Shown here piece after piece: positions 1 to 64,000 of a DNA stretch of 64,000 nucleotides. This DNA is from Phycisphaerales bacterium. Lineage in GTDB: Bacteria; Planctomycetota; Phycisphaerae; Phycisphaerales; SM1A02. The stretch spans positions 1-64,000 of the forward strand of contig SIAA01000006.1 of the NCBI GenBank assembly GCA_009692045.1, given 5' to 3'. The notes beneath the pieces are model-generated. The model was given only the letters and a program-made list of their open reading frames with translations. It was not told where the DNA came from and did not search any database. The translations under genes were made by a program, and so were the position numbers. Within the stretch, counting starts at the first letter, position 1. Every line of letters begins with the position of its first letter.

Positions 1-76
1 GGCGCGGGCATGTACTGAAGGACAACCCCGATCCCCCGCGCGACGAATCGAAGCAGCCCCTGTGCGGATGATTTCT
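1..76. other. window edge, no supported gene
   Basis: These bases follow the stop codon of the minus-strand metallo-hydrolase gene. No conserved coding signal, RNA gene or repeat could be recognised. The piece is too short to assign to the next gene outside the window. Confidence 0.6.
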
Positions 77-1522
77 CTAGCAGCGCGCTCGAGAAGGTGG
101 CGGACCGACCTCGATGGGGTAACCGCGACCGGCCCAAGGCCAGTATCCCCCGCGCATATTGACTGCGTCGAAGCCCATTCGCCTCAGATATGCGCACGCG
201 CGAGCGCTCCGATTGCCGGATCGGCAGTAGCAAATGAGGGGTCGCGTCTCCACAAACGCGCCGAGCTTGTCAGGCAACTGCGAGAAGGGCGCGAAGATCG
301 CGCCCCGAACATGACCCGACTCGAACTCGATGCAGTTGCGGGTGTCGACAAACATCACCTGCGAGGACTCCATGCGCCGATGCGCCTCGCTGGCCGAAAT
401 CTCCTCCATGTCTCCTGGATCGAGGGCGCTCTCGGGGACTGCGTCGAAGACGGATGGGGCGATCCAACCATCGAAGGTGTCAAGACCGAGTCGATAGAGG
501 ATGCGAACGGTTTCTTCTCTCTGCGCGGGCTCGACGACGAGCAGCACAGAGTCGCCTTGCTCGAGATAACTCCCCACCGACATGGCGAAGTACTTGTCCA
601 GCGGCGCACTGATCGCGCCGGTGAGAAACCCCTCGGCAAACCTCCCCCACTCTCGACAGTCCACCACGACAGCGGCGCTCCCGCGGGCAGCGGCCACGAA
701 CTGCACGGCCGACAGTTGCGGCGGATCGGGCAGCGCATGTGGACCGTTGATCCCCGCGATATTGTGGCGCTTCACGCGACGGAAGTAACTCGGCGGATCA
801 GGAAGCCCCATGAGCACTCGCTCCAGAAAACTCTGTTCGTCGGATGCCTCGCGCAGTGGCGCATTGATCCTTCGCTCGATGCCGAGTGTGGTGATGGGAA
901 GTGCGCAGATGGACTTGCCACAGAGGCTGCCCGCGGAGTGGCCTGGGAGCACCTCAACATCGTCACTGAGCGAGCCGAGCCGCAAAAGCGCGTTTCGAAG
1001 CACTCCCGCATTGGCTCGTGCATCGTCTGCCTCTGGAGAGCGCGAGCCGAGATCGGGCCTGCCGACTTCACCGGCGAAGAGAAAGTCCCCCGTCAAGATA
1101 GCGCACACGGCGTTGTGCCGGTCGAGCACCGCATAGCTCATCGATTCGCGGGTGTGTCCGGGGGTATGGATCGCACGAATGCGCAGGGTTCCCACCGCGA
1201 TCTCTGTCTCGTCTGCAAGGAGATGGATCCGTGCGCGCGTGTCCTCGTCGAGCGAACCAATCCACCCATAGTGGCCACCGCATCCGGGGAGGTAGAGGGT
1301 GATCTCTGGGAGTCTGGCGAATGCCTGCGCGCCGCTCACGAAGTCTGCGTGCTGGTGGGTCTCTGCCACAGCCGTGATTCGCACGCCCTCAGATTCCGCA
1401 GCACGAAAGTAGCGATCGATGTCCCGTGCGGGATCCACCACGATCGCCTCGCGCGTGGACTCGCAGCCAAGCAGGTAGGTCGCTTGCGAAAGCGCCTGAT
1501 CATGGATCCGCCGAATGAGCAT
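77..1522 (-). CDS. MBL-fold metallo-hydrolase with two rhodanese domains (persulfide dioxygenase-like)
   Basis: The 481-residue protein probably acts in cytoplasmic sulfur or persulfide metabolism. Seen: an N-terminal metallo-beta-lactamase domain (about 1-235) with the HxHxD motif HQHADF, then HTPGHT, TGDFLFAGEVGRPDL and PGHSAGSLCGK, which are hallmarks of the persulfide dioxygenase-like branch. Two rhodanese domains follow. The first (about 265-350) has no Cys in the active-site loop and looks inactive. The second (about 375-465) has the loop CRSGNRS with a catalytic Cys. The length fits known MBL-rhodanese fusions. The start is the ATG at 1522, which leads straight into the MBL fold. Substrate specificity is inferred from the family. 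Confidence 0.9.
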   Translation of the reverse strand: MLIRRIHDQALSQATYLLGCESTREAIVVDPARDIDRYFRAAESEGVRITAVAETHQHADFVSGAQAFARLPEITLYLPGCGGHYGWIGSLDEDTRARIHLLADETEIAVGTLRIRAIHTPGHTRESMSYAVLDRHNAVCAILTGDFLFAGEVGRPDLGSRSPEADDARANAGVLRNALLRLGSLSDDVEVLPGHSAGSLCGKSICALPITTLGIERRINAPLREASDEQSFLERVLMGLPDPPSYFRRVKRHNIAGINGPHALPDPPQLSAVQFVAAARGSAAVVVDCREWGRFAEGFLTGAISAPLDKYFAMSVGSYLEQGDSVLLVVEPAQREETVRILYRLGLDTFDGWIAPSVFDAVPESALDPGDMEEISASEAHRRMESSQVMFVDTRNCIEFESGHVRGAIFAPFSQLPDKLGAFVETRPLICYCRSGNRSARACAYLRRMGFDAVNMRGGYWPWAGRGYPIEVGPPPSRARC

Positions 1523-1529
1523 GAGAGGA

Positions 1530-1674
1530 ATGATAGAGCCTCACCCTCTGCGGACAAGAGTTCGGGGCGCGCGTGCCCCTCCGCAACGACGGGAAATCCG
1601 AAGCCGATCACGAAGACCCCCATCTCCAACAACTTCGCGCTGAGGGAGATCGCCTTCGCGGTGTCGTGCACAAT
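1530..1674 (-). pseudogene. 3' fragment of a kbl-like gene (glycine C-acetyltransferase)
   Basis: In one minus-strand frame this short stretch encodes LLEMGVFVIGFGFPVV followed by GHAR. That closely matches the C-terminal region of 2-amino-3-ketobutyrate CoA ligase (Kbl), an alpha-oxoamine synthase (typical form: LL-x-x-G-I-Y-V-I-G-F-x-x-P-V-V-P-K-G-Q-A-R). The similarity begins right at the edge of the 130-bp repeat and fades after about 45 codons, so most of the gene is missing. It cannot be functional. It marks a deletion or recombination junction beside the repeat. Confidence 0.7.
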
Positions 1675-1804
1675 ATGTGCCAGCGACGCGGAGTGAGTCA
1701 CAAATCGCCTCGAACGACGCGGGAAACCAGAGTGAAGTGCGCCAAGTGACTCCGGTCAAGCGGTGATGCGCGAATCAGTAGAGTTGTGCAGCGTCCTGCT
1801 AGAC
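1675..1804. repeat. 130-bp perfect direct repeat, left copy
   Basis: This is base-for-base identical to 4206-4335, and both copies have the same orientation, 2531 bp apart. It starts with ATGTGCCAGCG and ends with CCTGCTAGAC. On its left edge it cuts into the kbl-like fragment. The ends form a weak imperfect inverted repeat (GCCAGC-GACGC against the complement of GCGTCCTGCTAG). With its partner it brackets the methyltransferase/vsr remnant. It could be an att-like duplication, or the product of a tandem duplication. Confidence 0.95.
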
Positions 1805-1901
1805 AAAAGAACGAGGGGATCAAGCCTGGTACCCTTTCACTTCCTTGGCCCGACTCCGCGTGGATCAGCGACCATGAACAAGACTGTTGGCACAATACGA
1901 G
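1805..1901. other. region upstream of the DNA methyltransferase
   Basis: This spacer lies between the left repeat and the methyltransferase start. No convincing -10/-35 pair or strong Shine-Dalgarno sequence is visible. A TTG at 1887 extends the methyltransferase frame by five codons and is an alternative start. Confidence 0.4.
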
Positions 1902-3488
1902 ATGGCAACGACTGACGAAATCCCGATAATCGACATTTTCGCGGGCCCGGGAGGCCTCGGCGAGGGCTTCTCGGCGTTCAAGTCGTCCGCGGGCTCGTGT
2001 CCGTTCAAGGTCAAACTGTCCGTCGAGATGGACGAATTTGCGCACCGCACGCTGCTCCTTCGAAGTTTCTACCGCCAGTTCGAGCCTGGCTCGGTGCCTC
2101 CTGCCTACTACGCGTACCTTCGCGGAGATGCCAACTGGGAGGGCGCAACATGCAAGTCGCTCCTCGATGCGTTTCCCGTGCAGGGCAAGTTGGCGATGGC
2201 CGAGGCGTGGCGAGAGGAACTCCGCCCGTCGGTTGCCCAGGAGGTGGATAGGCGAATCCTTGCTGCGCTCGGTCCGAAGAAGGATCGCCCGGCGTGGGTG
2301 CTCGTTGGGGGGCCACCCTGTCAGGCGTACTCGCTCGCAGGACGCGTTCGTATGCTCGGCGTGGACCCGGCCGCGTTCTACAAGGACAAACGCCACACAC
2401 TCTACAAGGAGTATCTGCGACTGCTGGCGGTCCATGCACCATCGGTGTTCATCATGGAAAACGTAAAGGGGCTGCTGTCGGCCACATCGGAATCCGGTGC
2501 ACTCGTCTTTGAGCAGATCGTCAAGGATCTCCAGAGACCACCAGACAGCACGCATCGCTACCGGCTGTTCGCTCTTTCTCGAGGCGAAGGCGGTGACGAC
2601 CAGCTCTATTCGGATGTCGGTCACGCCAAGCAGTTCATCGTCGAATGCGAGCGCCATGGCATTCCACAGGCCCGCCACCGGCTGATCATCTTGGGCGTTC
2701 TCGAATCGGACTTCGGCAACCAAACGCGGTTGCCCCGCCGACTTGCCAATCGGTCGGCGAAGGTCACATGCCGGGACGCAATTGACGACCTTCCCCGGGT
2801 TCGGAGCGGACTATCGAAGGAGGAGGATTCCCCCGACCGTTGGAAGACCTTCGTCAAGTCCGCACTGCGCGAACCGTGGTTCAAGTACATCGCCGCCAAC
2901 GGGCACGCGGACGTTGCCGAGGCCATCCGCTGCGCGCTCGATCGCGTCACAAGCCCCCACAAGGGAAGGGGCGATCGATTCGTGCCCTGCGAGCCCGCTC
3001 CCGGATTCAAGGTCGACTGGTTCCACGATCCCAAGCTCGGCGGCGCATGTAACCATGAATGCCGCTCGCACCGGTCCGACGACCTCCACCGCTATCTGTT
3101 CGTCTCCGCCTATGGCAGTGTCCGCAAGTTCTCGCCGCGTCTTGAGAACTTCCCCGCAGCCCTTCTGCCGAACCACGTAAACGTGGACGATGCGCTCGAA
3201 TCCGGCCTTTTCAACGACCGCTTCCGCGTGCAACTGGCCGATTCGCCCGCGACGACGATCACCTCGCACATCTCCAAGGACGGCCACTACTTCATCCACT
3301 ATGACCCGTCGCAATGCCGGAGCATGACCGTCCGCGAAGCGGCCCGCATCCAGACGTTTCCCGACAACTATTTCTTCGAGGGTCCGAGGACCGAACAGTA
3401 TCGACAGGTCGGGAATGCGGTGCCTCCGCTACTCGCTAACGAGATCGCTCGCATAGTGTTTGAGGGCTTCGGCCGGGAGTGGAAGTGA
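1902..3488 (+). CDS. DNA (cytosine-5) methyltransferase (Dcm family)
   Basis: Transfers a methyl group from SAM to C5 of cytosine in a specific DNA sequence; the target is unknown. All key motifs are present: motif I IDIFAGPGGLGEGFS, motif IV VGGPPCQAYSLAGR with the catalytic Cys, motif VI FIMENVKGLL, motif VIII QARHRL, and motifs IX-X in MTVREAARIQTFPDNY and QVGNAVPPLLA. The start is taken at ATG 1902 (528 residues); TTG 1887 would add five residues. It looks intact, although its partners are decayed: a vsr pseudogene follows directly, and a fragment of a nuclease-like gene faces it. It is therefore probably a solitary methylase left from a restriction island. Confidence 0.93.
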   Translation: MATTDEIPIIDIFAGPGGLGEGFSAFKSSAGSCPFKVKLSVEMDEFAHRTLLLRSFYRQFEPGSVPPAYYAYLRGDANWEGATCKSLLDAFPVQGKLAMAEAWREELRPSVAQEVDRRILAALGPKKDRPAWVLVGGPPCQAYSLAGRVRMLGVDPAAFYKDKRHTLYKEYLRLLAVHAPSVFIMENVKGLLSATSESGALVFEQIVKDLQRPPDSTHRYRLFALSRGEGGDDQLYSDVGHAKQFIVECERHGIPQARHRLIILGVLESDFGNQTRLPRRLANRSAKVTCRDAIDDLPRVRSGLSKEEDSPDRWKTFVKSALREPWFKYIAANGHADVAEAIRCALDRVTSPHKGRGDRFVPCEPAPGFKVDWFHDPKLGGACNHECRSHRSDDLHRYLFVSAYGSVRKFSPRLENFPAALLPNHVNVDDALESGLFNDRFRVQLADSPATTITSHISKDGHYFIHYDPSQCRSMTVREAARIQTFPDNYFFEGPRTEQYRQVGNAVPPLLANEIARIVFEGFGREWK

Positions 3489-3489
3489 T

Positions 3490-3942
3490 TCCGCGGCCGA
3501 CTCGATTTCCAAGGCTGCTGGCAGCGCCCTGATGAGCAGTATCCGGTAGAAGATCACCGAGCCAGAACTGCTCGTCCGATCCTGCGTGCATCGACTTGGT
3601 TACAGGGTCAGGCTTCACGGTCGCGAGTTGCCTAGATCGCCCAACCTCGTCCTTCGCAGGCTTCAGACGGTCGTGTTCGTCCACGGCTGCTCCTAGCATC
3701 GACACGAGGGATACAAGAACTGCTCGACACCGAAGACCACGAGCAAGTTCTGGAACGCCAAGTTCATGGCCAACCGTGCCCGGGGCGCGCGGGCTGCTGC
3801 GGCCCTGTCGTTGGATGTGTGGCGAGTTGTTTTTGTCTGGGAATGCGAATCCAACGACTCTGTGAAGTGCTCCGCCCGACTCAAGCGGCTGCCCGCAAAG
3901 CCGAACACCACCGTCCGTTCAAAGCGCAAACGGATCGCTTGA
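3490..3942 (+). pseudogene. vsr: vsr pseudogene (very-short-patch mismatch endonuclease)
   Basis: One uninterrupted frame, apart from two TAG codons, reads as Vsr along its whole length. It has ALMSSIR, then TAG (3547-3549), then EPELLVRSCVHRLGYRVRLH, PNLVLRRLQTVVFVHGCS, a second TAG (3694-3696), HRHEGYKNC, FWNAKFMANRARGARA and WRVVFVWECESND. Intact Vsr proteins have G-C-F-W-H at the second stop, so TGG became TAG and Phe became Ser. The catalytic Asp of the P-D-L-V motif is Asn here. There is no frameshift, so decay is recent. Vsr normally repairs T:G mismatches made by deamination at Dcm-type sites, which explains its place next to the methylase. Confidence 0.88.
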
Positions 3943-4205
3943 TCGCTCGGCGACCCGCAGGCGATCGAACCCCCCCAAATTGACCTCATACTCGATGCGT
4001 TCCACGCCCGCAGGGACGCCTGCGACAAAGCTCGACGGCACGACGCGGGGGAAATCCGTCGTCACGCGGTAGAGCCCCTCGCAGGCGACGCGAATATGCA
4101 ACTTCGCGTACTCGGCGTCGTGCGCGGGCGAATAGCCTGCCTGAGCGAGGCGGCCGTCGAGCATGCTGGCCGCGCGATGTGACAGTGTGGAGCGGTAGCA
4201 ACCGC
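3919..4205 (-). pseudogene. 3' fragment of a PD-(D/E)XK (DUF4420-type) restriction-associated gene
   Basis: The minus strand encodes about 95 residues that resemble the C-terminus of DUF4420 proteins, putative PD-(D/E)XK nucleases. Seen: LDGRLAQAGY, then YRVTTDFPRVVPSSF, then PAGVERIEYEVNLGGF, matching the family pattern F-P-R ... P-x-G-V-x-x-V-x-Y-x-I-D-L. The frame runs open into the right 130-bp repeat, where similarity stops, so the N-terminal two thirds are gone. It converges on the vsr pseudogene and overlaps its end by 24 bp. DUF4420 genes occur in islands with C5 methylases, Vsr, Z1 and AIPR proteins (family knowledge). The family call is from pattern memory only. Confidence 0.6.
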
Positions 4206-4335
4206 ATGTGCCAGCGACGCGGAGTGAGTCACAAATCGCCTCGAACGACGCGGGAAACCAGAGTGAAGTGCGCCAAGTGACTCCGGTCAAGCGGTGATGC
4301 GCGAATCAGTAGAGTTGTGCAGCGTCCTGCTAGAC
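4206..4335. repeat. 130-bp perfect direct repeat, right copy
   Basis: Identical to 1675-1804. Its right end contains the stop codon and last Val codon of pfkA (minus strand), so one boundary lies at the 3' end of that gene. Its left end abuts the truncated DUF4420-type fragment. Outside the 130 bp the two copies diverge at once on both sides. Confidence 0.95.
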
Positions 4336-5481
4336 CACCGCGGCGGATGCGTCGCTGTCGTGCGCGAACGCGACTGAGTCTCCGAAACAAGTGCCGATGG
4401 CGCGGGCGGCAACCATCAGCGGGTGTTTGGCGGGGATCAGTCGCTGCTTGCCCGCTGCGGTTGAGAGGTCAACATCAGTGAATGCATTGCCTTGACGTAC
4501 CACTAGCCGGGCGCGTTTGCCAGCCATCAGGCAGGCGATGGCGTGATAGCCGAAGTGGGTGGCGAGGATGCGATCGGCAGCAACGGGCGGGCCGCCGCGC
4601 TGAACATGGCCGAGCACGGTCGTACGGCTCTCGACCCCGGTGCGCTGTTCGATCTCGGCACCGATCAGTTCGCCGACTCCACCGAGTCGTACCGGATCAG
4701 CACTGCGGGGATCGAGTCGAGCTACGACTGGTGCGCCAGCTTTGGGGTGGGCTCCTTCGGCGACGACGATTACTGCAAAGCCCGGACCTCGCTTCATCCT
4801 CCCGTCAATCACGCGGCAAATCACCTCCATGTCATAAGGGATCTCGGGGATGAGAATCACATCAGAGCCGCTGGCAACTCCGGAAGTAAGGGCGATCCAT
4901 CCCGCGTTGCGGCCCATCACTTCACAGACAACAACTCGGTGATGACTGTCGGCAGTGGAGTGAAGGCGATCGAGAGCATCGGTCGCCGTGGCAACGGCGG
5001 TGAGGAATCCGAAGGTGATTTCAGTGCCTACCAGATCATTGTCGATGGTCTTGGGAACGCCGATGATGTTGATGTTCTCGGCGACCAGAGGTGCCGCGGC
5101 AGACATGGTTCCATCGCCGCCGATGACGATGAGGGCATCGAGTCGGTGCTCGCGCACAGTTTGCACACACTCTCCAACGCGATTGGCGAAGAGAGGCTGG
5201 CCGCTGGCGTCGGAGCCGATGTGGTAGCGCTCGGGATTCGCTCGATTGTTGGATCCGAGGATGGTGCCGCCCCGCGTGAGGATGCCCGAGACATCACGCG
5301 CGGTCAGTGGCCGCACGCGATTCTCAACCAGTCCCTGAAACCCATCCTCGATGCCGAACACCTCGATGGAGTGTTGGTAAATGGCGGTCTTGGCCACGGC
5401 GCGAATCACGGCGTTGATCCCCGGGCAGTCGCCGCCCGAGGTGACTACGCCGATGCGCTTGATGAGATGCACTGGGGTCAT
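4330..5481 (-). CDS. pfkA: 6-phosphofructokinase
   Basis: Phosphorylates fructose 6-phosphate in glycolysis; cytoplasmic, 383 residues. Seen: RIGVVTSGGDCPGINAVIRA at the N-terminus, IGGDGT, PKTIDNDL (catalytic Asp), MGRNAGWIAL and HVQRGG. The Gly in GGDGT is typical of ATP-dependent enzymes. The Lys in PKTIDND is shared with PPi-dependent and actinobacterial 'group III' enzymes, so the phosphoryl donor cannot be fixed by eye. The open frame runs 116 codons upstream but would overlap lysS; the ATG at 5481 gives the standard N-terminus. The gene is divergent from lysS with only 30 bp between starts. Its stop codon lies inside the right 130-bp repeat. Confidence 0.93.
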   Translation of the reverse strand: MTPVHLIKRIGVVTSGGDCPGINAVIRAVAKTAIYQHSIEVFGIEDGFQGLVENRVRPLTARDVSGILTRGGTILGSNNRANPERYHIGSDASGQPLFANRVGECVQTVREHRLDALIVIGGDGTMSAAAPLVAENINIIGVPKTIDNDLVGTEITFGFLTAVATATDALDRLHSTADSHHRVVVCEVMGRNAGWIALTSGVASGSDVILIPEIPYDMEVICRVIDGRMKRGPGFAVIVVAEGAHPKAGAPVVARLDPRSADPVRLGGVGELIGAEIEQRTGVESRTTVLGHVQRGGPPVAADRILATHFGYHAIACLMAGKRARLVVRQGNAFTDVDLSTAAGKQRLIPAKHPLMVAARAIGTCFGDSVAFAHDSDASAAVV

Positions 5482-5511
5482 GGGCGAGCGGGCGAGGCTA
5501 CCATCGTGGAA

Positions 5512-7200
5512 ATGACCGATCCCACGCCCGATGTACCCGAGAGTGACGCAGTGGATGAGAGCGTTCTGGTGGCGGCACGCCGCGCCAAACTGCTTCGCCT
5601 GCGCGATGAGTTGAAGGTAGAGCCATTCGGTTCGCGCCTCGATGGACTGATCGAGCTTGCCCAAGCGCGTCGATTGTTCTGTGAGGAGGCGCACCTCGCT
5701 CGAGAGTTGGCCAGCAAGGCGGCGCGGGATGCGGCGGCTTCGGGCGCACCGGTGGCCTCGGGAGCGCCCGTGACGCAACTGCCCGATGCGCGGGTTGAAG
5801 TTCGGGTGGCGGGCCGAGTGGTGCAGCACCGCGACATGGGAAAGATTGTCTTTGCATGGCTGCGCGATGCCTCCGGTGATCTGCAGGTAAGCGTCTCAAA
5901 GTCAGAGGTTGATTCGCTCAGCTTCGAGCTGGCCAAGATGCTCGATTACGGCGACATCATTTCCATTGAGGGCAGGGTGGGGCGAACGCAGCGAGGTGAG
6001 GTCTGCGTGTGGGCGGCCTCAGTGACGATGCAATGCAAGAGCGTGGAGCCACCGCCGGGGAAGTGGCATGGTCTCCATGATGCGGAAGTGCGCTATCGCC
6101 GCCGCTATGTGGACATGTCGGCCAACCCAGAAACCATGCGGGTATTCGAGGCGCGATCCCGCATCTTGCAATCCATCAGGCGGTTCATGGATGGACGCGG
6201 CTATCTCGAGGTTGAGACCCCGATGATGCAATCGCTGGCGGGTGGGGCGGCAGCGCGTCCATTTGTTACCCATCACAATGCTCTGGGAATGCCGCTCTTC
6301 ATGCGGGTGGCTCCCGAGCTGTATTTGAAGCGCTTGTTAGTAGGGGGCATGCGGCGGGTCTATGAGATAAATCGCAACTTTCGTAACGAGGGAGTTGATC
6401 GCAGCCACAATCCTGAGTTCACGGCTCTTGAAGCCTACGAGGCATTCGGCGATTACCACACCATGCTCGAACTCACTGAGTCGCTCATCCACGGTTTGGC
6501 CGTTGAGGCAGCGGCGAGTTCGGCAGCGGCGAGTTCTGCGTCGGCGGATGCGAACTCGGCGCAGGCAGTGACGGGACAGCCGCGGCTTCCCTTCGGAGAT
6601 CTGTCGATCGACTATTCGCGTCCATTCGCCCGAGTGACTTACCGCGAGTTGTTCACCAGGGCATTGGGATTCCCGGTGGAAGACACCGCCGCGGTGCGCG
6701 CGAAAGCCGCTGCTGATCACATTGAAGGAGCCGGTACTAAGAACTCGTGGCTGCTGGTCAACGAACTCTTTGAGCGTCACGCCGAGGCGCTGCTTGATCC
6801 GGCGCGCCCCACGTTTGTGCTGGATTATCCCAGTGCCATCAGCCCCCTCACTCGACCCATGCGTGGCAATGAGGCGATCGCCGAGAGATGGGACCTGTTC
6901 ATCGCGGGCATGGAGATTGGGCCTGCCTATACCGAGTTGAACGATCCCGACATTCAGAGGGCCAAGCTCACGGAACAACTCGCCGGCGCCGATGTCGAGG
7001 AAAGCACCTTCAGGTCACTCGATGAGGACTTCCTGACCGCCCTGCAGGTGGGAATGCCGCCCGCGGGTGGAATGGGACTAGGCATCGATCGGCTAGTGAT
7101 GCTGCTCACCAACTCGCAATCGATTCGAGATGTGATTCTGTTTCCCCTGATGCGTCCGGTCGGCGCTTCCCTAGCGACACCCCAAGGCGGTACTGAATGA
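5512..7200 (+). CDS. lysS: lysyl-tRNA synthetase, class II
   Basis: Charges tRNA-Lys with lysine; cytoplasmic, 562 residues. An OB-fold anticodon-binding domain lies at about 90-190. The class II core follows, with motif 1 around GYLEVETPMMQ, motif 2 NFRNEGVDRSHNPEFTALEA and motif 3 GMGLGIDRLVMLL. Oddities are an Ala/Pro-rich N-terminal linker and an Ala/Ser-rich insertion (about residues 330-350, encoded near 6511-6560) between motifs 2 and 3. The start at ATG 5512 avoids overlap with the divergent pfkA, although the frame is open further upstream. The next gene starts inside the stop codon (ATGA at 7197). Confidence 0.95.
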   Translation: MTDPTPDVPESDAVDESVLVAARRAKLLRLRDELKVEPFGSRLDGLIELAQARRLFCEEAHLARELASKAARDAAASGAPVASGAPVTQLPDARVEVRVAGRVVQHRDMGKIVFAWLRDASGDLQVSVSKSEVDSLSFELAKMLDYGDIISIEGRVGRTQRGEVCVWAASVTMQCKSVEPPPGKWHGLHDAEVRYRRRYVDMSANPETMRVFEARSRILQSIRRFMDGRGYLEVETPMMQSLAGGAAARPFVTHHNALGMPLFMRVAPELYLKRLLVGGMRRVYEINRNFRNEGVDRSHNPEFTALEAYEAFGDYHTMLELTESLIHGLAVEAAASSAAASSASADANSAQAVTGQPRLPFGDLSIDYSRPFARVTYRELFTRALGFPVEDTAAVRAKAAADHIEGAGTKNSWLLVNELFERHAEALLDPARPTFVLDYPSAISPLTRPMRGNEAIAERWDLFIAGMEIGPAYTELNDPDIQRAKLTEQLAGADVEESTFRSLDEDFLTALQVGMPPAGGMGLGIDRLVMLLTNSQSIRDVILFPLMRPVGASLATPQGGTE

Positions 7201-8771
7201 CTTTGCTCCGTGGATTTGCAGTGACAATGTTGATCGCGCTGGCGGTGTGTCTGGCAGCGGTGCAATCGGCGGTGGTAGCGGCGCAGTCTGCTGGATCGAC
7301 GGCGCCTGTTGCAACCGCAACTCCCGCGGCTGCGGCCTGGGAGACCATCGAAGATGTCTGGTACTGCCTCGAACTGGGCGGCGAACGATGCGGATACTCG
7401 CGCGTGCAGACCGAGCACCAGAGAGCGCCCGCATCTGCCGGCGGCGAACTCTGGCGAACCAGCAACGAAACGGTGATGCGTATCGGACGCGCTGCGGCGG
7501 CAATCGAGATCAGAATGGGATGGGTGTTTCTCGAGGATGCTGTGGGCAATCCCATTTCGTGCGAGGCAACGCAGTTGACGGGCGCAACCCTGCTTCGATC
7601 CGAGTATGTGTGGAACAAGAGCGGAGTGACGGTGACTTCGATTCAGGGTGATCGCAGGACCGAGCGCCAGCTACCCGCCATCGAGGGTTCATATCTGGCG
7701 CCTCATGCTATGGATGTAGCCGGTGAGGCCAGGCGCAAGGCGGGTGAGAAGTCCATCACGCTTCGAGGTCTTGATCCATCCAATGGCATCAGTCCCATCA
7801 CTGTGACCAGCGAGTGGGAGGCGAGGGAGGAGATTGATTCCTGCAATGGCAGAGTGATGACTGATCGATGGCGTGCCACTAACGACATCGTGGCCGTGCC
7901 GACAACGGAGTGGATTGATGGTGAGGGGCATTTGCTGCGCAGCACTACCAAGATGCCTTTCGGTTCGCTCGACATGCGGGCGTGCCCCTCCGAAACTGCA
8001 CTATCCAAAACACCAGGGGGCGCGGCGCCGGAACTACTGCTCTCGACCCTTGTCAAGCCCGACAAGCCGATCGAGTCCCCGCGGCAGACTCGGCGCATCG
8101 CTTACCGATTGACTTCGGTCGATGGCTCGCCGATTCGACTCGCCTCCGCCGGATCACAGGTGGTTACGACCGCTGCCGATGGCGCCCTCGAAGTTGTTGT
8201 GGATGTGGATACACCGCAGACCGCCAGTGATGCCGATCGGCTCAATGCCGCGTTTTCTGCTGCCTCACCCATGATCGACAGCGATGACGCAATGGTGCGA
8301 TCGCTCTCGGAGCGTGCACTCAAGCGAGCGCCACCCGATGCATCGACGCGCGCCAAAGCTGGTGAACTAAGGGCATTCATCAACAGGTTCATCAAGGCCA
8401 AGAACCTAGGCACTGCGTTCGCCACTGCCAGCGAGACGGCAAGAAGTGCTTCGGGCGACTGCTCCGAACATGCCATCCTGCTGGCTGCGGTTCTGCGCAG
8501 CGCCGGAATCCCCTCGCGTGTCGCCGCGGGAATGGTTTACGCCGATGCTTTTGCTGGCGAGAAGGGCATCTTCGGCTGGCACATGTGGACGCAAGCCCTA
8601 ATCGATGGCAAGTGGATCGATCTTGATGCCACTCTCCCTGTGGACTTCGATGCCGCCCACATTCTGGCGGTGACGACGGCGCAGGAGTCGGATGCGCTTG
8701 ATCCGGCGCTTGGTGCTCTGGTGACGATCGTCGGCAATATCCGTGTCGAGATCATCGATGTGCGCCGCTGA
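7197..8771 (+). CDS. exported transglutaminase-like domain protein
   Basis: The 524-residue protein has a signal-peptide-like N-terminus (about 1-30, hydrophobic core MLIALAVCLAAVQSAVVA). The C-terminal third holds the transglutaminase-like cysteine protease triad: Cys in SGDCSEHAILLAAVLRSAG, His in FGWHMWTQALIDG and Asp in WIDLDAT. The middle is a divergent beta-rich region without a recognised domain. It probably cleaves or cross-links peptides in the envelope; the substrate is unknown. It overlaps lysS by 4 bp and nnrD by 14 bp, so the three genes are likely cotranscribed. Confidence 0.85.
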   Translation: MTLLRGFAVTMLIALAVCLAAVQSAVVAAQSAGSTAPVATATPAAAAWETIEDVWYCLELGGERCGYSRVQTEHQRAPASAGGELWRTSNETVMRIGRAAAAIEIRMGWVFLEDAVGNPISCEATQLTGATLLRSEYVWNKSGVTVTSIQGDRRTERQLPAIEGSYLAPHAMDVAGEARRKAGEKSITLRGLDPSNGISPITVTSEWEAREEIDSCNGRVMTDRWRATNDIVAVPTTEWIDGEGHLLRSTTKMPFGSLDMRACPSETALSKTPGGAAPELLLSTLVKPDKPIESPRQTRRIAYRLTSVDGSPIRLASAGSQVVTTAADGALEVVVDVDTPQTASDADRLNAAFSAASPMIDSDDAMVRSLSERALKRAPPDASTRAKAGELRAFINRFIKAKNLGTAFATASETARSASGDCSEHAILLAAVLRSAGIPSRVAAGMVYADAFAGEKGIFGWHMWTQALIDGKWIDLDATLPVDFDAAHILAVTTAQESDALDPALGALVTIVGNIRVEIIDVRR

Positions 8772-9681
8772 CGCGCCGCAGATTCCCGCGCTGCCGCAGC
8801 GCGACTCGCAGGGCCACAAGGGAACATTTGGCACAGTCTGCGTTGTCGGTGGCTGCGCCGCGCCGCCCAAGCCCATGGTTGGCGCCCCGGCATTCGCGGC
8901 CCTGGCGGCACTTCGAACCGGTTGCGGGCTGGCAGTGATTGCCGCGCCTGAGCCGGTGCTGGTGAGCGCTCTCACCATCGCTCCGGGGGCGACTGGACTC
9001 GCGCTTTCCGTCGATGCCGAGGGCAACTTGCAGGCAAGTGATTGCGCCGCGCTTCTCGCCGCGGCTCGTGGCTCGATCCAATGCATGGTCATCGGGCCGG
9101 GACTGGGCAGCGGCTATTCCCAGCAACAACTGGTGATCCACCTTGTCTCCCAGGATGATCTGCCCATGGTGATCGATGCTGATGCCATCAATGCGCTCGC
9201 TGCCACTCCGTCCTTTCAGTTGGATTTCCGAGCCCCTTGCGTGCTCACTCCCCATCCAGGTGAGTTTCGACGACTTGCAGCCTCTCTCAACATGGAGTGC
9301 GATCCCGTCGATGATGCGACTCGAGAGCAGGCGGCGTGTTCGATGGCGCAGCGACTCGGTTGCGTGCTACTACTCAAAGGGGCGCGGACTGTGGTCAGCG
9401 ATGGTGATCGAACTTGGAGCGCGCGGCTGGGAAATGCCTCTCTGGCGACCGCGGGATCTGGCGATGTGCTTTCCGGAATCATCGGGTCGCTGATCGCTCA
9501 GTTCTATCCGCGCGGACTTAGCCGACAACACTTGGACCTGTTTGCATGTGCCCAACTGGCCGCGCATATTCATGGGCTCGCCGCCGACGCATGGGCGGCA
9601 AAGCACGGAGAGGCCGGGCTGATCGCCTCCGAGTTGTGCGCCGAGATTCCCGATGTCTTGCAGCGGTTGCGCGGCGCCTAG
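8758..9681 (+). CDS. nnrD: ADP/ATP-dependent (S)-NAD(P)H-hydrate dehydratase
   Basis: Repairs hydrated NAD(P)H in the cytoplasm. The ribokinase-like fold shows GTFGTVCVVGG, TGCGLAVIAAP, IGPGLG, VIDADAINAL, LTPHPGEFRRL, LLKGARTVVSDG and ATAGSGDVLSGIIG, the last being the nucleotide-binding/catalytic loop. At 307 residues it is the dehydratase domain alone; the fused epimerase half (NnrE) is absent. ATG 8758 is preferred over an in-frame GTG at 8743, because both lie in the upstream gene and the ATG gives the shorter overlap. Confidence 0.92.
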   Translation: MCAADAPQIPALPQRDSQGHKGTFGTVCVVGGCAAPPKPMVGAPAFAALAALRTGCGLAVIAAPEPVLVSALTIAPGATGLALSVDAEGNLQASDCAALLAAARGSIQCMVIGPGLGSGYSQQQLVIHLVSQDDLPMVIDADAINALAATPSFQLDFRAPCVLTPHPGEFRRLAASLNMECDPVDDATREQAACSMAQRLGCVLLLKGARTVVSDGDRTWSARLGNASLATAGSGDVLSGIIGSLIAQFYPRGLSRQHLDLFACAQLAAHIHGLAADAWAAKHGEAGLIASELCAEIPDVLQRLRGA

Positions 9682-9695
9682 ACGCTGATGCCGCG

Positions 9696-9733
9696 AACTT
9701 ACCCGCCGCATCGCGGTACCCACGCGGGAAGTT
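9696..9733 (+). promoter_or_regulatory. stem-loop between nnrD and the HD exonuclease gene
   Basis: AACTT-A-CCCGC (9696-9706) pairs with GCGGG-AAGTT (9724-9733) apart from one bulged A; the loop is 17 nt. No U-run follows, so it is not a classical terminator. It ends 14 bp before the next start codon and could affect its translation. Confidence 0.5.
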
Positions 9734-9747
9734 AGTATCGCCCGCCC

Positions 9748-10755
9748 ATGGTTGATTCCTCCAAGCCCGTTAGCGACACCACCAATCGGCCACTCGCCAG
9801 TCTCGTCGCCAGCATGACGGTTGATGGCATCTACACCATTTCCAATCCGCAGGTCGGTGTGGCCCGAAACGGCAAGCACTATCTCAAGGGGTTCATCCGT
9901 GATGCCAGTGGCGAAGCGGTGATTCGCAAGTGGACCTTCGCCGAGTCGGCGCTGGCGGAGGTTTCCGCCACCGGTTATGTGTGGGTGTCGGGCCGGGTTG
10001 AGAGTTATCAAAACGCGCTGCAAGTGGTATTGGATGATGTTCGTGCCGTTGAGGTGGATGTAGCAGACCTCGCGCGTCTGGTGCCCTGCACCAAGCACAA
10101 CATTGAAGAGATGTGGTTGCGGGTGCAGGAGCTCATGCGCTCGCTTCATCACCCCGCCATGCGCGCCCTTGCTGAGGCTTATCTCACCGATGCCGTACTG
10201 ATGGGCGCGTTTTGCCGCGCACCCGCAGCGGTCTCCATTCATCACGCCTTCATTGGTGGGTTGCTCGAGCACACTTTGCAGTTGCTGGAACTAGCAGAGC
10301 GCATGTTGCCCCGGTATCCCGCTCTCAATCGCGATCTGGTGCTGACCGGCCTGTTTTTGCATGATTTGGGCAAGACCAGCGAGTTGGAGTGGGAGCACGG
10401 ATTCAGCTATTCAGTGGATGGGCAGTTGATTGGGCACATCGTGCGCGGCGCGATCATGTTGCAGGTCAAGGCTGCCGTGGCAACCAAGGCGACCGGGGAG
10501 AAGCTGCCCGGTGAGACTCTGCGGGTGCTGCAACACATCATCTTGAGTCACCACTATCAGTTGGAGCATGGTGCCGCCAAGGTTCCGGCTACCCCGGAAG
10601 CGGTGTTCGTGGCCATGCTCGACAATCTGGATGCCAAGACATTTGTGGCGATCGAAATGGCGGGGCGCGAGAAACTGAAACCAGAGTCGGCTCTCTTTAG
10701 TGATCGATCGTTCGCGCTGGAGACGCGAGTCTTTCGACCCGATCCTCTGGCGTGA
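9748..10755 (+). CDS. YhaM-like 3'-5' exoribonuclease (OB fold + HD domain)
   Basis: The 335-residue protein has an N-terminal OB-type nucleic-acid-binding region (about 15-110) and an HD phosphohydrolase domain (about 150-300). HD-type metal ligands are seen in HHAFIGGLLEHTLQLL and LFLHDLGKTSELEW, with later His residues in GHIVRGA and LSHHYQLEHG. This order and length match the Bacillus YhaM exonuclease family, which trims RNA and single-stranded DNA with Mn. Its 3' end converges on the minus-strand gene 7 bp away. Confidence 0.85.
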   Translation: MVDSSKPVSDTTNRPLASLVASMTVDGIYTISNPQVGVARNGKHYLKGFIRDASGEAVIRKWTFAESALAEVSATGYVWVSGRVESYQNALQVVLDDVRAVEVDVADLARLVPCTKHNIEEMWLRVQELMRSLHHPAMRALAEAYLTDAVLMGAFCRAPAAVSIHHAFIGGLLEHTLQLLELAERMLPRYPALNRDLVLTGLFLHDLGKTSELEWEHGFSYSVDGQLIGHIVRGAIMLQVKAAVATKATGEKLPGETLRVLQHIILSHHYQLEHGAAKVPATPEAVFVAMLDNLDAKTFVAIEMAGREKLKPESALFSDRSFALETRVFRPDPLA

Positions 10756-10762
10756 CTCTGCC

Positions 10763-12043
10763 TCAGCCTGCGCGCCACCTGGCCGCAAGTTGATCGATCA
10801 TCTCGCTGGGGTAGAGGGGGAAGGGCCAATCACGCGCTTGCATCACCTCTACCGAGAGCGAGTGTTTGAACCACTGCGCCCTCTGAGCATCCATTTGCTC
10901 GAGGCGATCAGAGATGGCGAGCCTTGCCGCTTCGACAGTTTGCTTCATGGTGCGATAGGCCGCCCGTCGCTCGGCGCTTCCTGGGGCCGCATTGGAGACC
11001 GCAGCTAGCAGTTGCGTCAGCCGCGCCGAGGGCAGGTTGGGCAGTTCTCGCCACGGATCGAAACGAAATGGGCGCGAGTCGGGCGGCTCTGCTGCAGAGG
11101 TTGTGGCAAGAGTTGGCTCCAGCGGAAGGCGAAGATCAGCGGTTGCCACATCAAAGCTCACAGGAGCAACTCCCAGCCACCGGCGCCAGAACTCGTCACC
11201 GCGCGCGTCGTAGTGAGCTCCACCGGTGCCGTGGACGAATCGATCTGCCACCAAGCGAACGATTCCCGTGGCAATGACGGCAGTGGGAAGAAGCTTCCCC
11301 CCGAATGCTGATTGAGTTGCCGCGGCGGCATCAGCTGCGGTGGCACGAGACCGTGCGCCGGAGCGGTGAAGTTTCCACAGCGGCAGCTCGGTGCGCTGCG
11401 GGTCTTCGTTGATCTCGAGTGGCTTGGCGATCTGCGAGTCGCTCTGGGCAACTGCGTCATTGAATGCCCGAGCGCAGTCGTTAGGCCCACTGATCATCAG
11501 CTGAAGCAGGTGCGCGCCAAGTGGAGATGTAAGCAGGTCGCTGCCGTAGATCGCGCGGGCAGGGCTGAGCCACCTCTGCGCCAGCGCGCAGTTTGCCCGA
11601 TAGACCTGTGCGGCCGCGGTCGACTCTTCGGAGGCGGTGAGAGCGGCAAAAATGTTGTGCATTCCCGCAGCCACGCAGGGGAGTGCCGCAGTCACTGAGG
11701 GAGGTGTTCGAGGTGTTGATGCTGGTTGGGCGCAGGCGACACGAGGCCCGCCGGTGAGAAAATCAGCAGAAAGCGCCTGCCAGGTACGCCGGTGCCACGC
11801 CCCATCGATCAGGTCAGGAAAGTCGCACGCTCCGCAATCGATCGCATCGTGATCGGCGATGAGGTGCAGCACGCTTCCGTGCAACTCCCTCGCTAGTTTT
11901 TCGCAGGCGAGACCCTTGGCGAGGATTCCTGGATGCCAGACCACTGGCTGATGCCCCCAGGCGATAACGGGCGCATCGGCCAAGTCCCAGATGGCTCTGG
12001 TGGCGGCAGTTGCCTCACGAAACTGATGGGGCGCCACGCGCAT
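10763..12043 (-). CDS. hypothetical protein, BshC-like
   Basis: 426 residues, no signal peptide. The N-terminal half has AWGHQPVVWHPGILAK followed by KLARELHGSVLHLIADHDAID. This resembles the nucleotide-fold start of BshC, the putative cysteine-adding enzyme of bacillithiol synthesis (V-T-G-Q-Q-x-G-L-x-x-G-P-L-Y ... E-D-H-D). Further on are LLPTAVIATGIVRLVADRF and a helical C-terminal segment that could be the BshC coiled coil. The similarity is by pattern only; it may be a planctomycete family with another role. It overlaps the upstream glycosyltransferase by 29 bp, suggesting one operon. Confidence 0.45.
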   Translation of the reverse strand: MRVAPHQFREATAATRAIWDLADAPVIAWGHQPVVWHPGILAKGLACEKLARELHGSVLHLIADHDAIDCGACDFPDLIDGAWHRRTWQALSADFLTGGPRVACAQPASTPRTPPSVTAALPCVAAGMHNIFAALTASEESTAAAQVYRANCALAQRWLSPARAIYGSDLLTSPLGAHLLQLMISGPNDCARAFNDAVAQSDSQIAKPLEINEDPQRTELPLWKLHRSGARSRATAADAAAATQSAFGGKLLPTAVIATGIVRLVADRFVHGTGGAHYDARGDEFWRRWLGVAPVSFDVATADLRLPLEPTLATTSAAEPPDSRPFRFDPWRELPNLPSARLTQLLAAVSNAAPGSAERRAAYRTMKQTVEAARLAISDRLEQMDAQRAQWFKHSLSVEVMQARDWPFPLYPSEMIDQLAARWRAG

Positions 12044-12791
12044 CTGACTTGGATACTCCCTGGAGCTCCAGCAAGTGTCGGCAGCGCGTCAGCTCGGCTT
12101 CGAATGTGCTTCGATAAGCCTGCAGCCGGTGCGTTGGATCATCGAGAGGGCCGCCGAAGGTGCGCGATGGATCGTTATAGATGAGCCGCACGGGAATCTC
12201 GCGAATGCGCAATCCATGGGCGACGGTTTGTACCCAGAACTGCAGGGGAAACTCGTAGCCATCGACACCGAGAGTGAGTTTGCGAATAGCGGCCGTTCGG
12301 TAGGCCTTGAATCCGCAGAAGGAATCGGTGAGGCCGAGACCCAGAGCTTCGTTGATCTCATCAGTGAGAATGGCATTGATTCGGCGCCGCTCCGGCGGTG
12401 GGGAGTCGCCGCTTTCGTCGCGCTCGAGGTAGCGGCTCCCGGAGACAACATCAACATCATCGGCGGCCATGGCCGCGATAAACGCGGGGATTGACTCCGG
12501 TTCGTGTTGCTCATCGCAGTCCATCACCAACACCCACTCGAAACCAGCGTTGACGGCATAGGCAAAGATGTCTCGCATCGATCTTCCGTAACCCATGTTG
12601 TGGCAGTGATGCACCACATCGACTTCGAGTTTCATCAGAAGCGAACTAGTGAGATCGGTCGAGCCGTCATCAACTACGAGCACTTCCGAGCAGTAGCGGC
12701 GCACGCGGGAAATGACTCGCTCCACGGTGGGCGCTTCGTTGAAGACGGGCAGAGCCAAGAGAAGGGTTGGACGTGGGGGAGAAGCGGTCAT
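12015..12791 (-). CDS. family 2 glycosyltransferase (dolichyl-phosphate-mannose synthase-like)
   Basis: The 258-residue enzyme transfers a sugar from a nucleotide donor, probably to a polyprenyl phosphate or other lipid. Seen: GT-A fold signatures LLLALPVFNEAPTVERVI, LVVDDGSTDLT, HNMGYGRSMRDIFAYA and VLVMDCDEQHEPE (the metal-binding D-x-D-like segment), with GSRYLERDE after them. No C-terminal transmembrane segments are evident, so it is the soluble type. Its start touches the stop of the upstream lipoprotein gene, and it overlaps the BshC-like gene downstream. Confidence 0.85.
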   Translation of the reverse strand: MTASPPRPTLLLALPVFNEAPTVERVISRVRRYCSEVLVVDDGSTDLTSSLLMKLEVDVVHHCHNMGYGRSMRDIFAYAVNAGFEWVLVMDCDEQHEPESIPAFIAAMAADDVDVVSGSRYLERDESGDSPPPERRRINAILTDEINEALGLGLTDSFCGFKAYRTAAIRKLTLGVDGYEFPLQFWVQTVAHGLRIREIPVRLIYNDPSRTFGGPLDDPTHRLQAYRSTFEAELTRCRHLLELQGVSKSDARGAPSVS

Positions 12792-13531
12792 CAGCGGGGA
12801 TAGCCCTCTGCCACAGTAGTCATGGCTTTGACCTCCCGCACAAGTTCCAGATGTTTCTCTTGGATTGTGATGCCCAGCACTCGCACCGAGCGGTGCAGAC
12901 TCTGCGCTACTGGGCCGATTCCTGGGGCGATGTACATGGTGGCCACATTGACTGCCTTGGCCAAGCGAAGATCGGCGCTGAAATAGGTTTCAATCACTAC
13001 CGTTTCGAACCGTCCGAATGGAGTGCGAATAGAGGCGCAGCCGACCTGTTGCACCTTGAGCGTTGCAAGGCCACTGTCGCGGTCGCCGCGGGTCTCGTCA
13101 AACCAACTCACACGCATGGGAGCGGTTGACTCAATGGTCCCGTGGGGCAGAACTCTCTGGGGATAGGCCAGCAAAGGCGGGTCAAAGTGGGATCGAGCAT
13201 CATCCAAAGGAGCATCCACGCTGGCGATGGCGAGAGAGCCATCGTCTCCGCCAACCAGATGCTGGCACTCGCCGGTCGGATCGCAGAACTTGATAGCACC
13301 TGAGAGATGCTCGGTATTGGAAGTGGAAACCCACGAACTATTCAGATCAATCCACTGCTCTGGGGTAGATGCTGGGGGCAGCATGTCTCGCTGCAGCACT
13401 TCGCAGGGGGTATCCGAGCGCGATAGCACCTCGATTCGGCCCGGCCCCGGGCGCGTTTCGCAGCCGAGACAGGGGGCTAGCAGGCACAAGAGGAGCAGCA
13501 ATCTCAAAGAGGCAATCCCTTGCTGCGCCAA
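12791..13531 (-). CDS. putative lipoprotein of unknown function
   Basis: 246 residues. The N-terminus has a hydrophobic stretch (LRLLLLLCLLAPCLG) ending in a Cys at about position 24 that could be lipidated, although the lipobox is not ideal. The rest is a beta-rich domain with no family I recognise. It overlaps the upstream exported-protein gene by 28 bp and its stop abuts the glycosyltransferase start, so the four minus-strand genes from 15000 to 10763 probably form one transcript. Confidence 0.65.
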   Translation of the reverse strand: MAQQGIASLRLLLLLCLLAPCLGCETRPGPGRIEVLSRSDTPCEVLQRDMLPPASTPEQWIDLNSSWVSTSNTEHLSGAIKFCDPTGECQHLVGGDDGSLAIASVDAPLDDARSHFDPPLLAYPQRVLPHGTIESTAPMRVSWFDETRGDRDSGLATLKVQQVGCASIRTPFGRFETVVIETYFSADLRLAKAVNVATMYIAPGIGPVAQSLHRSVRVLGITIQEKHLELVREVKAMTTVAEGYPR

Positions 13532-15000
13532 ATCTCGCGCAACTTCTCCGGGGCTATGCGCTCCGTGATCGTGCCGTCAGTTCCCAGCCGCCTGATGAGT
13601 TGACCGCTGGTGTCGTAGGTACAGACTTCGCGCGGTTTGTCCATTCCCTTGCGAACTCCCAGTGTCCATTCGTTCTCGCCTGACTTCGTCCAGTCGATGA
13701 TGTGCAGCAGCAGTTTGCCGCTCGCGGAATCAAAGGCATAGATGGAGGCGCCTCCCTCGAATGAGCCATCGCGAGGCAAGAGTTGGCCGAGACTTCGGAA
13801 CTCGAACTGAGAGAGATACAGTTCGCTTGGAACAGTCCAGCGGCCGTCTTGATTGGGCTGCCCAGTCGATGCTTGATTGAACACTTGGAGCTCTGGTATC
13901 GGCTGACCGACCGAAGGTGCGCTGCGAAGGCCCATCTGATTGAACATCTTCAATGACTGGCCCTGCCGCTCGGCGACTCGCGCCAGCCACAGTTCCTGTG
14001 ATCTGTCGAACGCCGACCAGAACCGGCCATCGGTGTCGATAGTTGCTGCTGAATCAGATTGGTCGATGGTCTGAGCTTGCAAAACCAGAAGTTGACCGCT
14101 CGTGGCATCTGCGCCCGTGTATGGAAGTTTGATGCTCGGGTCGGCGGCCCCACGTGCGGCATCCCTCGATGTTTCCAGCAGCCAGCCAACTTCTTTTTCA
14201 ACCCCAGCAGCAGCACTGGTGTATATTCTGTACATGATTGGCTCATGATCGCGACAAATCATCGCAAAATCACGCTTGATCGCAGCAATTATAGAAACAC
14301 CGTTTTTTAGTCTCGCACCTCGAAGATTATAGGACTCTGTAAAGTCAGCAATTTTGAGCGATGCGAATGAAGGGTCAAGCACCACCCGTGCCTGCTGGTA
14401 GTCCAGACCTGACGTCAGGATTGAGATCACCAGGAACCAAGAGTCCTCGAGGGGCACGATCAGCCAGCCGGTAACTGCCGTGGTTTGAGCGTCTAGTGCT
14501 ACCGAAGTGAATATCAGGTGTCCAAAGCAGTTTGCGCCCTCAAATACCTCATTTGCCACGACCTCGAGACCCCTCTGACGCTCCTTTGCTTTCTTCAGGT
14601 GATCCATTGCCACGGCCGCGGCGCTTCTGAGTGTCGGGTCAGAAGAGGCGATCTGCATTTGCAGGCGGAATCTGGGCGGTTTTTGTGAATCCTCGATATG
14701 CACTCGAGGGTCAACCGAGGCCTCCTCCCGGACAACAATCGACCCGGCAGGCAGCCGCAGTGACACTCCGAGGCTCTCGATCTCCACGGCAGTTTCGGTC
14801 AGTAACTGTGGGGGCTGAGAGACGGTCGCCTGGTCCTGTGCCGCTGCCTCCGTGAGCGCCAATCCCACGCTGGCAACAAGGGCGATTACCGACTCGAAAA
14901 GAAGAAATCTGCTTCGGTGCTGCACTTCGCAAATGCTATCCCCAAGGTGGCCAAGTCGATACGGTCTGTTGATTGACAGTTTCGGTAAAAGCCTTATCAT
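13504..15000 (-). CDS. exported protein of unknown function
   Basis: 498 residues from ATG 15000, which has a good Shine-Dalgarno (GGAGG) a few bases upstream. A hydrophobic signal-like segment lies at about 33-48 (LLFESVIALVASVGLAL), ending near AAAQ. A GTG at 14925 would give a more ordinary signal peptide (473 residues). The mature part is rich in beta-strand-like alternation and Gln/Ser, and no domain could be named. The C-terminus (REVCTYDTSGQLIRRLG) resembles RHS-like or YD-like strands only superficially. It is divergent from the ribosomal cluster. Confidence 0.6.
   Translation of the reverse strand: MIRLLPKLSINRPYRLGHLGDSICEVQHRSRFLLFESVIALVASVGLALTEAAAQDQATVSQPPQLLTETAVEIESLGVSLRLPAGSIVVREEASVDPRVHIEDSQKPPRFRLQMQIASSDPTLRSAAAVAMDHLKKAKERQRGLEVVANEVFEGANCFGHLIFTSVALDAQTTAVTGWLIVPLEDSWFLVISILTSGLDYQQARVVLDPSFASLKIADFTESYNLRGARLKNGVSIIAAIKRDFAMICRDHEPIMYRIYTSAAAGVEKEVGWLLETSRDAARGAADPSIKLPYTGADATSGQLLVLQAQTIDQSDSAATIDTDGRFWSAFDRSQELWLARVAERQGQSLKMFNQMGLRSAPSVGQPIPELQVFNQASTGQPNQDGRWTVPSELYLSQFEFRSLGQLLPRDGSFEGGASIYAFDSASGKLLLHIIDWTKSGENEWTLGVRKGMDKPREVCTYDTSGQLIRRLGTDGTITERIAPEKLREIWRSKGLPL
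14973..15000 (+). promoter_or_regulatory. probable promoter of the S10-spc-alpha cluster
   Basis: TTGACA at 14973-14978 and TATCAT at 14995-15000, 16 bp apart, is a near-consensus sigma-70 promoter reading toward rpsJ. Transcription would start near 15007 and give a leader of about 70 nt. The -10 box overlaps the start codon of the divergent exported-protein gene. Confidence 0.7.
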
Positions 15001-15009
15001 CGTCCCTCC

Positions 15010-15038
15010 CCATCGGACGGGACGTTCCCGCCCGATGG
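15010..15038 (+). promoter_or_regulatory. leader hairpin of the ribosomal protein operon
   Basis: CCATCGGACGGGA (15010-15022) pairs with TCCCGCCCGATGG (15026-15038), 12 of 13 pairs, closed by a 3-nt loop. It would lie at the extreme 5' end of the transcript from the promoter at 14973-15000. No U-tract follows. A 5'-end stabiliser or an r-protein control site are both possible. Confidence 0.65.
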
Positions 15039-15075
15039 CTTTGTCTCCGCATGTTTGCCTCGACAGATTGGCTAA

Positions 15076-15381
15076 ATGACGAACCGAATCCGAATCAGAA
15101 TGGAAGCCTACGACCACCAGGTGCTCGACTCGAGCGCCAAGGAAATCGTTGAACAAGCCAAGATCTCCGGTGCTCGTGTTGCTGGCCCAGTACCACTCCC
15201 CACCCGGCGCGAGATTTACACAGTCAACCGCTCGCCCTTCATTGACAAGAAGAGCCGCGAGCAGTTTGAGATTCGCACCCACAAGCGGATCATCGACATC
15301 GTTGAGCCAAACTCAAAGACCATTGACGCATTGAACCGCCTGGTGCTTCCGGCCGGTGTGTTCATCAGGATGAAGGTCTGA
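15076..15381 (+). CDS. rpsJ: ribosomal protein S10 (uS10)
   Basis: Component of the 30S head and transcription partner NusE. The 101 residues begin [20 protein letters not shown] and contain [19 protein letters not shown] and [17 protein letters not shown], the standard S10 signature. It is the first gene of the cluster, followed 4 bp later by rplC. Confidence 0.98.
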
Positions 15382-15385
15382 CGCC

Positions 15386-16072
15386 ATGACCGCTTCCCTA
15401 ATCGGTAAGAAGATCGGCATGTCTCGCTACTTCACCTCCACAGGGAACAACATTCCCGTCACGGTGATTCAGGTTGGCCCTTGCGCGGTAACGCAGGTAA
15501 AGACCCTCAGCACCGATGGCTACTGCGCGGTTCAGTTGGGATTTGAAGAGATCAAGCCGCGGCGTTCCACCATGGCTGGTATCGGTCACGATGCCAAGGC
15601 TGGTAGTGCGCCTCAGCGCGTACACCGCGAGTTCCGCTGTGCCAATGATGCGGAGGTTGGCGAGTTCACCCTCGGACAGTCTCTGACTGTCTCGGCATTG
15701 GATGGCATCAAGTTTGTTGATGTCATTGGAACGAGCAAGGGCAAAGGATTCGCCGGTGCGATGAAGCGTTACAACTTCAAAGGCCTCTGTGCCAGCCACG
15801 GTACGGAGCGCAAGCATCGTTCGCCCGGCAGCATCGGTTCCCACGGTACTGATCGTGGGCATGGCGCCAAGATCAAGAAGGGCAAGAAGATGCCCGGTCG
15901 CATGGGTAACGAACAAGTAACGATTCGAAGTCTGGATGTTGTTTCGATCGATGCCGAAAAGAACCTGCTCCTTGTAAAGGGTCCGGTTCCCGGCGCGAAT
16001 GAAGGATTCCTGTTCATCAGAGCCGCAACGCGACTCTACAAACCAAAGGCACGAGCTCAGGCTGGCAAGTGA
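15386..16072 (+). CDS. rplC: ribosomal protein L3 (uL3)
   Basis: 228 residues, close to the usual 205-215 with a short C-terminal extension. Early 50S assembly protein near the peptidyl transferase centre. Seen: LIGKKIGMSRYF at the N-terminus and the signature GTSKGKGFAGAMKRYNF, then SHGTERKHRSPGSIGS and KMPGRMGNEQVT. It is followed by an unusually long 152-bp spacer before rplD. Confidence 0.98.
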   Translation: MTASLIGKKIGMSRYFTSTGNNIPVTVIQVGPCAVTQVKTLSTDGYCAVQLGFEEIKPRRSTMAGIGHDAKAGSAPQRVHREFRCANDAEVGEFTLGQSLTVSALDGIKFVDVIGTSKGKGFAGAMKRYNFKGLCASHGTERKHRSPGSIGSHGTDRGHGAKIKKGKKMPGRMGNEQVTIRSLDVVSIDAEKNLLLVKGPVPGANEGFLFIRAATRLYKPKARAQAGK

Positions 16073-16082
16073 TGGCCTGAAA

Positions 16083-16211
16083 GTGCGTGAAGGCCCCTCA
16101 AGGGAACCACACGCACGACACAAGTTAGGTGGATTTACCTGAGTCAGTCCGTACCCTCCGCTACCAGTAACAGGCGGTGAGGACGGGAAGGCGAACTGCG
16201 GGATTGCCCGC
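16083..16211 (+). promoter_or_regulatory. structured spacer between rplC and rplD (candidate regulatory RNA)
   Basis: Several stem-loops lie in a row: GTGCGTG (16083-16089) with CACGCAC (16110-16116); a weak AGGT/ACCT pair (16127-16140); CCGT plus CCGC (16149-16161) with GCGG plus ACGG (16174-16186); and GCGGG (16198-16202) with CCCGC (16207-16211). A Shine-Dalgarno (AAGGA, about 16213-16217) and the rplD start follow. Most other spacers in the S10/spc part of this cluster are 0-40 bp. L4, the product of rplD, is the classic autoregulator of S10 operons in enterobacteria, so a control role is plausible but unproven. Confidence 0.5.
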
Positions 16212-16224
16212 GAAGGATGATTCG

Positions 16225-16878
16225 ATGATTGATTTACCCATCTACAACAAGGCCGGGAAGAAGGTTGACGATTTCAAGATCGATCCAGCCGATCTCGGTG
16301 GGGAAGTAAACCACGCTCTGCTCAAGCAGGCCTATGTCATCACCCACGGCAATCAGCGCCAGGGATCAGCGCGCACCAAGAGCCGTGGTTCAGTCGAAGG
16401 CTCAACTCGCAAGCTCTATAAGCAGAAGGGAACAGGCAACGCCCGAGTTGGAGCGAGCCGCGTTCCCAACCGTAAGGGCGGCGGTGTCGCCTTTGCCAAG
16501 ACTCGTGAGCGTGAGACTCTGCGCTCGGCTCTGACCCGCAAGATGCGGCGCCTTGCCAATCGCAACGCGCTTCTTGCCAAGTTGGTTGATTGCGAGGTGA
16601 AGTGCATCGATCGCCTTGACTTTGCTGCCCCCAAGACCAGCGAGTTCGCCATGGTTCTAAAGGCAGTGGGTGTCGATCGCACCTGTCTGGTCGCCGTTGA
16701 CTCCAGCAATCGCAATGCCCAGCTCTCGGCCCGCAATGTTCCGGGAGTTGATGTAGTTCGCATCGATCAGCTGAGCGCATTCGACCTGCTGAATCATCGC
16801 TACTTCGTGGTGGAAGCTGAGGCTCTTCGCTCTTTCATCAATGGATCATGCTTCACCGAGCAGAAGGAAGTTGCCTAA
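16225..16878 (+). CDS. rplD: ribosomal protein L4 (uL4)
   Basis: 217 residues; 50S assembly protein whose loop lines the exit tunnel. Seen: HALLKQAYVITHGNQRQGSA and KSRGSVEGSTRKLYKQKGTG followed by NARVGASRVPNRKGGGVAF, the conserved extended loop. ATG 16225 with AAGGA upstream is chosen; the frame is open to 16177 but that part is not conserved. Its stop overlaps the rplW start by 1 bp. Confidence 0.97.
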   Translation: MIDLPIYNKAGKKVDDFKIDPADLGGEVNHALLKQAYVITHGNQRQGSARTKSRGSVEGSTRKLYKQKGTGNARVGASRVPNRKGGGVAFAKTRERETLRSALTRKMRRLANRNALLAKLVDCEVKCIDRLDFAAPKTSEFAMVLKAVGVDRTCLVAVDSSNRNAQLSARNVPGVDVVRIDQLSAFDLLNHRYFVVEAEALRSFINGSCFTEQKEVA

Positions 16879-17156
16879 TGGAAGCAACCTCAGTAATCCG
16901 CCGCCCCGTCATCACGGAGAAGGCAACCTCGGCCTCCAGCGATCACAACCGATACACCTTCGAGATAGATCATCGGGCTAATCGCACCGATGTGAAGAAG
17001 GCAGTCGAATTCATCTACAAGGTTCGCGTGCTCAATGTGAATATGCAGAATCATCAGGCCGCAGATCGCCGTTACAAGTACGGCGTGATACCGGGCAAGA
17101 TCACCAAGCGTGCCATCGTGCGCGTGCATTCCGAGGACAAGATCGAGCTCTTCTGA
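16878..17156 (+). CDS. rplW: ribosomal protein L23 (uL23)
   Basis: 92 residues; binds 23S rRNA at the tunnel exit and docks SRP and trigger factor. Seen: VIRRPVITEKATSASSDHNR and FEIDHRANRTDVKKAVEFIY, typical of uL23. The start at ATG 16878 overlaps the rplD stop (TAATG). Upstream in-frame codons are not conserved. Confidence 0.97.
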   Translation: MEATSVIRRPVITEKATSASSDHNRYTFEIDHRANRTDVKKAVEFIYKVRVLNVNMQNHQAADRRYKYGVIPGKITKRAIVRVHSEDKIELF

Positions 17157-17177
17157 GCCACGAACTAAGGACACGAC

Positions 17178-18032
17178 ATGCCAATCCGCGTTTACAAGAA
17201 AACCACCAACGGCAGGCGCAACGCCTCGGTGAACCTCCATGCTGAGGTAACCAAGAAGTCCCCAGAGAAGAGCCTGCTCCGACCGCTGCATAAAACGGGT
17301 GGGCGTAACTGTCAGGGCAAGCTCACGGTCATTCAGCAGGGCGGCGGTCACAAGCGTCGATACCGGCTGATCGATTTCAAGCGGCAGAAGGACGACATGC
17401 CAGCCATCGTGGTGGGCATCGAGTACGACCCCAATCGCAGCTGCCATATCGCGCTGTTGAAGTACACGGATGGTTCGCTGCGCTACATCCTTTCGCCCAA
17501 GGGACTCAACGCGGGTGACACCATTAGTAGTTCCGCCAATCAGCTGGACCCGCGCCCCGGCGTCTGCATGCCGCTTCGTCACATTCCCACCGGAATGGAA
17601 CTGCACAACATTGAGTTGTTCCCCGGCCAGGGTGGCCGACTCTGCCGCTCCGCGGGCGGATCTGTTCGCCTCACCAACAAGGAGGGCCGCTGGGCGACCA
17701 TCGTGCTTCCCTCCGGTGAAATCCGTCAGGTCTCCGTCGAGTGCCGCGCCACGATCGGTTCAGTTGGCAACGGAGATCACGCACTGGTGGTGTTGGGTAA
17801 AGCCGGCCGCAATCGTTGGCTCGGTCGACGCCCGCGAACTCGTGGCGTAGCGATGAGCCACCATCAGCATCCGCACGGCGGTGGTGAAGGTCGCAGCAAG
17901 GGTGGTCAGGCCCCATCGAACGCCAGCGGCACGCTCTCCAAGGGCGGACGCACTCGCAGTTACGGCAAATCCTCCGATCATCGCATTCTCAGACGGCGCT
18001 ATAGCCGTCGATACGGCCAGTTGAAGGTTTGA
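17178..18032 (+). CDS. rplB: ribosomal protein L2 (uL2)
   Basis: 284 residues. It binds 23S rRNA domain IV and supports subunit association and peptidyl transfer. Seen: TGGRNCQGKLTVIQQGGGHK, RRYRLIDFKR and, near the C-terminus, RPRTRGVAMSHHQHPHGGGE, whose conserved His-rich loop corresponds to the functionally important His of E. coli L2. AAGGA lies upstream of the ATG. Confidence 0.98.
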   Translation: MPIRVYKKTTNGRRNASVNLHAEVTKKSPEKSLLRPLHKTGGRNCQGKLTVIQQGGGHKRRYRLIDFKRQKDDMPAIVVGIEYDPNRSCHIALLKYTDGSLRYILSPKGLNAGDTISSSANQLDPRPGVCMPLRHIPTGMELHNIELFPGQGGRLCRSAGGSVRLTNKEGRWATIVLPSGEIRQVSVECRATIGSVGNGDHALVVLGKAGRNRWLGRRPRTRGVAMSHHQHPHGGGEGRSKGGQAPSNASGTLSKGGRTRSYGKSSDHRILRRRYSRRYGQLKV

Positions 18033-18049
18033 GATAAAAGAGCAACCCC

Positions 18050-18352
18050 ATGTCAAGATCAACGAAAAAAGGTCCGTATGTAGATGAGAAGTTGTACCGC
18101 AAGGTCGAGAAGATCTCGGCTGGCGGTAGGCGATCGCCCATCAAGACTTGGGCGCGTGCGTGCACGATCGTCCCCGAGTTTGTGGGATTCACCTTCCAGG
18201 TACACAACGGAAAAACATTCATCGATGTCTTCTGCACCGAGGACATGGTGGGTCACAAGTTGGGCGAGTTCAGCCACACCAGAATCTTCCGTGGTCACAC
18301 GAATAAGAAGGAAGGCATCGAAGGCGGCGAGAAGGCCGGAGCCGCCGCATAA
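18050..18352 (+). CDS. rpsS: ribosomal protein S19 (uS19)
   Basis: 100 residues; 30S head protein at the B1 bridge. Seen: [51 protein letters not shown] and [13 protein letters not shown], all diagnostic for S19. It has a short acidic/Ala-rich tail. Confidence 0.98.
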
Positions 18353-18375
18353 GCACCCGCTTAGGAAACTGAACA

Positions 18376-18735
18376 ATGGCATATAAGTCCTCTCATCGAT
18401 TTGCTCGCATCTCGCCCCGCAAGGCTCGCCTTGTGGCAGACTTGATTCGCGGCCAGGGTGTTGCCGACGCCTTGACAGCGCTGCAGTTCTCGCCCAAGCG
18501 CGGCGCGGCGTTCATCACCACGATTCTCAAGAGCGCCATCGCTAACGCGGAAGAGAAGAACGCGGATGTGGCAACCCTCATCGTCAGCGAGAGTCGCGTG
18601 GATGAAGGGCCGACCATCAAGCGCTTCCAGCAGAAGGATCGCGGTCGATCGCATCCCATCATGAAACGAACGAGTCACATCACCGTTGCTGTAGACGCGC
18701 GCGCCGCAAGCACCAAGCGTAAGAGCAAGGCCTGA
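18376..18735 (+). CDS. rplV: ribosomal protein L22 (uL22)
   Basis: 119 residues. Its beta-hairpin lines the exit tunnel. Seen: HRFARISPRKARLVADLIRG at the N-terminus and DEGPTIKRFQQKDRGRSHP with MKRTSHITVAVD near the hairpin, typical of L22. Confidence 0.97.
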   Translation: MAYKSSHRFARISPRKARLVADLIRGQGVADALTALQFSPKRGAAFITTILKSAIANAEEKNADVATLIVSESRVDEGPTIKRFQQKDRGRSHPIMKRTSHITVAVDARAASTKRKSKA

Positions 18736-18747
18736 TAAGGAACACCC

Positions 18748-19455
18748 ATGGGACAAAAGACTCATCCATTCGGTTTTCGGGTTGGCGTAACCGAGACTCA
18801 TAAGAGCCGATGGTTCGCCCCCAAGGCTCTCTTCGGCGAACTGCTCGTTGAGGATTACAAGATCCGAAAGTTCATCGATAAGCGCCTCAACCGCACTCCG
18901 CCCTTTGCGGCCGTGAGCGATGTTCAGATTGAGCGCACCCGTGAAGAACTCACCGTGATCATCAAGACTGCCCGCCCCGGCCAAGTTCAGGGTGTCAAGG
19001 GCGCTAACAAGGAGCAGTTGGTAAACGACCTGCAGATTCTCACTGGTCGCAAGGTTGTAATCACCGTAGTCGAGGTTCGCAATCCTGAGTGCGATGCCAA
19101 GCTCATCGCTGAGACGATTGCTGAACAGTTGAAGAAGCGCGGCAACTTCCGCCGTGTTCTCAAGCAGCGCTGCGAGAGCGCCATGCAGAACGGTGCCAAG
19201 GGCGTGCGCATTCTTCTTGCCGGCCGCCTCGGCGGCGCCGAGATGAGCCGCACCCTAGATCAGCGCATGGGCTCCATCCCGCTGACCACCCTGCAGGCGG
19301 AGGTTGATTACGCCCTCTCCCACGCTTTCACCACCTACGGCGCCCTGGGCGTCAAGGTTTGGGTTTTCAAGGGGATGTACACCCGTGATGTTTCTCAGGA
19401 CGAATACCAGTCGACAGCAGCAGGCGGGCGCGCACGAGCTCGAGGCCGTCGTTGA
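18748..19455 (+). CDS. rpsC: ribosomal protein S3 (uS3)
   Basis: 235 residues; 30S head, mRNA entry channel. Seen: MGQKTHPFGFRVGVTETHKS, a KH domain around VKGANKEQLVNDLQ, and the C-terminal domain with GAKGVRILLAGRLGGAEMSR. The tail is Ala/Arg-rich. It belongs to the S10 part of the cluster. Confidence 0.98.
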   Translation: MGQKTHPFGFRVGVTETHKSRWFAPKALFGELLVEDYKIRKFIDKRLNRTPPFAAVSDVQIERTREELTVIIKTARPGQVQGVKGANKEQLVNDLQILTGRKVVITVVEVRNPECDAKLIAETIAEQLKKRGNFRRVLKQRCESAMQNGAKGVRILLAGRLGGAEMSRTLDQRMGSIPLTTLQAEVDYALSHAFTTYGALGVKVWVFKGMYTRDVSQDEYQSTAAGGRARARGRR

Positions 19456-19486
19456 TCGCTAGGTCAGAAGAAGCAAGGAACGAACT

Positions 19487-19906
19487 ATGAGCCTGATGCC
19501 AAAGCGAGTCAAGTTCCGCAAATCACAGCGCGGAAAAATGAAGGGTAATGCCACCCGAGGTAACTATGTTGCCTTTGGCGATTATGGCCTGCAAGGGTTA
19601 GAGTCTCATTGGCTAACTGGTCGTCAGATCGAAGCCGGTCGTATTGCCGCCCAGCACTTTCTTCGCCGCGCGGGCAAGCTCTACATCCGGGTGTTTCCCG
19701 ACAAGCCGATCTCCAAGAAGCCTTTGGAAACCAGAATGGGCACGGGCAAGGCCGAGGTTGAGTACTGGGCCTGCTGCATCAAGCCTGGAACTGTTCTCTT
19801 TGAAATCGCGGGAGTTTCCGAAGACCTGGCCAAGCAAGCATTGGCCCGCATCGCTCACAAGATGCCTGTTCGCTGTCGCTTCGTCGGTCGTCGTATCGCA
19901 GTCTGA
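19487..19906 (+). CDS. rplP: ribosomal protein L16 (uL16)
   Basis: 139 residues; organises the A-site tRNA region of the 50S. Seen: LMPKRVKFRKSQRGKMKGNA, GDYGLQGLESHWLTGRQIEA and RMGTGKAEVEYW. These match L16, including the Arg-rich N-terminus. AAGGAAC lies about 9 nt before the ATG. Confidence 0.98.
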   Translation: MSLMPKRVKFRKSQRGKMKGNATRGNYVAFGDYGLQGLESHWLTGRQIEAGRIAAQHFLRRAGKLYIRVFPDKPISKKPLETRMGTGKAEVEYWACCIKPGTVLFEIAGVSEDLAKQALARIAHKMPVRCRFVGRRIAV

Positions 19907-19920
19907 CGCAGGAGTCCACT

Positions 19921-20124
19921 ATGAACATGAAAGAAATCAAGAAGCTCGGTGATGAGGAGATTCAGGTGGAGTCGACGCGTATTCGGCGCAAGCTCTTCGA
20001 TCTTCGCTCCCAGTCGCAGTCAGAAAAGATTCAAGACAGCAGTCAGTTTCGCAAGAACCGTTGTGTTCTCGCCCGCATGCAGACTGAGGCGAGCGCTCGC
20101 GCCGCCGGAAAGAACGCCAAGTGA
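19921..20124 (+). CDS. rpmC: ribosomal protein L29 (uL29)
   Basis: 67 residues, two-helix protein at the tunnel exit. Seen: [20 protein letters not shown] and [20 protein letters not shown], the usual L29 pattern. Its stop overlaps the GTG start of rpsQ (GTGA). Confidence 0.95.
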
Positions 20125-20438
20125 GCCGCAAAGCACCAGCAACATTCACCGATCGCAGCCCCCATCGCGTGGGCGTGGTCAGTAGCGACAAACGCTCCAA
20201 GTCGCGCAAGGTCGTTATCAACTTTTCGGTTCGTCACCCAACCTACGGCAAGTTCATCAAGCAGCGCACCGTGATTCATGTGCATGATGAGAAGAACGAG
20301 AGTCGCGTAGGCGATCGGGTCGAGATCGCTGAGTGTCGCCCCATCTCTCGCACTAAGCACTGGACGCTGGTTCGTGTAGTCGAGAAGGCACTTGATGCCA
20401 CTGAGATTGTGTTCGGCGAAAAGGTCGCCGCCACCTAA
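20121..20438 (+). CDS. rpsQ: ribosomal protein S17 (uS17)
   Basis: 105 residues, somewhat longer than the usual 80-90 at both ends; primary 16S rRNA binder. Seen: [35 protein letters not shown] and [20 protein letters not shown]. The start is a GTG overlapping the rpmC stop by 4 bp, which implies translational coupling. Confidence 0.96.
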
Positions 20439-20458
20439 GTAGAAAGCCCAGAGAAGCC

Positions 20459-20845
20459 ATGCTCCAGAAAGAATCAAGACTAGAAGTTTGCGACAACAGC
20501 GGCGCTCGCCAGGTGATGCTGATCGGCGTCTTGGGCGCCAGCACCGCTCGCGGTCGCTTTAGCCGTCTCACCATGACCGTGGCCGACACCATCGTTTGCA
20601 GTGTCAAGACTGCGCTACCCAATGGGGATGTCAAGGCCGGTGACAAGGTGAAGGCCGTGATCGTTCGCACCAAGTACCCCAATCGTCGCGCCGATGGCAG
20701 TTATGTCCGCTTCGACTCCAATGCCTGCGTTCTCATCGACGCCGATGGCAATCCCCGGGGAACTCGCATCTTCGGCGCCGTCGCTCGAGAGTTGCGCGAG
20801 AAAAACTTCACCAAGATTGTTTCCTTGGCAACGGAGGTCGTCTAG
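20459..20845 (+). CDS. rplN: ribosomal protein L14 (uL14)
   Basis: 128 residues; intersubunit bridge protein. Seen: [28 protein letters not shown], and [20 protein letters not shown] followed by [10 protein letters not shown], a standard L14 C-terminus. It begins the spc part of the cluster 20 bp after rpsQ. Confidence 0.98.
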
Positions 20846-20847
20846 TC

Positions 20848-21189
20848 ATGCCTAGCCATATTAAGAAGGGTGATCAAGTGATCGTGACTGCGGGCAACTT
20901 CCGCGGCTCGATCGGCGAGGTGCTCTTTATCAATCTTGACAAGTCGCGCGCTCTGGTGAAGGGCGTGAATGTTCGCACCAAGCGACTCAAGGCGACGCAG
21001 CAGCGTCCCCAGGCATCCACCATGGAAAAGGAAATGCCGATTCACCTGAGCAATCTCAGCCCCGTCGTGGATGGCAAGCCATCCCGAGTGCGCTTTGTGA
21101 TCAAGGCGGACGGCAGCAAGGTTCGAATAGCGGCCCGTGGTGGTCGCGAGCTCCACAAGTTGCACGGCGCACGAACGACAAGCAAGTAA
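20848..21189 (+). CDS. rplX: ribosomal protein L24 (uL24)
   Basis: 113 residues; assembly initiator of the 50S. It has a KOW motif, IKKGDQVIVTAGNFRGSIGE, then VNVRTKRLKATQQRPQAS and HLSNLSPVVDGKPSRV. It starts 2 bp after the rplN stop. Confidence 0.97.
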   Translation: MPSHIKKGDQVIVTAGNFRGSIGEVLFINLDKSRALVKGVNVRTKRLKATQQRPQASTMEKEMPIHLSNLSPVVDGKPSRVRFVIKADGSKVRIAARGGRELHKLHGARTTSK

Positions 21190-21213
21190 TCCGAGATACA
21201 GAGGAACCGATCA

Positions 21214-21816
21214 ATGTCCGTCGCCGCTACAACCAAAACCAAAGCACGCCTGCATCAGATATTTGATGAGACTGTTTCTCCCAAGTTCAAGGCTGAGTTC
21301 GGTATCGAGAATCGCAATGCGCTTCCCAAGCTGTCCAAGATCATCGTCAATGTGGGCGTGGGCAAGCAACTCGAGAACCAGAAGTTGAAGCCGGAGTACC
21401 GCGATGCGGTTATCGAGACTCTCGTCAAGATCACGGGGCAAAGGCCCATCATGATCCTTGCCAAGAAGGCCGTCTCCAACTTCAAGGTGCGCGAGGGCGC
21501 GCCCAGTGCTTTCATGGTGACCCTGCGTCGCGACCAGATGTGGAGCTTCCTCGATCGTCTGATCAATCTTGCCACTCCCCGCATCAAGGACTTCCGCGGA
21601 CTGAGTGACAATGGGTTCGACAAGAGTGGCAACTACTCATTCGGTCTTTCGGAACAGGCAGTGTGGCCCGAAATCAACATGGCAAGTGTGAACCACACTC
21701 ACGGTATGAACATCAACATCGTCTTCGAGCGAAGCAATCCCAAACTGAGCCGCTACATGCTGGCTGAGTTGGGCATGCCCTTCGCGCATCCAGAGGAGAA
21801 ATCCAAGCGCGCCTGA
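21214..21816 (+). CDS. rplE: ribosomal protein L5 (uL5)
   Basis: 200 residues, about 20 longer than usual because of an N-terminal extension; binds 5S rRNA. Seen: [43 protein letters not shown]-like [19 protein letters not shown], and [16 protein letters not shown] at the C-terminus. Confidence 0.97.
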
Positions 21817-21839
21817 GGGCAACGCAGGAGAACAAAACT

Positions 21840-22025
21840 ATGGCAAGCAAGCGAGTATTTGCGCGAATGAAGGAAGCTAGAAAGTTCAGCACCCGCAACC
21901 GAAACCGGTGCGAGATTACTGGTCGCGCCCGTGGTTATTACCGCAAGTTCCGAGTCAGTCGCATCATGCTGCGCGAGTTGGCGCTGCAGGGCTTGATTCC
22001 TGGAATGCGCAAGGCCTCTTGGTAA
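21840..22025 (+). CDS. rpsN: ribosomal protein S14 (uS14), short zinc-free form
   Basis: 61 residues; 30S head protein. The length is that of the short type, but the two C-x-x-C pairs are not there. The region reads [20 protein letters not shown], with one lone Cys, and ends IPGMRKASW. So it is a short S14 that cannot bind zinc in the usual way, possibly an adaptation to low zinc. Only one copy is seen in the window. Confidence 0.96.
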
Positions 22026-22047
22026 CCGAAGACGAAGGAACTCAACA

Positions 22048-22446
22048 ATGTCGATGCAAGATCTAACAGCGGACATGCTCACCCGTATCCGAAATGCGGT
22101 GCGCAACAAGAGCAAGAGCGTTCTCGTGAAGGACAACAAGCTCAATCGTGGTGTAGCCAAGGTGCTCTGCGATGAGGGCTATGTCAACAGCTTTGAGACC
22201 GTCCCCGATGGCCGCGGTGGACTGCTGCGAGTCGCCCTCAAGTACGGATCGCGCGGTGAAACTCTGATTCACACGATCGATCGCGTGTCTCACACCGGAT
22301 GCCGTGTCTACAGCCCCACGCGGGCTCTGCCCCGTCCTTTGCAGGGCTTGGGCATTGCCATCATTTCAACTTCCAGCGGTGTTCTCAGCGACCGTGCCTG
22401 CCGTGAGGCGGGCGTCGGTGGCGAAATCGTTGCAACTGTCTGCTGA
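22048..22446 (+). CDS. rpsH: ribosomal protein S8 (uS8)
   Basis: 132 residues; central-domain 16S rRNA binder. Seen: MQDLTADMLTRIRNAVRNKS and, at the C-terminus, GIAIISTSSGVLSDRACREA with GVGGEIVATVC. In E. coli S8 is the spc operon autoregulator; no target hairpin was identified here. Confidence 0.97.
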   Translation: MSMQDLTADMLTRIRNAVRNKSKSVLVKDNKLNRGVAKVLCDEGYVNSFETVPDGRGGLLRVALKYGSRGETLIHTIDRVSHTGCRVYSPTRALPRPLQGLGIAIISTSSGVLSDRACREAGVGGEIVATVC

Positions 22447-22460
22447 TTAAGGAACGAACC

Positions 22461-23024
22461 ATGTCTCGAATCGGAAAACAACCAATCCCCATTCCCACCG
22501 GCGTAAAGGTCTCGGTTGATGCTGCCAAGCGCAGCGTCGATCTGCAGGGGCCCAAGGGCAAGGCGTCGCTCAGTTACCGCACGGAAATTGTGGTTTCCTT
22601 TGACGAAGCCAAGAAGTCAATCCTGTGCGGGCTAGATGACGACAAGCTCATTGATGTCGGTGATCGTCGCGCCTACTGGGGTACCACGCGCGCCAACATC
22701 CGCAACATGGTGGAGGGTGTGACTCAGGGTTACATCAGGAAGCTAGAAGTCGTTGGCGTGGGCTGGAACGCCAAGGTTCAGGGCAAGAAAATCGTACTCA
22801 TGCTCGGTTATGCCGATCCGATTGAGCTGGGCATCACTGACGGACTGAAAGTTGAAGTCGATCAGGGTGTCAACATCACAATCAGCGGGACTGATCGTCA
22901 GGCTGTTGGGCAGATGGCTGCGCTCATTCGCTCGCAGCGCAAGCCGGAGCCCTATCAGGGCAAGGGTGTGAAGTATCAGGGTGAAGTTATACAGCGCAAG
23001 CAGGGCAAGGCGTTCGGCGCCTAA
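22461..23024 (+). CDS. rplF: ribosomal protein L6 (uL6)
   Basis: 187 residues, two related domains, near the factor-binding site. Seen: [58 protein letters not shown] and [18 protein letters not shown]. Confidence 0.97.
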
Positions 23025-23047
23025 TCCGACAGATAGAGAGAAGCACA

Positions 23048-23410
23048 ATGAACAAGATGAAACTGAAAAATGCCCAGAGAGCCCGCCGCAAGGCCGGTTT
23101 GCGCAAAGTGTTGCGCGGATCACCGCAGCGGCCACGACTCTCGGTCTATCGCTCATTGCAGCACATTTATGTGCAAGTGATCGACGATCTGGCTGGGCGT
23201 ACCCTCGCTGCCGCTTCGACTCTTGACACCGACTTGGGTGAGGAGAAGTCGGGCAATGCCAAGGCTGCCGCCAAGGTTGGCGCTGCCGTCGCCGAGCGCG
23301 CCCTCAAGGCAGGTTGCTCCACCGTTGCATTTGACCGAAATGGCTTCCGCTACCACGGCCGCATCAAGGCGCTTGCCGATGCCGCGCGCGGAGCCGGCCT
23401 CAAGTTCTGA
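23048..23410 (+). CDS. rplR: ribosomal protein L18 (uL18)
   Basis: 120 residues; binds 5S rRNA. Seen: [20 protein letters not shown] and [20 protein letters not shown] ending AARGAGLKF, all typical for L18. Confidence 0.97.
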
Positions 23411-23424
23411 ACAAGGAACCACAG

Positions 23425-24168
23425 ATGTCTGAACAGCTTCAAGATGGATCTGGATTCGACGCAACCACGGTAGGTGTCTACCGAACTAGCTCCACCGTAA
23501 AGGGTGGGCGGCGGTTTTCATTCTCGGCGCTGGTCGTCGTAGGTGACCGTAACGGCAAGGTCGGCGTCGGTTACAGCAAGGCTAATCAGGTGCCGCTCGG
23601 CGTGGAGAAGGCGACCAAGGAGGCGCGGCGCAAGATTGTGAGCTTCCCTCTGCAGTCCCGCACGCTTCCTCATACGGTTGAAGGACGATTCGGCGCCAGC
23701 AAGGTGCGCTTGGTTCCGGCATCGCCTGGCACGGGCGTGATCGCCGGCGCGGCGGTTCGCGCGGTACTTGAGATGCTGGGGGTCCACGATTGCCTGACCA
23801 AGGCCTTTGGTTCAACCAATCCCAAGAATCTGGTGAAGGCAACAATTGACGCTCTCGAACACCTTGCCACACGGCAGCGCGTTGAAGCCCTGCGCGGCGT
23901 GACACTTGCCACCACAGAGGTGGAACTTGCAATCACCCGCGGACTCGCGGGGATGCCGCTAAAGAGCTCTGGTCAACGGGCGCAAGGCCCGGTGAACACA
24001 GTTGGAGATGATCGTCGCCGAGGCGGACCGCGCCGTGGTGGTCCAGGTGGTGGCCCAGGCGGCGGCCGTGGTCGTCGTGATGAAGGAACTGAATCAGGTG
24101 CCGCGGCTGCTGCTGCTCCACCGGCTGCTGCTGCTCCACCGGCTGCTGCTGCGGGAACCGGCTCCTAA
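23425..24168 (+). CDS. rpsE: ribosomal protein S5 (uS5) with low-complexity tail
   Basis: 247 residues against the usual 165-200. The S5 core is clear: VKGGRRFSFSALVVVGDRNG, VGYSKANQVPLGVEKATKEA, PASPGTGVIAGAAVRAVLEM and STNPKNLVKATIDALEHL. A long C-terminal extension follows, first Gly/Arg-rich (GGPGGGPGGGRGRRDEG) and then Ala/Pro-rich, partly encoded by an 18-bp tandem repeat. In other bacteria rpmD (L30) would follow; here rplO comes next. Confidence 0.97.
   Translation: MSEQLQDGSGFDATTVGVYRTSSTVKGGRRFSFSALVVVGDRNGKVGVGYSKANQVPLGVEKATKEARRKIVSFPLQSRTLPHTVEGRFGASKVRLVPASPGTGVIAGAAVRAVLEMLGVHDCLTKAFGSTNPKNLVKATIDALEHLATRQRVEALRGVTLATTEVELAITRGLAGMPLKSSGQRAQGPVNTVGDDRRRGGPRRGGPGGGPGGGRGRRDEGTESGAAAAAAPPAAAAPPAAAAGTGS
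24105..24152 (+). repeat. 18-bp tandem repeat within the rpsE tail
   Basis: GGCTGCTGCTGCTCCACC occurs twice in succession (24105-24122, 24123-24140) with a partial third copy. It encodes the Ala/Pro-rich end of S5. It is in frame, so changes in copy number would alter the tail length without a frameshift. Confidence 0.85.
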
Positions 24169-24207
24169 CTCTGACATCAAGCATTACTCGCCAAGGAAAC
24201 TACTCCC

Positions 24208-24654
24208 ATGATGATCCATGACATTACTGCCCGCACTGGAGCGCACAAGAAACGAATGCGCGTTGGACGCGGTGAAGGTTCTGGTAAGGGCGGCACAAGC
24301 GGTCGCGGTCACAACGGCGCCAAGAGTCGCGCTGGTTGGACCAGTCGCCCCGGCTATATGGGCGGCTCCACTCCTCTGAGCCGTCGCTTCCCCAAGCGTG
24401 GGTTCAGCAACGCCGACTTCCGCGAGACTTTCAGCGTCGTGAATGTGCGCGATCTGGAGAAGCACTTCGAAGCAGGTGCGCACATCGATCTCGATGCGCT
24501 CATCAAGACAGGCGTAGTGCGTAACGCATCTCTGCCCCTGAAGGTGCTCGCCGTGGGCGAGCTCTCCAAGAAGCTGACGGTGGTCGCCGCCAAGTTCTCG
24601 GCGGCTGCCAAGGCCAAGATCGAAGCAGTGGGTGGGGCCGCAACCGTCGGTTGA
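24208..24654 (+). CDS. rplO: ribosomal protein L15 (uL15)
   Basis: 148 residues; late 50S assembly protein. Seen: KKRMRVGRGEGSGKGGTSGR, GHNGAKSRAGWTSRPGYMGG and TPLSRRFPKRGFSN, diagnostic for L15. ATG 24208 has AAGGAAAC upstream; the adjacent ATG at 24211 is equally possible. Confidence 0.97.
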   Translation: MMIHDITARTGAHKKRMRVGRGEGSGKGGTSGRGHNGAKSRAGWTSRPGYMGGSTPLSRRFPKRGFSNADFRETFSVVNVRDLEKHFEAGAHIDLDALIKTGVVRNASLPLKVLAVGELSKKLTVVAAKFSAAAKAKIEAVGGAATVG

Positions 24655-24694
24655 TTACAGAGTCTGCCTAAGAAGACAAGAAGCACTAAAAGCG

Positions 24695-26104
24695 ATGATT
24701 CAAGCACTTCTCAACATCTTCCGCATTCCCGAGCTGCGTAACCGCGTCTTGTTTACGCTGGGAATGCTGGTGATTTATCGCATCGGGTTCTGGATCCCGC
24801 TGGTAGGCGTGGATCAAACCGAGCTGGCAGTCGCGGCCGAGCGTGCCACCGAGAATGCCAGTGGCTTCGGTCGGCTCTTACAGTTCGCCTCGATCTTCTC
24901 CGGCGGATCTCTGCAGCAGAGCACGGTGTTCGGTCTGGGAATCATGCCTTACATCACTGCTTCCATAATCTTCCAGTTATTGCAGTCGGTATTGCCGAGC
25001 CTGCAAGAGTTGAAGAAGGAAGGCGCGCATGGCCAGCAGCAGATTCAGGAGTGGACGCGCTATCTCACCGTTGGTCTTTGCCTAGTGCAGGGAATAATGT
25101 GGCTTGGATTCATGCGCACACAGAATCTGGTGCAGCCACAGTTTCATACGGGCCCAGCGATGTTGGTCTACTACGCTGCCGGCGTAGCGGGGCTGACTGC
25201 CGGCAGCCTGTTCCTCATGTGGTTGGGCGAGCAGATCGACAAATATGGCATCGGTAACGGTGTCTCGATCATCCTCACCGCCGGAATTCTGGCTCGCATG
25301 CCCAGCGCCATCGAGTGGGTTGCTGCCAACTTCAATCCCAGCACGCAGGCGGAGGCCGGAGCGATCGGTGTTCCCCAGGTGGCGCTGCTTGCAGCAGGCT
25401 TCGTCTTTGTAGTGGCGGGTGCCATCATCATCACCGTGGCGCAGCGGCGCATCCCCATACAACAGGCGCGACATACCCGTGGCCGCAAGGTCTTTGGTGG
25501 TCAGCGTCACTACTTGCCGCTTCGACTCAACCACGCGGGCGTGATGCCCATCATCTTTGCCAGTTCCCTGATGATTTTCCCCTCCGCTGGTTTCGGCTGG
25601 CTGCAGACGCGGGCGCAGCAGGGCGGTTCGAGCGATTGGTGGATCAGCACCACCAACTTCCTCTCTCAGAACTTCCAGATGGGTGAGTATCCCTATGTGG
25701 TTGTCGAGATTCTGATGATTTACTTCTTCAGCTACTTCTGGGTAACCGTGCAACTTTCGCCAGAGGACATGGCGAAGCAGCTTCGCGATCACGGCAGTTT
25801 CATCCCGGGCTTGCGCCCAGGGCCGCGGACCGCCGAATACCTAGAGACCGTGATCGAGCGGATCACCTATGTCGGCGCCGGATTCCTCTCCCTCATCGCC
25901 ATCATTCCCACCCTTGTTTCTCAGCAGATGGGTATTCCCTTCTTCGTAGCTCAGTTCCTTGGTGGCACTGGTCTCCTCATTGTGGTGAGTGTGGCTCTCG
26001 ACATTGTGCAGCGGATCGAAGCCAACCTTCTTATGCGCAACTACTCAGGCTTCCTCTCCCACAGTGGCGATCTTGGACCTCGAATCAGATCGGCGCGCGG
26101 TTGA
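24695..26104 (+). CDS. secY: preprotein translocase subunit SecY
   Basis: 469 residues; pore of the Sec translocon in the inner membrane, ten predicted helices. Seen: PELRNRVLFTLGMLVIYRIG (TM1), SIFSGGSLQQSTVFGLGIMP (plug region), GEQIDKYGIGNGVSIILTAG, RRIPIQQARHTRGRK in the cytosolic loop, and LRPGPRTAEYLETVIERIT. ATG 24695 is chosen; the frame is open to 24632 inside rplO but that part is not conserved. map follows 2 bp later; adk, often found between them, is absent. Confidence 0.97.
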   Translation: MIQALLNIFRIPELRNRVLFTLGMLVIYRIGFWIPLVGVDQTELAVAAERATENASGFGRLLQFASIFSGGSLQQSTVFGLGIMPYITASIIFQLLQSVLPSLQELKKEGAHGQQQIQEWTRYLTVGLCLVQGIMWLGFMRTQNLVQPQFHTGPAMLVYYAAGVAGLTAGSLFLMWLGEQIDKYGIGNGVSIILTAGILARMPSAIEWVAANFNPSTQAEAGAIGVPQVALLAAGFVFVVAGAIIITVAQRRIPIQQARHTRGRKVFGGQRHYLPLRLNHAGVMPIIFASSLMIFPSAGFGWLQTRAQQGGSSDWWISTTNFLSQNFQMGEYPYVVVEILMIYFFSYFWVTVQLSPEDMAKQLRDHGSFIPGLRPGPRTAEYLETVIERITYVGAGFLSLIAIIPTLVSQQMGIPFFVAQFLGGTGLLIVVSVALDIVQRIEANLLMRNYSGFLSHSGDLGPRIRSARG

Positions 26105-26106
26105 CC

Positions 26107-27063
26107 ATGATGACCATCGGAGCCAATGTCGCCACTACAACTGCTCGCGAGCAGGCTCCCGCTGCTGCGGCGCTAACTCGCGGCGAGGTAGTACCCACCA
26201 GTCGGCGAGTTCCCCGCGCCGAGTTGCGCTCTGCCAGCGAGATCGCCGCAATGCGTGAGGCTGGACGGGTAGTTCGCATGGCGTTGGACGCGGCATCGCG
26301 CGCTGCAGTTTCCGGAGTTCGTCCTGCGGTTCTCGACTCCATCGTTGCCGGTGTACTCGCGGCCAATCGCGCCGAGCCGGTCTTTCAGGGCTGGCCCGGC
26401 GGCATCACGGCCTATCCGTCTACCTGCTGCGTGTCTGTGAATGACGCCCTTGTACATGGAATCCCTGGTGATGTTCCTCTGGTTGATGGTGATGTTGTCG
26501 CCATCGATGTGGGAGTCCGAATGCGAGATTGGTGCGCCGATGGCGCCACCACGATCATCATCGGTAAGGGCGATCGACGGGCCGAAGAACTCAGGCAGAC
26601 CTGCTCCGAATGTCTTGATCTCGCCCTTGCTTTGATCCGCCCCGGAATGCGCTGGAGTGCCGTGGCCGAGGCCATGCAATCGCATGCGGCATCGCATGGT
26701 TTCGCTTTGGCTACCGGTTTTGTGGGGCACGGAATCGGCCGCAGCCTGCACGAACTCCCCGAAGCACCATCATTTGTCACGCCTTCGCTCCATGCGCGCG
26801 ATGACTTCACCCTGCTTCCGGGCATGACTCTCGCTATCGAACCAATGCTCATCGAGCGACCTGATGAGGGTTGCGCTTGCATCGGCCGCGATGGCTGTGC
26901 TGTGGGTGTGGCCACGCGAGTGGATAGTGATGGCTGGACCGTACGCACCGTTAGCGGCGCGCGCTCGGCCCACTTTGAGCACACCATAGTCGTCCTTCCC
27001 AATGGCATCGAGGTACTTACCGCGCCGCGGTTTGGCGGCAGCGGCACTAGAGGAGTTGCCTAA
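26107..27063 (+). CDS. map: methionine aminopeptidase, type I
   Basis: 318 residues with a non-conserved N-terminal extension of about 35; removes the initiator Met from new proteins. All five metal ligands can be found: Asp in AIDVGVRMRDWCADGATT (two), His in GFVGHGIGRSLHELP, Glu in TLAIEPMLIE and Glu in SAHFEHTIVVL. CCVSVNDALVHGIPGD is the usual substrate-loop signature. Three start codons lie close together (TTG 26101, ATG 26107, ATG 26110); ATG 26107 is preferred. Confidence 0.95.
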   Translation: MMTIGANVATTTAREQAPAAAALTRGEVVPTSRRVPRAELRSASEIAAMREAGRVVRMALDAASRAAVSGVRPAVLDSIVAGVLAANRAEPVFQGWPGGITAYPSTCCVSVNDALVHGIPGDVPLVDGDVVAIDVGVRMRDWCADGATTIIIGKGDRRAEELRQTCSECLDLALALIRPGMRWSAVAEAMQSHAASHGFALATGFVGHGIGRSLHELPEAPSFVTPSLHARDDFTLLPGMTLAIEPMLIERPDEGCACIGRDGCAVGVATRVDSDGWTVRTVSGARSAHFEHTIVVLPNGIEVLTAPRFGGSGTRGVA

Positions 27064-27072
27064 AGGCCCAAC

Positions 27073-27288
27073 ATGCCCAAAGAAGACAAGATAACTCTCG
27101 AGGCAGAGGTAACCGAGGCTCTTCCTGATGCGATGTTCCGCGTCAAGTTGCCCAATGATCAGCAGATCATCGCCTATGTAAGCGGAAAGATGCGCAAGTT
27201 TTTCATCCGCATCCTTCCCGGCGACAAGGTAACGGTCGAGCTGAGTCCATATGACATGACCAAGGGTCGGATCACATTCCGCCACTAG
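27073..27288 (+). CDS. infA: translation initiation factor IF-1
   Basis: 71 residues, single OB fold that blocks the A site during initiation. Seen: [40 protein letters not shown] and [20 protein letters not shown], a canonical IF-1. Confidence 0.98.
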
Positions 27289-27315
27289 AAAACAGCGATT
27301 TCAGAGGAAAGAAAC

Positions 27316-27432
27316 ATGAAAGTCCGAAGCAGTATCAAGCGTCGAACAATGGATTGCCAGATCGTGATCCGCAAGGGCAAGCGATTTGTCATCAACAAGA
27401 AGAACCCCCGTCTGAAGCAACGACAGGGTTGA
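27316..27432 (+). CDS. rpmJ: ribosomal protein L36 (bL36), zinc-free form
   Basis: 38 residues. The protein begins [20 protein letters not shown] and ends [10 protein letters not shown], the normal L36 frame and C-terminus. The Cys/His zinc-ribbon ligands of standard L36 are missing; one Cys remains. AGGAAAG lies 6-12 nt before the ATG. The position between infA and rpsM is the classical one. Confidence 0.95.
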
Positions 27433-27445
27433 GAGGAACCGAACC

Positions 27446-27823
27446 ATGCCACGCATTGCAGGTGTAGACATCCCCGAGAAGAAGAAGATTCTGTATTCGC
27501 TGCAGTACATCCACGGAGTTGGCGCCAAGGTTGCTGCCGACATCCTGGAGCGAACTCAGATCAGCCCCGATCGGCGCGCTGGTGACCTGAACGATCAGGA
27601 GCTGTCATCGATCGCCACCACCATCGACGAAAACTACGAGGTCGAGGGTGCCCTGCGGCGCAAGGTGCAGCAGGACATTCAACGACTCAAGGACACCAAG
27701 TCCTATCGGGGCGAGCGCCATCGCAAGGGACTGCCCGCGCGCGGTCAGCGCACCCGTACTAATGCTCGTACCCGCAAGGGCCGTAAGAAGACTGTCGCTG
27801 GTAAGAAGGGCATCAAGGGCTGA
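27446..27823 (+). CDS. rpsM: ribosomal protein S13 (uS13)
   Basis: 125 residues; 30S head, contacts tRNA and the 50S. Seen: MPRIAGVDIPEKKKILYSLQ, YIHGVGAKVAADIL, SYRGERHRKGLPARGQRTRT and NARTRKGRKKTVAGKKG at the basic C-terminus. Confidence 0.98.
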   Translation: MPRIAGVDIPEKKKILYSLQYIHGVGAKVAADILERTQISPDRRAGDLNDQELSSIATTIDENYEVEGALRRKVQQDIQRLKDTKSYRGERHRKGLPARGQRTRTNARTRKGRKKTVAGKKGIKG

Positions 27824-27844
27824 TCCAGTCCTAAGGAACAAACT

Positions 27845-28219
27845 ATGTCCACTAAGAAAAAGGTTCATAAGGGCGTTACCAAGGGCATCGTGCATGTCAC
27901 GGCCTCCTTCAACAACACGCTGGTCACAATTACTGACCTCAATGGCGAGACCCTTTGCTGGGACTCCGCAGGCAGTGTTGGCTTCAAGGGCGCGCGCAAG
28001 AGCACGCCTTTCGCTGCCAGCCGCGCTAGCGAGCGCGCTGCGGGCAAGGCCAAGCGACTTGGTATGAAAGAGGTCGATGTTCGAGTTCGCGGTGCAGGCC
28101 CCGGGCGCGAGAGCGCTGTGACTGCCCTGCAAGCGAACGGACTTCGCGTTTTGAGCGTCGAGGATCGCACACCGCTTCCCTTCAACGGCTGCCGAGCACC
28201 AAAGAAGCGCCGAGTCTAG
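27845..28219 (+). CDS. rpsK: ribosomal protein S11 (uS11)
   Basis: 124 residues; 30S platform near the E-site. Seen: [40 protein letters not shown] and [20 protein letters not shown], ending [11 protein letters not shown]. rpsD (S4), usually next in the alpha operon, is absent; a structured 116-bp spacer leads to rpoA instead. Confidence 0.98.
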
Positions 28220-28231
28220 TTTTTATCGTCC

Positions 28232-28298
28232 GTCCGGCCCCACTGTAGGGGTTGTTGCGCCGCACAGCAGGGCGCATCAACATCCGATCGGGGCGGAC
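28232..28298 (+). promoter_or_regulatory. possible three-way-junction RNA upstream of rpoA
   Basis: An outer stem GTCCG (28232-28236) with CGGAC (28294-28298) encloses two hairpins. The first is CCCC (28238-28241) with GGGG (28248-28251). The second is GTTGCGCC (28254-28261) with GGCGC plus CAAC (28271-28281, small bulge). It sits 38 nt before the rpoA start, at the place where rpsD is missing. It is a candidate r-protein binding or attenuation element; no known family was matched. Confidence 0.45.
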
Positions 28299-28335
28299 AA
28301 GGTTCTTCATCAACGCTGCTGTATTGGAGATTCAC

Positions 28336-29334
28336 ATGCATATCAAATGGCGCGGACTCAATCTACCGGCGCGTGTCTCATCAGAGGCCCGATCGCTCAC
28401 CCCAACCTTTGGCCGCTTTTTGGCCGAGCCCTTCGAGCGTGGCTTCGGTACCACCGTGGGCAACGGGCTTCGTCGCATCCTGCTCTCCAGCCTCGAAGGT
28501 GCCGCACCAACTTCGGTGCGAATCTCCGGCGTGGAGCACGAGTTCTCCGTGATCAGCGGTGTTCTGGAAGATGTCACCGACCTCATCCTCAATATCAAGG
28601 GGCTCATCGTGGAGATGGATGGCGAGGATGCCAAGATTCTGAATCTTTCCGTGCAGGGTCCCTGCGATGTAACCGCTTCCAGTTTTGAGGGCGACGCCAG
28701 TGTTCGCATCATCAATGGGACGCACCACATCGCCAAGGTCACTGACAAGGTGAAGTTGGAAATCAGCATCACCGTGGAGCGTGGTCGGGGCTATCGCCCC
28801 GCCAGCGAGGCATATTCGGGCGGGCAAGAGCAGATCGTCGGGCAGATTCCCATTGACGCCATCTTCTCGCCCGTACAGCGAGTCCGATTCCGAGTCGAGG
28901 ACACTCGTATCGGTCAACGCACCAACTATGACAAGTTGGTGATGGACATCTGGACCAACGGCACCGTGACTCCCGAACTGGCTCTTGTCGAGTCCGCCAA
29001 GATCTTGCGCAAGCACCTCAATCCCTTTGTCATGTATGACAGCGCGGGTGATGAGGTCGCTAACGCCGGTATCGCGGCGGAGCAGGATGCCGATGCTGAC
29101 ATGGAGCGAAAGTTGACAATGCAGGTCGCTTTCCTGGACCTGGGAGTTCGTGCCAGCAACTGCCTTGAGTCAGCCGGGGTTCGCACAGTTGCCGAACTTA
29201 TTGCCTACACCGAGGACGAACTGCTCGCTCTGCGCGCATTCGGTAAGACCTCACTTCGTGAAGTTCAGGGGCGTCTCGAGGAGCTCGGACTCGCTCTGGC
29301 AACTCAGTCAACATCGACTCAGGCCAAGGCCTGA
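28336..29334 (+). CDS. rpoA: DNA-directed RNA polymerase subunit alpha
   Basis: 332 residues. The N-terminal dimerisation domain shows EPFERGFGTTVGNGLRRILL and SVRISGVEHEFSVISGV. The C-terminal domain, joined by an acidic linker, shows LDLGVRASNCLESAGVRTVA and LRAFGKTSLREVQGRL, the helix-hairpin-helix that binds UP elements and activators. The ATG at 28336 gives the standard N-terminus; the frame is open upstream to 28252 through the structured spacer. Confidence 0.98.
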   Translation: MHIKWRGLNLPARVSSEARSLTPTFGRFLAEPFERGFGTTVGNGLRRILLSSLEGAAPTSVRISGVEHEFSVISGVLEDVTDLILNIKGLIVEMDGEDAKILNLSVQGPCDVTASSFEGDASVRIINGTHHIAKVTDKVKLEISITVERGRGYRPASEAYSGGQEQIVGQIPIDAIFSPVQRVRFRVEDTRIGQRTNYDKLVMDIWTNGTVTPELALVESAKILRKHLNPFVMYDSAGDEVANAGIAAEQDADADMERKLTMQVAFLDLGVRASNCLESAGVRTVAELIAYTEDELLALRAFGKTSLREVQGRLEELGLALATQSTSTQAKA

Positions 29335-29352
29335 GGTCGGAAGGGATACACC

Positions 29353-29943
29353 ATGCGCCATCGCGTTGCCGGAACTCAACTTTCAATCACCAGCGCTCAT
29401 CGACGCGCCATGATGCGGAACCTCGCCGCCGGGCTCTTCGAGCACGGGCAGATCACGACCACACTTCCCAAAGCAAAGGCTGTTCAGCCCTTTATTGAGA
29501 AGTTGATCACTCTCGCCCGCAGCAAGACGCTTGCTAGCCGCCGCGCGCTGACCTCTCGCATCAACGACCGCTCGATTCACTCTTGGGTCGCTGATCCCAA
29601 TACCAAAGAGTCGCGAAAAAAGAGCGACTTCTGGGAGTTGCCGAAGTCGGAGGACATTGGCTTCAACCGCTACGGCGAGCTCAAGAAGTCGCCTCGGCTG
29701 ATACAGCACATCGTTTCCAAGGTTGCCACCCTGTTTGAGGGACGCGCTGGTGGTTACACCCGCATCGTCAAGCTCGACAAGCGGCGACTCGGTGATGCCA
29801 CCGATTTGGTTGTGTTGCAGTTGGTGGGGCGCGAATCGGGGTCGCAGGTAAGCGGCAACAAGAGTCGTCGTCGCAAGGCTGCCGATGCCCGCACAGCGTT
29901 TGCCGCCAAGTTGCGTAAGACGAGGGAAGAAGCAAAGGCTTAG
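29353..29943 (+). CDS. rplQ: ribosomal protein L17 (bL17), extended
   Basis: 196 residues against the usual 115-130; 50S tunnel-exit region. Seen: MRHRVAGTQLSITSAHRRAM and MRNLAAGLFEHGQITTTLPK with AKAVQPFIEKLITLAR. The extra length is an insertion (about 70-115, DPNTKESRKKSDFWELPK) and a basic C-terminal extension. Confidence 0.97.
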   Translation: MRHRVAGTQLSITSAHRRAMMRNLAAGLFEHGQITTTLPKAKAVQPFIEKLITLARSKTLASRRALTSRINDRSIHSWVADPNTKESRKKSDFWELPKSEDIGFNRYGELKKSPRLIQHIVSKVATLFEGRAGGYTRIVKLDKRRLGDATDLVVLQLVGRESGSQVSGNKSRRRKAADARTAFAAKLRKTREEAKA

Positions 29944-29964
29944 ACCTAGAGTTTCGGTTCGACG

Positions 29965-29981
29965 CACTCCAGTCTGGGGTG
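29965..29981 (+). terminator. short stem-loop after rplQ
   Basis: CACTCCA (29965-29971) pairs with TGGGGTG (29975-29981) with one G-T pair and a 3-nt loop. No U-run follows, so it may only partly terminate; pheS starts 14 bp later without an obvious Shine-Dalgarno. Confidence 0.35.
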
Positions 29982-29995
29982 ACTAGACTCCGCGC

Positions 29996-30988
29996 ATGCT
30001 GGCAGCGATCGAATCGTTACAGGTAGGGGCATTGCAGTCTCTGGCCGCTGCATCGGATGCAGCTGCGCTGGAAGCGTGGCGAGTGGTGCACTTGGGTAGT
30101 AACGGGTCCCTCAAAGCGCTGATGCTTCGCCTGAAGGAGGCGGACAAGGCTGAGAAGCCGGCGCTGGGCAAGCGGCTGAACGAACTCAAGTCGGGGATGG
30201 AGGCTGCTTTCGAGATGCGGCGAGTAGCGGTAGGTAGCGCCAAAGTCGAGTGTCCTCTTGATCTGACCGAGCCAGGCACCGCGCCAGTCGATGGACGCAG
30301 GCATGTGCTGACGCGCACCATTGATGAGATAACCGAGGTGTTCGCCCGCATGGGATTCTCGGTGGTCGAAGGACCCGAGGTCGAAGATGAGTGGCACAAC
30401 TTCACTGCGCTCAACATTCCCGAGGGGCATCCTGCCCGCGAGCGCACTGACAACTATTACATGGCCCAGCAGGCCGGCACTCGTCGCCTGCTGCGCACTC
30501 AGACATCGACCGTGCAGATTCGGGCGATGGAGGTGATGAAGCCTCCTCTCAAGGTGTGCGCCGTCGGCCGTGTCTACCGACCTGATACTCACGATGCCAC
30601 TCACTACTCCATGTTTCACCAGATCGAGGGTCTGTTCGTTGACCGCGATGTGACGATGGTGGATCTGAAGACCACGCTGCTCCAGTTCGCTCGGGCCTAC
30701 TTCGGAGCCGAGGCTGAAGTAAGGATGCGACCAAGCTTCTTCCCCTTTACAGAACCGAGCGCCGAAGTAGATATGAAGATGCCGGTGAAGGGTGAATGGA
30801 AGTGGGTCGAACTAGGTGGTTGCGGGATGGTTGATCCCAATGTGTTCAAGGCGGTCGGGATTGATCCCGAGCAGTGGAGCGGATTCGCCTTTGGTCTGGG
30901 GGTAGAGCGTATTGCCATGCGCAAGTACGGCATCGCTGACATTCGCTGGCTGTTCGAGAACGACCTCAGATTCCTGCGCCAGTTCTAG
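29996..30988 (+). CDS. pheS: phenylalanyl-tRNA synthetase alpha subunit
   Basis: 330 residues. An N-terminal coiled-coil region (about 1-85) leads to the class II catalytic core with EITEVFARMGFSVVEGPEVE, motif 2 around HSMFHQIEG-like YSMFHQIEGLFVDRDVTMVD, FPFTEPSAEVDM, and motif 3 AFGLGVERIAMRKYGI. pheT does not follow; the convergent arg operon ends 22 bp away, so the beta subunit must be elsewhere. Confidence 0.96.
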   Translation: MLAAIESLQVGALQSLAAASDAAALEAWRVVHLGSNGSLKALMLRLKEADKAEKPALGKRLNELKSGMEAAFEMRRVAVGSAKVECPLDLTEPGTAPVDGRRHVLTRTIDEITEVFARMGFSVVEGPEVEDEWHNFTALNIPEGHPARERTDNYYMAQQAGTRRLLRTQTSTVQIRAMEVMKPPLKVCAVGRVYRPDTHDATHYSMFHQIEGLFVDRDVTMVDLKTTLLQFARAYFGAEAEVRMRPSFFPFTEPSAEVDMKMPVKGEWKWVELGGCGMVDPNVFKAVGIDPEQWSGFAFGLGVERIAMRKYGIADIRWLFENDLRFLRQF

Positions 30989-31010
30989 GCTGCGGTGGGA
31001 ATGCCGAGAC

Positions 31011-32279
31011 TCAGGTGGTGTACTCAGCGTTGATCTCGACATAACGCTTGGTCAGTCCGCAGGAGTAGAAGTGGTCCTCGGCCTCACCCTGGCCGAGATC
31101 GATTGCGATGTGCACCACATCCTGCCTGAAGGCTTCGCTGCGTGCCTCAAGCGAACTCGATGCCGGTGCACCCGCGGCGAACAGGGGTACGCCGCCAGCG
31201 CTGATCCTGATGGAGTCCATGTCCAGCGCCACCCCGGCGCGTCCGACTGCCGCGAGGATGCGGCCCCAGTTGGGATCACCGCCCGTGACGGCAGTTCGCA
31301 CCAGCAGGCTCATGGCGACGGTACGCGCCACTTGCAGAGCATCCTCGCAGGTTGCGGCGCGGGTCACCCGCACCTCGATCCCGCGCTCGAATCCCTCGCC
31401 GTCCTGAACAACCATAAGTGCCAGCTCGCGCGCGACCTCGTGCATCGCTTGTTCAATGAGGTGGTGAGGACACTCTCCGGCGGCCCCGGAGGCGAGCGCG
31501 AAGATGGAATCATTCGTGGAAGTGTCACCATCGACGCTGATGCGGTGAAATGACTGTTCGGTCGCGCGGCGCAGCATCGCCTCGAGGGCAGGGGGCTCCA
31601 CAGCGGCATCAGTGAGGACCACGCTGATCATCGTTGCCATGTTGGGGTGAATCATGCCCGCGCCCTTGGCAACGCCCGACACCGTGAAGGTAACAACAGG
31701 GGAGTCTGCAGCTGTGGATGCCGGCACGCGCACGAGGCGAAATGCCGTTTTCATCCGGGTGTCTGTAGTCATGATCGCTCGAGCGAATGGCTCGGCATCT
31801 GCGTCTTGCAAGGCAGAGTCCAAAGCATCAAGCGCGGCGACGATCTTGTTCGAGGGCAGCTGCACACCGATCACTCCCGTGGAGTTGATCAGTATCGACT
31901 CAGGAGCACAGGCGAGTAGGCGCGAGAGGGCATGAATCGTCTCATCGCAGCGCTGTAAGCCCTCGGGGCCGGTTGCGGCATTGGCACATCCAGAGTTGAC
32001 TAGCAGCGCCATGGCGTGACCGCGACTTCGCAGCAGATGGTCGCGCGAAACTCGAATCGGTGCGGCCGCCGCAAGATTTGTCGTAAACAGAGCGGCTGCG
32101 GTGGCTCCATGCGGCGCGACAATCAAACCCAGATCGGTTGCCCCCGACTTCTTGATCCCAGCGCTTACCCCCGCGCAGCGGAAACCGCGGGGAAGGGGGC
32201 ACGAGTGCGGTGCAGGCGAAGCAGGGCTGGCTGACGCGAGCTCGGCGAATCCCGGCTCGGAAGTGTTAGCGCCCGCCAC
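31011..32279 (-). CDS. argJ: glutamate N-acetyltransferase / amino-acid N-acetyltransferase
   Basis: 422 residues. It recycles the acetyl group from N-acetylornithine to glutamate and, in bifunctional forms, also makes N-acetylglutamate from acetyl-CoA. Seen: the self-cleavage site region VAKGAGMIHPNMATMISVVL, LLVNSGCANAATG, STGVIGVQLP and NWGRILAAVGRAG. It is the last gene of the operon and overlaps argH by 14 bp. With an acetyltransferase domain fused to ArgH, it may only need the recycling activity. Confidence 0.95.
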   Translation of the reverse strand: MAGANTSEPGFAELASASPASPAPHSCPLPRGFRCAGVSAGIKKSGATDLGLIVAPHGATAAALFTTNLAAAAPIRVSRDHLLRSRGHAMALLVNSGCANAATGPEGLQRCDETIHALSRLLACAPESILINSTGVIGVQLPSNKIVAALDALDSALQDADAEPFARAIMTTDTRMKTAFRLVRVPASTAADSPVVTFTVSGVAKGAGMIHPNMATMISVVLTDAAVEPPALEAMLRRATEQSFHRISVDGDTSTNDSIFALASGAAGECPHHLIEQAMHEVARELALMVVQDGEGFERGIEVRVTRAATCEDALQVARTVAMSLLVRTAVTGGDPNWGRILAAVGRAGVALDMDSIRISAGGVPLFAAGAPASSSLEARSEAFRQDVVHIAIDLGQGEAEDHFYSCGLTKRYVEINAEYTT

Positions 32280-34155
32280 TACTTCCCCTCTCCGAGAGAG
32301 TGTCGAGCACCATTGCTGTCTCGTCGCAGCAGGTGTTACGCGGGCACTTGGCGCAGTCCTTCAGCACCTTTTCGGGGAGGCTGTTTACGCTCACTTGGGT
32401 GAATCCGCAGCCGTCAAAGAACTTGGGAGCGCGCGTGAGTACGAACACCTTGGGGATCTTCAGCTTGGCGGCCCAATCGACAAAATATCTAACCATTTTT
32501 GAGCCGACTCCGTGACCGTGATGGGCAGGGTCAATGCCGAGAGATCGAATCTCTGCAAGTTGCGGGGTGTAGATAAGCAGCGATCCGCAACCAACGACCC
32601 TGTTGTCACGAACAGCGACGGCGAACTCGCTCAAGCACTCGAGAATCTCCTCGCGGGAGCGCGGGAGGTTTTCGCCCCGGGCAGCCCACAGCTCCACCAG
32701 CGCAACTATGCCATCGAGATCGTCCATGCGAGCATGGCGAAGGGTGATGCCGCCCAATGGCGTGGTGAGTCGGCGTTGACCAAGGCGCTTGCGCTGCGCC
32801 GCCACCGTAGCCGCGACGCGATTGGGGGCAGTTCCTCCGGCAACATCACGAACTCTAAGGGCGCTGTCGATGGTGAGCGCCGTGTAAACATCATGGGTGA
32901 TGCTTGGTTCGATCGCCGCCATCTGCTCGACAGTGAGCTCTTCCAGTGCCTTTCGTTGCTGGATCGCTTCCCGAACGAGGCGGCCAACCGTGTGGTGAGC
33001 CTGACGAAAGGGCACGCCCTTGCCAACGAGGTAATCAGCTAGCTCGGTGGCATTGGCATAGCCACCGATGGCGGCAGCTCTTGCCCGATCTCTATTGACG
33101 ACGAGGCCATCAAGAACGATGGGCACCATGCGCAAGCACAGCGAGAGGTGTTCCATGGAGTCAAACAGCGGCTCCTTGTCCTCCTGCAAGTCTTTGTTGT
33201 AGGCCAGCGGCAACCCTTTGATGGTGACGAGCAAAGAGACGAGATTGCCGATTTGGCGACCGGTCTTGCCGCGGATCAGTTCGAGCGCGTCTGGGTTTTT
33301 CTTCTGCGGCATCAGACTCGAACCGCTGGTGACCGCCTCGGAAAGTTCGATCAGTCCCGCCTCGCCCGTGGTGTAGAAGATGAGATCTTCGGCGAAGCGC
33401 GAGAGATGAATCGCGCACAGACTCGCCGCAGAGAGTGACTCCACCACAAAGTCGCGATCACTGACCGCATCCAGACTGTTGGCCGAAGCCGAGGCAAACC
33501 CCATGCTCTCAGCGAGAGCCACGCGATCGATGGGGTAGGCAGTTCCCGCGAGGGCGCCGGAACCCAGAGGGCTCACGTTGGTTCTGCGGGCGCAATCGCT
33601 GAGGCGGTCCGCATCGCGGGCCAGCATCTCGACATATGCCAGACACCAATGGGCAAAGAGAATCGGCTGCGCCCGCTGCAAATGGGTGTAGCCGGGGAAC
33701 ACGGTGTCGCGCTCCCGCTCCGCCAGCCTCAGAAACGCTTCGATGGCAGCTTCGATCTCGCCGCGCCGCGCCGTCAGCTCCTTGCCGGTCCACAGGCGCA
33801 GGTCGGTTGAAACCTGATCGTTGCGGCTCCGACCCGTGTGCAGTTTCTTCCCCAAGTCTCCCACGCGCGCAACAAGTTCTCGTTCGACCCAGGAGTGAAC
33901 ATCCTCATCAGTAGCAGTTGTCAGCAAGTCGGGATTTGCTCGAGCGTGATCCCCAACCGCCTTCAAAGCGTCTACCAATCGCTCGTGTTCTGCCGCAGTA
34001 AGCACCTTGCCCCGCAGCAGCGCACCTGCCCAAGCTACCGAGCCCTCGATGTCTTCGTGGACCAGAGTCCTATCGAATGGCAAGGAGTCGTTGAACTTCT
34101 TGAAGAGTGGATCACTCGCCTGCGAGAATCGCCCTGACCATACCGCCGTTGTCAT
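32266..34155 (-). CDS. argH: argininosuccinate lyase fused to a GNAT acetyltransferase (ArgH-ArgA type)
   Basis: 629 residues in one frame. Residues 1 to about 465 are argininosuccinate lyase, the last step of arginine synthesis, with [31 protein letters not shown] and the signature [20 protein letters not shown]. After a short linker, about 475-620 is a GNAT domain ([40 protein letters not shown]) with a Cys-rich end ([15 protein letters not shown]). This matches the short N-acetylglutamate synthase known fused to ArgH in some marine gammaproteobacteria. The protein would thus catalyse the first and last steps of the pathway. It overlaps argG by 4 bp (ATGA). Confidence 0.93.
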
Positions 34156-35378
34156 CGCGCCGTCTCCGGAGCTGATGCCTTGAGGGCTCGAATGCGCGAG
34201 GGCAGGGAGAAGAGGCGGATGAAGCCCTCGGCATGCTTCTGGTCGTAAACCTCGTCTACGCCGAATGTGGCGAAGGCATGGCTGAAGAGACTGTTAGGTG
34301 AGCGGCGCTTCACCGCGGCGGCGGTTCCCTTGTAGAGCCGAACAACGACATCGCCATCGAGGGCGGTGGCAATGTGTTTGGCACTCTCCCACAGCGCTTC
34401 ACGAAGGGGAGTGAACCACTGGCCGTTGTAAACAAGAGTGGCAAACTCATGGGCGAGTTTCTCGCGGTAGTGCAGGGTGTCGCGGTCGAGGACAAGTTGC
34501 TCGAGTCCTCGAAGCGCTTCCATGAGAATGGTGCCACCGGGTGTCTCATAGGCGCCACGGCTCTTCATTCCCACGAGTCGATTCTCTACCAAGTCGACGC
34601 GGCCCACGCCGTGGATGCCTCCAAGGGAGTTGAGCGTGCGCAGAATTGCCACGGGGTCCATCGCCTTGTCGTCGATGGCGATGGGGAACCCAGACTTGAT
34701 TGTCAGGAGTACATCCTGCGGTTGGGCTGGTGCCTGGGTAGGACTGGTAGTGAGCATCCACACATCTTCTGGTGGCGCATTCCACGGATCCTCGAGTTCG
34801 CCGCCCTCATGACTGATGTGCCAGATATTGGCGTCGCGGCTATAAATCTTCTCGGCGCTGGCAGCACAGGGGATGTTGCGATCCTTGAGGTAGGCCAGCA
34901 TCTGCTCGCGACTCTTGAGATCCCACAATCGCCACGGGGCAATTACCGGGAGCTCTGGCGCGAGCGCGGCATAGGTCGACTCAAAGCGAACTTGATCGTT
35001 ACCCTTGCCCGTGCATCCGTGGGCGAGGGCATCGCAACCAGTCTGGTGAGCGATGTCAACTTGCGCCTTGGCGATGATGGGTCGAGCGATGGAAGTACCC
35101 ATGAGATATCGCCCCTCATACACCGCCCCGGTGATGGCCATGGGATAGGCATACTTCTCTAGGAACTCCCGCTTCAAATCGAGGATGTAGCAGGAACTTG
35201 CGCCTGTCTTTCGAGCCTTCTCTTCGATGCCATCCAGTTCGCGATCACCCTGGCCGACATCGGCCACGACCGCGACAACTTCACACCCATAGGTCTCTAC
35301 CAGCCAGGGAATGATGCAGGATGTATCGAGACCGCCGGAGTAGGCCAGTGAAACTTTGCGAGGAACGAATTGCGTCAT
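34152..35378 (-). CDS. argG: argininosuccinate synthase
   Basis: 408 residues; joins citrulline and aspartate with ATP. Seen: [20 protein letters not shown] (PP-loop), [27 protein letters not shown] and [20 protein letters not shown], a full standard ArgG. It is coupled by 4-bp overlaps to argF upstream and argH downstream. Confidence 0.97.
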
Positions 35379-36394
35379 GGTGTGGAGTGCTCCCTAGAAA
35401 GCGAGGGTGTTAGAGGTGAAGAGGCTAAGTTTTGAGCGGTGAGCGCACTCCGTGCCGTGTCAGGCGTTAGCAGGGCTACGAGTAGGGCATTTTGCACGTG
35501 CATGCGGTTCTCGGCCTGATCAAACACGATCGAAGCTGAGGAGTCCATCACTTCATCAGTCACCTCATCCCCCCGGTGAGCCGGCAGGCAGTGCATGAAC
35601 ATGGCTTGCGCGCCCGCATGTTTCATGAGTTGGGTGTTGACCTGATATCCCCGCAGAACTTGGCTCTTCTCCTCGTGGGCCTTCTCGCCCATGCTCACCC
35701 AAACATCGGTATAGATGGCATCGGCGCCGGCGACAGCATGGAGGTCGCTAGTGAACTCGAGGCGAGCGCCTGTGCGACATGAGCGCGCGAGACATGATTG
35801 GATTGTGGCATCATCCATAGCGCACGATGGAGGTGTGACCACAGTCATGCGGCAACCGATGCTGGCAGCTGTTTCCAGCAATGATCGGCAGACATTATTG
35901 CCATCACCAACCCAGACTAGATGGCCGCGGGATGGGTGAAAGCCATGCTCGAAAAGAGTGGCGAAATCCGCAAGTGCCTGACAAGGGTGATGCGACTCGC
36001 TGAGCGCATTGATCACAGGGACCCTGGCAGCCGCCGCCAGTGCCTCAAGTGTCTGGTGTTGGTTCACCCGTCCCACCAGAGCATCGCAGTACCGTTCGAG
36101 ATTGCGCCCATAGTCGCCCACAGTGTCGCGCGCGCCGATGGGATTGGTCTGATGATCCAAATAAACCACCGTGCCGCCCAGCTTGGCAACCCCGACCTCG
36201 AAGGAGACGCGAGTGCGCAGGGAGGGCTTTTCGAACAGAAGCGCAACAGCGCGCTGCGAGAGGACCTCGCGCCAAGGCAGGTAGTCGCGCTTGATGATGC
36301 GTGAAAGCTCAATGATGGTGCAAATCTCGTGGGAGGCGAGATCAAGCACCGCAAGCAGATCTGTGCTGGCAATGAGAGCGCGAGAACTTGTCAT
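35375..36394 (-). CDS. argF: ornithine carbamoyltransferase
   Basis: 339 residues; makes citrulline from ornithine and carbamoyl phosphate. Seen: [20 protein letters not shown] (carbamoyl-phosphate loop), [31 protein letters not shown] (the SMG ornithine loop) and [18 protein letters not shown]. The SMG loop and HCLP favour ornithine over acetylornithine as substrate. The start is ATG 36394, overlapping the argB stop by 4 bp (ATGA); the in-frame upstream codons lie within argB. Confidence 0.95.
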
Positions 36395-37206
36395 GGGGAA
36401 AGCACCTCCAAGTTGGGTCCACAAGTCACTCGCGTACCCACCTCCATACCGGCGGCGAGCCGCGAGAGCATTGCGGGATCTCTCCAGCTGGCGATGACTA
36501 CGGGAACACCAGTGGCGTGGGCGGTAGAGAGGGCGCCCCGAACCTTGGGGATCATGCCGCCAGTGATGGTGTGATCGGCAACGAGCCTCTCGAATGTGTG
36601 GCCGTCGATCTGCGCGATCGGGTTGCCGCCGCGATCCAATACGCCGGGGACATCGGTCAGGAACACCAGCGAGTGCGCTCCGATGATCCGCGCCAGTGCC
36701 GCGGCAGCGTCGTCCGCATTCACATTTAGGACTTCGCCGTCATCACCCGTACCGACGCTGGAAACGACTGGCAGAAAGCCCGCGCGAAGAAGGGTGGTGA
36801 CCAGCTGTGGATTGCCTTCGGTGACGCGGCCCACGCGGCCTGCGTCGAAGCCGAGCGATGTGAGCAACTCAACCGTTGCCAGGCCACCATCGCTGAGGCG
36901 GAGTCCGACTGCGGGAACATGGTGAAGCAGGAACCGGGCAACTAGGCGAGTATTGACCTGGCCCGCGAGGACGCCCGCTATCTGGGTTGCCTGCTCGGGT
37001 GGCGTGATGCGAATGCCGTCACGCCGACAGGTGGTCATGCCCAGCGCCGTGAGCTGGCGATCGATAGCGGAACCGCCGCCGTGGACGATTACCAGTGACC
37101 CGCGCGCCGCTTGAGCGAGGGCGGAGACAGTGGCGGCCAGGCACACTTCGTCGTCTAGGAGCGCTCCGCCAAGTTTGACGAGAAGGGGCGCGGGAGCCTT
37201 GCTCAA
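36391..37206 (-). CDS. argB: acetylglutamate kinase
   Basis: 271 residues; phosphorylates N-acetylglutamate. Seen: LLVKLGGALLDDE, VIVHGGGSAIDRQLTALGM, VLNVNADDAAAALARIIGAH, FLTDVPGVLDRGGN and ITGGMIPKVRGA. The start is inferred to be TTG 37206, because it forms TTGA with the argC stop, in line with the 4-bp overlaps elsewhere in the operon. An ATG at 37302 would add 32 unconserved residues inside argC. Confidence 0.92.
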   Translation of the reverse strand: MSKAPAPLLVKLGGALLDDEVCLAATVSALAQAARGSLVIVHGGGSAIDRQLTALGMTTCRRDGIRITPPEQATQIAGVLAGQVNTRLVARFLLHHVPAVGLRLSDGGLATVELLTSLGFDAGRVGRVTEGNPQLVTTLLRAGFLPVVSSVGTGDDGEVLNVNADDAAAALARIIGAHSLVFLTDVPGVLDRGGNPIAQIDGHTFERLVADHTITGGMIPKVRGALSTAHATGVPVVIASWRDPAMLSRLAAGMEVGTRVTCGPNLEVLSP

Positions 37207-38294
37207 GATCGTGCCCCTTCGGGACGCAGCTCGTTTGCTGGGGATGAACTCGCTGAGGCGAGTCCCAGAGTCGAGGGCAGTCCGAATCTGATGTTGAAGC
37301 ACTGCAACGCCTGACCAGCCGCGCCCTTCAAGAGGTTGTCAATCGCGCTGCAGACAATCAGGTGATTACGCGCGGGGTCGACCGCAAGCGCTATGTCGCA
37401 GTGGTTGGTGTGAACAACACCGGCGATGGATGGCCATGAACCACTCTCCAGCAAACGAATGAACGGTTGTCCTCCGTAGGCGTTCTCAAGGACACCCCGG
37501 CACTCCGCTGCGGTGACACCCGGGAGCAGTGTGGCATGAATGGTCGAAAGAATGCCTCGGTCGAATGCTCCCAGATGGGGAGTGAATACCACCGCGTGCG
37601 CAACCTCCTGCTCCATCTCCGGCTGATGGCGATGCGCGAATACTGCATAGGGTTGCAAGCTCACTTCGCAGAACAGGCTCTTGGTAGATGCAGATCGTCC
37701 AGCACCGCTGACGCCACTGGTGCTGTCGACTATGAGGGGAGTTGCCTCGAGCAGGCCGGCCTGAGCCAGGGGGCGCATGGGTAGCACCACACTCGTGGGA
37801 TAGCAGCCAGGCACCGCGATAAGGTCGGCATTGGCGATTGCCGGCGCATTCAACTCAGCCAGCCCGTAGGCGGCGCTGGCAAGCATCTCCGGATGCTCAT
37901 GAGTGAATCCGTAGTGCTCCTGGTAGAGATCAGGGCGCTTGAGTCGAAAGGCGGCGGAGAGGTCAAAGACCTTTATTCCTGCGGAAAGAAGCGGGGGCGC
38001 CATGCTCTGGCTAGCCTCGTGCGGCGTCGCAAGAAATACGGCGTGGGGGTCTAAATCGAGTACGGATTGCAAATCGAAGGGCTCGATTGCAAGATCCGTG
38101 AAGCCGCGCCAGCGGGGAAATGCTTTGTCGAATCGCTCCGCGTTAGATGTGGCGCGCGATCCTGATCCGAAGAGTCCTACTACCCGTGCCGTCGAATGTG
38201 ACAGGAGCAGGCCAACGAGCTCGGCGCCTGAATAGCCGCCAGCACCAATGACAACAACCCGCAGTTCATTGTGGCGAGCACTCATGCTGTTCAC
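37203..38294 (-). CDS. argC: N-acetyl-gamma-glutamyl-phosphate reductase
   Basis: 363 residues; NADPH-dependent third step of arginine synthesis. Seen: VVVIGAGGYSGAELVGLLLS (Rossmann), VFLATPHEASQ, VPGCYPTSVVLPM with the catalytic Cys, DSTSGVSGAGRSAS and AHRHQPEMEQEV. It overlaps argR by 4 bp and argB by 4 bp. Confidence 0.96.
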   Translation of the reverse strand: MNSMSARHNELRVVVIGAGGYSGAELVGLLLSHSTARVVGLFGSGSRATSNAERFDKAFPRWRGFTDLAIEPFDLQSVLDLDPHAVFLATPHEASQSMAPPLLSAGIKVFDLSAAFRLKRPDLYQEHYGFTHEHPEMLASAAYGLAELNAPAIANADLIAVPGCYPTSVVLPMRPLAQAGLLEATPLIVDSTSGVSGAGRSASTKSLFCEVSLQPYAVFAHRHQPEMEQEVAHAVVFTPHLGAFDRGILSTIHATLLPGVTAAECRGVLENAYGGQPFIRLLESGSWPSIAGVVHTNHCDIALAVDPARNHLIVCSAIDNLLKGAAGQALQCFNIRFGLPSTLGLASASSSPANELRPEGARS

Positions 38295-38794
38295 CGGTTC
38301 ACGTGCGCGGCGGCGCCGGATCGCGGCGATTGCTTGGACTTGCCGCCGGTGGCGAGGTTGCGAAACATTGTGGCCAGACTGCGGGCACGTCCCGAGGAGG
38401 TAGCGGCGACGAACACGCAGTCATCCCCAGCGATGGTTCCCAGCATTCCAGCGGGTGCGGCACGGTCGATCTCCAGGGCCAGAGGCACCGCTTGTCCAGC
38501 GGGGGTGTGCAGCACAAGGAGGCTCCCTCCAACATTGGCTTCGAGCATCAGCCGCGCGAGTGTTGACCCAAGTGACTTGGCTGAATCAAGGGGCTGAACT
38601 TCGGTGTGGGTAGGAAGTTGGTATCCACCAGCGCCCTTTACTACTCCGAGTTCGGCGAGATCCCGCGAGAGCGTGGTTTGAGTCGCCACCATGCCCTGCC
38701 TGGCCAGACGGCTAAGCAACTCGCTTTGGCTGTGAAGCCGTTCAGCGGTGAGAACCCGCTTGATGCAGTGGTGTCTTTGTGCCTTGGCAACCAT
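38291..38794 (-). CDS. argR: arginine repressor
   Basis: 167 residues. An N-terminal winged helix (IKRVLTAERLHSQSELLSRL, VATQTTLSRDLAELGVVK) binds ARG boxes. The C-terminal hexamer/arginine-binding domain shows LVLHTPAGQAVPLALEIDRA and MLGTIAGDDCVFVAAT, with Asp-Asp in the arginine pocket. It is the first gene of the arginine operon and lies directly under two ARG-box-like palindromes, so autoregulation and control of the whole operon are likely. Confidence 0.95.
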   Translation of the reverse strand: MVAKAQRHHCIKRVLTAERLHSQSELLSRLARQGMVATQTTLSRDLAELGVVKGAGGYQLPTHTEVQPLDSAKSLGSTLARLMLEANVGGSLLVLHTPAGQAVPLALEIDRAAPAGMLGTIAGDDCVFVAATSSGRARSLATMFRNLATGGKSKQSPRSGAAAHVNR

Positions 38795-38796
38795 GA

Positions 38797-38830
38797 TGCA
38801 TGATTATGCACCAAGTTGCATAAATAGTCA
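38797..38830. promoter_or_regulatory. tandem ARG-box-like operators
   Basis: TGCATGATTATGCA (38797-38810) is a perfect palindrome around a 4-bp centre. TGCATAAATAGTCA (38817-38830) is a weaker relative. Their centres are 20 bp apart, close to the 21-bp spacing of paired ARG boxes that bind one ArgR hexamer. Both overlap the promoter elements of the argR operon. Confidence 0.65.
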
Positions 38831-38831
38831 A
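38803..38831 (-). promoter_or_regulatory. argR operon promoter (near-leaderless)
   Basis: On the minus strand TTGACT (38831-38826) and CATAAT (38808-38803) are separated by exactly 17 bp. Transcription would start about 38796-38797, only two or three bases before the argR ATG at 38794, so the mRNA would be almost leaderless. No Shine-Dalgarno can be present on such a transcript. Confidence 0.65.
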
Positions 38832-38855
38832 GCCGCCCCAAATCAGCGGTGGCGC

Positions 38856-39590
38856 TCAGTCTGTATCCGCAATGGGGATGGCATCTACAACTGGAGTCAG
38901 GTGTTGCTCCACGGCTGGTGCACTCAGGGCGGCGGCCGCATCTGTCGGGTGCAGTGTCTCTGCTGAGCTGCTCTTGGCGGGGGAGTCAGTCTTGGGCGAC
39001 TTGATGCCCAACTTTCGCTTGATGGCATCGATCTTGGGCTTCTCCCCGATCAGAATCATTGTCATGCGCTTGCCATTGAGGCGCGGTGGCAGTTCGACCT
39101 TGGCGATGTCGGAGAGAGCCTCAATGATGCCGCGCATGCGATCATCGCCGCGGCTCTTGTGGGCGACTTCGCGCCCCTTGAAGTTCTGCACGATTTGCAC
39201 ACGGTGCCCCTCCATGAGGAAGCCGCGCGCCTGCTTGAGCCGTATTCCCACATCGTGCGGATCGATCTTCATTGACCGCCCCAGCCGAACTTCCTTCATT
39301 TCCCCGGCCTTGGAGCGCGTCTTGTTCTGTTTCTCCTTCTTCGATTGCTCATACTTGAACTTGCCGTGATCCATGATGCGGCACACGGGTGGCCGGACAT
39401 CTGCGGCGATCTCGACGAGATCAAGGCCAACCTCAAACGCCATCTTGCGCGCTTCGTCAGTCTCAATCACCCCGACCATTGTTCCGTTGTGATCTATGAG
39501 TCGAATCGGAGTAATCTTGATCCGGTCGTTTATGCGCGGTCCGGATGGAGCGTTCTCACGAGGGGGCCGTCGGGCAGGGAATTGGCTAAT
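38856..39590 (-). CDS. infC: translation initiation factor IF-3, AUU start
   Basis: 244 residues; prevents subunit joining and proofreads start codons. Seen: RINDRIKITPIRLIDHNGTM (N-domain), DLVEIAADVRPPVCRIMDHG with KFKYEQSKKEKQ (linker), and LMEGHRVQIVQNFKGREV (C-domain), then an extra Ala/Pro/Ser-rich tail of about 45. The start is placed at ATT 39590, preceded by AGGAG with 7-nt spacing. AUU is the classical infC start that lets IF-3 repress its own synthesis. The in-frame ATG at 39683 lacks conservation. rpmI and rplT do not follow. Confidence 0.9.
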   Translation of the reverse strand: MSQFPARRPPRENAPSGPRINDRIKITPIRLIDHNGTMVGVIETDEARKMAFEVGLDLVEIAADVRPPVCRIMDHGKFKYEQSKKEKQNKTRSKAGEMKEVRLGRSMKIDPHDVGIRLKQARGFLMEGHRVQIVQNFKGREVAHKSRGDDRMRGIIEALSDIAKVELPPRLNGKRMTMILIGEKPKIDAIKRKLGIKSPKTDSPAKSSSAETLHPTDAAAALSAPAVEQHLTPVVDAIPIADTD

Positions 39591-39602
39591 GGGCAGACTC
39601 CT
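39588..39602 (-). promoter_or_regulatory. Shine-Dalgarno and AUU start codon of infC
   Basis: The minus strand reads AGGAG (39602-39598), TCTGCCC, then ATT (39590-39588) in the infC frame. This is the arrangement expected for IF-3-sensitive autoregulation at a rare start codon. Confidence 0.8.
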
Positions 39603-39916
39603 GAGGCAGCCGTAGAACACTTGGGAAACGACCACAGCGTCGGCTGAACCCGCTGGGCAGATTGCAAACGGTTCGATACGCAAACGACTCAGACGCCAAG
39701 CAAATGCTCATGCGTCGAGGTTCGTTGATTGGATCATGCAGTCAGTATCCATCTATTGCGCTGGGCACCCCAGTCGGGGCACGAGATAGAGGTTATCTCA
39801 AGTAGTGGGGGGGAGCAAACAATCAGGCGAAAGGGAGGTCCGAAAGTCGGTGGATTGAGGCATTTACTGCCTGAAGTGCATCATGCTTCAGCCGATTTCG
39901 CCTCGCCCAGAGCCGA
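39603..39916. other. thrS-infC spacer with small hairpins
   Basis: About 310 bp with no gene other than the open, unconserved extension of the infC frame. Palindromes seen: CTGAAG/CTTCAG near 39875-39900, CCCC/GGGG around 39770-39782, and GAGATA-GAGGT-TATCTC around 39783-39800. The last could be an operator for a promoter driving infC. No U-run terminator and no clear consensus promoter were found. Confidence 0.35.
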
Positions 39917-41998
39917 TCAGCCCCCGGGAGCGGGCGCAAGTTTCCCCGCTAGGGTGCGTGTTCCCCGGCTGCGGTGCTCATCGGTCAGTACCGACACAAA
40001 CTCATCGAAGGTGACCTCGCCCGCGTTCTCCGCCTTGCCGCGTACGCGGACGCTCACCTTGCGAGCCTCGGCATCGCGTGGCCCGACGATCGCCATGTAG
40101 GGAATTCTCTCCGAAGCCGCATCGCGGATGCGCGCCTGGATGCGCTCGTTGCTCTCATCCAGAACCGTGCGCAGGCCGGCGGCCTTGAGCGCCCCCTGCA
40201 ACTCCCGCGCGTAATCGGCACTCTTCTCGCTGATCGGCATAACGCGCACCTGCTCGGGTGAGAGCCACAGTGGGAACGCACCGCCGAAGTGTTCGATCAA
40301 TACGCCGGTGAATCTCTCCATGCTGCCGAATGGCGCGCGGTGAATCATCACCGGTCGATGGGATCTGTTGTCTGCCCCGACATAGGAGAGGTCGAATCGC
40401 TGGGGGAGGTTGTAGTCAACCTGCACGGTTCCCAGTTGCCATGAGCGGCCAATGACATCGCGGACTATGAAGTCGATCTTGGGACCATAGAACGCCGCCT
40501 CGCCAGCCTCTTCTGTGAAGGGCACGCCCAACGATCGTGCCGCGTCACGGCAGGCCTGCTCGGCCTTGTCCCAGTTACTTGGCTCGCCCACATACTTGGC
40601 GCTGTCGGGGTCTCTCGTACCGACCCGCACGCGGTAGTCATGCATCCCCAGCGTTCCGAAGATGAGTTTCACGAGACTCAGACAGGCGATGAGTTCCTCA
40701 GGTACCTGATCCTCACGGCAGAAGAGGTGGGCATCATCCTGAGTGAAACCGCGTACGCGCGTAAGGCCACCGATTTCTCCCGACTGCTCCCAACGATAGA
40801 CAGTTCCAAACTCGGCCAGTCGCACCGGCATGTCGCGCCAGGAGTGGGGCTCACTGGCGAATATGCGGATGTGATGAGGGCAGTTCATGGGCTTGAGGAG
40901 ATAGCCATCGATCTCGCCCGCTTCCATCTTGTTGGCGAGTTGCGAACAACTGCAGCCCTCAGCCGCGAGTGCCTTGAGTTGCTCGTGGTCAATCAACGGC
41001 GGATACTGAGATTCGCGGTAATAGGGGTAATGCCCACTGGTGCGGTACAGCTCCAGCTTGCCGATGTGGGGCGTGAACACCTGTGAGTACCCCTGACGGC
41101 GCAGCTCGTCGCTGATGAAAGTCTGCAACTCGTTGCGCACGATTGATCCGCGCGGAGTCCACAGCACGAGGCCTTGCCCGACCATCTCATCGATGTGGAA
41201 CAGGCGCAAATGCTTGCCGATCACCCGATGGTCGCGGTTTTTCGCCTCTTCGAGCAGGGCGATGTGCGCGTCCAGTTCCGGCTTGGTCGCGAATGCCGTG
41301 CCGTACATGCGCGTTAGCCGATCAGAGTTCTCGTCGCCGTGCCAGTAGCTTGCAGCGATGCTCATCACCTTGAAGGCACCGATCCGCCCGGTTGTGGGCA
41401 CATGAGGCCCGCGGCAGAGATCCTCCCAGTCGGTGCCCGGCGCTCCGGTGGCGTACCACGAGAGCGAAGAACTGCCCGCGTCGCAGGCACGCTTGGCATT
41501 ATCGACCTTGTACTTGTTGCCCTCGCTGGCGAGCTTGGTCAGGCCATCAACTGCTGACATCTCGTAGCGGGTGAAGGAGCGGTTCTCGGCAACGATCTTG
41601 GCCATCTCCGCTTCGATCGCGGCGAAGTCTCCAGCGCTGGGAGTTCTTCCGGCGGGGAATGCCATGTCGTAGTAGAAGCCGCTCTCGACGGGCGGACCGT
41701 ACACCAGTTGCGTCCCAGGAAACACGCGGCAGATTGCTTCCGCCATCACATGTGCGGTGCTATGTCTTAGCAACTGCAGCGCCTCCGCGCTCTGGGTGCC
41801 GTCCCGTGACTTCGCTGTGACTATCGCCAGAGAACAGTTCTTGGTGAGTGGGGCGGCCAGATCGCAAAGCACACCATCGACCTTGGCACCCAGTGCGGCC
41901 TTGGCTAGGCCGGGCCCGATGTCGGAGGCAACTTGGGCGGCGGTGACTACCCCGGCGTATTCCTTGATAGTTCCGTCGGGGAGCGTGATGCGCGGCAT
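39917..41998 (-). CDS. thrS: threonyl-tRNA synthetase
   Basis: 693 residues. Domains in order are an N-terminal TGS domain (MPRITLPDGTIKEYAG), an editing domain with HSTAHVMAEAI and DLCRGPHVPTTG (the His and Cys residues of the post-transfer site), the class II core with MNCPHHIRIF (zinc Cys) and IHRAPFGSMERF, and a C-terminal anticodon-binding domain (VRVMPISEKSADYA). It is upstream of infC, the conserved thrS-infC order. Confidence 0.96.
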   Translation of the reverse strand: MPRITLPDGTIKEYAGVVTAAQVASDIGPGLAKAALGAKVDGVLCDLAAPLTKNCSLAIVTAKSRDGTQSAEALQLLRHSTAHVMAEAICRVFPGTQLVYGPPVESGFYYDMAFPAGRTPSAGDFAAIEAEMAKIVAENRSFTRYEMSAVDGLTKLASEGNKYKVDNAKRACDAGSSSLSWYATGAPGTDWEDLCRGPHVPTTGRIGAFKVMSIAASYWHGDENSDRLTRMYGTAFATKPELDAHIALLEEAKNRDHRVIGKHLRLFHIDEMVGQGLVLWTPRGSIVRNELQTFISDELRRQGYSQVFTPHIGKLELYRTSGHYPYYRESQYPPLIDHEQLKALAAEGCSCSQLANKMEAGEIDGYLLKPMNCPHHIRIFASEPHSWRDMPVRLAEFGTVYRWEQSGEIGGLTRVRGFTQDDAHLFCREDQVPEELIACLSLVKLIFGTLGMHDYRVRVGTRDPDSAKYVGEPSNWDKAEQACRDAARSLGVPFTEEAGEAAFYGPKIDFIVRDVIGRSWQLGTVQVDYNLPQRFDLSYVGADNRSHRPVMIHRAPFGSMERFTGVLIEHFGGAFPLWLSPEQVRVMPISEKSADYARELQGALKAAGLRTVLDESNERIQARIRDAASERIPYMAIVGPRDAEARKVSVRVRGKAENAGEVTFDEFVSVLTDEHRSRGTRTLAGKLAPAPGG

Positions 41999-42083
41999 CG
42001 CCTGAGATTACAGTTTGTGCGGGCGGAGGAGAAGCCTGGCCACTCTCCCAGCCCCGCGGAATCATGGACATGACGAAGGAGTG

Positions 42084-42629
42084 TCAGGGCGAAGCGCTTG
42101 ACCCAGCCGCCCCATCGGTCTCGAACAGCCCTGACTCGTTGGGAAGGGGGCGGGTGCGTGACTGCAATTCGTCCAGCTCGCGCGACAGTTCGGCGAGCGG
42201 ACTGAACTGGTAGTACTCGCTCGCGAAGCGGATGTAGGCAATTTGGTCGAGTCCACGCAGAGCATGCGCCACACGGTGGCCGATCTCCATGCTGGGGATC
42301 TCGCGCTCGAAATCTCGATAAATCGCATCCTCGACATTGCGCAGCAGTTGTTCGCGCGCTTCCTCGCTCACGGGCCGCTTGCCGCAGGCGAGCCGAACCG
42401 AGCGCTGCATGTTGGCCGATTCAAAGGGCACCCGCCTGCCGTCGCGCTTGGCCACCATGAGTCGTGTGACACGCTCACTACGCTCATAGGTTGTGAATCT
42501 CTTACTGCAGGCGAGACACTCGCGGCGCCTTCGGATCGCCCCACCGTTCTCGCTGGAGCGGCTGTCAATCACCTTGTCATTGTCGCGATTGCAGAAAGGG
42601 CAGAGCACCTTGGGTATATCTTCCTCCAC
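42084..42629 (-). CDS. nrdR: transcriptional repressor NrdR
   Basis: 181 residues; senses ATP/dATP and represses ribonucleotide reductase genes. Seen: a zinc ribbon CPFCNRDNDKVIDSRSSENG ... RRRRECLACSKRFTTYER, then an ATP-cone (RDGRRVPFESANMQRSVRLA). The C-terminal 30 residues are an unconserved extension. The start may be ATG 42629 or a GTG eight codons in, just before LCPFC. It lies downstream of the beta-helix gene, and thrS follows 85 bp later on the same strand. Confidence 0.93.
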   Translation of the reverse strand: MEEDIPKVLCPFCNRDNDKVIDSRSSENGGAIRRRRECLACSKRFTTYERSERVTRLMVAKRDGRRVPFESANMQRSVRLACGKRPVSEEAREQLLRNVEDAIYRDFEREIPSMEIGHRVAHALRGLDQIAYIRFASEYYQFSPLAELSRELDELQSRTRPLPNESGLFETDGAAGSSASP

Positions 42630-42659
42630 GGAGCGGAGTCCGTCAAACGGGGGAGTTTG

Positions 42660-44978
42660 CTAGGGCGAGCAGGATTCGACCCACCACAGCAGAGTCGCCG
42701 CACCGTCGAGTTCGAAGTAGTCGACCTCGAGGTTTATCAGAGCCGGTTCGGTCAGTTCGAGCAGGAATCGGTCATCTGTCGCGGCGTGTCGGTCCCAGCG
42801 ATCGATGATCGTCGCACCATCAAGTCGCACCCTCAGACCATCATCAGAGCGAAACACCAGCATCCAACAACCAGCGGGGAAGGTGATGTCCGATGTGGCT
42901 TGAATCCCAAACCCATCCACAGGGAATCCCGAAGGGACGAGACCGAGCTCGGTTGGGCCATCCCCGCCGAAGAGAAAGCGCAAGTCCTGGAATCCACTCA
43001 GCATGTTGGTCTTGGCGGCTATCTTGGCGAACGATGGCGGATCGGCTATCGGGTCCCCCTCCAGAGGGAACACGCGCAGTCCCCACTCGGCCGGTGCGAT
43101 CGCTCCGGAGCCGTGCAGCAGCATCTTCTCACCATTGCGAGTGCGAACATCGAGTTGATAGCGCCCAGCCGTCCCCGCGTCTTCCATGAAGACCGTGATC
43201 GAGTTGTCGCTCGATGACATTGCCACGCTCGCTTGAGTCGTCCCGCTGACTTGCGCGCCAAGAAGAGGCGATCCGATCAACCGCCAAGTCTCCTGCGCGC
43301 CACTTCGCCGCGTTCGCACCAGAGTTGGAGTATCGGGATCAACAGGGAAGTTGTCGTGGATGAGCATGACATCGCGTCCACCCATTTGCGCTCGCGTTGA
43401 TTCCGGCCAGTCTCCGCTCAGTTTCACTGGGTTGGTTGCTCCCGGCAAGCGCGCGGTGATCGCGGCATACCCCTGCGCTGCGGTGATTCCCTGGCAATCA
43501 CTGCGGAGCCCAACTTTGCTGGCTTGGTCTGTGACCACCTGCAGAGGAACATCTGTAAACACATTGGCTCCCACGCAGTTGCCCGGTTGCGCGTCGATCT
43601 GCACAGCCACCGGAAGCTCGACGAACTCATTGCTGGCGATGCTGTTGTTGCCACCATCCGAGCCGTTGGCAGTTGCCCACGCGGTGCTGGCGAGTGCGGG
43701 ATCACTGTCATCCCAGAGGCGAATGCCGCGGGTATCGCGGCGGAAAAGATTGCCCTCGATGTGATTGCTTCTGCCGTGTTCAATGTTGATTCCACCGTGT
43801 TCATCACCGCTAGCCACCTCGCCATTACGCATGAATAGGTTTGCCCGCACCAGACTCTCATGGCAGTACCCACCCCAGAGTCCGCAAATGGCGTTGGAGA
43901 CACATCGATTGCGTTCGAACATGTTGCCGAATGAGAAGGTCATCTCCATTCCGTGGGCGGCCGCAAAAGAGAAGTCGTTCCATTCGATTCGATTCAGGTT
44001 GCAGCCCAGGCCCGCGCGCTTGATCTTCGCCGCGCCGCTGCTGGATGAGGCGCCCAGAGCCTCCTGCCCCGCGAATCCGAAGAGGCCATCACCGCAGTGA
44101 GTAGCAGAGTTGAGTGCGATGGTGTTTCGGCAGCACTGTTCGAAAAGCAGAATGCCGGCGGAGTCCTGGCCTCGGCTATACACACCGTGGCTGTATCCGC
44201 GCAGACAGAAATCAAAGTAGTTGCGGCAAATCGTGTTGTCGCTGGAACGCCACAGCGCCACACCCCAGCCGGAGAGGAATGAGCAATCGTTGTCATACAC
44301 CTGGGCGTTCGTTACGCGGTCAAGAATGACGCCGTTCTGAGTGCGCCTGACCTTGACTCGGCGCACGGTCACTCTGTCGCTCGACTGAATGCACAGTCCG
44401 GCGCCGAAGTTCTGGCGCCACTCCTGGGCATCGTTCTCGTGGGGGAAAAGCCAGTCAGAACTCCACTCCTGCTCAAAGTCGGAGGTGAGCGCCTGAGCGA
44501 AGTTCCCTGACAGATCTAGGTCTTCCAGCACGCTCCCATGGGAGACATCAGCCAGTACGGCAACACGAAAGCCGCTGATGGCACCACCACCAAGCCGCAC
44601 CCGGGGGGCAGTGATCGAGATTCCGATGCCCTGGAAGTAGGCGTGTGCCGGGTTCGCCGCTGCGGCGCCGCCACCACTCGCGTCCATTGAGGACGCAGCT
44701 CCAGTGAGGGTTTCTCCGCCGAGGTCCACATATACATCCGCGGTTGCCACATGAACAACGCCGTTGCCATCGCGATCAGCGACGGGCTCCCCGAACCGCA
44801 GGCGGCAGGATTGGGTGACCTCGATGTTGTCGCGGTCCACCAGCAGCAGCGGCAACTTGGCGGCATCGACAGCAGAGGGGGCGCTCAGCAGTGGACTGAG
44901 CGTATCCCTGCTCGTCAGCTCAACCGGCTGGACGCACCCACCCAGAAAGGCCAGCGAAACCAGGGCAGGCTTTAGCAC
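42660..44978 (-). CDS. lipoprotein with parallel beta-helix and PA14 domain
   Basis: 772 residues. The signal peptide ends in LAFLGGC (good lipobox, Cys near 15). Residues of about 120-470 carry repeated right-handed beta-helix coils of the NosD/periplasmic type (N-T-I-x-x-N-x-F patterns such as SDNTICRNYFDFC, SNHIEGNLFRRD, NNSIASNEFVEL). The C-terminal part (about 690-765) is PA14-like (FRSDDGLRVRLDGATIIDRW). Both domains usually bind or cleave carbohydrates; the substrate is unknown. The start is GTG 44978, overlapping the frr stop by 1 bp, so it is probably cotranscribed with pyrH-frr. Confidence 0.75.
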   Translation of the reverse strand: MLKPALVSLAFLGGCVQPVELTSRDTLSPLLSAPSAVDAAKLPLLLVDRDNIEVTQSCRLRFGEPVADRDGNGVVHVATADVYVDLGGETLTGAASSMDASGGGAAAANPAHAYFQGIGISITAPRVRLGGGAISGFRVAVLADVSHGSVLEDLDLSGNFAQALTSDFEQEWSSDWLFPHENDAQEWRQNFGAGLCIQSSDRVTVRRVKVRRTQNGVILDRVTNAQVYDNDCSFLSGWGVALWRSSDNTICRNYFDFCLRGYSHGVYSRGQDSAGILLFEQCCRNTIALNSATHCGDGLFGFAGQEALGASSSSGAAKIKRAGLGCNLNRIEWNDFSFAAAHGMEMTFSFGNMFERNRCVSNAICGLWGGYCHESLVRANLFMRNGEVASGDEHGGINIEHGRSNHIEGNLFRRDTRGIRLWDDSDPALASTAWATANGSDGGNNSIASNEFVELPVAVQIDAQPGNCVGANVFTDVPLQVVTDQASKVGLRSDCQGITAAQGYAAITARLPGATNPVKLSGDWPESTRAQMGGRDVMLIHDNFPVDPDTPTLVRTRRSGAQETWRLIGSPLLGAQVSGTTQASVAMSSSDNSITVFMEDAGTAGRYQLDVRTRNGEKMLLHGSGAIAPAEWGLRVFPLEGDPIADPPSFAKIAAKTNMLSGFQDLRFLFGGDGPTELGLVPSGFPVDGFGIQATSDITFPAGCWMLVFRSDDGLRVRLDGATIIDRWDRHAATDDRFLLELTEPALINLEVDYFELDGAATLLWWVESCSP

Positions 44979-45544
44979 TAGACGGTTTCCACCTCGGTGA
45001 CCTTTTTCTCGGTCATCTCATCAACCTTGGTGGTATGAGCCTTAGTCATGTCATCGATCTGCTTCTTGGCGTGTTCGGCCTGATCTTCGCTGATCTTCAC
45101 CTTGGTGTCGGCGAGTGCAGCATCGATGTGCTTATTGGCATCGCGCCGCTCATTGCGGATCGCCACACGAGTGTCCTCGGCGGCCTTGCGGGCCTGTGTG
45201 GCCAACTGCCGTCTCCGCTCCGCTGACGGCGCCGGTACGGGAATGCGAATTCCCTGACCATCAGACTGGGGATTCAATCCCAGACCCGCGGTCTCAATGG
45301 CCTTGACAATCGCCAGTCTTGCCCCGGGATCGAAGGGTTTTACATAGAGCATGGTGGCTTCAGCCACGCTGATGCCGGCGAGTTCACGCAGGTCGACAAA
45401 ACTTCCGAAGTACTCGACTTTGACATACTCGAGGAGAGCCGTGCTAGCCCGACCAGTGCGCATTCCCCGCAGTTCGCGCTGCAAGTGCTCGACCGATTTA
45501 TCCATCCGGTCCTCGGCCTCGAGAACGATCATGTCAATGTCCAT
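44978..45544 (-). CDS. frr: ribosome recycling factor
   Basis: 188 residues; splits post-termination ribosomes with EF-G. Seen: LQRELRGMRTGRASTALLEY, LRELAGISVAEATMLYVKPF, LGLNPQSDGQGIRIPVPAPS and ERRRQLATQARKAAED, the complete RRF pattern. It is 33 bp downstream of pyrH, the common pyrH-frr pairing. Confidence 0.97.
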   Translation of the reverse strand: MDIDMIVLEAEDRMDKSVEHLQRELRGMRTGRASTALLEYVKVEYFGSFVDLRELAGISVAEATMLYVKPFDPGARLAIVKAIETAGLGLNPQSDGQGIRIPVPAPSAERRRQLATQARKAAEDTRVAIRNERRDANKHIDAALADTKVKISEDQAEHAKKQIDDMTKAHTTKVDEMTEKKVTEVETV

Positions 45545-45577
45545 AGCGAGTCTCCCAATCGAAGAAATGAGGGTGGT

Positions 45578-46297
45578 TCAGCCCGTTACTAGGGTGCCGA
45601 TGCGTTCGCCGTGAATGATGCGGGCAATATTGCCCTTGGTGCCGTAGTCGAATACGCATACGGGCAAGTTGTGCTCCATGCACATGGTCATTGCTGTGAG
45701 ATCCATTACGGCCAGCTTGCGTTCGAGAACTTCGGTGAATGAGATGCGCTCGAAGCGTTTGGCGGAGGGGTCCTTGCGAGGGTCGGCGCTGTAAATGCCA
45801 TCGACCTTGGTGGCCTTCAGCAGAACTTGGACGCCCAGTTCGGCGGCTCGCAAAGCGGCGCAAGTATCGGTGGTGAAGAAGGGGTTCCCGGTTCCCGCCA
45901 CCAGAATCACTACCCGCCCCTTCTCCAAATGTCGCAGAGCGCGGGCGCGCACGAAGGGTTCGGCGAGGGCGGGGATGTTTATGGCACTGAGCACTCGCGA
46001 CTCGACTCCCGCTCCTGTCAGTGCCTGTTTCAGGGCCACTCCATTGAGAACTGTGCCGAGCATTCCCATGTAATCAGCGGTGGATTGGTCAATGTGTCCT
46101 GCCTTCGCCAACTGGGCGCCGCGCACAATGTTTCCTCCGCCCACCACCACGCCGAGGGAAATGGGTGTCCCGCGCACGGCGCTGGCGATCTCTTCAGCAA
46201 TGTGGGCCAGAGAGTCAGGGAGGATGCCCAATTGACCCTCGGCCGAAAAGCTCTCGCCGCTGATTTTCAGAAGGATGCGACGATATGGTTCAGCCAC
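45578..46297 (-). CDS. pyrH: uridylate kinase
   Basis: 239 residues; UMP to UDP. Seen: YRRILLKISGESFSAEGQLG, LGVVVGGGNIVRGAQLA, YMGMLGTVLNGVALKQAL and GTGNPFFTTDTCAALRA, then DLTAMTMCMEHNLPVCVFD. The start is GTG 46297 with a GAGGA Shine-Dalgarno; an upstream ATG (46369) would add 24 unconserved residues. It is divergent from the VWA/ExbBD operon. Confidence 0.95.
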   Translation of the reverse strand: MAEPYRRILLKISGESFSAEGQLGILPDSLAHIAEEIASAVRGTPISLGVVVGGGNIVRGAQLAKAGHIDQSTADYMGMLGTVLNGVALKQALTGAGVESRVLSAINIPALAEPFVRARALRHLEKGRVVILVAGTGNPFFTTDTCAALRAAELGVQVLLKATKVDGIYSADPRKDPSAKRFERISFTEVLERKLAVMDLTAMTMCMEHNLPVCVFDYGTKGNIARIIHGERIGTLVTG

Positions 46298-46319
46298 GAT
46301 ATTCCTCTTCTCTTGCAGT

Positions 46320-46347
46320 GAGACAACGGTGGGGAGCGTACTACAAT
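46320..46347 (+). promoter_or_regulatory. possible promoter of the VWA/ExbBD operon
   Basis: GAGACA (46320-46325) and TACAAT (46342-46347) with a 16-bp spacer lie about 47 bp before the first start codon. The -10 is good, the -35 only partial. A GAGGAAGGGG Shine-Dalgarno lies at about 46371-46380. Confidence 0.45.
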
Positions 46348-46393
46348 CGGAGGCTCGGGCGCAGAGCACCTGAGGAAGGGGATTCGACTAGCG

Positions 46394-47308
46394 ATGCGGG
46401 CACTCAATGGGAAAACCCAGCTACTACCAAGGCAGGCCAAACTTGCCCTTCTCGGGCTCGCCATCTCGTTGCCCTTTCACTTTCTACTGGTGGTAATTCT
46501 GGCAACGGTACGCGTGCCTCTGCCTACAGCTGTCGGCGCTGGAGAGCTGTTGGAGATTCAACTCACGCCGCTGGAGCGGATGACGCCCAGGGCATCTCCA
46601 GATCTGGCACAAGACCCGATCAGCACCACGCCGTCGATTGAAGCAGCCTCAACTACTGAAGCGACGGCGCGCTCACTGCCAGTTGTCACCGAGGTCACTT
46701 CGCAGAGTGTGCTGGGAAGTGGGTTGGCAAGGCCCGGCGACATCGAGGGCAACCGAGCGGGCTCGGGTGCATCCAGACCTGGCGCCAGAGCCGATTTCTT
46801 CGGAGTCGTGGGCACGGGCAAGCGAATCGCATATCTAATGGACAAATCGGGGTCGATGCGTGACGGTGGACGGATGGAGGCGGCGCGCAAGGAGCTAATC
46901 CGTTCCATAGAGGAACTACCGGATTTCGCCGAGGTATGTGTGGTGTTCTTTGATGACGAGAAGTCAGTGTGGCCAGCGCATCCCTGCTTCGTGCGCATGT
47001 CGCACCGCAACCGAGAAGCTCTGCTCGAGTGGATCTCCCAAGTGAGCCCCAGCGGGGGAACCAATCCGCTGCCCGCCTATATTCATGTAATGCGGTGTGA
47101 GCAGACGCCGGATCTGGTCTACCTCTTGAGTGATGGGGAAATCCCCCTTGAGTCGCTGCTGGGGATTGTGGCGGAGCACGGCACTAGCAAGGGCGCTGCG
47201 GTCAACACCTTTGCCTTTGGAGGTCAGGCCGAGGCAGAGACTCTGCGGCGATTGGCTGCGGAGTGCGGTGGATCGTTCAACGCGGTGTCGGGGGGAGCAG
47301 GTCGATGA
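46394..47308 (+). CDS. TonB-like anchored VWA-domain protein
   Basis: 304 residues. There is a short basic cytoplasmic start, then one transmembrane helix (about 17-39, LALLGLAISLPFHFLLVVIL) containing Ser25-x3-His29-x6-Leu36. That is the spacing of the Ser/His/Leu signature in the TonB and TolA anchors that contact ExbB-ExbD. A Pro/Thr-rich periplasmic linker (about 50-125) follows. A von Willebrand A domain with MIDAS motif DKSGSMRDGG comes next (about 140-300), with further MIDAS-type Thr/Asp in SGGTNPLP and LLSDGEIP. It is the first gene of an eight-gene operon with ExbB and two ExbD proteins, and the next gene starts inside its stop (ATGA). Function inferred: a proton-driven energy transducer with a metal-dependent adhesion domain. 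Confidence 0.75.
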   Translation: MRALNGKTQLLPRQAKLALLGLAISLPFHFLLVVILATVRVPLPTAVGAGELLEIQLTPLERMTPRASPDLAQDPISTTPSIEAASTTEATARSLPVVTEVTSQSVLGSGLARPGDIEGNRAGSGASRPGARADFFGVVGTGKRIAYLMDKSGSMRDGGRMEAARKELIRSIEELPDFAEVCVVFFDDEKSVWPAHPCFVRMSHRNREALLEWISQVSPSGGTNPLPAYIHVMRCEQTPDLVYLLSDGEIPLESLLGIVAEHGTSKGAAVNTFAFGGQAEAETLRRLAAECGGSFNAVSGGAGR

Positions 47309-48513
47309 TGACAGTCACTTCAACCGGAGTGAGTAGGGCCGCATCCATCGTCACGAGAGCAAGTGTGGTGCTCGTCCTCATGACCGCCGTGGTGCATGCA
47401 GCAAAGGCTCAAAGCGAGTCCTCTAGGAATGCAGTGTCAGTTCGAGTGGAGCGCCGCGGTGCGAAGGATGCCATCTCCGGGTTGCTGCGCGGAGCGAGTT
47501 CCGAAGGATTGGTGATCGACACATCACCAACTCTGGTGACGGTGCCGTGGATTGATATTGCCAGAGTCGAAGGGGATACAGATCCGGCCTGGAGCAGATG
47601 TCTGGACTCTGCTCGCAATCTGTGGCGGGGTGTGTACCGCTTGCAGCGAAGTGACATGCGTCTGGCCTGGGAGGCATTCGCCGCCGCGGCTAGCGGAGGT
47701 TGCACAGGCGAGGTGCAGAGAGCCGCTTGCGAGGGAATGGTTGTGAGCATGAGTCAAGACTCACAGGAGAATCGAACGCGGATAGCCAGTTTGATCGCGG
47801 CAAAGTTGGACCGGGATGGTGTTCGCGAGGCAGGGTCTCCCTTGGTGCGGGCGGCGTTTCCTTTGGATGGCGTCCCTGCGCCAGGATTTGCGCCAGCATG
47901 GGGAGACCTCGAGTCTGCCCAGGAGTTCATGGCGCTGTCAGGTACTGCGCTCGGCATCGATGCCGTTGATGTCAGTGATCCTGTGATGGCGGCGTTCATA
48001 GCGCTCGCTCGGCAGGAGTCAGGTGGCGAGTCAGTTATGCCGGAAAGGAAGTTGCTGGGAAAACCGCTTCCCGAGTGGTTCGCGCCGCTACTGGACGCCT
48101 GGCACGATGCGTGCAGTGTCGTCCCAGCGCGACGGATGGCCGGCCGCACGGCTCTTGCGCTACAACGCGGCGTGGTTGATGAGGCTTGGCGGCCTTGGAT
48201 TACCTACGCACGCGGGCGCAGTCTCGCGATGGACGCCCGAGAGTCCAGCGCAACCCGAGAGTCGAGCACCGCCCGTGATTCGGTGCTCGCCAGGGATGCG
48301 CTCGCTCGAACCGGTGTTGCGCTGGCTGATGATGCAGCACTCGAGTTGATCACAGCGGCTGCGGAGGCGGGGTTGGGCACCTCGCTCGGTCGCGCAGCAC
48401 TCTCTCAGGCTGCAAGGTGTCTGCGAACTGCGGATGATGAGGCGTCAGCATTACTGATCGAAAGAGACTTGGCCGCCGCCCGCGGCAGAAGCGAAGGAGC
48501 TCCCAGTCCATGA
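47305..48513 (+). CDS. exported protein of unknown function in the ExbBD operon
   Basis: 402 residues from ATG 47305 (a second ATG follows at once). Signal peptide about 1-36, core ASVVLVLMTAVVHAAKA. An SH3-like beta segment may follow (VRVERRGAKDAISGLLRGAS, VIDTSPTLVTVPWIDIARVE), then a helical repeat-like body without a named family. It overlaps the VWA gene and exbB by 4 bp each, so it is likely made in fixed ratio with them and works in the periplasm. Confidence 0.65.
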   Translation: MMTVTSTGVSRAASIVTRASVVLVLMTAVVHAAKAQSESSRNAVSVRVERRGAKDAISGLLRGASSEGLVIDTSPTLVTVPWIDIARVEGDTDPAWSRCLDSARNLWRGVYRLQRSDMRLAWEAFAAAASGGCTGEVQRAACEGMVVSMSQDSQENRTRIASLIAAKLDRDGVREAGSPLVRAAFPLDGVPAPGFAPAWGDLESAQEFMALSGTALGIDAVDVSDPVMAAFIALARQESGGESVMPERKLLGKPLPEWFAPLLDAWHDACSVVPARRMAGRTALALQRGVVDEAWRPWITYARGRSLAMDARESSATRESSTARDSVLARDALARTGVALADDAALELITAAAEAGLGTSLGRAALSQAARCLRTADDEASALLIERDLAAARGRSEGAPSP

Positions 48514-49193
48514 TGGTTTTGCTAGCACAATCCGCCGAGCAGACAGCAACGCTGCTCAAGTTCATTCACGGCGGCGGCGTAATCGGATATGTAATCATCG
48601 CCCTAAGCGTCGCTGGACTCGCCTTCGCCATAGCGCTGGCTGCCCAGGTACGCCGGTCGCGTCTGGCGCCATCGGAGCGCATTCGCGAGTTGCAGCGGCT
48701 CGTCATGGAGGGGGACTTGGCGGCCGCCCTCAAGTACTGCAAATCAGAGGTCAACGATTGCATGGCGCTGCGCATCGCCGTCGGGGGAATCGACCGGAGG
48801 CTTCGCGGACCTCTGGGTGCTTATGAGGCGCGGGGTGCCATGGAGGATGCGGGAGAGGCAGAAACCGCCCGCCTGTACCGCGCGATTGAACCACTGGCGG
48901 TAATCGCAAACGTTGCACCTCTCCTAGGACTGCTGGGAACGGTACAGGGGATGATCGGGGCATTTGATACCGTGGCCCAGAGCGCTCTGCGCGATGCTTC
49001 CTATCACGAGCAGCTGGCGCACAACATTCACATCGCCCTCATCACTACATTTCAGGGGCTGGTAGTGGCGATCCCCTGCGTCGTGGTGCACTCCTACTTT
49101 CGCAGTCGCATCGATGCGACCGCCGGAGAGATCGGCCGCGAGTTGGAGCCGATCGCCCAATCATTGGAATCGTCAGCTGGTCGTGTCTCATGA
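48510..49193 (+). CDS. MotA/TolQ/ExbB-family proton channel protein
   Basis: 227 residues, three transmembrane helices: about 24-46 (GYVIIALSVAGLAFAIALAA), about 128-150 (VIANVAPLLGLLGTVQGMIG) and about 172-195 (IALITTFQGLVVAIPCVVVH). The VAPLLGLLGTVQGMI and GLVVAIP motifs are those of ExbB/TolQ. An N-terminal Gln/Ala-rich periplasmic start precedes TM1. The Glu normally found just before A-L in TM3 of ExbB and TolQ (G-I-A-E-A-L) is replaced: the segment here reads NIHIALITT. It forms the channel with the ExbD-like proteins encoded directly downstream. Confidence 0.9.
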   Translation: MMVLLAQSAEQTATLLKFIHGGGVIGYVIIALSVAGLAFAIALAAQVRRSRLAPSERIRELQRLVMEGDLAAALKYCKSEVNDCMALRIAVGGIDRRLRGPLGAYEARGAMEDAGEAETARLYRAIEPLAVIANVAPLLGLLGTVQGMIGAFDTVAQSALRDASYHEQLAHNIHIALITTFQGLVVAIPCVVVHSYFRSRIDATAGEIGRELEPIAQSLESSAGRVS

Positions 49194-49615
49194 TCGTGGG
49201 TCGGCGAGTGAAGGGCGAGTCGATTGGCCCGGACTTCACGCCCATGATCGATGTTGTGTTTTTACTGTTGATCTTCTTCATCGTTACCGCGCAAATGGCC
49301 AAACAGTCACGCAGCGATGTGCAGCTTCCATCGGAGGCGGGAGACAAGCACAAGGATGCGCGCGCCGCTGGCCTCATTGTGAATATTCTGGCTGATGGAA
49401 CCATTCAGGTCGCTGATCGAGTGGTCGATCTGCCAGCCCTGCGGGTAATGGCGCAGGAGGCGGCCTCGCGGGATGCCACCAGCTCTCCCATCATTCGCGC
49501 CGACTTCGCCGCTCCAACTTCGCTTCTCAATGGGGCAGTGGAAACAATGCGCAGCGCCGGATTCACCTCCTTCAAACTCTCCACCAACCCCTCGGGCTCG
49601 CGAGGCGGATCGTGA
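49190..49615 (+). CDS. ExbD/TolR-family protein 1
   Basis: 141 residues, one transmembrane helix (about 19-38). The proton-carrying Asp is present in FTPMIDVVFLLLIFFIVTAQ. The periplasmic domain has the ExbD pattern IVNILADGTIQVADRVV ... IIRADFAAP. The start overlaps the exbB stop by 4 bp (ATGA). Confidence 0.93.
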   Translation: MIVGRRVKGESIGPDFTPMIDVVFLLLIFFIVTAQMAKQSRSDVQLPSEAGDKHKDARAAGLIVNILADGTIQVADRVVDLPALRVMAQEAASRDATSSPIIRADFAAPTSLLNGAVETMRSAGFTSFKLSTNPSGSRGGS

Positions 49616-50019
49616 AGATCGGGCACAAGTCGCGATTGACTCGCCGGCGACCCTCGCTGGGCATGACGAGCATGATCGACGCGGTGTTTCTGCTCCTCAG
49701 CTACTTCTTATTCACTACCGGAGCCGCGCTTCCCGAAGAGCAACTAAGCGCTGTGGCGCGGACGAATCGGCCGGCCGCGAGTGCGCTCTCTCCCCAAGTA
49801 ATTGATGTGGTGGAGGAGGCCGGTGAGCCCGTGTTCCTTCTGGGCGCGCGTCGAATAAATGGGCGCGAGCAACTCACCGAGCTGTTGCAGCAACTGCCCA
49901 AGAGTGGAGGCGTGGTAGTGCGTGTTCACAGTGGCCCGGCGGTATCGGCGGCGGCAGCTGCCCTTCAGGCTGCACACGACGCGGGGTTCTCTGAGGTGTC
50001 ATATGTTCCGGCACCCTAA
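49612..50019 (+). CDS. ExbD/TolR-family protein 2
   Basis: 135 residues, one transmembrane helix with the conserved Asp in TSMIDAVFLLLSYFLFTTGA. The periplasmic domain is shorter and more divergent than that of its neighbour (VVVRVHSGPAVSAAAAAL). The GTG start overlaps the first exbD by 4 bp. Two different ExbD proteins next to one ExbB suggest a heteromeric channel. Confidence 0.85.
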   Translation: MKIGHKSRLTRRRPSLGMTSMIDAVFLLLSYFLFTTGAALPEEQLSAVARTNRPAASALSPQVIDVVEEAGEPVFLLGARRINGREQLTELLQQLPKSGGVVVRVHSGPAVSAAAAALQAAHDAGFSEVSYVPAP

Positions 50020-52534
50020 CCGGCTGGCAAGCCTGTGCCGCGCCTGGCTGGCAGCGTTCGCTGTGAGTGGTGGTGTCGCGGTTGCTGACGACTCCACAAG
50101 CGCTGACGGCACGGAGGCGTACCTGCGAGAGACGGGTCTGAATCGGCTGCATATCCACTATCTAGAACGAGAGATCAGTTCCAAACTTCTGGTGCAGGAG
50201 AAGCGGGCTGTGGCTCAGAGACTTGCGGCCGTTCTTCTGGAGATGGCAGCCGAGTCGACCGACCCGGAGGATCTGCACGCGCTTCGTAGCAGAGTCGAGA
50301 AGTTGGCCCGGGAGCATGGATTCGATGCCGTGTTGTCCGAGGAAATGTTGCTGCGAACCGTCGCTGCTGAGTTCACAGTCCTCAAGGAGATGTTCGGTCA
50401 GTCAATGCGGAGGGAATCGGCGGCCCAAGCCAAACAGGAGTTGTTGCAGCAGTTCGAAGAACTTTCGGCAGGGCTGCGCTTGCTGATTGCGTCCATTGAG
50501 TCGGGAGAGAGGGATGCCCGCAAGGAGGTTGGGTCGTCCGCCGCCCAGTCCCCCGGTGCTCGGCACGCCGCCGATCGGCGCTCCGAGCGATTGCTGGAGG
50601 CTCAATCAATGATGGGGTGGGCACTCGTGGCTCGCGCCTGGCTGACCCGTGACTCGCCGGTCACCGGTGAGTCACCCCATGTGCTCGCTCGGCAGGCGAT
50701 GCCCTTTCTCGGCGAAGTGCTGGGAGTAGACGAGGGTTGCGACGATGCATCCGAGGCATCGGTGGACTTGCGCAAGTACCTGCAATACTCCGATGCAATG
50801 CTGGCAGTCGCGCTGGGAAAGTCCCTGGCTCCTGGTTGGCAGGACGCTGAGCCTTGGTTCGATCTCCTCTCTAGTGATGGCAGTCATCCATCGGTGCGTG
50901 AGTCGATTGATGTGTGGCGCATGGCGGCGATGCTGGGATCGGGTGCCGTGGCTGCGGCCGAGCGCTTCATCTCTCGCGTGCACGAGGGCGGCGCTGACAA
51001 TGGAGATGCACTCGCCGTGGCGTTGCTGCCTAGAAGCCTCGGCCAGTCGAGTGCAGAAACTAGTGTCGCTGCTCTGGCGACAAGCATGTTGGCGGCGAAC
51101 TCTCAGTGGAGCCTGATGGCAAAGACGCGATCACCCGCAGTGAAAATCCAAGACCAGTTCGCGGACGCGCTTCTCGAGGTGGCGCATGCCTGGAGGACAT
51201 CGCGCAGTGCTACCGCTGACACGGCTGGTGCTACGCGCCGCGAGGTCGTGCTGGCGGTGCAGCGAGCATCATTCGACCACGCGTCTACCCACACCGAGTT
51301 GCGAGATCAAGCGCGAGCTGCAGCCGAGGAACTTGCGGGATGGTGTCTTTGGGAGTTGGGGGAGCCCGCGCGGGCCGCCAACTGTTTTGCCTTCGCCAAG
51401 GACCATGGAAGTACTGAAGTCGCCTCGCGGTCAGCGGCAATGGAGATCGAATGTTTGGCGAAGCAGGGGGCTCCGGCATCAGTCCTGCAAACTCTTCGCT
51501 TGCGGCTCATTGATGCCGATGGCTCGTCTGAATCCAAGGTGAAGGCGCTGCTCGACTTCGCCTCACAGGATGGCAGTGCTCCCGAGCGAGTGATTGCGGC
51601 GTTGCTGGCACTCGAGCCCTCGCATCCGCAGAGGGATGCTGCACTGCGGGCCGCATCCCGAGTCATCTATCAGCAGTTCCGGGAGTCAACGGGAGAGGAG
51701 AGGTCCGCGCAGGCAGCACGACTCCTGCGATTGGCGGCGCCCGCGCCATCGCGGTGGCCTGCGGGCAGTATCGATGAGGTAGTGCGCCGCCAGCTCGACG
51801 CGGCGCTGGATGATGCAGTGATCGACCTGCCCGCCGCCCACGAGCTTCTGGATGAAGTTGCGTTTCGAGGCCCAATCACCGATGACGCGGTGAGCGACGA
51901 AATGTCCTTTAGACGCGAACAACTCGCCCTTGCCGAAAGTCGGTGGGACGAGGCGGTGGCGCAGCGCGAGTTGATCGGATCAAAGAGCGAGTACCGGTCA
52001 GCCGCTGATGCGCTGCTGCGCCGAGCGGTGATGGGGGCGATTCGTGCAGGTGAGTCGGGCGAGCTACCGGCAACTGCTCTCAAGGCAGTCGCGCACATGG
52101 TGAAGCGTGACGCCGAGGTCGAGAGTGGTACCGAACGGCTGGCAACAGCACGCACACTTCTCGAGCTCGCCTCTGCAGGGCAGGTTGACTGCGCGACAGT
52201 CGCAATGACGCTGGTGGGTAAGAGTGTGGTTGACAGTCCCACTGCAACCTACGAAGAGTTGCGATTGCTGGCGGACGCGGCGCTCGCAGGTCATGATGAG
52301 GAAGCCTCACGAGCATCGCTATCCCGTCTGGTCAATGCGCTTGATCCGGCATCCGCTGAGGGAGCCCGCGCACGCTTGGAGTTGTGCGAGGTATTGCTCC
52401 GGCTCGAACCCGCCGTAGCGGGCGACTTGCTCCGGCAGCAGCGGGTGCTAGTGCCTGGTTACGGCCCTGATCCATGGGGGCCGCGCCTGCAGGAACTCGC
52501 AGCACGGGTTCTGCAGTCGGAGGGCAACAGGTGA
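50003..52534 (+). CDS. large exported helical protein of unknown function
   Basis: 843 residues from ATG 50003, overlapping the second exbD by 17 bp. A signal peptide is likely (about 1-30, WLAAFAVSGGVAVAD). The rest is almost entirely helical, Ala/Glu/Arg-rich, with TPR- or HEAT-like periodicity by eye, and no catalytic motif. It might be a periplasmic scaffold for the ExbBD/VWA machine. A frame open to 49922 is not used because it would add a non-signal extension. Confidence 0.6.
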   Translation: MFRHPNRLASLCRAWLAAFAVSGGVAVADDSTSADGTEAYLRETGLNRLHIHYLEREISSKLLVQEKRAVAQRLAAVLLEMAAESTDPEDLHALRSRVEKLAREHGFDAVLSEEMLLRTVAAEFTVLKEMFGQSMRRESAAQAKQELLQQFEELSAGLRLLIASIESGERDARKEVGSSAAQSPGARHAADRRSERLLEAQSMMGWALVARAWLTRDSPVTGESPHVLARQAMPFLGEVLGVDEGCDDASEASVDLRKYLQYSDAMLAVALGKSLAPGWQDAEPWFDLLSSDGSHPSVRESIDVWRMAAMLGSGAVAAAERFISRVHEGGADNGDALAVALLPRSLGQSSAETSVAALATSMLAANSQWSLMAKTRSPAVKIQDQFADALLEVAHAWRTSRSATADTAGATRREVVLAVQRASFDHASTHTELRDQARAAAEELAGWCLWELGEPARAANCFAFAKDHGSTEVASRSAAMEIECLAKQGAPASVLQTLRLRLIDADGSSESKVKALLDFASQDGSAPERVIAALLALEPSHPQRDAALRAASRVIYQQFRESTGEERSAQAARLLRLAAPAPSRWPAGSIDEVVRRQLDAALDDAVIDLPAAHELLDEVAFRGPITDDAVSDEMSFRREQLALAESRWDEAVAQRELIGSKSEYRSAADALLRRAVMGAIRAGESGELPATALKAVAHMVKRDAEVESGTERLATARTLLELASAGQVDCATVAMTLVGKSVVDSPTATYEELRLLADAALAGHDEEASRASLSRLVNALDPASAEGARARLELCEVLLRLEPAVAGDLLRQQRVLVPGYGPDPWGPRLQELAARVLQSEGNR

Positions 52535-54939
52535 GCGATCTCCTCCGGCAGCTGTTTGGTGTTTCCGCTGAGAACTCAGACCGTCAGGTCTTGGGACTCG
52601 AAGGGCCGGCATCGAAAGAGAGCATCATCAGACAGGGGCGAGCGAGGTTGCAGGCACTTCAGCCTCACGAGCAGTCCGACTCGAGCGCGTACGGAATTGC
52701 TGAGGCGCGAGTTCGTCTGGCTGTCGGTCGATTGGTGCGTGAGTCCGCGGGTGAGTCGCCTCCGGCTGCAGCAGAGGTTCCCACCGATCCGCACACGCTT
52801 GCGGCGCTCGCGGCGCTTGCGAGACGGGGAAGTCGTACCGCGCGTGTGTTGCTCGTCGCCGCCCACTCCTGTGAGATCAGGGGCGACCTCGGTCCCGCTG
52901 GCCCCGCAGCAGTGGGAGCCAAAGTCAGCGAGCCGATGAAGATAAGAGAGTCGTTCAAAGCGAGCAAGAGAGCAGTGCAAGAGGAGCTCGCGCCTGCAGG
53001 CCCAGACTCGATGGCATCCTCCTCCAGTGCCCTCATAGTGGTGGCAGGATCAGCATTGGCATCATTGGCCATCGCCGCTCTCGTTCTTTGGATGGGAAAT
53101 CAAGATGGTCAGGTTGCTGGGGCTACTCGGAGTGTCGCCCCGGTAGAGCAGACAGCGATGCCAGTTGCAGCACCAGCACCTGCGCCCGAGTCGGCTACGA
53201 GTGCAGTGGCGGTGAGACCTGCTGTCGCAACACCTGGGCGCAGTGGAGGGGTCGCCAATCCACTCGGTGCCAGCACGGCAACAGTCCTTGACACTCGTCA
53301 GGAGTCCACGAGTGAGCTGCTAGCGCTGCTCGAATCTTGGAAGGCTCGCGTGGATTCCACTATCGCGGTGCTGGATGGTGCCAATAGCTCTGAGGCGAAG
53401 TGCAAACTAGTGGAGCGACTGGACGCTCTCGATGGTGTAGCGCGATTGATAGATGCGAAACGCCTGCAGGAGTCGGCACTCCTCTTGGAGGTGATCCCTC
53501 TGCAACCGGTTCTCCCAGAGGAGAGCATCATGGCTACCCAGGAGTGGGGACTGTCGGCATCTCTTGCTAGTGCCGGTTCAGGGGGAGAGTTGCGGGTCTC
53601 CATACTTCGCAGATTCGGCCAGTCTGCCTCGGCTGATCGGCTGACGGCAGCCGATGCGCAGGGTCTCGCGGATGAAGCGCTATCCGGCCCCTCGCGCGCC
53701 AGTAGAGAAGTTGCGCAGAGCTTGCTGCTCAGCCGCTACGTGAACTCGTCCGCTGCGGCTGTCGGAATGCTCAACTCCCTCGCCAGCGCCAGCGCGCTCG
53801 CTGAGGTCCGCGGATTCATCGAGGCATTTGCCAAGAAAGACATAGTGGGTTCGGGGGCAACTGCGAGGTTGGCGATGCGGCAGGGGTTGATGTCCCGGGC
53901 ACTCGAAACAGGATTCAGCGCAGTTGCGTCGATTGATGAGACTCCTCGGGCGATGCATTCGCCGGCGGAAACATTCCCTGCCGAGGGAGCAATCGGGCCG
54001 CTCCAGGTATTCGTTGCCTCAAACAGCGGCGCACTTCGGCAGCGATCTGCTCAGCTATCTGCGGAGCGCCCCGCACTGGCACCTGCTCTCAAGCAGATTG
54101 TCGAATCAACCGAAAGGAATCGCGCTCGAAGTGCCAGTGTGCTCGATCAGATGCTTATCAATGGGGTAGCCGCCCTCCGCATGAGAGCACTCGCATCAGG
54201 CGTTCAGCTTGCCAGTAGCCCGCGCGCGATGGGCGCAGATGAGGCTGCTGGTGTTTCGTCGACGCCATCGGATCCCGCTGACCAACTTCCAGAGTGGGCA
54301 GTGACTCGACTGGAACTGCTCGATCCGAGTAGACCGCTCGACTATCTGGAGCTGGGTGAAGAGCTGGCAGACGGCACCAGGAGAGGGAGTACAGCTTGGA
54401 TCACCGCACGAACGCTCTTTGCGCTCACGGGCGCCATTGACTCATCCAGGTACGCCCGGAGTGCGCTTCTTGCCATCGCCTCTCTGGAAGAAACCGGTTT
54501 GAATGGCCTGAGCGCGAGACTCGTGGCTCTGCGAGCATCCCGCGCGTGGGCCTCTCCGCTTGCGGTCCGTGGGTCGGCGACCGCCGAGCAGAGACTCTTG
54601 TTCGCTGAGGCGATGGCGGACCTGCGAATGGGCGCGGTCAAGCGGGGCAACAATAAGCTGGAGAAGCCAGAGATCGCAGCGCTTAGAGAATTTTATACAG
54701 GGAATCAGAGCCTCACAGAACTTGATCTGATGTCATCTCTGCTGATGGAGCGCGCGGCCCTCCGTGATGATGGGCAACTCACCTGGGCAGAGGATCTGGC
54801 TATTCGAACCGCCACTCCGCTTCCGGAGGTTGATCCGCGCGACCCGTGGAACGCCCTAGGTGAGGATGTGAACAAACAGTACTGGCGAGGCGGCAGTTTC
54901 GTGGGATTGGTTGCAGGGAACCCACCTCTTGGTAGATAG
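52531..54939 (+). CDS. single-pass membrane protein of unknown function in the ExbBD operon
   Basis: 802 residues from GTG 52531 (GTGA overlap with the gene before). The N-terminal 80 residues (VLGLEGPASKESIIRQGRAR) form a small helical module loosely like the J-like modules of planctomycete membrane proteins, but no HPD tripeptide is present. A transmembrane helix lies at about 165-187 (ALIVVAGSALASLAIAALVL). A Pro/Ala-rich linker leads to a long helical periplasmic region. It could link cytoplasmic and periplasmic parts of the system. Confidence 0.6.
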   Translation: MSDLLRQLFGVSAENSDRQVLGLEGPASKESIIRQGRARLQALQPHEQSDSSAYGIAEARVRLAVGRLVRESAGESPPAAAEVPTDPHTLAALAALARRGSRTARVLLVAAHSCEIRGDLGPAGPAAVGAKVSEPMKIRESFKASKRAVQEELAPAGPDSMASSSSALIVVAGSALASLAIAALVLWMGNQDGQVAGATRSVAPVEQTAMPVAAPAPAPESATSAVAVRPAVATPGRSGGVANPLGASTATVLDTRQESTSELLALLESWKARVDSTIAVLDGANSSEAKCKLVERLDALDGVARLIDAKRLQESALLLEVIPLQPVLPEESIMATQEWGLSASLASAGSGGELRVSILRRFGQSASADRLTAADAQGLADEALSGPSRASREVAQSLLLSRYVNSSAAAVGMLNSLASASALAEVRGFIEAFAKKDIVGSGATARLAMRQGLMSRALETGFSAVASIDETPRAMHSPAETFPAEGAIGPLQVFVASNSGALRQRSAQLSAERPALAPALKQIVESTERNRARSASVLDQMLINGVAALRMRALASGVQLASSPRAMGADEAAGVSSTPSDPADQLPEWAVTRLELLDPSRPLDYLELGEELADGTRRGSTAWITARTLFALTGAIDSSRYARSALLAIASLEETGLNGLSARLVALRASRAWASPLAVRGSATAEQRLLFAEAMADLRMGAVKRGNNKLEKPEIAALREFYTGNQSLTELDLMSSLLMERAALRDDGQLTWAEDLAIRTATPLPEVDPRDPWNALGEDVNKQYWRGGSFVGLVAGNPPLGR

Positions 54940-54954
54940 CATGACTCGTCTGCA

Positions 54955-55749
54955 ATGCTTTACTTGTTGACAATCGCGATCATGACCTGCCAGGCAGCGC
55001 CTCTGTTGGCAGGGCCGAGCATCAAGGAAGATGAGCCGCCAGCAACGCTGGTAGTGCTTGATTATGAGGGCCGATTGCAGCCTCTGGGCGATCCCGAATA
55101 TGACGCGTTGCGAATGCTCAAACTGCCGGCGTCAGAGCAAACTGAAGTCGATCGCATCCACCTAGAGCGTCGCACATTGTTTCATAAAATCTCACGCGAG
55201 CATCTTGGCAGCATCATCGAACTGACGGGGAAGTTCCAAAGTGGCAAGCCCGGCCTGCTAGCGGCACTCAGGGGGATGTTTCTGATTTCCCACTACCAAC
55301 CCTACTTTGAGCGGGGGTCCCTAATCGATGAAGTCTCGCCCTTCATCGGCGATCATGCGGCGGCGGCGCGCACCCTCGTCATGCAGTATGACATCGCAGC
55401 CGCGAGGCAGATGGCTCTGGAACTCGACACTAGCGTCAGTTCTAGTGAGGTCGGCAATCGCATCCGGCTGCGGCGATACGGCGAGTTGCTCCGAGACCTG
55501 ATTGAGGGGCAGGGCAAGATGGCCGAAGACAACTTCGCGCTGTTCGCCGAGGAGTACCGGCTCGATGATGTGCAGCAGGGGGAGATGCGTCGCATCTTCG
55601 AGCCCGTTTATGTGCAGGATGTCATCGGCGGCGGGGCATCGATTCGGGAACGCTGGGCGGCACTGCGCGAGGGTTGGGGCGTACTGACTCCATCACAGCA
55701 GGCCAACTTTGTAGCGCGGGCAATCAAACAGTTACGCGGCGAAAGTTAG
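54955..55749 (+). CDS. small exported helical protein, last gene of the ExbBD operon
   Basis: 264 residues with a signal peptide (about 1-19, YLLTIAIMTCQAAPLLAG). The mature part is helical, with LVMQYDIAAARQMALELD and NFALFAEEYRLDDVQQGEMR; no family was recognised. It starts 15 bp after the preceding gene. Its stop codon shares TTAG with the stop of the convergent cystathionine gene (55746-55749). Confidence 0.6.
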   Translation: MLYLLTIAIMTCQAAPLLAGPSIKEDEPPATLVVLDYEGRLQPLGDPEYDALRMLKLPASEQTEVDRIHLERRTLFHKISREHLGSIIELTGKFQSGKPGLLAALRGMFLISHYQPYFERGSLIDEVSPFIGDHAAAARTLVMQYDIAAARQMALELDTSVSSSEVGNRIRLRRYGELLRDLIEGQGKMAEDNFALFAEEYRLDDVQQGEMRRIFEPVYVQDVIGGGASIRERWAALREGWGVLTPSQQANFVARAIKQLRGES

Positions 55750-56993
55750 CGCAACGCCTGAGTGAGATCCGCAATCAGATCGGCGGTCTCCTCGATCCCT
55801 ACGGATAGCCGAACCAGATTGTCACCGATCCCTAGAGCAGCGCGTTGCTCCGGTGGCACACTCGCATGGGTCATGATGGCGGGATGTTCGATCAAGCTCT
55901 CGACTCCGCCCAAGCTCTCGGCCAAGGCAAATACTTTCACCCGCTCGAGGAAGGCGCGGCTTTCCGCCAGCCCGCCCTTCAGGTGGATCGTCACCATTCC
56001 GCCGAAAGCGCTGCTGCCGTCCAGCTTCATTTGCCTAGAGGCGAGCGCGTGCTGCTTGTGACTGGCAAGGCCGGGATAGGAAACGCTCAGCACCTTGAGG
56101 TGCGCTTCCAAAAACTGAGCGATGCGCAGTGCCGAGGCGCAGTGTTGGCGCATGCGTATATGCAGGGTCTTGATACCGCGAAGGGTGAGGTAGGCATCAA
56201 ACGGTCCCATCACCGAGCCGATGGCGTTCTGCAGGAAGCGCAGGCGCTGCGCCAGCTCGGCATGTCGAGTCACGAGAGCTCCGCCGACTACATCGCTATG
56301 TCCGCCGAGATACTTGGTGGTGGAGTGCATCACCACATCGAAACCCAGTTCCAACGGCCTCTGCAGAACCGGAGTTGCGAAGGTGTTGTCGCAAACCGTG
56401 ATGGCTCCACAGGAGGCCCCTAGAGCGGCGACCTCCCTAAGGTCAACCAGCTTGAGAGTAGGGTTTGATGGGGTCTCCACCCAGATCATCTTGGGTGCAT
56501 GCACTTTTATCGCCGACACTAGTGTCGCCAAGTTGGTCAAGTCCACATGAACCGGACGGATGCCCATCGATCGCTTGCGCACTCGATTCAGCAGTCGGTT
56601 TGTGCCCCCGTAAACATCATCCATGCACAGAATGGAGTCGCCGGAGTCGAGTAACTCGAGACAGGTGGCGCTGGCCGCCAATCCCGAAGCGAAGGCGAAA
56701 GCCCCGTTGGTGGTGTCCTGCTCTTTCGAAAGTCCTGATGACTCCAGATTGGCGAGGCACCTCTCTAGGGCGAATCGAGTGGCGTTGTGGCTGCGTGAGT
56801 ATTCGAACCCCTGATGCACACCCGGGGAGGACTGGGCGAAGGTGCTGGAAGTGCAGATGGGCGGCATGACAGCACCAGTAGTTGGGTCGGGAAACTGGCC
56901 GCCGTGGATGCAGCGCGAGGCTAAATGAAGGTGATCGTGTGACATCGAAGTCGATGCTACCGGCAGCGCCTCCCGAGGCACCTGCGTCTTCAC
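55746..56993 (-). CDS. cystathionine gamma-lyase / gamma-synthase (PLP)
   Basis: 415 residues; Cys/Met-metabolism PLP enzyme. Seen: CIHGGQFPDPTTGAVMPPIC, YSRSHNATRFALE, FASGLAASATCLELL, DNTFATPVLQRPLELG, and the PLP lysine in MHSTTKYLGGHSDVVGG, then SLGGVESLIEHPAIMTHAS. The GTG start at 56993 overlaps the stop of the beta-synthase gene (GTGA), supporting coupling; an internal ATG at 56945 is possible. Next to cystathionine beta-synthase, the lyase role (reverse transsulfuration, homocysteine to cysteine) is the likelier. Confidence 0.92.
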   Translation of the reverse strand: MKTQVPREALPVASTSMSHDHLHLASRCIHGGQFPDPTTGAVMPPICTSSTFAQSSPGVHQGFEYSRSHNATRFALERCLANLESSGLSKEQDTTNGAFAFASGLAASATCLELLDSGDSILCMDDVYGGTNRLLNRVRKRSMGIRPVHVDLTNLATLVSAIKVHAPKMIWVETPSNPTLKLVDLREVAALGASCGAITVCDNTFATPVLQRPLELGFDVVMHSTTKYLGGHSDVVGGALVTRHAELAQRLRFLQNAIGSVMGPFDAYLTLRGIKTLHIRMRQHCASALRIAQFLEAHLKVLSVSYPGLASHKQHALASRQMKLDGSSAFGGMVTIHLKGGLAESRAFLERVKVFALAESLGGVESLIEHPAIMTHASVPPEQRAALGIGDNLVRLSVGIEETADLIADLTQALR

Positions 56994-58378
56994 GGCAGCT
57001 GAGCGCGCATCCAGTTGATCAGGTCAATCTTGGTGACGAGACCATAGAAACGGCTCGCATCACAGACAATCGCCACGCGATCAGCCCGGAAGATAGGAAT
57101 CAGATCTTCGGGCTTGGCAGTCGGTGCCACTGTTTCAACCCTGCTGGTCATGAATTCGCTCACGGGCTTGTTGGAGGCATGGCGATCCCGCACCAGTGCC
57201 ATGAGCACATCACCCTCATCAATGATCCCCGCCACCTTGTCATTGGTGTCCAGCACCACCATCTGGCTGACTGAATACATCCGCATCCGCTTGATCGCCT
57301 GACCTATGGGAATGGATGGAGTCAGGGTGAAGTCATCTTTGGTGTCGTGGCGCCGTGCGATCAGATCGCGCAGGTCACCGGTGCGCGGGCGTTGGATGAA
57401 TCCCATGTCGGTCATCCAATAGTCACTGAACATCTTGCTCAGGTACTTGGCGCCGGTGTCACACACGATCGTGACAACTCGCTTGGGAGTGGTTTGCTCG
57501 CGGCAGTAGCGCAGGGCTGCGGCCAACAGCGTGCCTGTCGATGAGCCTCCGAGCACGCCCTCCTTTCGCAGCAGGTCGCGGGCGGCGGCGAATGATTCGG
57601 CATCGGTGATGGCGTAAGCCTTGTTCACCAGCGCGAGATCGAGGATTGACGGCACAAAGTCCTCGCCGATGCCCTCGACCAGCCATGCCCCAGGGTCGAC
57701 GGTCTTGCCCTCGTTCACCAGGGGAGCAAGAATCGAGCCCACGGGATCGGCGAGCACGATGTCCACCGCTGGGTTCCTCTCTCGCAGGTATCGGCCGATC
57801 CCCGACACCGTTCCACCCGAGCCAACTCCAGCCACGAATGCATCTATCCGACCATCCATCTGCTCCCAGATTTCCGGAGCGGTGGTTTGGAAGTGCGCCT
57901 GCGGATTCGCCTCATTGGCGAACTGATTCACATAAAAAGCGGTGGGATCACTCTCCGCCAGTCTCGCGGCCATGTCTTGGTAGTACTCGGGATGGCCCTT
58001 GGCTACATCACTGCGAGTCAGCAGTACCTCTGCCCCCATGGCACGAAGGTGCGAGATCTTTTCGTCGCTCATCTTGTCGGGCATGACGACTGTCAGCTGA
58101 TATCCCTTGAGCGCGGCAACGAGAGCCAGAGCAATCCCGGTATTGCCCGCAGTAGCTTCAACTATCCGGCCGCCCGGTCGCAGCCTGCCATCTCGTTCGG
58201 CAGCGGCGATCATGCTCACTGCTATGCGATCTTTGATGGAGTTGCCAGGGTTATCCGACTCGATCTTCAAGAACAGCTGGCAAGGCCCAGTGTCTAGGCG
58301 CGAAACCGCCAGCATGGGGGTGTTGCCGATCATCTCTAGCACGCTCTGATAAACGCCGGTTGGTGCGGGGCAGCCCAT
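56990..58378 (-). CDS. cystathionine beta-synthase
   Basis: 462 residues. The PLP fold-type II core (1 to about 320) shows EMIGNTPMLAVSRL, the Lys in NPGNSIKDRIAV, the phosphate loop VEATAGNTGIALAL and GVGSGGTVSGIG. Two CBS domains follow at the C-terminus (about 340-462, PSIPIGQAIKRMRMYSVSQM and TAKPEDLIPIFRADRVAIV), which in eukaryotic homologues bind SAM. This separates it from plain cysteine synthase. The start at ATG 58378 leaves 28 bp to the divergent rsmJ. Confidence 0.93.
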   Translation of the reverse strand: MGCPAPTGVYQSVLEMIGNTPMLAVSRLDTGPCQLFLKIESDNPGNSIKDRIAVSMIAAAERDGRLRPGGRIVEATAGNTGIALALVAALKGYQLTVVMPDKMSDEKISHLRAMGAEVLLTRSDVAKGHPEYYQDMAARLAESDPTAFYVNQFANEANPQAHFQTTAPEIWEQMDGRIDAFVAGVGSGGTVSGIGRYLRERNPAVDIVLADPVGSILAPLVNEGKTVDPGAWLVEGIGEDFVPSILDLALVNKAYAITDAESFAAARDLLRKEGVLGGSSTGTLLAAALRYCREQTTPKRVVTIVCDTGAKYLSKMFSDYWMTDMGFIQRPRTGDLRDLIARRHDTKDDFTLTPSIPIGQAIKRMRMYSVSQMVVLDTNDKVAGIIDEGDVLMALVRDRHASNKPVSEFMTSRVETVAPTAKPEDLIPIFRADRVAIVCDASRFYGLVTKIDLINWMRAQLP

Positions 58379-58406
58379 CGCATGGAGTGTACGAACAAGC
58401 GATACT

Positions 58407-59051
58407 GTGCGAATGCCCCCCGAAGTGATGAGCCTGATCAGACACGGTGGAGTGCTGCAGCTCGGACGAGTCGGCGATGGCGTTGGCCAGGGTGTCGGTG
58501 TCGACTTTGGGGAGATTTCTCTGCGCGGATTGCGGTCGATGCCCCTGATGCGGGCGTGCGGAAAGATTTGCGGCACGCTGCTCGATTGCACAGCCGGATT
58601 GGGAGGCGACTCCTGGCTGCTGGCAGCGGCAGGCTGGCGCGTTCTGGCAGTAGAACGGTCGCCGCTGGTGCACGCCGTGCTGGCGGATGGATTGGAGCGG
58701 GCCAAGGGCGATCCTGTGCTGGGGGAGATTGCTTCACGCATCGACCTGCGATGCATGGACGCACGAGAGTTTGGCAATGAGGAGCAGCCTGCTGTCATAT
58801 ATATGGATCCGATGTATCCCCACAAGCTGAAATCCGCACTCTCCCCCAAGCCCATTCGATGGGTGCGTCTCGCAGTCGGTGATGACCCAGATGCAGCCGA
58901 CCTGCTCGACCGAGTTCGTACGAGTTGCGCCTCTCGAGTCGTGGTGAAGCGGCCGCTGGGCGCACCACCGCTTCGAGACGGTGTCCACCACCGCACCGAG
59001 GGCAAACTTGCACGCTTTGATGTGTACATGGATGACGGGGGTCGCGCATGA
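58407..59051 (+). CDS. rsmJ: 16S rRNA m2G1516 methyltransferase (RsmJ)
   Basis: 214 residues; SAM-dependent methylation of the small-subunit rRNA. Seen: LLDCTAGLGGDSWLLAAAGW (SAM motif I), RVLAVERSPLVHAVLADGLE, VIYMDPMYPHKLKSAL (the D-P-M-Y-P-H signature) and RVVVKRPLGAPPL. The start may be GTG 58407 or ATG 58413. It overlaps rsmE by 4 bp, giving a two-gene 16S modification operon. Confidence 0.93.
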   Translation: MRMPPEVMSLIRHGGVLQLGRVGDGVGQGVGVDFGEISLRGLRSMPLMRACGKICGTLLDCTAGLGGDSWLLAAAGWRVLAVERSPLVHAVLADGLERAKGDPVLGEIASRIDLRCMDAREFGNEEQPAVIYMDPMYPHKLKSALSPKPIRWVRLAVGDDPDAADLLDRVRTSCASRVVVKRPLGAPPLRDGVHHRTEGKLARFDVYMDDGGRA

Positions 59052-59815
59052 CAGCCGTTTGGTTCCATCATCAAGGGCCGTGGATGAGCGGGGAAACGGT
59101 GCGTCTGTCGCGCGAGGAAACAAAGCATGCTCTAGGGAGCAAGCGACTCGAGAGCGGTGACGAGGTCACTCTGTTCGATGGCCTCGGTCGCACCGCCGTT
59201 GCAAGCATCACAGATGACCGAGCTCCTGGTGGCGCAACTTCGTTGAAGATCCTCGCAACCGCGCAGTCTCGCCCCTTGGTACCCCGTATCCACATCGGCA
59301 GTGCGATTCCCAAGGGTGATCGGGCGGCAACGCTTCTTGAGTCGCTCGCATCATTTGCGGCCGAGTCGTTCACTCCGCTTGATTGCGAGCGCTCAGTTGT
59401 TCGTTTCTCCGAGAATCTCCGGGAGCGGTACTTGCGAGTGATGCGTGAGTCCTGCAAGCAGGCTCGACAGCCATGGATGCCACTTCTTCAGGAGGCGAGC
59501 GAGCCGGCGAAGTGGGTCGCGGTGCGCCTCGCCGAGGGAGCGTGCGTGCTGATCGCCGACCACGGCGGCGGGGACTGGTCTAAGGTGCTCGGGGCGGGAG
59601 AGGGTGATGCCGCAGCAGGCGGGCGAGGCGGCTCGAGTGAAGCCGAGGCGAGCCCGAGAATCGCCGTTGCCGTCGGCCCCGAAGGGGGATTCACGCCAGC
59701 GGAACTGGCGGCGATGCGGGCGGCAGGGGGCAAGTTGCTCTCCCTGGGAGCCGCGGTGTTGAGAGTGGAGTATGCCGTGGCATCATCCCTCGTGACCATT
59801 CGCGCATTGCTTTGA
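59048..59815 (+). CDS. rsmE: 16S rRNA m3U1498 methyltransferase (RsmE)
   Basis: 255 residues; SPOUT-class methyltransferase. An N-terminal PUA-like region (LSREETKHALGSKRLESGDE) is followed by the knot with RESCKQARQPWMP, IAVAVGPEGGFTPAELAAMR and LLSLGAAVLRVEYAVASSLV. The usual R-x-E-T-A reads RVEYA here. A Gly/Ala/Ser-rich insertion (about 180-200) is unusual. The ATGA overlap with rsmJ implies coupling. Confidence 0.94.
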   Translation: MTAVWFHHQGPWMSGETVRLSREETKHALGSKRLESGDEVTLFDGLGRTAVASITDDRAPGGATSLKILATAQSRPLVPRIHIGSAIPKGDRAATLLESLASFAAESFTPLDCERSVVRFSENLRERYLRVMRESCKQARQPWMPLLQEASEPAKWVAVRLAEGACVLIADHGGGDWSKVLGAGEGDAAAGGRGGSSEAEASPRIAVAVGPEGGFTPAELAAMRAAGGKLLSLGAAVLRVEYAVASSLVTIRALL

Positions 59816-59816
59816 T

Positions 59817-59845
59817 TTCGCCACAACTGGCTGATTTGCGATAAT
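59817..59845 (+). promoter_or_regulatory. weak promoter-like sequence before the RND efflux genes
   Basis: GATAAT (59840-59845) is a good -10 box; the matching -35 (TTCGCC, 59817-59822, 17-bp spacer) is poor. It lies in the 76-bp gap between rsmE and the lipoprotein gene. Confidence 0.3.
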
Positions 59846-59891
59846 CTGCCATATCCCACTCGGGGTCTAACACCACCAATGAGGTTCACCA

Positions 59892-60506
59892 ATGCTTGCG
59901 CGAATCATGACGCTCATCCTTGTTAGTGCCCTCCTCGCGATCGGATGCCGAAGTTCCAAGCCGCCGGTGATCCCCGCAGGGTTCTTTCCTGAGCGAGCGC
60001 GGCTCACCGACCTCGATGGCGACGGCACAGCAATCGGCTACCGCAATCGGTCGGTGGCGCTGGGCCAGTTCACAGGATGCTTCATCGCGCCGGTCCAGGT
60101 GGATCCGCAGGCTGCCGATGGGGACGATGTGTCCTCAGACCAACTGGCGCAGCTGGGAAACGACTTTGGCGCTGCCCTCGCCAAGTCAATCTCGCAGAAG
60201 ATTGCCATCGTTAGCGCACCAGGCGCAGGCATCATCACCGTGAATGCCACGATCATGCGCGCTGTTCCCAACAAGCCCGCTCTGAACCTTGCGCCGCAAA
60301 CTCAGATTCTTCAGCGTGGATATGGGTACGCCTCGGTAGTGGTGCGGGCGGATTCGCTCGACGGCGCCTCCATCATGGGGTTCGCTGACACCCGGAGCAC
60401 GCAGCGATTCGGCGCCGACAAGCTTTCAACCTGGGGCTCGGTAGAAGCGAGCTTCACAGCCTGGGCGGACGAGATCGCTGGTCTTCTTTCCTCTGCACCC
60501 GAGTAG
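59892..60506 (+). CDS. DUF3313-like lipoprotein
   Basis: 204 residues. The signal peptide ends LVSALLAIGC, with Cys at about 19 as the lipidation site. The mature domain (FGAALAKSISQKIAIVSAPG, IITVNATIMRAVPNKPALN, YGYASVVVRADSLDGASI) resembles the DUF3313 family of outer-membrane-associated lipoproteins often found near RND efflux genes. Only 6 bp separate it from the efflux channel gene, so it is probably part of that operon. Confidence 0.65.
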   Translation: MLARIMTLILVSALLAIGCRSSKPPVIPAGFFPERARLTDLDGDGTAIGYRNRSVALGQFTGCFIAPVQVDPQAADGDDVSSDQLAQLGNDFGAALAKSISQKIAIVSAPGAGIITVNATIMRAVPNKPALNLAPQTQILQRGYGYASVVVRADSLDGASIMGFADTRSTQRFGADKLSTWGSVEASFTAWADEIAGLLSSAPE

Positions 60507-60512
60507 CGCTAT

Positions 60513-61994
60513 ATGAAGTGTGCCTGCTTTGGTGGAACTGTCTCGGCGCTGATGCTCACCATGGGGCTCTCCCTCTCGGGGTGCAAGGTCGGCCCGGATT
60601 ACGCGCCACCAACCGAGAATGTTCCCTCGGAGTGGAGTGATGCTCCGGCGCGGTTTGCGCCATCGGCTCAGGCCGAGTTGCACGGCTGGTGGGGCAACTT
60701 CAATGATCCGGTTCTCAGTCGTGTCATCGAGATGTCGGAGACCAACAATCAGCTGTTGGCGGAGTCGCTGGCAAACTTGCGCGCTGCCTATGCCCGAGTA
60801 GGGGTTTCCGAGAGCCAGTTCTGGCCATCGGTCGGTTTGGCGGCCCAGTATCAGCGCGAGTTGGTGAATGTCTCTCAGGTTCCCGTTCAAAGCGTCTCAC
60901 TGGAACCCTTTGATCTCTACGCCTACGGAGTAGGAATGGCGCCTTGGGAGATCGATCTATGGGGCAAGATTGCGCGCCAGGTTGAGGCAGCCGGCGCGAA
61001 TGCTCAGGCTTCGATGGATGATCTGCGATCGATGTTGGTATCGGTACGCGGGCAAGTTGGGTCCACCTATGCGCAGGTGCGCACGCTGCAGCAGCGCATC
61101 CTTGCCGCCGAGGCAATCGTGGTCAACCTGCAGAGAATCCTGGGGTTGGTGCAGAAGCAACTGCAGGCGGGAACAGCGAATCAGTTGGACCTCAACTATG
61201 CCCAAGCGCAGTTGGACGAAGAGTTGGCCAGCATTCCACCACTGAGGTCGGCCCTCACATCGGCGATGAACACTCTCGCCGTGCTTTGCGGAATAACCCC
61301 TGGCCCCATGCGAGAGATCGTGGGACAGGCAGACGAAATCCCAGTAGGGCCGGAGACCGTTAGTGTGGGCATTCCCGCTGATCTGCTGCGGCGCCGCGCC
61401 GATGTGCGGGCCAAGGAACGCCGACTCGCTTCCAGCATTGCCAACATCGGTGCTAATGAGGCGCTGCACTATCCCACGCTCTCGATCAGCGGCAACTTCT
61501 ACATTTCCGCTACCTCACTCAGCGGGATGGGTGACATTTCCAATCAGGCGTACACCATTGGTCCCTCGCTCCAGTGGATGATCTTTCAGGGCGGCCTGAT
61601 CAACTCCATGGTGGCGCAAGCAAAGGCGCAGGCTGATGCTGCCCTCGCTTCCTATCGCAACACCTTTCTAAGCGCTGTCGGGGATGTGGAGTCAAGTATC
61701 GCGGCGGTGGTGCAGTCGCGCGAGGCTCTGGTACTTCTCAATGACGCCGAGGCCAATGCCAAGCAGGCTGCAGGTTTGGTGCTGCTCCAGTACCAGCAAG
61801 GCCTGGTCGATCTGCGCACGCTGATGAGCGTGGAGAATGACTTGATCAAGATCGTGGGCCAGCGCATCCAGACGCAGGGGCTTTTGGCGCAGGACATTGT
61901 CGGGCTCTACCGCGCCCTCGGTGGCGGTTGGGAAAAGAGTGCCGTGAGCATTGAGGCCGAGGGTATTTCTAAGACAAAACCGAGCGAGGTGTAA
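60513..61994 (+). CDS. outer-membrane efflux channel lipoprotein (OprM/NodT family)
   Basis: 493 residues. The lipobox is LSLSGC, followed by KVGPDYAPP, the classical start of OprM/NodT proteins. Two TolC-type repeats carry the coiled-coil segments (LANLRAAYARVGVSESQFWP, MVAQAKAQADAALASYRNTF), and ADLLRRRADVRAKERRLA is the usual family signature. It forms the exit duct of the RND pump encoded downstream. Its stop overlaps the adaptor start by 1 bp. Confidence 0.94.
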   Translation: MKCACFGGTVSALMLTMGLSLSGCKVGPDYAPPTENVPSEWSDAPARFAPSAQAELHGWWGNFNDPVLSRVIEMSETNNQLLAESLANLRAAYARVGVSESQFWPSVGLAAQYQRELVNVSQVPVQSVSLEPFDLYAYGVGMAPWEIDLWGKIARQVEAAGANAQASMDDLRSMLVSVRGQVGSTYAQVRTLQQRILAAEAIVVNLQRILGLVQKQLQAGTANQLDLNYAQAQLDEELASIPPLRSALTSAMNTLAVLCGITPGPMREIVGQADEIPVGPETVSVGIPADLLRRRADVRAKERRLASSIANIGANEALHYPTLSISGNFYISATSLSGMGDISNQAYTIGPSLQWMIFQGGLINSMVAQAKAQADAALASYRNTFLSAVGDVESSIAAVVQSREALVLLNDAEANAKQAAGLVLLQYQQGLVDLRTLMSVENDLIKIVGQRIQTQGLLAQDIVGLYRALGGGWEKSAVSIEAEGISKTKPSEV

Positions 61995-63181
61995 TGATGC
62001 AGGCGGAAGTGAATAACAGCATGGGAATCCTCACGGCGTTGGTCTTGCTCGCCGCCACAGGTTGCAGCAAGCCGGTGCTGCCCAAGGCGCCGAGCATAAT
62101 CCCCATCACCAGCGCCGCAGTGATCGTGCGTGATGTAGAGCAGTTCAAGGAATACCCCGCGGTGCTTGCCTCGATTCGGCCCGTGCAGCTCACGGCCCGC
62201 GTGGCGGGGTTCCTCCTTCGGCAGGAAGTGGCTGATGGTTCTTTGGTAAAGACTGGGCAGGTGATCTACCGCATCGACCCGGCTCAGTATCTGGCCCAGT
62301 TGGCGGAGGTGAGTGCCGCACTCATGCAAGCCGATGCCCAGCGGGATTTCGCTGCCGATGAAGTCTTGCGCAACAAGCCGCTCGCTGATGTCGGCGCCAT
62401 CTCCATGCAGGACTTCGACAGCCTCGTGACCAAGCTGCGCTCAGCAGAGGCACAGGTGCTGTATCAGCAGGCACAAGTCGATATCCAAGAACTGAATGTG
62501 AGCTATTGCACCATCGCGAGTCCGATGGACGGCATGCTGGGGAAGTCGTTGGAGTATGAGGGTTCCATGGTGGGTCCCGGTTATGCAACTGATCTGAATC
62601 TGATCGTGCAGACCGATCCCATGTGGGCGCAGTTCAGCCCCTCCACCGCGGAGTGGCCTGTTTACATTCGTCAGATGGAGCAGGGGCCGGTTGCGGCCAA
62701 GGTTAGTTTCGGCCTGGGTCGCCCCATATTCGCTGAGGGCAACCTGGTGTTTCGCAACAACGAGGCGGGGACGAGCACTAGCAGTCTGCTGATGCGGGTT
62801 CAGTTCCCCAATCCTGCCGGAGTATTTGTGCCTGGCGCTATCGTCGATGTGTCGGTGTCGCTCGGCGCTCTCAAGGATGCGATTGTGGTTCCGCTGGCCT
62901 CGCTGTGGGCGCGCGAAACCGAACTCTTCGTCTGGCGAATCAAGGCCGATTCCACCGTGGAAGCGGTCGCGGTGGATGTTGTGATGCGGGAAGAGGATCA
63001 GGCCATTGTCAGCTCCGGCGTATCGGCTGGCGACCGTGTAGTTGTGACCGGTGTGCAAAAGTTGCGAGCGGGCTCCAAGGTTGTCGAGGCGGCCTCAGCA
63101 GCGGCAACAAAGACCTTGCCTAGCGCCGCGACACTCGGCCAAGAGAATGCCGAGCAGGGCTCATCTGGGACGAAACCGTAA
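61994..63181 (+). CDS. RND efflux periplasmic adaptor (MFP)
   Basis: 395 residues. Probably a lipoprotein (VLLAATGC). Seen: TARVAGFLLRQEVADGSLVK (biotinyl-lipoyl half-motif), VIYRIDPAQYLAQLAEV, a coiled-coil hairpin (about 100-160), then CTIASPMDGMLGKSLEYEGS and the beta-barrel region FVPGAIVDVSVSLGALKDAI. It is the AcrA-type link between pump and channel. The Ala/Ser-rich C-terminus is unconserved. Confidence 0.94.
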   Translation: MMQAEVNNSMGILTALVLLAATGCSKPVLPKAPSIIPITSAAVIVRDVEQFKEYPAVLASIRPVQLTARVAGFLLRQEVADGSLVKTGQVIYRIDPAQYLAQLAEVSAALMQADAQRDFAADEVLRNKPLADVGAISMQDFDSLVTKLRSAEAQVLYQQAQVDIQELNVSYCTIASPMDGMLGKSLEYEGSMVGPGYATDLNLIVQTDPMWAQFSPSTAEWPVYIRQMEQGPVAAKVSFGLGRPIFAEGNLVFRNNEAGTSTSSLLMRVQFPNPAGVFVPGAIVDVSVSLGALKDAIVVPLASLWARETELFVWRIKADSTVEAVAVDVVMREEDQAIVSSGVSAGDRVVVTGVQKLRAGSKVVEAASAAATKTLPSAATLGQENAEQGSSGTKP

Positions 63182-63184
63182 ACC

Positions 63185-64000
63185 ATGCTCCGCTTCTTCA
63201 TCCATAGACCGATCGTCAGCTCGGTCATTGCGATCTTCACCGTGTTCGCGGGGGTGATCTGCATAAAGGTGCTGCCGGTGGCGCAGTTCCCCCAGATCGT
63301 GCCGCCCACCGTTCAGGTGACTGCCAACTACAACGGGGCTGATGCGCAGACTGTCGCCAATGCCGTGACATTGCCCATGGAGCTGCAGATCAATGGTGCG
63401 GAGGGCATGCTCTACATGTCGTCCAACAGCACCTCCAATGGCCAAAGCCAGATCACTGTCACATTCGAGGTGGGCTACGACGTAAACATCGCGGCCGTTG
63501 ATGTTCTCAATCGGGTGCAACAGGCCATGCCGCAACTGCCGCAGCAGGTGCAGCAGCTGGGAGTGAACATTGAGAAGCAGTCCACCAACATGGTGCTGGT
63601 CGTTTCCCTGACTTCCCCGGACGGTCGATACGACAATACATTCCTCACCAACTACGCCAACATCGTGCTGCAGCAACCGCTACAGCGCGTCTCGGGCGTC
63701 GGGCAGGTCACCATCTTCGGGTTGCAGCAGTATGCCATGCGGGTGTGGCTGGATTCTGATCGCCTCGCGGCGATGGGGTTGACCCCCCATGATGTTTCTG
63801 ATGCCGTGAAGAGCCAGAACATCCAGGCCGCCGTGGGAAGCGTGGGTGCCGAGCCGGCGGCCGCCAATCCGATCTTCACTCTGAATCTGGTGACACAGGG
63901 GCGGTTGCGAACCACCGAGGAGTTCGGAGACATCGTTGTTCGCACGGGATCAGATGGTGCCGTCGTCAAGGTGAGTGATCTTGGCCGAGTTGAGCTGGGT
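63185..64000 (+). CDS. RND efflux pump, inner-membrane permease (5' part)
   Basis: 272 codons are visible and the gene runs off the window. The N-terminus MLRFFIHRPIVSSVIAIFTV is the first helix of HAE1/AcrB-type pumps. VLPVAQFPQIVPPTVQVTAN with YNGADAQTVANAVTLPME follows (porter domain PN1), then DVLNRVQQAMPQLPQQVQQL and RVSGVGQVTIFGLQQYAMRV. It starts 3 bp after the adaptor stop. Substrates cannot be told from this part. Confidence 0.95.
   Translation, partial: MLRFFIHRPIVSSVIAIFTVFAGVICIKVLPVAQFPQIVPPTVQVTANYNGADAQTVANAVTLPMELQINGAEGMLYMSSNSTSNGQSQITVTFEVGYDVNIAAVDVLNRVQQAMPQLPQQVQQLGVNIEKQSTNMVLVVSLTSPDGRYDNTFLTNYANIVLQQPLQRVSGVGQVTIFGLQQYAMRVWLDSDRLAAMGLTPHDVSDAVKSQNIQAAVGSVGAEPAAANPIFTLNLVTQGRLRTTEEFGDIVVRTGSDGAVVKVSDLGRVELG

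Follow-up and report, generated by a model that had tools for sequence, protein, structure and literature searches.

A putative TonB/TolA-like transducer ending in a VWA domain, encoded with an ExbB-ExbD-ExbD motor in a Phycisphaerales genome

The window, i.e. the whole analysed stretch of 64,000 nucleotides from contig SIAA01000006.1 of a Phycisphaerales bacterium (assembly GCA_009692045.1), contains seven overlapping genes on the plus strand, namely VWA, which comes first, P2, ExbB, ExbD1, ExbD2, P6 and P7. The order VWA-P2-ExbB-ExbD-ExbD-P6 is common to most of the relatives having enough flanking sequence. The genes, together with the features of the first gene product, are as follows:

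46394..47308, plus strand: gene for the putative VWA-tipped transducer, 304 aa, matching Pfam VWA_3 (PF13768, E 1.5e-11)
46445..46507, plus strand: single transmembrane helix, aa 18-38, putative motor-docking anchor (hydropathy; invariant Ser and His within)
46466..46468, plus strand: Ser25, at the position of Ser16 in E. coli TonB, invariant in 41/41 homologues
46478..46480, plus strand: His29, at the position of His20 in E. coli TonB, invariant in 41/41 homologues
46499..46501, plus strand: Leu36 (H+7), third position of the SHLS motif, variable (27 Leu, 9 Ala, 4 Phe and 1 Arg among 41)
46514..46795, plus strand: periplasmic linker, aa 41-134 (low conservation, composition)
46550..46570, plus strand: D-box-like strand LEIQLTP, aa 53-59, which may bind ExbD (family strand, spacing from His)
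46823..47275, plus strand: VWA domain with intact MIDAS (DKSGSM, 46841-46858) (Pfam, PDB profile, conservation)
47305..48513, plus strand: P2, secreted protein with an Sm/SH3-like barrel and TPR-like helices (operon homologues, structure model)
48510..49193, plus strand: ExbB/TolQ homologue (PF01618, E 3.8e-25)
49190..49615, plus strand: ExbD/TolR homologue 1 (PF02472, E 2.5e-21)
49612..50019, plus strand: ExbD/TolR homologue 2, of a distinct subfamily (PF02472, E 2.9e-8)
50003..52534, plus strand: P6, secreted all-helical TPR-type solenoid of about 843 aa (model pLDDT 87.3; split loci)
52531..54939, plus strand: P7, fusion of two proteins (profile matches in separate genes of relatives)

The translation of the ORF at 46394-47308 (plus strand) begins with MRALNGKTQLLPRQAKLALLGLAISLPFHFLLVVILATVRVPLPTAVGAGELLEIQLTPLERM and comprises a 17-residue tail bearing Arg and Lys, the helix at aa 18-38 with a Kyte-Doolittle value of 2.48 over 19 aa, a linker of about 95 residues and the VWA domain. 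The initial annotation had placed at 46436-46520, which corresponds to aa 15-42, an anchor with Ser25, His29 and Leu36 spaced as are Ser16, His20 and Leu27 of E. coli TonB, and both the position and the spacing proved right for this one helix; at the fourth position of SHLS there is R40 instead of Ser. A VWA tip with an intact MIDAS in place of a TonB_C domain was likewise confirmed, as the Pfam VWA_3 match spans aa 144-294, a profile search also matches the domain to VWA chains in the PDB, and the MIDAS residues (D150-x-S152-x-S154, T223 and D247) are complete and invariant in the homologues.

Conservation was assessed in 41 Phycisphaerales homologues with 21-41% identity to the window protein, among which 13 columns are invariant, including S25, H29 and the five MIDAS residues. 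Alignment of the homologue N-termini, suggested in the initial annotation as a check, thus found both Ser and His unchanged throughout. The same annotation described the layout as exactly that of TonB; the order of helix, linker and head holds, but the wording is overstated because the linkers of the family are generally Gly/Ala/Glu-rich, Pro/Thr richness being peculiar to the window member (10 Pro and 10 Thr in 94 aa), and Leu at H+7 is a majority trait only. Among TonBs, too, conservation is lower at the Leu and at the final Ser of SHLS (PMC12215075).

The motif was then counted over about 140 surveyed loci with 100 distinct helix-bearing VWA genes that have ExbB/ExbD nearby. S-x3-H lies within the helix in 95 of these 100, or in 97 of 101 after the helices were re-read, the automatic procedure having picked the wrong transmembrane segment in L084 and L090, both of which carry S-x3-H; the Ser/His loss that had been looked for among same-operon homologues is therefore confined to a few genes, namely three with A-x3-H (L154 and the tandem pair of L079) and one with S-x3-N (L170). 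In the background of 510 other hydrophobic segments, S-x3-H occurs in three and in none of them mid-helix, and a chance match was rejected on the basis of these counts together with the invariance in all 41 homologues. A further phylum-wide sample of 20 loci, one of which (L239) comes from Phycisphaerales, has S-x3-H at 19 loci and T-x3-H at one.

A natural replacement of His by Asn at the position of TonB His20, with Ser kept, is seen in L170 (5413-6516) and L064 (3790-4866). E. coli TonB probably remains functional with Asn in place of His20. Tandem VWA genes upstream of ExbB/ExbD are found in other families of the order (L079, L082, L085 and L188).

In the window protein the lone N-terminal hydrophobic segment follows a short basic tail, as it would in a cleaved signal peptide containing Ser and His incidentally. 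Such a reading has next to no chance of being correct and was rejected, since in the homologues the helix usually starts 22-79 residues from the N-terminus after a cytoplasmic tail, Arg-rich in some of them and atypical of signal peptides, and since the segment contains an invariant polar Ser and an invariant His.

Three same-family VWA proteins (L069, L071 and L031) keep the membrane helix and lack both Ser and His, and no ExbB or ExbD was found beside their genes. One of them, L031 (8527-9618), is a VWA paralogue in the window's own genome (C24); its downstream context is incomplete, as the gene is followed by only about 2.3 kb of contig. In a clade of three loci (L049, L132 and L138) the VWA gene is followed directly by P6, and Ser and His are retained; in G025, the one split-locus genome checked, ExbB-ExbD-ExbD of the same subfamilies is located on another contig (L186), and G054 resembles this split arrangement (L077, L189). 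Since the split-locus clade keeps Ser and His and the unlinked relatives have lost both, the motif seems, in these small numbers, to track the possession of a motor rather than adjacency to it.

These loci bear on the proposal that the protein simply sits in the membrane as a VWA scaffold, or helps to assemble a TPR complex of P2, P6 and P7, and that Ser and His have to do with helix packing and not with ExbB. Clusters of VWA and TPR proteins are frequent, and VWA adjoins P6 even where ExbBD is elsewhere, which fits a scaffold; we nevertheless consider this very improbable, given that the same-family VWAs without adjacent ExbBD have lost Ser and His, that the Ser/His spacing equals that of TonB and TolA, and that the split-locus genome checked still has ExbB, ExbD and ExbD genes of the same subfamilies together in one operon. 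The reading of the helix as a TonB/TolA-type anchor is supported by the invariant Ser and His, the ExbB-ExbD-ExbD operon, the ExbD-box-like strand and the fact that unlinked relatives have lost the motif, and the VWA protein is in all probability a TonB/TolA-like transducer of force (or of signal) which ends in a VWA domain and is docked on the ExbB/ExbD of its own operon.

The motor subunits were compared with what we take to be the E. coli ExbB reference sequence, the numbering of which agrees with every residue named in PMC12215075. The equivalent of TM1 Ser34, the Ser touched by TonB Ser16/His20, is present in 99/99 ExbBs, as are those of Thr148 and Thr181, and the Pro190 equivalent in 98/99 (one gap), while the transmembrane Asp is found in 70/70 ExbD1 and 79/79 ExbD2 sequences. 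Trp38, which in E. coli contacts TonB Ser16/His20, corresponds to Leu, Val or Met in this family, a point against docking of the TonB kind. The conserved TM1 Ser is consistent with docking but was rejected as specific proof of it, because the TolQ-like motor subunit of C62 in the same genome carries the Ser too and has no S-x3-H partner in view. The gene for the latter (L095, 7130-7867) is TolQ/ExbB-like, no ExbD was found adjoining it, and its neighbours, judged by inspection only, are an ORF of FHA/phosphatase-like character and a protein that looks secreted.

By analogy with the E. coli TonB-ExbB and TolA-TolQ structures, the VWA helix would use Ser25 and His29 to dock on the ExbB pentamer, at its rim and beside the conserved TM1 Ser. 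The D-box of TonB, 45-ISVTMVT-51, binds ExbD and is located 25 residues past His20 (PMC12215075); LEIQLTP is located 24 residues past H29, and the family has a strand of the V-E-F-A type at 24-28 residues. This strand may be bound by a periplasmic ExbD dimer, probably an ExbD1/ExbD2 heterodimer, and proton flow through ExbB/ExbD would be transmitted along the flexible linker to the VWA head, the MIDAS of which may provide a metal-dependent grip on a periplasmic or outer-membrane partner.

The same docking could alternatively serve a gate or sensor, in which ligand binding at the VWA head switches the proton channel open or shut, the mechanical work is left to the peptidoglycan-binding ExbDs, and the VWA protein itself does not pull. 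The Ser/His network has been proposed to signal to ExbB TM3 Pro190 and thereby gate the channel (Ton/Tol literature, PMC12215075), this Pro is conserved in the ExbBs considered here, and the presence of two different ExbDs suggests specialised periplasmic work. Pure gating is still unlikely, as a D-box-like strand, a flexible linker and a folded distal head are the layout of a transducer, and gating and pulling are compatible with each other.

P2 is conserved between the VWA and ExbB genes in homologous operons, and its model (pLDDT 78.8) comprises a signal segment, a five-stranded Sm/SH3-like barrel and helical repeats; in a PDB fold search it gave no significant match, with only weak ones to TPR/BamD and Hfq-barrel structures. 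The P6 model shows a signal segment and an all-alpha solenoid with TPR/solenoid fold matches, and P6 is the gene remaining with VWA where ExbBD is elsewhere. From this and from synteny, the first candidates for a partner or adaptor of the VWA head are P6 and P2. P7 corresponds to two proteins, P7a (model residues 1 to about 530; an N-terminal domain, a transmembrane segment and a periplasmic part) and P7b (about 536-794; secreted, about 260 aa), which are encoded by separate adjacent genes in relatives, so that the fusion in the window ties both of them to the same machine. No Pfam match was obtained for P7 or for P7a and P7b of four relatives. In P7 (52531-54939) a short LLGL-type N-terminal domain stands ahead of the transmembrane segment.

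It had been suggested in the initial annotation that a VWA-tipped TonB analogue would be a new type of effector for ExbBD motors. This claim fails because vWA force transducers, a Tichowtungia-type family with an SHLS helix, a motor box and a vWA tip, have already been described by Williams-Jones et al. (Mol Biol Evol 2025; PMC12204202), planctomycetes included. According to that paper the family occurs in Planctomycetes as well as in other phyla, and its genes have tolQ, a TPR gene and two heterologous genes of the tolR type nearby; in AF3 models the helix docks at the rim of the motor by way of His, and no phenotype is given as known.

The assignment of the window locus to this class, predicted in 2025, is well supported. 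The window protein has the S-x3-H helix and the C-terminal vWA domain of the class and a candidate strand for the motor box, which in the class lies in a disordered linker of about 100 residues after the helix, and the operon likewise has adjacent tolQ-like, two tolR-like and TPR genes. It differs in that the fourth SHLS residue is missing, that VWA heads the operon whereas vWA is 'often downstream' in that account, and that two TPR-type proteins and the P7a/P7b pair are additional. A second family of the same paper (PMC12204202), the TPH-vWA motors, also pairs a vWA protein with a TolQ-like protein, but is described there as having neither ExbD nor SHLS, the Asp of the pore being borne by the vWA helix; unlike these, the window locus has two Asp-bearing ExbDs, and its vWA helix, ALLGLAISLPFHFLLVVILA, contains no Asp.

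The likeness to TonB lies in the S-x3-H-x6-L helix, the ExbB/ExbD partner and the nearly equal distance of the D-box-like strand from His (24 against 25 residues). The differences are the VWA head in place of TonB_C (PF03544 is unmatched in both the protein and the genome), the genome's lack of a TonB-dependent receptor match, a family linker that is not characteristically Pro-rich, and two ExbDs. With TolA of Tol-Pal the protein shares the helix with the S-x3-H of SHLS and, like a core envelope machine, near-universality in the order, but a VWA head stands in place of the TolA domain, there is no long helical domain II, and TolB_N is unmatched across the related genomes.

VWA homologues were found in 59 of 61 related genomes (E<=1e-5), and the named sources of homologues are metagenome-assembled genomes of Phycisphaerales/Planctomycetota, mostly aquatic judging by their titles. 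TonB_C scored above the cut-off in 25 of the 61 genomes and TolB_N in none. Searches of the window's genome for TonB_C, TonB-dependent receptor and TolB_N gave no match, and therefore no conventional transducer was found for its motors, although the genome is about 95% complete and a gene may have been missed; two OmpA-domain proteins are present. From this distribution a replacement of Tol-Pal in Phycisphaerales is possible. The fuller proposal, that VWA-P2-ExbB-ExbD-ExbD-P6-P7 forms a near-universal trans-envelope transducer of the order which does the Tol-Pal job by metal-dependent VWA gripping and not by beta-strand addition, is a tentative and rather doubtful one.

Relative to the published class, what is new here are the invariance counts, the finding that unlinked relatives have lost the motif, the split loci, the P6/P7 companions and the near-universality of the machine in an order without detectable TolB. 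The counts and the natural comparison are an independent test of a third class of periplasmic force transducer that had been predicted. They also direct attention to an envelope machine present almost throughout an order in which TolB went undetected, and the fold-typed P2 and P6 and the fused P7 make the function of the machine testable. A second VWA-ExbB-ExbD-ExbD cluster is present in the same genome (L096, C41, 6987-9660, minus strand), and the helix of its VWA protein, TSLLIHCAVLAALL, is S-x3-H-x6-L as well.
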